A DNA stretch of 9,672 bases from Candidatus Pyrohabitans jungbluthii (GTDB lineage Archaea; Hydrothermarchaeota; Hydrothermarchaeia; Hydrothermarchaeales; BMS3B), in assembly GCA_002010065.2 (NCBI GenBank), contig MTMD02000009.1:1-9672 (forward strand). Reading direction: 5' to 3'. This document shows, in pieces, positions 1-9,672 of the stretch (the first letter of the stretch is position 1; each line of letters opens with the position of its first letter). The translations under genes and the position numbers were made by a program. The notes below the pieces were generated by a model. That model did no database searches, was not told the DNA's origin, and saw only the letters and a list, made by a program, of their open reading frames with translations.

Positions 1-925
1 ACGCTTCCTGTAGCTCCTCATACGCCCGCTGAAGTTTTTCGTGTGCATTTTTAAGTTCCGTGTATAATCTTGAGTTCTCTATGGCAATGGCAAGCTGTAT
101 GCAGAGGTCTTCGAGTATCTTCAACTCTTCCTCAGAGTATGCGTCTGGCTTTCTACTGCATAGGTTGAATGTGCCTATAATCCTGCCCTTGGAAAACAGA
201 GGAACCACGATGTAGGAGCGTAGCCCTTCAGATAAGAACAGCTCATCTTCCTGAAACTCCTTTTCCCTCTGCGTATCCCTGCGTATGAAGGGCTTGCCGG
301 TGTTGATTACATGCTCTATTACAGTGCCCTTCATTGGCCTCTTAGAGCCTTCCTGTAGCTTTGGCCTTCCCTTAGGACGAACGAGGTGCATTATAATCGC
401 GTCGTTTTCCTCGTCGTAGAGAGCGACGCTTATTCTGTCGTAGTCAACGAGACTTTTAACCCCTTCGACGAAAGCGTCGTACACCTCATGGATGTCCAAA
501 CTTGAGCTGATAACTCTGTCAAGCTTGCTTATTACCTCTATTTGCTTGTTTTTCTTTCTGAGTTCCTCTTCTGTCCGTTTCAGCTCCATCGTCCTTTCTC
601 TAACTTCCTTCTTCAGCCTCTCAAAGTAGCCAAACATTTTGAGCCTTTCTTCCTCAAACGCGACAAAAAGCAACACCGCCACAGAAAACAGCACTGTCGC
701 CACGGTTTTGAAAATTGTAACTGGCAGAACCTCCTCTTCGGTTAAAATCTCCAGAATGCTATGGGTCGCATGGAAAAGAATACCCAGTGCGAGAACATAG
801 CCAAGCCAGCTCCCACCCCTCCTCGCCATAAGAAAGGCGATGACAGCTACCCCCACCATTAAAATTAGCTGAATGAAATTTAAAGCCAAGATCAGTGGGT
901 CAGAAGTTAAGCCGATTATCTCCAA
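1..925 (-). CDS. membrane-bound GAF-domain sensor protein, probable histidine kinase (partial, 3' end off window)
   Basis: An open frame of 308 codons runs off the left edge. I read it by hand. The start is TTG at 925-923: the frame has TGA and TAA at 958-953, no ATG lies between, and a G-rich AGTGGGGGT sits about 6 bases upstream. Residues 10-33, 39-57 and 70-90 are hydrophobic and form three predicted membrane helices. Residues 91-135 are highly charged and coiled-coil-like (FEEERLKMF, ERTMELKRTEEEL). Residues 138-285 read as a GAF domain: LDRVISSSLDIHEVYDAF at its start, then VALYDE, GTVIEHVINTGKPFI, SYIVVPLFSKGRIIGTFNL and the closing helix LEDLCIQLAIAIENSRLY. A second coiled coil follows and continues past base 1. 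In archaea this layout usually leads into HisKA/HATPase domains, so a sensor kinase is the likely product, but no kinase residues are visible. It lies 55 bases after the two-helix membrane gene at 981-1529 on the same strand, so co-transcription is possible. Confidence 0.82.
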   Translation of the reverse strand, partial: MEIIGLTSDPLILALNFIQLILMVGVAVIAFLMARRGGSWLGYVLALGILFHATHSILEILTEEEVLPVTIFKTVATVLFSVAVLLFVAFEEERLKMFGYFERLKKEVRERTMELKRTEEELRKKNKQIEVISKLDRVISSSLDIHEVYDAFVEGVKSLVDYDRISVALYDEENDAIIMHLVRPKGRPKLQEGSKRPMKGTVIEHVINTGKPFIRRDTQREKEFQEDELFLSEGLRSYIVVPLFSKGRIIGTFNLCSRKPDAYSEEELKILEDLCIQLAIAIENSRLYTELKNAHEKLQRAYEELQEA

Positions 926-980
926 GCCGTTACCCCCACTATGACCAGAATTTTATCATCTGTAGTTATTTACTCGAAAA

Positions 981-1529
981 TTATGAAAAACTATGATATG
1001 GTGGTCCTACAGCAACTGAGCGCCTCATCTCTGGTGTTTTCTCTCTAATTTTTCTCCTAAGCTGCCGGATCACTCTTTTTAGGTTCCGTATTTCAATCTC
1101 CTTTGTGATGCTCAGGTGGTACCATTTCTCAAGAGCGGCTCCCAAGCGTATGTCGCTCATCACCTGCCTGCTGAGGCTTTCTATGTACCACTCCCTGAGT
1201 TCTCTCAGGCTTCTTAACATCTCCTTATCCTCGTTCTCTAGCCCCTCGAGGTCTTCCTCGTCAAGACCTCCATCCTGCAGGTAAACTACACCTACCCTCT
1301 CGGACAAGGGCCTATGGGTTTTTATCAGAACACCCATTACTGCAAGTATAGATGCACCAGAAGCCAAGTAAAGTATAAACCACGTCACCAGGCCACCATC
1401 TTCATCAAGCACTGCATCGACTGGTAGCAGGAGTAACATTCCCACGAATATAATGCACCATGCGATAAAAACCCGCCACTGGAATTCTCTTTTTCTTTCA
1501 ATGACCTCCTCTTCGTACACCTCTTTCAC
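981..1529 (-). CDS. two-helix membrane protein with coiled-coil-like tail, tandem paralogue A (unknown function)
   Basis: I do not recognise the family. The GTG start at 1529 follows a strong Shine-Dalgarno (AAGGAGGTG, spacing about 5), and an in-frame TGA upstream excludes a much longer form. The 182-residue protein has a short basic N-terminus (ERKREFQWR), a membrane helix at about 20-40, an acidic turn (DAVLDEDGG), a second helix at about 48-69, then basic KTHRPLSER. By the positive-inside rule both ends are cytoplasmic. The tail is acidic at 88-104, then carries two repeated-looking helical segments, LRSLRELREWY (105-115) and LEKWYHLSITKEIEIRNLK (133-151), which suggest helical pairing or a docking surface. 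The last 20 residues are basic and differ from paralogue B. It neighbours a GAF sensor gene downstream, so a role as signalling accessory is conceivable but not shown. Confidence 0.8.
   Translation of the reverse strand: MKEVYEEEVIERKREFQWRVFIAWCIIFVGMLLLLPVDAVLDEDGGLVTWFILYLASGASILAVMGVLIKTHRPLSERVGVVYLQDGGLDEEDLEGLENEDKEMLRSLRELREWYIESLSRQVMSDIRLGAALEKWYHLSITKEIEIRNLKRVIRQLRRKIREKTPEMRRSVAVGPPYHSFS
1368..1453. repeat. 86-bp hyperconserved block of the tandem paralogues, copy A
   Basis: This segment encodes the end of helix 1, the acidic turn and the start of helix 2. It matches 2138-2223 at 82 of 86 bases with no gaps. The flanking parts of the two genes are clearly more diverged, including at synonymous sites. 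Two of the four differences change the protein (Gly/Asp and Val/Ala) and two are silent. Confidence 0.85.
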
Positions 1530-1595
1530 CTTCCCACCTCCTTCTGGTTTTTGAGGTGTACGGAGTGTTATCAGGTGTCAGTAGTAGGGAATATA

Positions 1596-1657
1596 TGTAT
1601 TTTAATTCACATATTACTATATATTATAAACGAATTTCACATTTTCAGCCATAATTG
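1596..1657 (-). promoter_or_regulatory. promoter and leader start of paralogue A (duplicated element)
   Basis: On the minus strand a TATA-like box, TTTATAATATATAG (1630-1617), would place the transcription start near 1600, giving a leader of about 70 bases before the GTG at 1529. Upstream of the box lies TATGGCTG followed by ATGTGAAA. The same order of elements precedes paralogue B at 2346-2408, so the promoter was duplicated with the gene. The remaining spacer (about 1705-1795) between this AT-rich tract and the stop of paralogue B shows nothing I can name. Confidence 0.5.
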
Positions 1658-1795
1658 ATGCAATTATTAAAATTTATTTAAAAAATTTAGTAAAATTTTA
1701 AATCATGGCTCCCGAGACCCTTCCCCCTATCTCCGCGCCCCATTGTATCCACTTTTCATCTTATCATTACAGTACCGGTTAAATATGTTTTAGAA

Positions 1796-2350
1796 TCATT
1801 TCTGAGCTAGAACTTTTTTGGGTTTAATTTTACATTGTTTGACCATCTTTTTCAGATTTCTGACCTCTATCTCCTTTGCGATGCCAAGCCGGTACCACCT
1901 CTCCAAAGCGTCTACAAATCTTCGATTATAGGGAGCCTGCCCAAGGCTTGCCATGTACCATTCCCTGAGTTCCCTTAGGCTCCTCAACAACTCCTTATCC
2001 TCCTCTTCAAGCCCCTCCAGTTCTTCCTCGGCAAAACCACCGTCCGGCAAGTAAACTACACCTGCACTCTTAGGCGAGGGTTTCTGGGTTTTTATCAGCA
2101 CACCCATCAGTGAAAGTAGAGCCGCCCCGGAGGCAAGGTAAAGTATAAACCACGTCGCCAGGTCACCATCTTCATCAAGCACAGCATCGACTGGTAACAG
2201 GAGTAACATTCCCACGAATATAAGGCTCCACCCGAGGAAAACTCGCTTCTGGAATTCCTTCCTTCTCGAATGGTTTCCGTGATTCACCTTTTTAAATCCC
2301 TCTGAGTTTTTCAGGGTTGATTGCAATAGTTGAGAGTTGGATATGTGCAT
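1796..2350 (-). CDS. two-helix membrane protein with coiled-coil-like tail, tandem paralogue B (unknown function)
   Basis: This is a clear paralogue of the gene at 981-1529. Both share RVF..W.IIFVGMLLLLP, the turn DAVLDEDG, WFILYLASGA, GVLIKT, GVVYLxDGG and LRSLRELREWY. Helices lie at about 37-57 and 65-86, and the tail has LERWYRLGIAKEIEVRNLK (149-167). The coordinates give the outermost ATG (2350), which has GGTGA about 6 bases upstream. A GTG at 2287 (codon 22) may be the true start: it aligns with the GTG start of paralogue A, has GAGGGAT about 9 bases upstream, and follows a leader that is alignable but non-coding in paralogue A. The shorter form would be 163 residues. The C-terminus (KIKPKKVLAQK) is lysine-rich and unlike that of A. 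Function is unknown. Confidence 0.78.
   Translation of the reverse strand: MHISNSQLLQSTLKNSEGFKKVNHGNHSRRKEFQKRVFLGWSLIFVGMLLLLPVDAVLDEDGDLATWFILYLASGAALLSLMGVLIKTQKPSPKSAGVVYLPDGGFAEEELEGLEEEDKELLRSLRELREWYMASLGQAPYNRRFVDALERWYRLGIAKEIEVRNLKKMVKQCKIKPKKVLAQK
2138..2223. repeat. 86-bp hyperconserved block of the tandem paralogues, copy B
   Basis: This is the partner of 1368-1453, 82 of 86 bases identical and 770 bp away in direct orientation. It codes for the membrane hairpin. Its similarity is higher than that of the rest of the two genes, which fits either recent gene conversion or selection on the hairpin. Confidence 0.85.
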
Positions 2351-2408
2351 TTTTATTCACCTAACCTCCATTTATTAGAAGTAATTTTCACATAAGCAGC
2401 CATATTTG
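2346..2408 (-). promoter_or_regulatory. promoter of paralogue B (duplicated element)
   Basis: This stretch aligns with 1657-1596 with a one-base gap. Shared on the minus strand are TATGGCTG, ATGTGAAA, a TTCTAATAAATG box in the TATA position (2380-2369) and GTGAAT near the predicted transcription start. From the box the start of transcription should fall near 2350, so translation from the ATG there would be leaderless. Translation from GTG 2287 would have a leader of about 63 bases. Confidence 0.45.
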
Positions 2409-2424
2409 TATTTTTTTAAAAATT

Positions 2425-2449
2425 TATTTTAAAATTAAACAAATTAAAA
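2425..2449 (-). terminator. U-rich terminator of the UPF0201/TIM-barrel operon
   Basis: Directly after the TAA stop (2452-2450) the minus strand is dominated by T: TTTAATTTTAATTTG followed by TTTAATTTT. Archaeal transcription commonly ends at such oligo-U runs without a hairpin. The same AT-rich tract is echoed upstream of paralogue A (about 1671-1705), where it could end the paralogue B transcript. Confidence 0.4.
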
Positions 2450-3226
2450 TTAAATAAGGCCTCTCTCAAGCTTCTCCCTGCTCCGGAACACATCCTCCTC
2501 GCGATGGCACTCTATTATGTACTTTCCACTGTAATTTCTTAGGCGGGAAAAGATAGCTTTAAAGTCTATGATGCCGTCGCCTACTGCTAAATGTTCATCT
2601 CCGTCTCCGCGATTGTCATGGAGATGGATGTTCACAAGGCGATGGTTGAGCGCCTCTACGTAATCCACGACATTACCACAGGTTGCGGCATGGCCCACGT
2701 CTAAGGTAATTCCAAGTTCATCTTTGGAAAACTCGCGTATAAGCTCCTTTAGCTCCTCAACCTGGCTGAGAAGCGCCCCCTCGTAACGCGGCATATTCTC
2801 AAGGCAGAGGAGCAGGCCGTACTCCTGCGCATGAGCTGCAAGCTCTCTGATGCTTGCCAGGTTGACCTCCTTTGCTTTTTCGGGAAACCACATGCTGTAT
2901 GGGGAGAGTCTGCCAGAATGCACAGTCACAAGCTTAGCTCCAAGCTGGTACCCCGCCTCTATTGCAGCTTTTATCTGCGCAAGGCTCTCCTCTCTAATTT
3001 TCTCGTTCATACTGGCTATGTTCAGGTCTGCGAAGGGGGCGTGGATGCTTACATCAAGGGAGTAGCTGTCAATAAGCTCCCTCCAGCGGGAATAATCGCT
3101 GCGAAGGTGGTGCCCCTCCAGAATTACCTCCCAGGTGGAGAAGCCAGCCTCGCCTACTATTTTTATTATCTCCTCACTCTTCCGCTTAAAGAATGCAAGC
3201 GAGGAAGCACCCAGCTTGGCCTTCAT
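2450..3226 (-). CDS. TIM-barrel metal-dependent isomerase/epimerase of the AP-endonuclease-2 fold
   Basis: The 258-residue length and motifs fit the xylose-isomerase-like/AP_endonuc_2 superfamily (COG1082 type). Candidate metal ligands occur in barrel order: His62 (SIHAPFADLN), His103 (TVHSG), Glu143 (LENM), Asp176 and His179 (LDVGHA), His201 (NIHLHD), Asp210-x-His212, and Glu239 (IIECH). Sugar-phosphate isomerases need only part of this set. Endonuclease IV uses a nine-ligand, three-zinc set with a D-x-H pair, and most of that pattern is present here. The typical endonuclease IV sequence signatures (LENTAG, HLNDSK) are absent, so I favour a sugar or polyol isomerase/epimerase, substrate unknown. 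The ATG overlaps the stop of the UPF0201 gene (ATGA at 3226-3223) and a GAGAGGT ribosome site lies within that gene, indicating translational coupling. The protein is soluble and cytoplasmic. Confidence 0.85.
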   Translation of the reverse strand: MKAKLGASSLAFFKRKSEEIIKIVGEAGFSTWEVILEGHHLRSDYSRWRELIDSYSLDVSIHAPFADLNIASMNEKIREESLAQIKAAIEAGYQLGAKLVTVHSGRLSPYSMWFPEKAKEVNLASIRELAAHAQEYGLLLCLENMPRYEGALLSQVEELKELIREFSKDELGITLDVGHAATCGNVVDYVEALNHRLVNIHLHDNRGDGDEHLAVGDGIIDFKAIFSRLRNYSGKYIIECHREEDVFRSREKLERGLI

Positions 3227-3621
3227 ACCTCTCTCCCCTCTATTGTGCGAGGCGCAAGCCAGTCTATCAAGCTCTCTATCTCCTCTGCCTCAATCTCCAC
3301 CTCAATTGCACCCAGAGGCGACTCCTCACTGAAATTTACGTAGCCAGCGTAAGCAGCCTGTTTGTTAAGATGGAAGCTCACCTTATTCCCCTGCAGAGAG
3401 GATAACATTACTCCGCGGGCGGCATCCAGAATGCGCTGCTCTCTCAGGCGGCGGTAAAACTTCTCAAGGCATTCTTTTCCTCCACCCACAGCGGTTATAT
3501 AGCGCTCCTCCTCCTTCTCTCCCACCTCAAACTCTAGGCTGGAGAAGAGGTTTTCAATCGCCATCTTCACCTTCTCAAGGCTCTCCGTGGGGTATATCCT
3601 TGCTCTGATTAAAACTCGCAT
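3223..3621 (-). CDS. UPF0201 family protein (PF01877-type, archaeal)
   Basis: The 132-residue protein shows the hallmarks of the archaeal UPF0201 family: an N-terminal strand ending in YPTE (10-13), QRILDAAR (62-69), HLNKQAAYAG (84-93), SPLGAIEVEIEAE (101-113) and the C-terminal LIDWLAPRT (118-126). The family is related to proteins described as RNA-binding or exosome-associated, but no activity is established that I know of. The ATG start is supported because the conserved first strand begins at once. There is no clear Shine-Dalgarno, which suggests a leaderless message. It is first in an operon with the TIM-barrel gene and is divergent from the DUF1512 gene. Nothing is truncated. Confidence 0.88.
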   Translation of the reverse strand: MRVLIRARIYPTESLEKVKMAIENLFSSLEFEVGEKEEERYITAVGGGKECLEKFYRRLREQRILDAARGVMLSSLQGNKVSFHLNKQAAYAGYVNFSEESPLGAIEVEIEAEEIESLIDWLAPRTIEGREV

Positions 3622-3673
3622 GATAGATTTATAAAGGGTAACGTAGTAAATTAGTGTCTCAAGGAGGAGAAAG
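3622..3673. promoter_or_regulatory. divergent promoter region between UPF0201 operon and DUF1512 gene
   Basis: For the plus strand, ATTTATAAAG (3627-3636) is a good TATA box. It predicts a start of transcription near 3658, just before AAGGAGGAG (3661-3669) and the ATG at 3674. For the minus strand, a weaker ACTAATTTAC (3655-3646) lies about 28 bases before the ATG at 3621 and would give a leaderless message. The two promoters overlap, so they may compete. Confidence 0.5.
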
Positions 3674-4933
3674 ATGCTGCCTCAGGCTCAGCTCTGGCAG
3701 GGGTTTCAGGTGCTTTTCACGCTGCTTTTCTTTGCTCTGATAATAATCTACCCGCGCTACCTCTTCTATCGCCTGGTCGCGGATATGGAGGAGGTTGCTG
3801 AAACTCTAGAAGCATATACCAATGAGGCAGTGGATATCATCACCAAGGTGTGCCTCGAGAAGGGGAGCATACGCACTGGAATTAAGGAGAGGGTGCAGAA
3901 AACCCTGGACTTCTTTCTCATTCCTCCGGTGGACCTGGACCCCTACGGCATACTTAAGAAGCTTGAGCACCTCTTCGACAAGGCCGAGGACAAGTTCCAC
4001 AGCATCGCAGGCGAAATTGCTCCGGAGTGTGACCGTGTGTGGAATGCGAACATAGTTTCTCTCCTCAAGGGCGGCGTGGGCATAAACACCTTAGCGAAAA
4101 TGGTACGCCACTACGTGGAGCTTGTGAAGAAGACAAACAACATCCAACTTGCCATGATTTTACAGATGAATATGCCCATAATTAAGAAGATAGCAGAGGC
4201 TCACATGGCTGGGATAAAAGCGATATCGCGAGGGGAGCCCATAGGGGATAGCGTTGGACCGCTGGTTGCGGCCCGCCTCATGAAGGGCGAGGCAAAGGAA
4301 GTAGCGAGGGATGTGGTTTATTCAGAAGAGAGGATAAGGGATCGCGATGTGCTGGTGGTTAAAGCTCGAGGCCCAGGAGCAACGCTAGGCAAGATTGGCG
4401 ACGCAGTGAAAAAGCTCGCCGAGGCTAACGATGTGGCGAAGATAATAACCGTGGACGCAAGCTTAAAGATGGAGGGCGAACCCACGGGCAAGGTGAGCGA
4501 GGGCATAGGCGCTGCGATAGGCGATCCTGGACCAGAAAAGGCGAAGATAGAGGAGGCAGCCCTCGCCAAGAACGTCCCCCTCGAGGCGATTGCCATCAAG
4601 ATGTCCCTAGAGGAGGCAATATCGCCGATGACAAAAGAGATTTACCTCGCGGTGCCGGAGGCAATACGCAGGATTAAAGAAAGCATCGCCTCTGTGCCAG
4701 AGGACAAGAAGGTAATCCTCGTTGGGGTAGGAAATACCTGCGGGATTGGAAACAGTGCCAGTGAAGTTGAAGAGGTCGCTTATAGGGAGGAAGAGAAGGA
4801 AGAGGAGGAACTCCCGGCAATAGATAGGTTTGTTAAAAAGCTGGTGGAGCGCCAGAAGCGCGCCGAGAAACGTGCCCGCGAACGCGAGGAGGAGATGAAG
4901 AGGCGCGCGAAGGCGGCAAAGGCGCGGCAGTAG
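3674..4933 (+). CDS. DUF1512 family membrane-anchored archaeal protein
   Basis: The 419-residue sequence matches what I know of DUF1512, an uncharacterised archaeal family. Residues 9-27 form one hydrophobic N-terminal helix (FQVLFTLLFFALIIIYP). A helical region follows (35-180), then a conserved glycine-rich core: GDSVGPLVAA (191-200), VVKARGPGATLGKIGDA (228-244), IITVDASLKMEGEPTGKV (257-274), GIGAAIGDPGPEK (277-289), IAIKMSLEEAISPM (306-319) and ILVGVGNTCGIGN (348-360). The core alternates strands and glycine loops, and no known catalytic motif is obvious. Residues 370-419 are extremely charged (Glu then Arg/Lys) and probably form a coiled coil or nucleic-acid-contacting tail. The start is well supported by AAGGAGGAG 4 bases upstream of the ATG. 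The protein is probably held at the inner face of the membrane. Its stop lies two bases from the stop of the convergent helicase gene. Confidence 0.85.
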   Translation: MLPQAQLWQGFQVLFTLLFFALIIIYPRYLFYRLVADMEEVAETLEAYTNEAVDIITKVCLEKGSIRTGIKERVQKTLDFFLIPPVDLDPYGILKKLEHLFDKAEDKFHSIAGEIAPECDRVWNANIVSLLKGGVGINTLAKMVRHYVELVKKTNNIQLAMILQMNMPIIKKIAEAHMAGIKAISRGEPIGDSVGPLVAARLMKGEAKEVARDVVYSEERIRDRDVLVVKARGPGATLGKIGDAVKKLAEANDVAKIITVDASLKMEGEPTGKVSEGIGAAIGDPGPEKAKIEEAALAKNVPLEAIAIKMSLEEAISPMTKEIYLAVPEAIRRIKESIASVPEDKKVILVGVGNTCGIGNSASEVEEVAYREEEKEEEELPAIDRFVKKLVERQKRAEKRAREREEEMKRRAKAAKARQ

Positions 4934-4935
4934 GG

Positions 4936-6702
4936 TTACCTTCTTATAGAGTGGAACCACCTAACCTCCTCGCCCAGCTCATTGATTTCTACCAGCTTTA
5001 TCTCATACCTTATGTCCTCTGGGAAATGCCTCAGGTGCTCTATGCGGTCGTCCAGGAAGACAACGCAGGCTCTATCACGGGAGCTTCTCACTGCCCTTCC
5101 TGCGCTCTGAAGCACCTTATTCATCATCGGCAGAAAGGAGAGAAACATGAACGCCCTAGTGGCGCCGAAGCGCTCTTCAAACAGGCTCCTCTTTAGTTCC
5201 ATTTCAAAGTCGGGCACAGGGAAGGGGAAGCCAGCTATAACTACACTCCCCACAACGCTCTCCTTGCCCTCCTCCCTTTCAACGGTGTATTCCACACCCT
5301 CGCTCAGCTTTCCCCCTGCAACAGCGAATATAGCCTTCTTCTCCCTACTCTTCGCCTCTCTGATGAATCTCTCAGCCTCTCTTGCATCCCTCGGCTCTGG
5401 CAGCGCTTTAAAGTACCGCCTTACGCTCTCAAGAACGTCGTAGGAGGGAAAGAAGACAAGCGTTGTATTTGGCGTGGCTTCATAAATCTCCCTGATAACG
5501 CTTGCGTAGCTCTTCCAGAGTTCTTCACCCCTGCTCTGCCTCTCCGCCAGCGAAGTGTTTAGCCCTGCCTTTATGCCAAGGTAGTAGAGGTTGTTCCTGT
5601 ATATGTTGGGCAGGGAGTATGTCTCAGCATGGGGCAGATTGAAGAGGGCTCTGTACATCTCAACCGGCGACAGGGTGCCGCTCATGAGTAGAAGTTTCCT
5701 CGCCTCAGTCAGTGGCTCGAGGAGTTCCGAGGGAAAGAGGGGTTTGAGGTAGAGCTTCCCACTCTGGCGGTAGAACACCCAGTTCTCCTCTCTGCCCAGC
5801 TTGAGCGCCGCATCTAGGAACAGAGCCACCCTGTAGGTGTAGGAAACCTTCCTGCCCCTCAGCAACCTCCTCTCAAGCACCTCCACTCCACGCTGATAGA
5901 GAAACTCCGCCTCCCTGACGCTGATTAAATCTCCCGCCTCTAGCCTCTCATCGTTGCCCTCAAAGAGTTTAAGGATGCCCGAGAAATCGTAGTTGATTTC
6001 CCTAGCGGCAAGCTCTACTGTGCGCCTGCTCAAGGTCTTGCTCAGCATGTCCATACTTTGAAGGTTGTGAGCCTCGTCCACTATGAGGAGAATCTCAGGC
6101 AAGCTAATGCCCAGCTTTCCCAGAAAGGTGCTCCTGAGAAAGGGGTTAAGCAGGTACTGGTAGGCGGCAATGACCACATCTGCGAAGCGCGCCAGCTCCA
6201 GAAGCACAGCATGGGGGCACCCGAATTCCAGCAGCCTAGAGAAGGTTAAACCCTCGCCTTTTTCCATGTTCTCCCTTCCAAGCTCTGCTGCAAGCAATGA
6301 AATGTCTTCCAGCCTCTCTCTAAATCTGCGGCGATACTCGCAGTTCCTCTTAAGCTTGCAGAGTTGGAGAAACTCCTCATAGCCCACCTCCTCGCCTGCA
6401 AAAACAGGGCAGACTTCCTGCTTTGAGCGCAGGTGCACCGCAAGCAGGGGCTTTTTAGCGCGCGCTGCGATGGCGCGTGTCTCCTCAAGAAATATCCTCG
6501 CCTGGGATTTTGTGCGTGTGAGCACCACAATCTTCTCCCCGGGAAGACGGTCAGCAAAGAAGGCGCAGAGCGCGGAGACGCTCTTCCCAACGCCTGTGGG
6601 CACGCTTGCCAGCATGGCATCGCTTGTAAAAATTCGGTGCATCAGCTCGTCCTGAAACTGCCTGGGCTCAGGGTAGGGGAAGAAGTCCATCGGGGTGGGC
6701 AT
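4936..6702 (-). CDS. XPD/Rad3-family superfamily 2 DNA helicase with Fe-S cluster cysteines
   Basis: The 588-residue length is normal for archaeal XPD-like helicases, which unwind DNA 5' to 3' using ATP. Motifs in order: FPYPEPRQFQ Q-like motif (8-17), Walker A PTGVGKS (35-41), DEAH (209-212) in LLIVDEAHNL, SGTLSP (341-346), GGKLSEGVEY (463-472, motif V) and QSAGRAVRS (532-540, motif VI with arginine finger). Four cysteines between Walker A and DEAH (98, 115, 121, 162) sit where XPD holds its 4Fe-4S cluster. Their spacing (17, 6, 41) is somewhat wider than the classic pattern. The arch domain would be about 215-335. A DNA repair or R-loop/structure-resolving role is inferred from the family; XPD and DinG-like functions cannot be told apart here. 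The ATG at 6702 has no Shine-Dalgarno but a TATA box about 35 bases upstream, so the message has a short leader or none. A second ATG at codon 5 is possible. Confidence 0.9.
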   Translation of the reverse strand: MPTPMDFFPYPEPRQFQDELMHRIFTSDAMLASVPTGVGKSVSALCAFFADRLPGEKIVVLTRTKSQARIFLEETRAIAARAKKPLLAVHLRSKQEVCPVFAGEEVGYEEFLQLCKLKRNCEYRRRFRERLEDISLLAAELGRENMEKGEGLTFSRLLEFGCPHAVLLELARFADVVIAAYQYLLNPFLRSTFLGKLGISLPEILLIVDEAHNLQSMDMLSKTLSRRTVELAAREINYDFSGILKLFEGNDERLEAGDLISVREAEFLYQRGVEVLERRLLRGRKVSYTYRVALFLDAALKLGREENWVFYRQSGKLYLKPLFPSELLEPLTEARKLLLMSGTLSPVEMYRALFNLPHAETYSLPNIYRNNLYYLGIKAGLNTSLAERQSRGEELWKSYASVIREIYEATPNTTLVFFPSYDVLESVRRYFKALPEPRDAREAERFIREAKSREKKAIFAVAGGKLSEGVEYTVEREEGKESVVGSVVIAGFPFPVPDFEMELKRSLFEERFGATRAFMFLSFLPMMNKVLQSAGRAVRSSRDRACVVFLDDRIEHLRHFPEDIRYEIKLVEINELGEEVRWFHSIRR

Positions 6703-6733
6703 GATGTTTTTCAGAAAATAATCCCGACTCTAA

Positions 6734-6746
6734 TTTTATATATTAT
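6734..6746 (-). promoter_or_regulatory. TATA box of the helicase gene
   Basis: On the minus strand ATAATATATAAAA occupies 6746-6734 after a GC-rich stretch. It places transcription about 10 bases before the ATG at 6702, in line with the missing ribosome site. A small dyad, CTCAG-AGGC-CTGAG (6760-6773), lies just upstream of the box and could bind a regulator, but it is short. Confidence 0.5.
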
Positions 6747-6833
6747 CCCCGGAGGCGCGCTCAGAGGCCTGAGGCTCTTAATATCGCATTCTAAAGCTCT
6801 GTTCATATCTTGTAAGGAAAATTTTGCGTAAGA

Positions 6834-6854
6834 TTTATTTATCTGATAAATAAA
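6834..6854. promoter_or_regulatory. perfect 10+1+10 inverted repeat over the promoter of the NEW3-MinD-receiver operon
   Basis: The arms TTTATTTATC and GATAAATAAA are exact reverse complements around a single T. The right arm is itself TATA-like and is centred about 25 bases before a likely transcription start near 6875. The coding start is at 6889. A dyad on top of the TATA element fits either a repressor operator or a symmetric promoter reading both ways. It is the strongest regulatory signal I see in the window. Confidence 0.6.
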
Positions 6855-6888
6855 GAATTTCTGGCCAAAAAAGGGAGAGTGCAGTAAT

Positions 6889-8499
6889 GTGAGAGGTATG
6901 AAGCGATATATCTGTGCCGCTGTTTTATTGCTGGTGCTGATTACAGCAGGTGTGAGAGCGGAATCCAATGTCGCCCCGGTAGAGTCTGCAACCCCGCTAA
7001 AGCAGATAAAAATCTCCTCCCTTTCCGTGACACCCAAGGTAATAACCCAGAATCAGATTGTTGACTTTGCACTCGAGATTAAAAACACCGGCAATATGGC
7101 GACTGACATAGAGCCGGAGATAGAAATCTACCTGGACTCCTCGCTTGTGGAGAAGATAAACTTCACGCCTCATGTGCTGGCTGCCGGGAGCAATATGAGT
7201 CTCTTTAGGGACCATCTCGTCACTCTGGGCGTAGGGGAATATCGCGTTGTGGCAAAGGTGTATTACGACAATCGCTCTTATCACACCTCAGAAGTGGGCA
7301 CGCTGAGCATCGTAGCGGAGCACGAAAAAGTGGGGGAGGGAGATATTAAGAATGATACTCCTCACTTGAGAGTCTGGTTCTTTCCTGTGCTGATAGAGGG
7401 CAAGCCTGGGGATTCATCTGCGGTGTCTTTTGAGCTGGAGAATCCCTCAGAGAAGGAGATTCGCGACATAAAGATTAGTATAGAGGGGATTCCCAGAGGC
7501 TGGGTAACACTGCAGCCTCAGGAAGTAACAATCAGGGGCAATGAGAGCGTGGGATTAAACATTGCAATAAGCGTGCCCAACAGCGCCCTGCCTGGAGACC
7601 GCAGAGCTGTGCTCAGAGTGAAGAGCGCAAAGGAGGAGGCAATTGCCAGCTTCATATTCAGAATTAAGCCCTATCCCCTCGACTTTGAAAAGCCAGCGGT
7701 GCTCAGGAAGGTTTACCTGAATGAAAAAGAAGGCAAAGCCTTGGTGAGCGTGGAGGTTGAGAACTCAGGCGTTAGGGTGGGGAGTATAGAAATCCTAGAG
7801 GAGATTCCAAAAGAGATCGCCTCCAGTGTGGAGGAGATAAATTTTAAAACCCCTGTGGCTGTGCTTGAGGCTGACCCTCTTGTTGCGTGGCGCCTTAGCG
7901 AGGTTGATCCGTATGAGGTCTACACCCTGGAGTATGAGGTGGGAAGCATAGCGGCGAGGTACTCGCCCTACATATACTGGCCCCTGCGACAAGTGAATGT
8001 GTTTTATACCAGCGTCAGCGGTATTGAGCTTCTCCAGTTCTCAGGTGCCCTCGCTGCGTATGCGGTGCCAGGTAAGGAATCTGAGGTGAAGCTGAGGATA
8101 ACCAACCCAACCCTGGAGGCGATGAATCTCACCTTCAAATTAGTGGCACACCCTGGCTGGGAAGTTTCACCGCCAGAGATTACAAAACTGCTTCTCCCGG
8201 GGTATGCACAGGAGCTGGTTTTTACTGTGAAGCCACCCCGCGATGCGCCACCAGGAAGCTACACCATCCTCGCGAGGGCGTTTAGCGAAGACGGAGAGGT
8301 TTCACAGCCACTGACACTTATCCTGCAGGAGGAGCCAAGGAGGATAAATCTCAGGAAGTTTCTAATCCCAGCGCTGAGCCTTGGAGCGTTGCTTTTATTA
8401 GTATATACTGCCATACATATATATCGGAAGAGACGGGTTTATCGCAGGGAAGTGGTTGAGGCGGTAGGAAGGATAAAGAGCAGCATGGAGGAAGAGTAG
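6889..8499 (+). CDS. exported membrane-anchored protein with CARDB/NEW3-like beta-sandwich domains
   Basis: The 536-residue protein begins with a signal peptide (hydrophobic 7-22, likely cut after VRA-24). Outside the cell it has an Ig-like CARDB-type domain (about 38-142, LEIKNTGNMATDIEPEI), a NEW3-like domain (about 165-260: GKPGDSSAVSFELENPSEKEI, GWVTLQP, ISVPNSALPGD), a third beta-rich domain (about 270-372: VEVENSGVRVG, EILEEIPKEIASSVEEI) and a second NEW3-like domain (about 385-480: NPTLEAMNL, PGWEVSPPE, DAPPGSYTI). One membrane helix (491-512) is followed by basic KRR and a short cytoplasmic tail of about 24 residues. This is a type I surface protein, and several NxS/T sites suit archaeal N-glycosylation. 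Start: GTG 6889 has GGGAGAG about 9 bases upstream; ATG 6898 is the alternative and keeps the signal peptide. Its stop TAG shares a base with the next gene's GTG. Ligand or partner is unknown. Confidence 0.82.
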   Translation: MRGMKRYICAAVLLLVLITAGVRAESNVAPVESATPLKQIKISSLSVTPKVITQNQIVDFALEIKNTGNMATDIEPEIEIYLDSSLVEKINFTPHVLAAGSNMSLFRDHLVTLGVGEYRVVAKVYYDNRSYHTSEVGTLSIVAEHEKVGEGDIKNDTPHLRVWFFPVLIEGKPGDSSAVSFELENPSEKEIRDIKISIEGIPRGWVTLQPQEVTIRGNESVGLNIAISVPNSALPGDRRAVLRVKSAKEEAIASFIFRIKPYPLDFEKPAVLRKVYLNEKEGKALVSVEVENSGVRVGSIEILEEIPKEIASSVEEINFKTPVAVLEADPLVAWRLSEVDPYEVYTLEYEVGSIAARYSPYIYWPLRQVNVFYTSVSGIELLQFSGALAAYAVPGKESEVKLRITNPTLEAMNLTFKLVAHPGWEVSPPEITKLLLPGYAQELVFTVKPPRDAPPGSYTILARAFSEDGEVSQPLTLILQEEPRRINLRKFLIPALSLGALLLLVYTAIHIYRKRRVYRREVVEAVGRIKSSMEEE

Positions 8500-9227
8500 T
8501 GGTTGGTTCAGAAGGCAGGGGTAGAGTAATAGGGATAATATCAGCTAAGGGAGGAGTGGGCAAAACCGCAGTGTCTCTGAATCTCGCCCTCAGCCTGATG
8601 CTTGACTTTAAAAAGCGGGTGCTCGCTGTAGATGCGCACACCATATCGCCAAACCTGAGCCTCTATCTGGGAATAATTGATGTAATACCGCCAGGAATCA
8701 GCTATGCCCTTAAAGACCCATCCTTTGCAAAAGAGAGCGTTTACATCCACTCAAACACTGGTCTGCACCTGCTCGCAGGATCAATAACCAGCGTTAAAGA
8801 GGTGAATCTGAGCAACCTTAAGCAGGTGGTGGAAAACCTCCACAATGATTATGATTACATTATTGTAGACACTTCCCCCAGCCTGGGAGAAAGCCTGAGG
8901 AATATCCTCAAAGCATGCGATGAGGTGCTGCTTGTGGTAAATCCGTGGCTGCCTATAGTTATAACCAATCTGAAGGCGGTAAAAATAGCGGAGGAAATGA
9001 ACAAGCCTCTGCGGGTAGTGCTCAACAAAGTGGGAAGGGGTATGGGAGAAATGAGTGTAAAAGAAGTGGAAGACAGCCTTGGGCACAAGGTAATTGTCAC
9101 AATACCGGTGGATCTGGAAGTCTACCGCGGCGTGGAGGAGCGCAAGCCGGTGATGCTTGCCAATCCCAAATCGCCAGGGAGCGTGGCTATAAAGAAGCTT
9201 GCCAGCCTACTCGTGAGTGAGGAATGA
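8499..9227 (+). CDS. MinD/ParA-like P-loop ATPase with atypical switch I (Asp to His)
   Basis: The 242-residue protein has the deviant Walker A KGGVGKT (17-23) with its signature lysine, a switch-I segment VDAHTISPNL (44-53), Walker B/switch II IIVDTSPSLGES (121-132), NPWLPIVITN (148-157) and the base-contact VLNKVGRG (174-181). This is the MinD/ParA/Mrp superfamily, dimeric ATP switches that position proteins or plasmids. The second Asp of the usual D-x-D, which is catalytic in bacterial MinD, is His47 here (codon CAC at 8637-8639). The C-terminus ends at KKLASLLVSEE without an obvious added amphipathic membrane-targeting helix, so membrane contact may come through the upstream protein's cytoplasmic tail (inference). 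GTG at 8499 overlaps the previous stop by one base and has GGAGG inside that gene as ribosome site. The stop overlaps the receiver gene by ATGA. A plasmid ParA role is unlikely, as no ParB or parS is seen. Confidence 0.88.
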   Translation: MVGSEGRGRVIGIISAKGGVGKTAVSLNLALSLMLDFKKRVLAVDAHTISPNLSLYLGIIDVIPPGISYALKDPSFAKESVYIHSNTGLHLLAGSITSVKEVNLSNLKQVVENLHNDYDYIIVDTSPSLGESLRNILKACDEVLLVVNPWLPIVITNLKAVKIAEEMNKPLRVVLNKVGRGMGEMSVKEVEDSLGHKVIVTIPVDLEVYRGVEERKPVMLANPKSPGSVAIKKLASLLVSEE

Positions 9228-9601
9228 ATATGACGAAGATAATGGTTGTGGACGACGAGCCAGATATTCTGGCTATGGTTGAGATGATTCTCAATCGGAA
9301 GGGGTATGAGGCCATACTCGCGGAGGGCGGCGCAGAGGCTCTTGAACTTCTTAAGAAAACAAAGCCTGACCTGATACTCCTTGATCTCATGATGCCGGGC
9401 ATGGACGGCACAGAGTTTCTGCGCAGACTTCGCTCCGACGAGAATCTCAAGGATATACCTGTTATAGTGGTTAGTGTGCGCTCAACCATCGAGAAAGAAA
9501 GCCGCGAGGCAATGGAGCTAGCTGACGACTACATCACAAAACCTATAGACTTACCCACTCTCTACACTGCAATAGAAGAAATGCTAAAAGAGAAAAAATA
9601 G
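9224..9601 (+). CDS. stand-alone CheY-like response regulator receiver
   Basis: The 125-residue protein is a complete REC domain and nothing else. The acidic pocket is Asp10/Asp11 (VVDDEPD), the phosphorylation site is Asp54 (LILLDLMMPG), the switch hydroxyl is Ser84 (VVSVRS) and the conserved lysine is Lys106 (YITKPID). All residues needed for phosphotransfer are present. With no output domain it must act by protein contact, as CheY or Spo0F do. The ATG overlaps the stop of the ATPase gene (ATGA, 9224-9227), so the two are translationally coupled; a second ATG at 9230 is possible. A partner kinase is not in this operon. The only kinase-like gene seen is the GAF sensor at the far left on the other strand, and no link is shown. 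Confidence 0.93.
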   Translation: MNMTKIMVVDDEPDILAMVEMILNRKGYEAILAEGGAEALELLKKTKPDLILLDLMMPGMDGTEFLRRLRSDENLKDIPVIVVSVRSTIEKESREAMELADDYITKPIDLPTLYTAIEEMLKEKK

Positions 9602-9618
9602 GGGATGGGGTTGGGGTT
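9585..9618. terminator. convergent 3' region: U-rich terminator for glnA and G-rich spacer
   Basis: On the minus strand, just past the glnA stop, a C-rich run leads into TATTTTTTCTCTTTT (9600-9586), a plausible archaeal oligo-U terminator lying inside the 3' end of the receiver gene. On the plus strand the spacer 9601-9616 consists of three GGGG runs separated by AT and TT. No oligo-T run follows on the plus strand beyond TTTT at 9617-9620. Confidence 0.4.
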
Positions 9619-9672
9619 TTAGAGGATTTTGTAGTACCTCTGAAGCTCCCAAGGATGCACCTGCACGCGGTA
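9619..9672 (-). CDS. glnA: glutamine synthetase, C-terminal end (partial)
   Basis: Only the last 17 codons and the TAA stop (9621-9619) are in the window. They read YRVQVHPWELQRYYKIL. The Q-V-H-P-W-E core and its position at the end of the frame match the C-terminus of glutamine synthetase type I (compare the Bacillus form ending in RTQVHPWEREQY). The enzyme makes glutamine from glutamate, ammonia and ATP. Catalytic parts lie outside the window. The gene converges on the receiver gene with a 17-bp spacer. Confidence 0.8.
   Translation of the reverse strand, partial: YRVQVHPWELQRYYKIL

Follow-up and report, generated by a model that had tools for sequence, protein, structure and literature searches.

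The window, the whole 9,672-nucleotide stretch analysed here, is one complete contig, C9, from an archaeal genome of 2.0 Mb, the named relatives of which are Ca. Pyrohabitans and other Ca. Hydrothermarchaeota. On its plus strand lie, in this order, the genes for a NEW3 surface protein (positions 6889-8499, GTG to TAG, 536 aa), a MinD-like ATPase (8499-9227, GTG to TGA, 242 aa) and a CheY-like lone receiver (9224-9601, ATG to TAG, 125 aa, or 123 aa from its probable start at 9230). A divergent helicase gene is found upstream of the trio, and directly past its 3' end comes a convergent glnA, the end of which occupies 9602-9672 on the opposite strand, a gene found at the start of contig C15. Because these last bases of the window are the end of the opposite-strand glnA, the predicted operon is one of exactly three genes. 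A TATA-like box, TTTATTTA, at 6834-6841 on the plus strand, approximately 48 nt 5' of the GTG, is a candidate archaeal promoter of the operon, a role suggested by its position; the window holds four matches to such a box, 0.5 being expected. The three-gene block given in the preliminary description is borne out, its open reading frame coordinates being confirmed and the same gene order being kept in five species, which is not chance, and Pfam matches agree with the domains assigned there (NEW3 beta-sandwich protein, MinD/ParA-type ATPase, CheY-like receiver).

At the first junction, the TAG of the NEW3 gene and the GTG of the ATPase gene share one base, at 8499. This overlap, reported previously, stands: it has a good ribosome site, a Shine-Dalgarno GGAGG at 8487-8491 on the plus strand that lies within the codons of the tail of the NEW3 protein, 7 nt before GTG 8499. 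The one-base overlap is also found in two related loci (L009 and L010), with a gap of 0-1 nt in two others (L011 and L053). At the second junction the ATGA overlap (9224-9227) is present as letters but is probably not an initiation site: the Shine-Dalgarno GAGG of the receiver gene (9219-9222, plus strand) is only 1 nt from ATG 9224, whereas 7 nt separate it from ATG 9230. Of four relatives, three (L009, L011 and L053) have the receiver start at the position equivalent to 9230, 2 nt past the ATPase stop. Given this spacing and the conserved start, translation of the receiver probably begins at ATG 9230 and not at ATGA 9224. The receiver gene would still be tightly placed, and the ATGA overlap should not serve as evidence; one of the two overlaps is probably unused, and the earlier statement that stoichiometric production is favoured is unsupported.

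The NEW3 protein matches PF10633 (NPCBM_assoc/NEW3, E 1e-15) in two stretches, with 58.1 bits against a gathering score of 24.4, and also has an N-terminal hydrophobic signal, one transmembrane helix (residues ~491-510, 8359-8418 on the plus strand) and a C-terminal tail of approximately 24 residues. It probably displays Ig-like domains outside the cell. An AlphaFold2 model, of low confidence (mean pLDDT 62), contains four beta-sandwich blocks and one helix spanning residues 488-535; a search for the identity of the fold gave generic Ig-like matches with low TM-scores, the model being too weak for the purpose. The cytoplasmic tail, YRKRRVYRREVVEAVGRIKSSMEEE (residues 512-536, 8422-8496 on the plus strand), is a candidate docking helix. 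It is the best-kept block of the protein in the full set of homologues (mean majority fraction 0.74 versus 0.42-0.64 elsewhere), R519 and V523 are invariant among 14 homologues, and R519, V523 and V526 form a helical face. In the divergent set, pairwise identity is 0.48 for the tail, 0.20 for the transmembrane helix and 0.33 for the median segment of the protein, although a linker at residues 254-273 (0.59) exceeds the tail. Between the trio species, the tail codons have undergone 5/6/11 synonymous versus 1/1/3 non-synonymous changes, and the 25 codons before the tail 3/6/4 synonymous versus 8/9/14 non-synonymous changes. As judged from sequence, selection acts at the protein level on the tail but not on the membrane helix; the end of the tail (SMEEE) doubles as part of the ribosome-binding site of the ATPase gene. 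The core YRRxVVEAVxRI is kept in NEW3 paralogues that are not followed by an ATPase gene, and the conservation fits a putative docking helix without naming its partner. Given that tail-bearing NEW3 paralogues are also located away from a NEW3-clade ATPase, the tail may serve another partner.

The ATPase matches AAA_31, CbiA and ParA in Pfam (5e-20 to 4e-14, AAA_31 best). Its ATP-binding motifs and MinD fold are intact: the deviant Walker A motif SAKGGVGKT (8541-8567, plus strand) carries the signature lysine K17, which is invariant in 20 MinD-like proteins, and the top Foldseek matches are 1ion and 1g3q, with a TM-score of 0.86-0.88 to Pyrococcus MinD. Nevertheless, its score against the archaeal MinD family TIGR01969, 140.9 bits, is below the curated cut-off of 201.75. 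The protein ends KKLASLLVSEE and lacks a C-terminal amphipathic membrane-targeting helix, and no other part of it was recognised as binding membrane or DNA; canonical MinD paralogues of the same genome have a basic amphipathic C-terminal helix, ending FMKRLLKGLFGR and similar. By alignment, His47 (8637-8639, plus strand) occupies the position of Asp40 of E. coli and B. subtilis MinD. In B. subtilis, MinD D40A is a hydrolysis-deficient locked dimer that clusters on the membrane (PMC13246001), and no published test of His at this position was found in the literature searched. The residue is His in all five trio ATPases and Asn in the other NEW3-linked ATPases. Across 126 archaeal MinD-like proteins, chosen by a NEW3-type profile and a canonical query so that the proportions are not population values, it is Asn in 70, Asp in 49 and His in 5, all five being the trio ATPases. 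Many Asn-type MinDs in this survey (loci L096-L185) have a normal-looking membrane helix. As Asn is common in archaeal MinDs, many of them with such a helix, substitution at this position is not peculiar to the partners of NEW3 proteins, and hydrolysis may survive it. Loss of Asp40 was also considered, and rejected, as a mark of surface-linked MinDs, the N/H state and neighbouring surface proteins being unassociated (Fisher P 0.43). A general link between archaeal MinDs and single-pass surface proteins was likewise set aside: 18 of 126 MinDs versus 26 of 531 other genes have such a neighbour, and half of the 18 are NEW3 pairs. In small-genome archaea, large surface proteins are seen near one or two Asn-type MinD genes (L131 1-6891, L133 4324-10000, L145 270-2920).

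The receiver matches PF00072 (Response_reg, E 1e-28) and has no other domain. The CheY-type acidic pair (D10, D11), the phospho-acceptor D54 (9383-9385, plus strand) and K106 are all present. The genome has 29 receiver matches and eight MinD-like matches, and three of the MinD genes have a same-strand receiver within 12 nt, where 0.1-0.2 would be expected (P 1e-3 to 1e-4, for an assumed gene number of 2100). These pairs are the trio, in which the ATPase comes first, and C13:7109-8236 and C1 near 19.2-20.4 kb, in which the receiver does. The C13 pair is approximately 3 kb from a NEW3 paralogue bearing the same tail, and thus gives the genus another, looser form of the trio. Outside the genus, an adjacent receiver-MinD pair is found only in one genome (G005), and in another (G018) a receiver is two genes after the ATPase; the adjacent receiver at the trio locus is, by this predicted gene content, a genus-level addition. 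The window begins with a cut histidine kinase gene (2-925), which in G004 is accompanied by its own receiver. Assignment to a defence system was rejected, the receiver giving only weak, partial PADLOC matches and the NEW3 protein and the ATPase none.

Adjacency confined to this genome, which by the preliminary description would refute its model, is not what is seen: the trio is present in all five species of the genus examined (G000-G004) and the NEW3-ATPase pair in ten genomes. The C-terminal half of the NEW3 protein, including the tail, is found in 10 of 394 archaeal genomes, and these matches are widely separated from all weaker ones. The NEW3-clade ATPase occurs in exactly the same ten, with an E-value gap of 4e-89 to 2e-73 that is still clear although the profile contains several of the found sequences, which raises their scores. 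With relatedness ignored, the hypergeometric P of this co-occurrence is 5e-20 when genomes are counted, 1e-10 when genera are, and 1e-3 for genera within the phylum. The two genes are adjacent on one strand in nine of the ten genomes, with a gap of -4 to +26 nt; in G019, the NEW3 frame before the ATPase is disrupted. Nine of the ten genomes belong to one phylum, in which the NEW3-linked ATPases of three families (f1, f10 and f6) group together as a single clade with 100/96 support, and the pairs are largely of common descent. The tenth, G057, is the only carrier of the pair among 27 genomes of its order and its ATPase, long-branched, falls outside the clade that the other NEW3-linked ATPases form; for these reasons transfer or fast change is possible. 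The family of the window genome includes two sister genera, g2 and g3, that have neither the tail-bearing NEW3 protein nor the clade ATPase.

The neighbours of the NEW3 paralogues include surface proteins of several kinds. In G001, G003, G004 and G021, a NEW3 protein of 796-801 aa directly follows a very large surface protein, which ranges from 1054 aa (cut) to 2411 aa; in G021 the next gene is that of the ATPase. NEW3 also has small secreted beta-rich neighbours at the C13 locus and in both G018 and G057. That giant and small surface proteins adjoin NEW3 paralogues suggests that a larger surface assembly has the NEW3 protein as its base in the membrane. The reading frames of the giant proteins (partly beta-helix, 1779-2411 aa) extend into the start of the 800-aa paralogue (L048 1219-8385, L050 6721-13956, L051 3801-9140). 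The small proteins, of 172-239 aa (L045 16126-17440, L054 5121-6477), are possible filament subunits; as subunits of the TasA/thread type they gave no credible match in PDB and Pfam searches, and the part of the published thread paper that was seen names no trio-type ATPase. Furthermore, the trio borders glnA genes of two different types (window 9602-9672, L010 7775-9130, L009 9165-10646, L011 3542-5023), and in several species a NEW3 paralogue adjoins apparent ammonium transporter and PII genes (L047 5566-7178, L048 10789-12401), which raises the possibility of a nitrogen link of these loci, or of coincidence. Elsewhere in the window, tandem paralogous membrane proteins of 182 and 184 aa (981-1529 and 1796-2350, minus strand), with no Pfam family, adjoin a GAF histidine kinase, an arrangement kept in L009.

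The tail-bearing NEW3 protein and the ATPase share exactly the same 10 of 394 genomes, which suggests a role of the tail as membrane anchor of the ATPase. The NEW3 protein would be exported, with its Ig-like domains outside, and its 24-residue cytoplasmic helix would bind the ATPase, supplying the membrane attachment that the ATPase lacks. The ATPase would bind ATP and dimerise, and since the Asp40 position is His, its hydrolysis is, by analogy with MinD D40A, probably slow or lost. Slow or lost hydrolysis would make it a long-lived clamp that could cluster NEW3 proteins at chosen places, together with the surface parts attached to them. Least certain is the last step, confined to this genus, in which the phosphorylatable receiver would adjust the ATPase as the fused receiver domain may in TadZ/CpaE. 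That the operon is such a membrane-anchored MinD-type module, the tail holding a long-lived ATP-dimer clamp under NEW3 and the receiver adjusting it in this genus, is a tentative reading, to which we give somewhat less than an even chance. The earlier proposal of a three-part device thus holds better for the link between ATPase and tail, for which tail conservation and the perfect co-occurrence argue, than for the receiver, which is directly adjacent at this locus only in the genus. The full version, a phospho-controlled surface scaffold in which a receiver tunes a hydrolysis-impaired MinD-like clamp on the NEW3 tail, as a split TadZ/CpaE without the pilus machine, is unlikely.

It could also be argued that the ATPase still hydrolyses and that the basic, conserved tail is an ATPase-activating peptide, as are ParB N-termini and MinE, with cycling that spaces the surface proteins. 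The intact MinD fold and ATP-binding motifs, and a tail with an invariant R519 and a helical face of R519/V523/V526, are consistent with such dynamic ParA/MinD-type positioning, and haloarchaeal MinD4 and MinD2 influence motility and cell shape (PMC11588486). However, His or Asn replaces the Asp required for hydrolysis in studied MinD (PMC13246001), the ATPase has no recognised element of its own with which to bind membrane or DNA, and we consider this explanation improbable. A tail that triggers an enzymatic, kinase-type activity of its P-loop partner, as in CapA/CapB, is less probable still: the layout of a membrane modulator with a separate P-loop ATPase is the same (PMC3795738) and BY-kinase-type profiles match the ATPase (AAA_31 best, TIGR03018, CapAB chimeras), but the ATPase has the MinD signature lysine, lacks a C-terminal tyrosine cluster and has MinDs, not BY-kinases, as its closest structures. 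Finally, the genes may be neighbours only through joint need, without physical contact, the receiver acting elsewhere. The genus-specific presence of the receiver at the locus, in a genome with 29 receiver matches, would fit this. Nevertheless, the NEW3-ATPase pair is kept over three families and jointly absent elsewhere, the tail is apparently selected, and receiver-MinD pairing recurs at three loci and in both gene orders, and co-expression alone has a low probability.

The conserved 24-residue tail and the Asp40-altered ATPase form a small, directly testable system in which to study how a cytoplasmic switch ATPase could control an external protein. Little is settled on how surface structures are placed and assembled in archaea, the archaeal MinD literature found being from haloarchaea, and a wider question is why so many archaeal MinDs carry Asn at a position where the studied ones depend on Asp to hydrolyse ATP. 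No description of the trio was found in the literature searched, and the known systems closest to it each differ. From archaeal MinD (TIGR01969; haloarchaeal MinD2 and MinD4) the ATPase, while sharing fold and ATP-binding motifs, differs in its sub-cut-off score, the His at the Asp40 position, the missing C-terminal membrane helix and the surface-protein partner. CapA-type modulators use their final 30-50 cytoplasmic residues to activate a P-loop ATPase encoded by a separate gene (PMC3795738), and the trio resembles CapA/CapB and the BY-kinase modulator pairs in having a membrane protein with a C-terminal cytoplasmic tail and such an ATPase, although the type of ectodomain differs; membership of the BY-kinases was rejected, there being no Tyr within the last 30 residues of the ATPase. 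Bacillus MinJ is an integral membrane protein that recruits MinD dimers (PMC13246001), the role proposed here for the NEW3 protein, but MinJ belongs to the division site and contains a PDZ domain, whereas NEW3 is a single-pass surface protein. In TadZ/CpaE, which localises the Tad pilus, receiver domains are thought to mediate contacts between ATP dimers (PMC13170226). Shared with the trio are the ATP dimer, which the trio ATPase would form, and a receiver and MinD/ParA-type ATPase tied to an envelope surface structure; membership was nevertheless rejected, given that the chains are separate and that the neighbours are a helicase and glnA, with no Tad secretion or pilus genes in the operon. 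Unlike TadZ/CpaE, the receiver and the ATPase are separate genes in all five species, the ATPase is without a membrane helix, and the receiver keeps the phosphorylation residues where that of TadZ is atypical. The trio would thus be a variant on the known MinD-type theme, with a mechanism that we infer.
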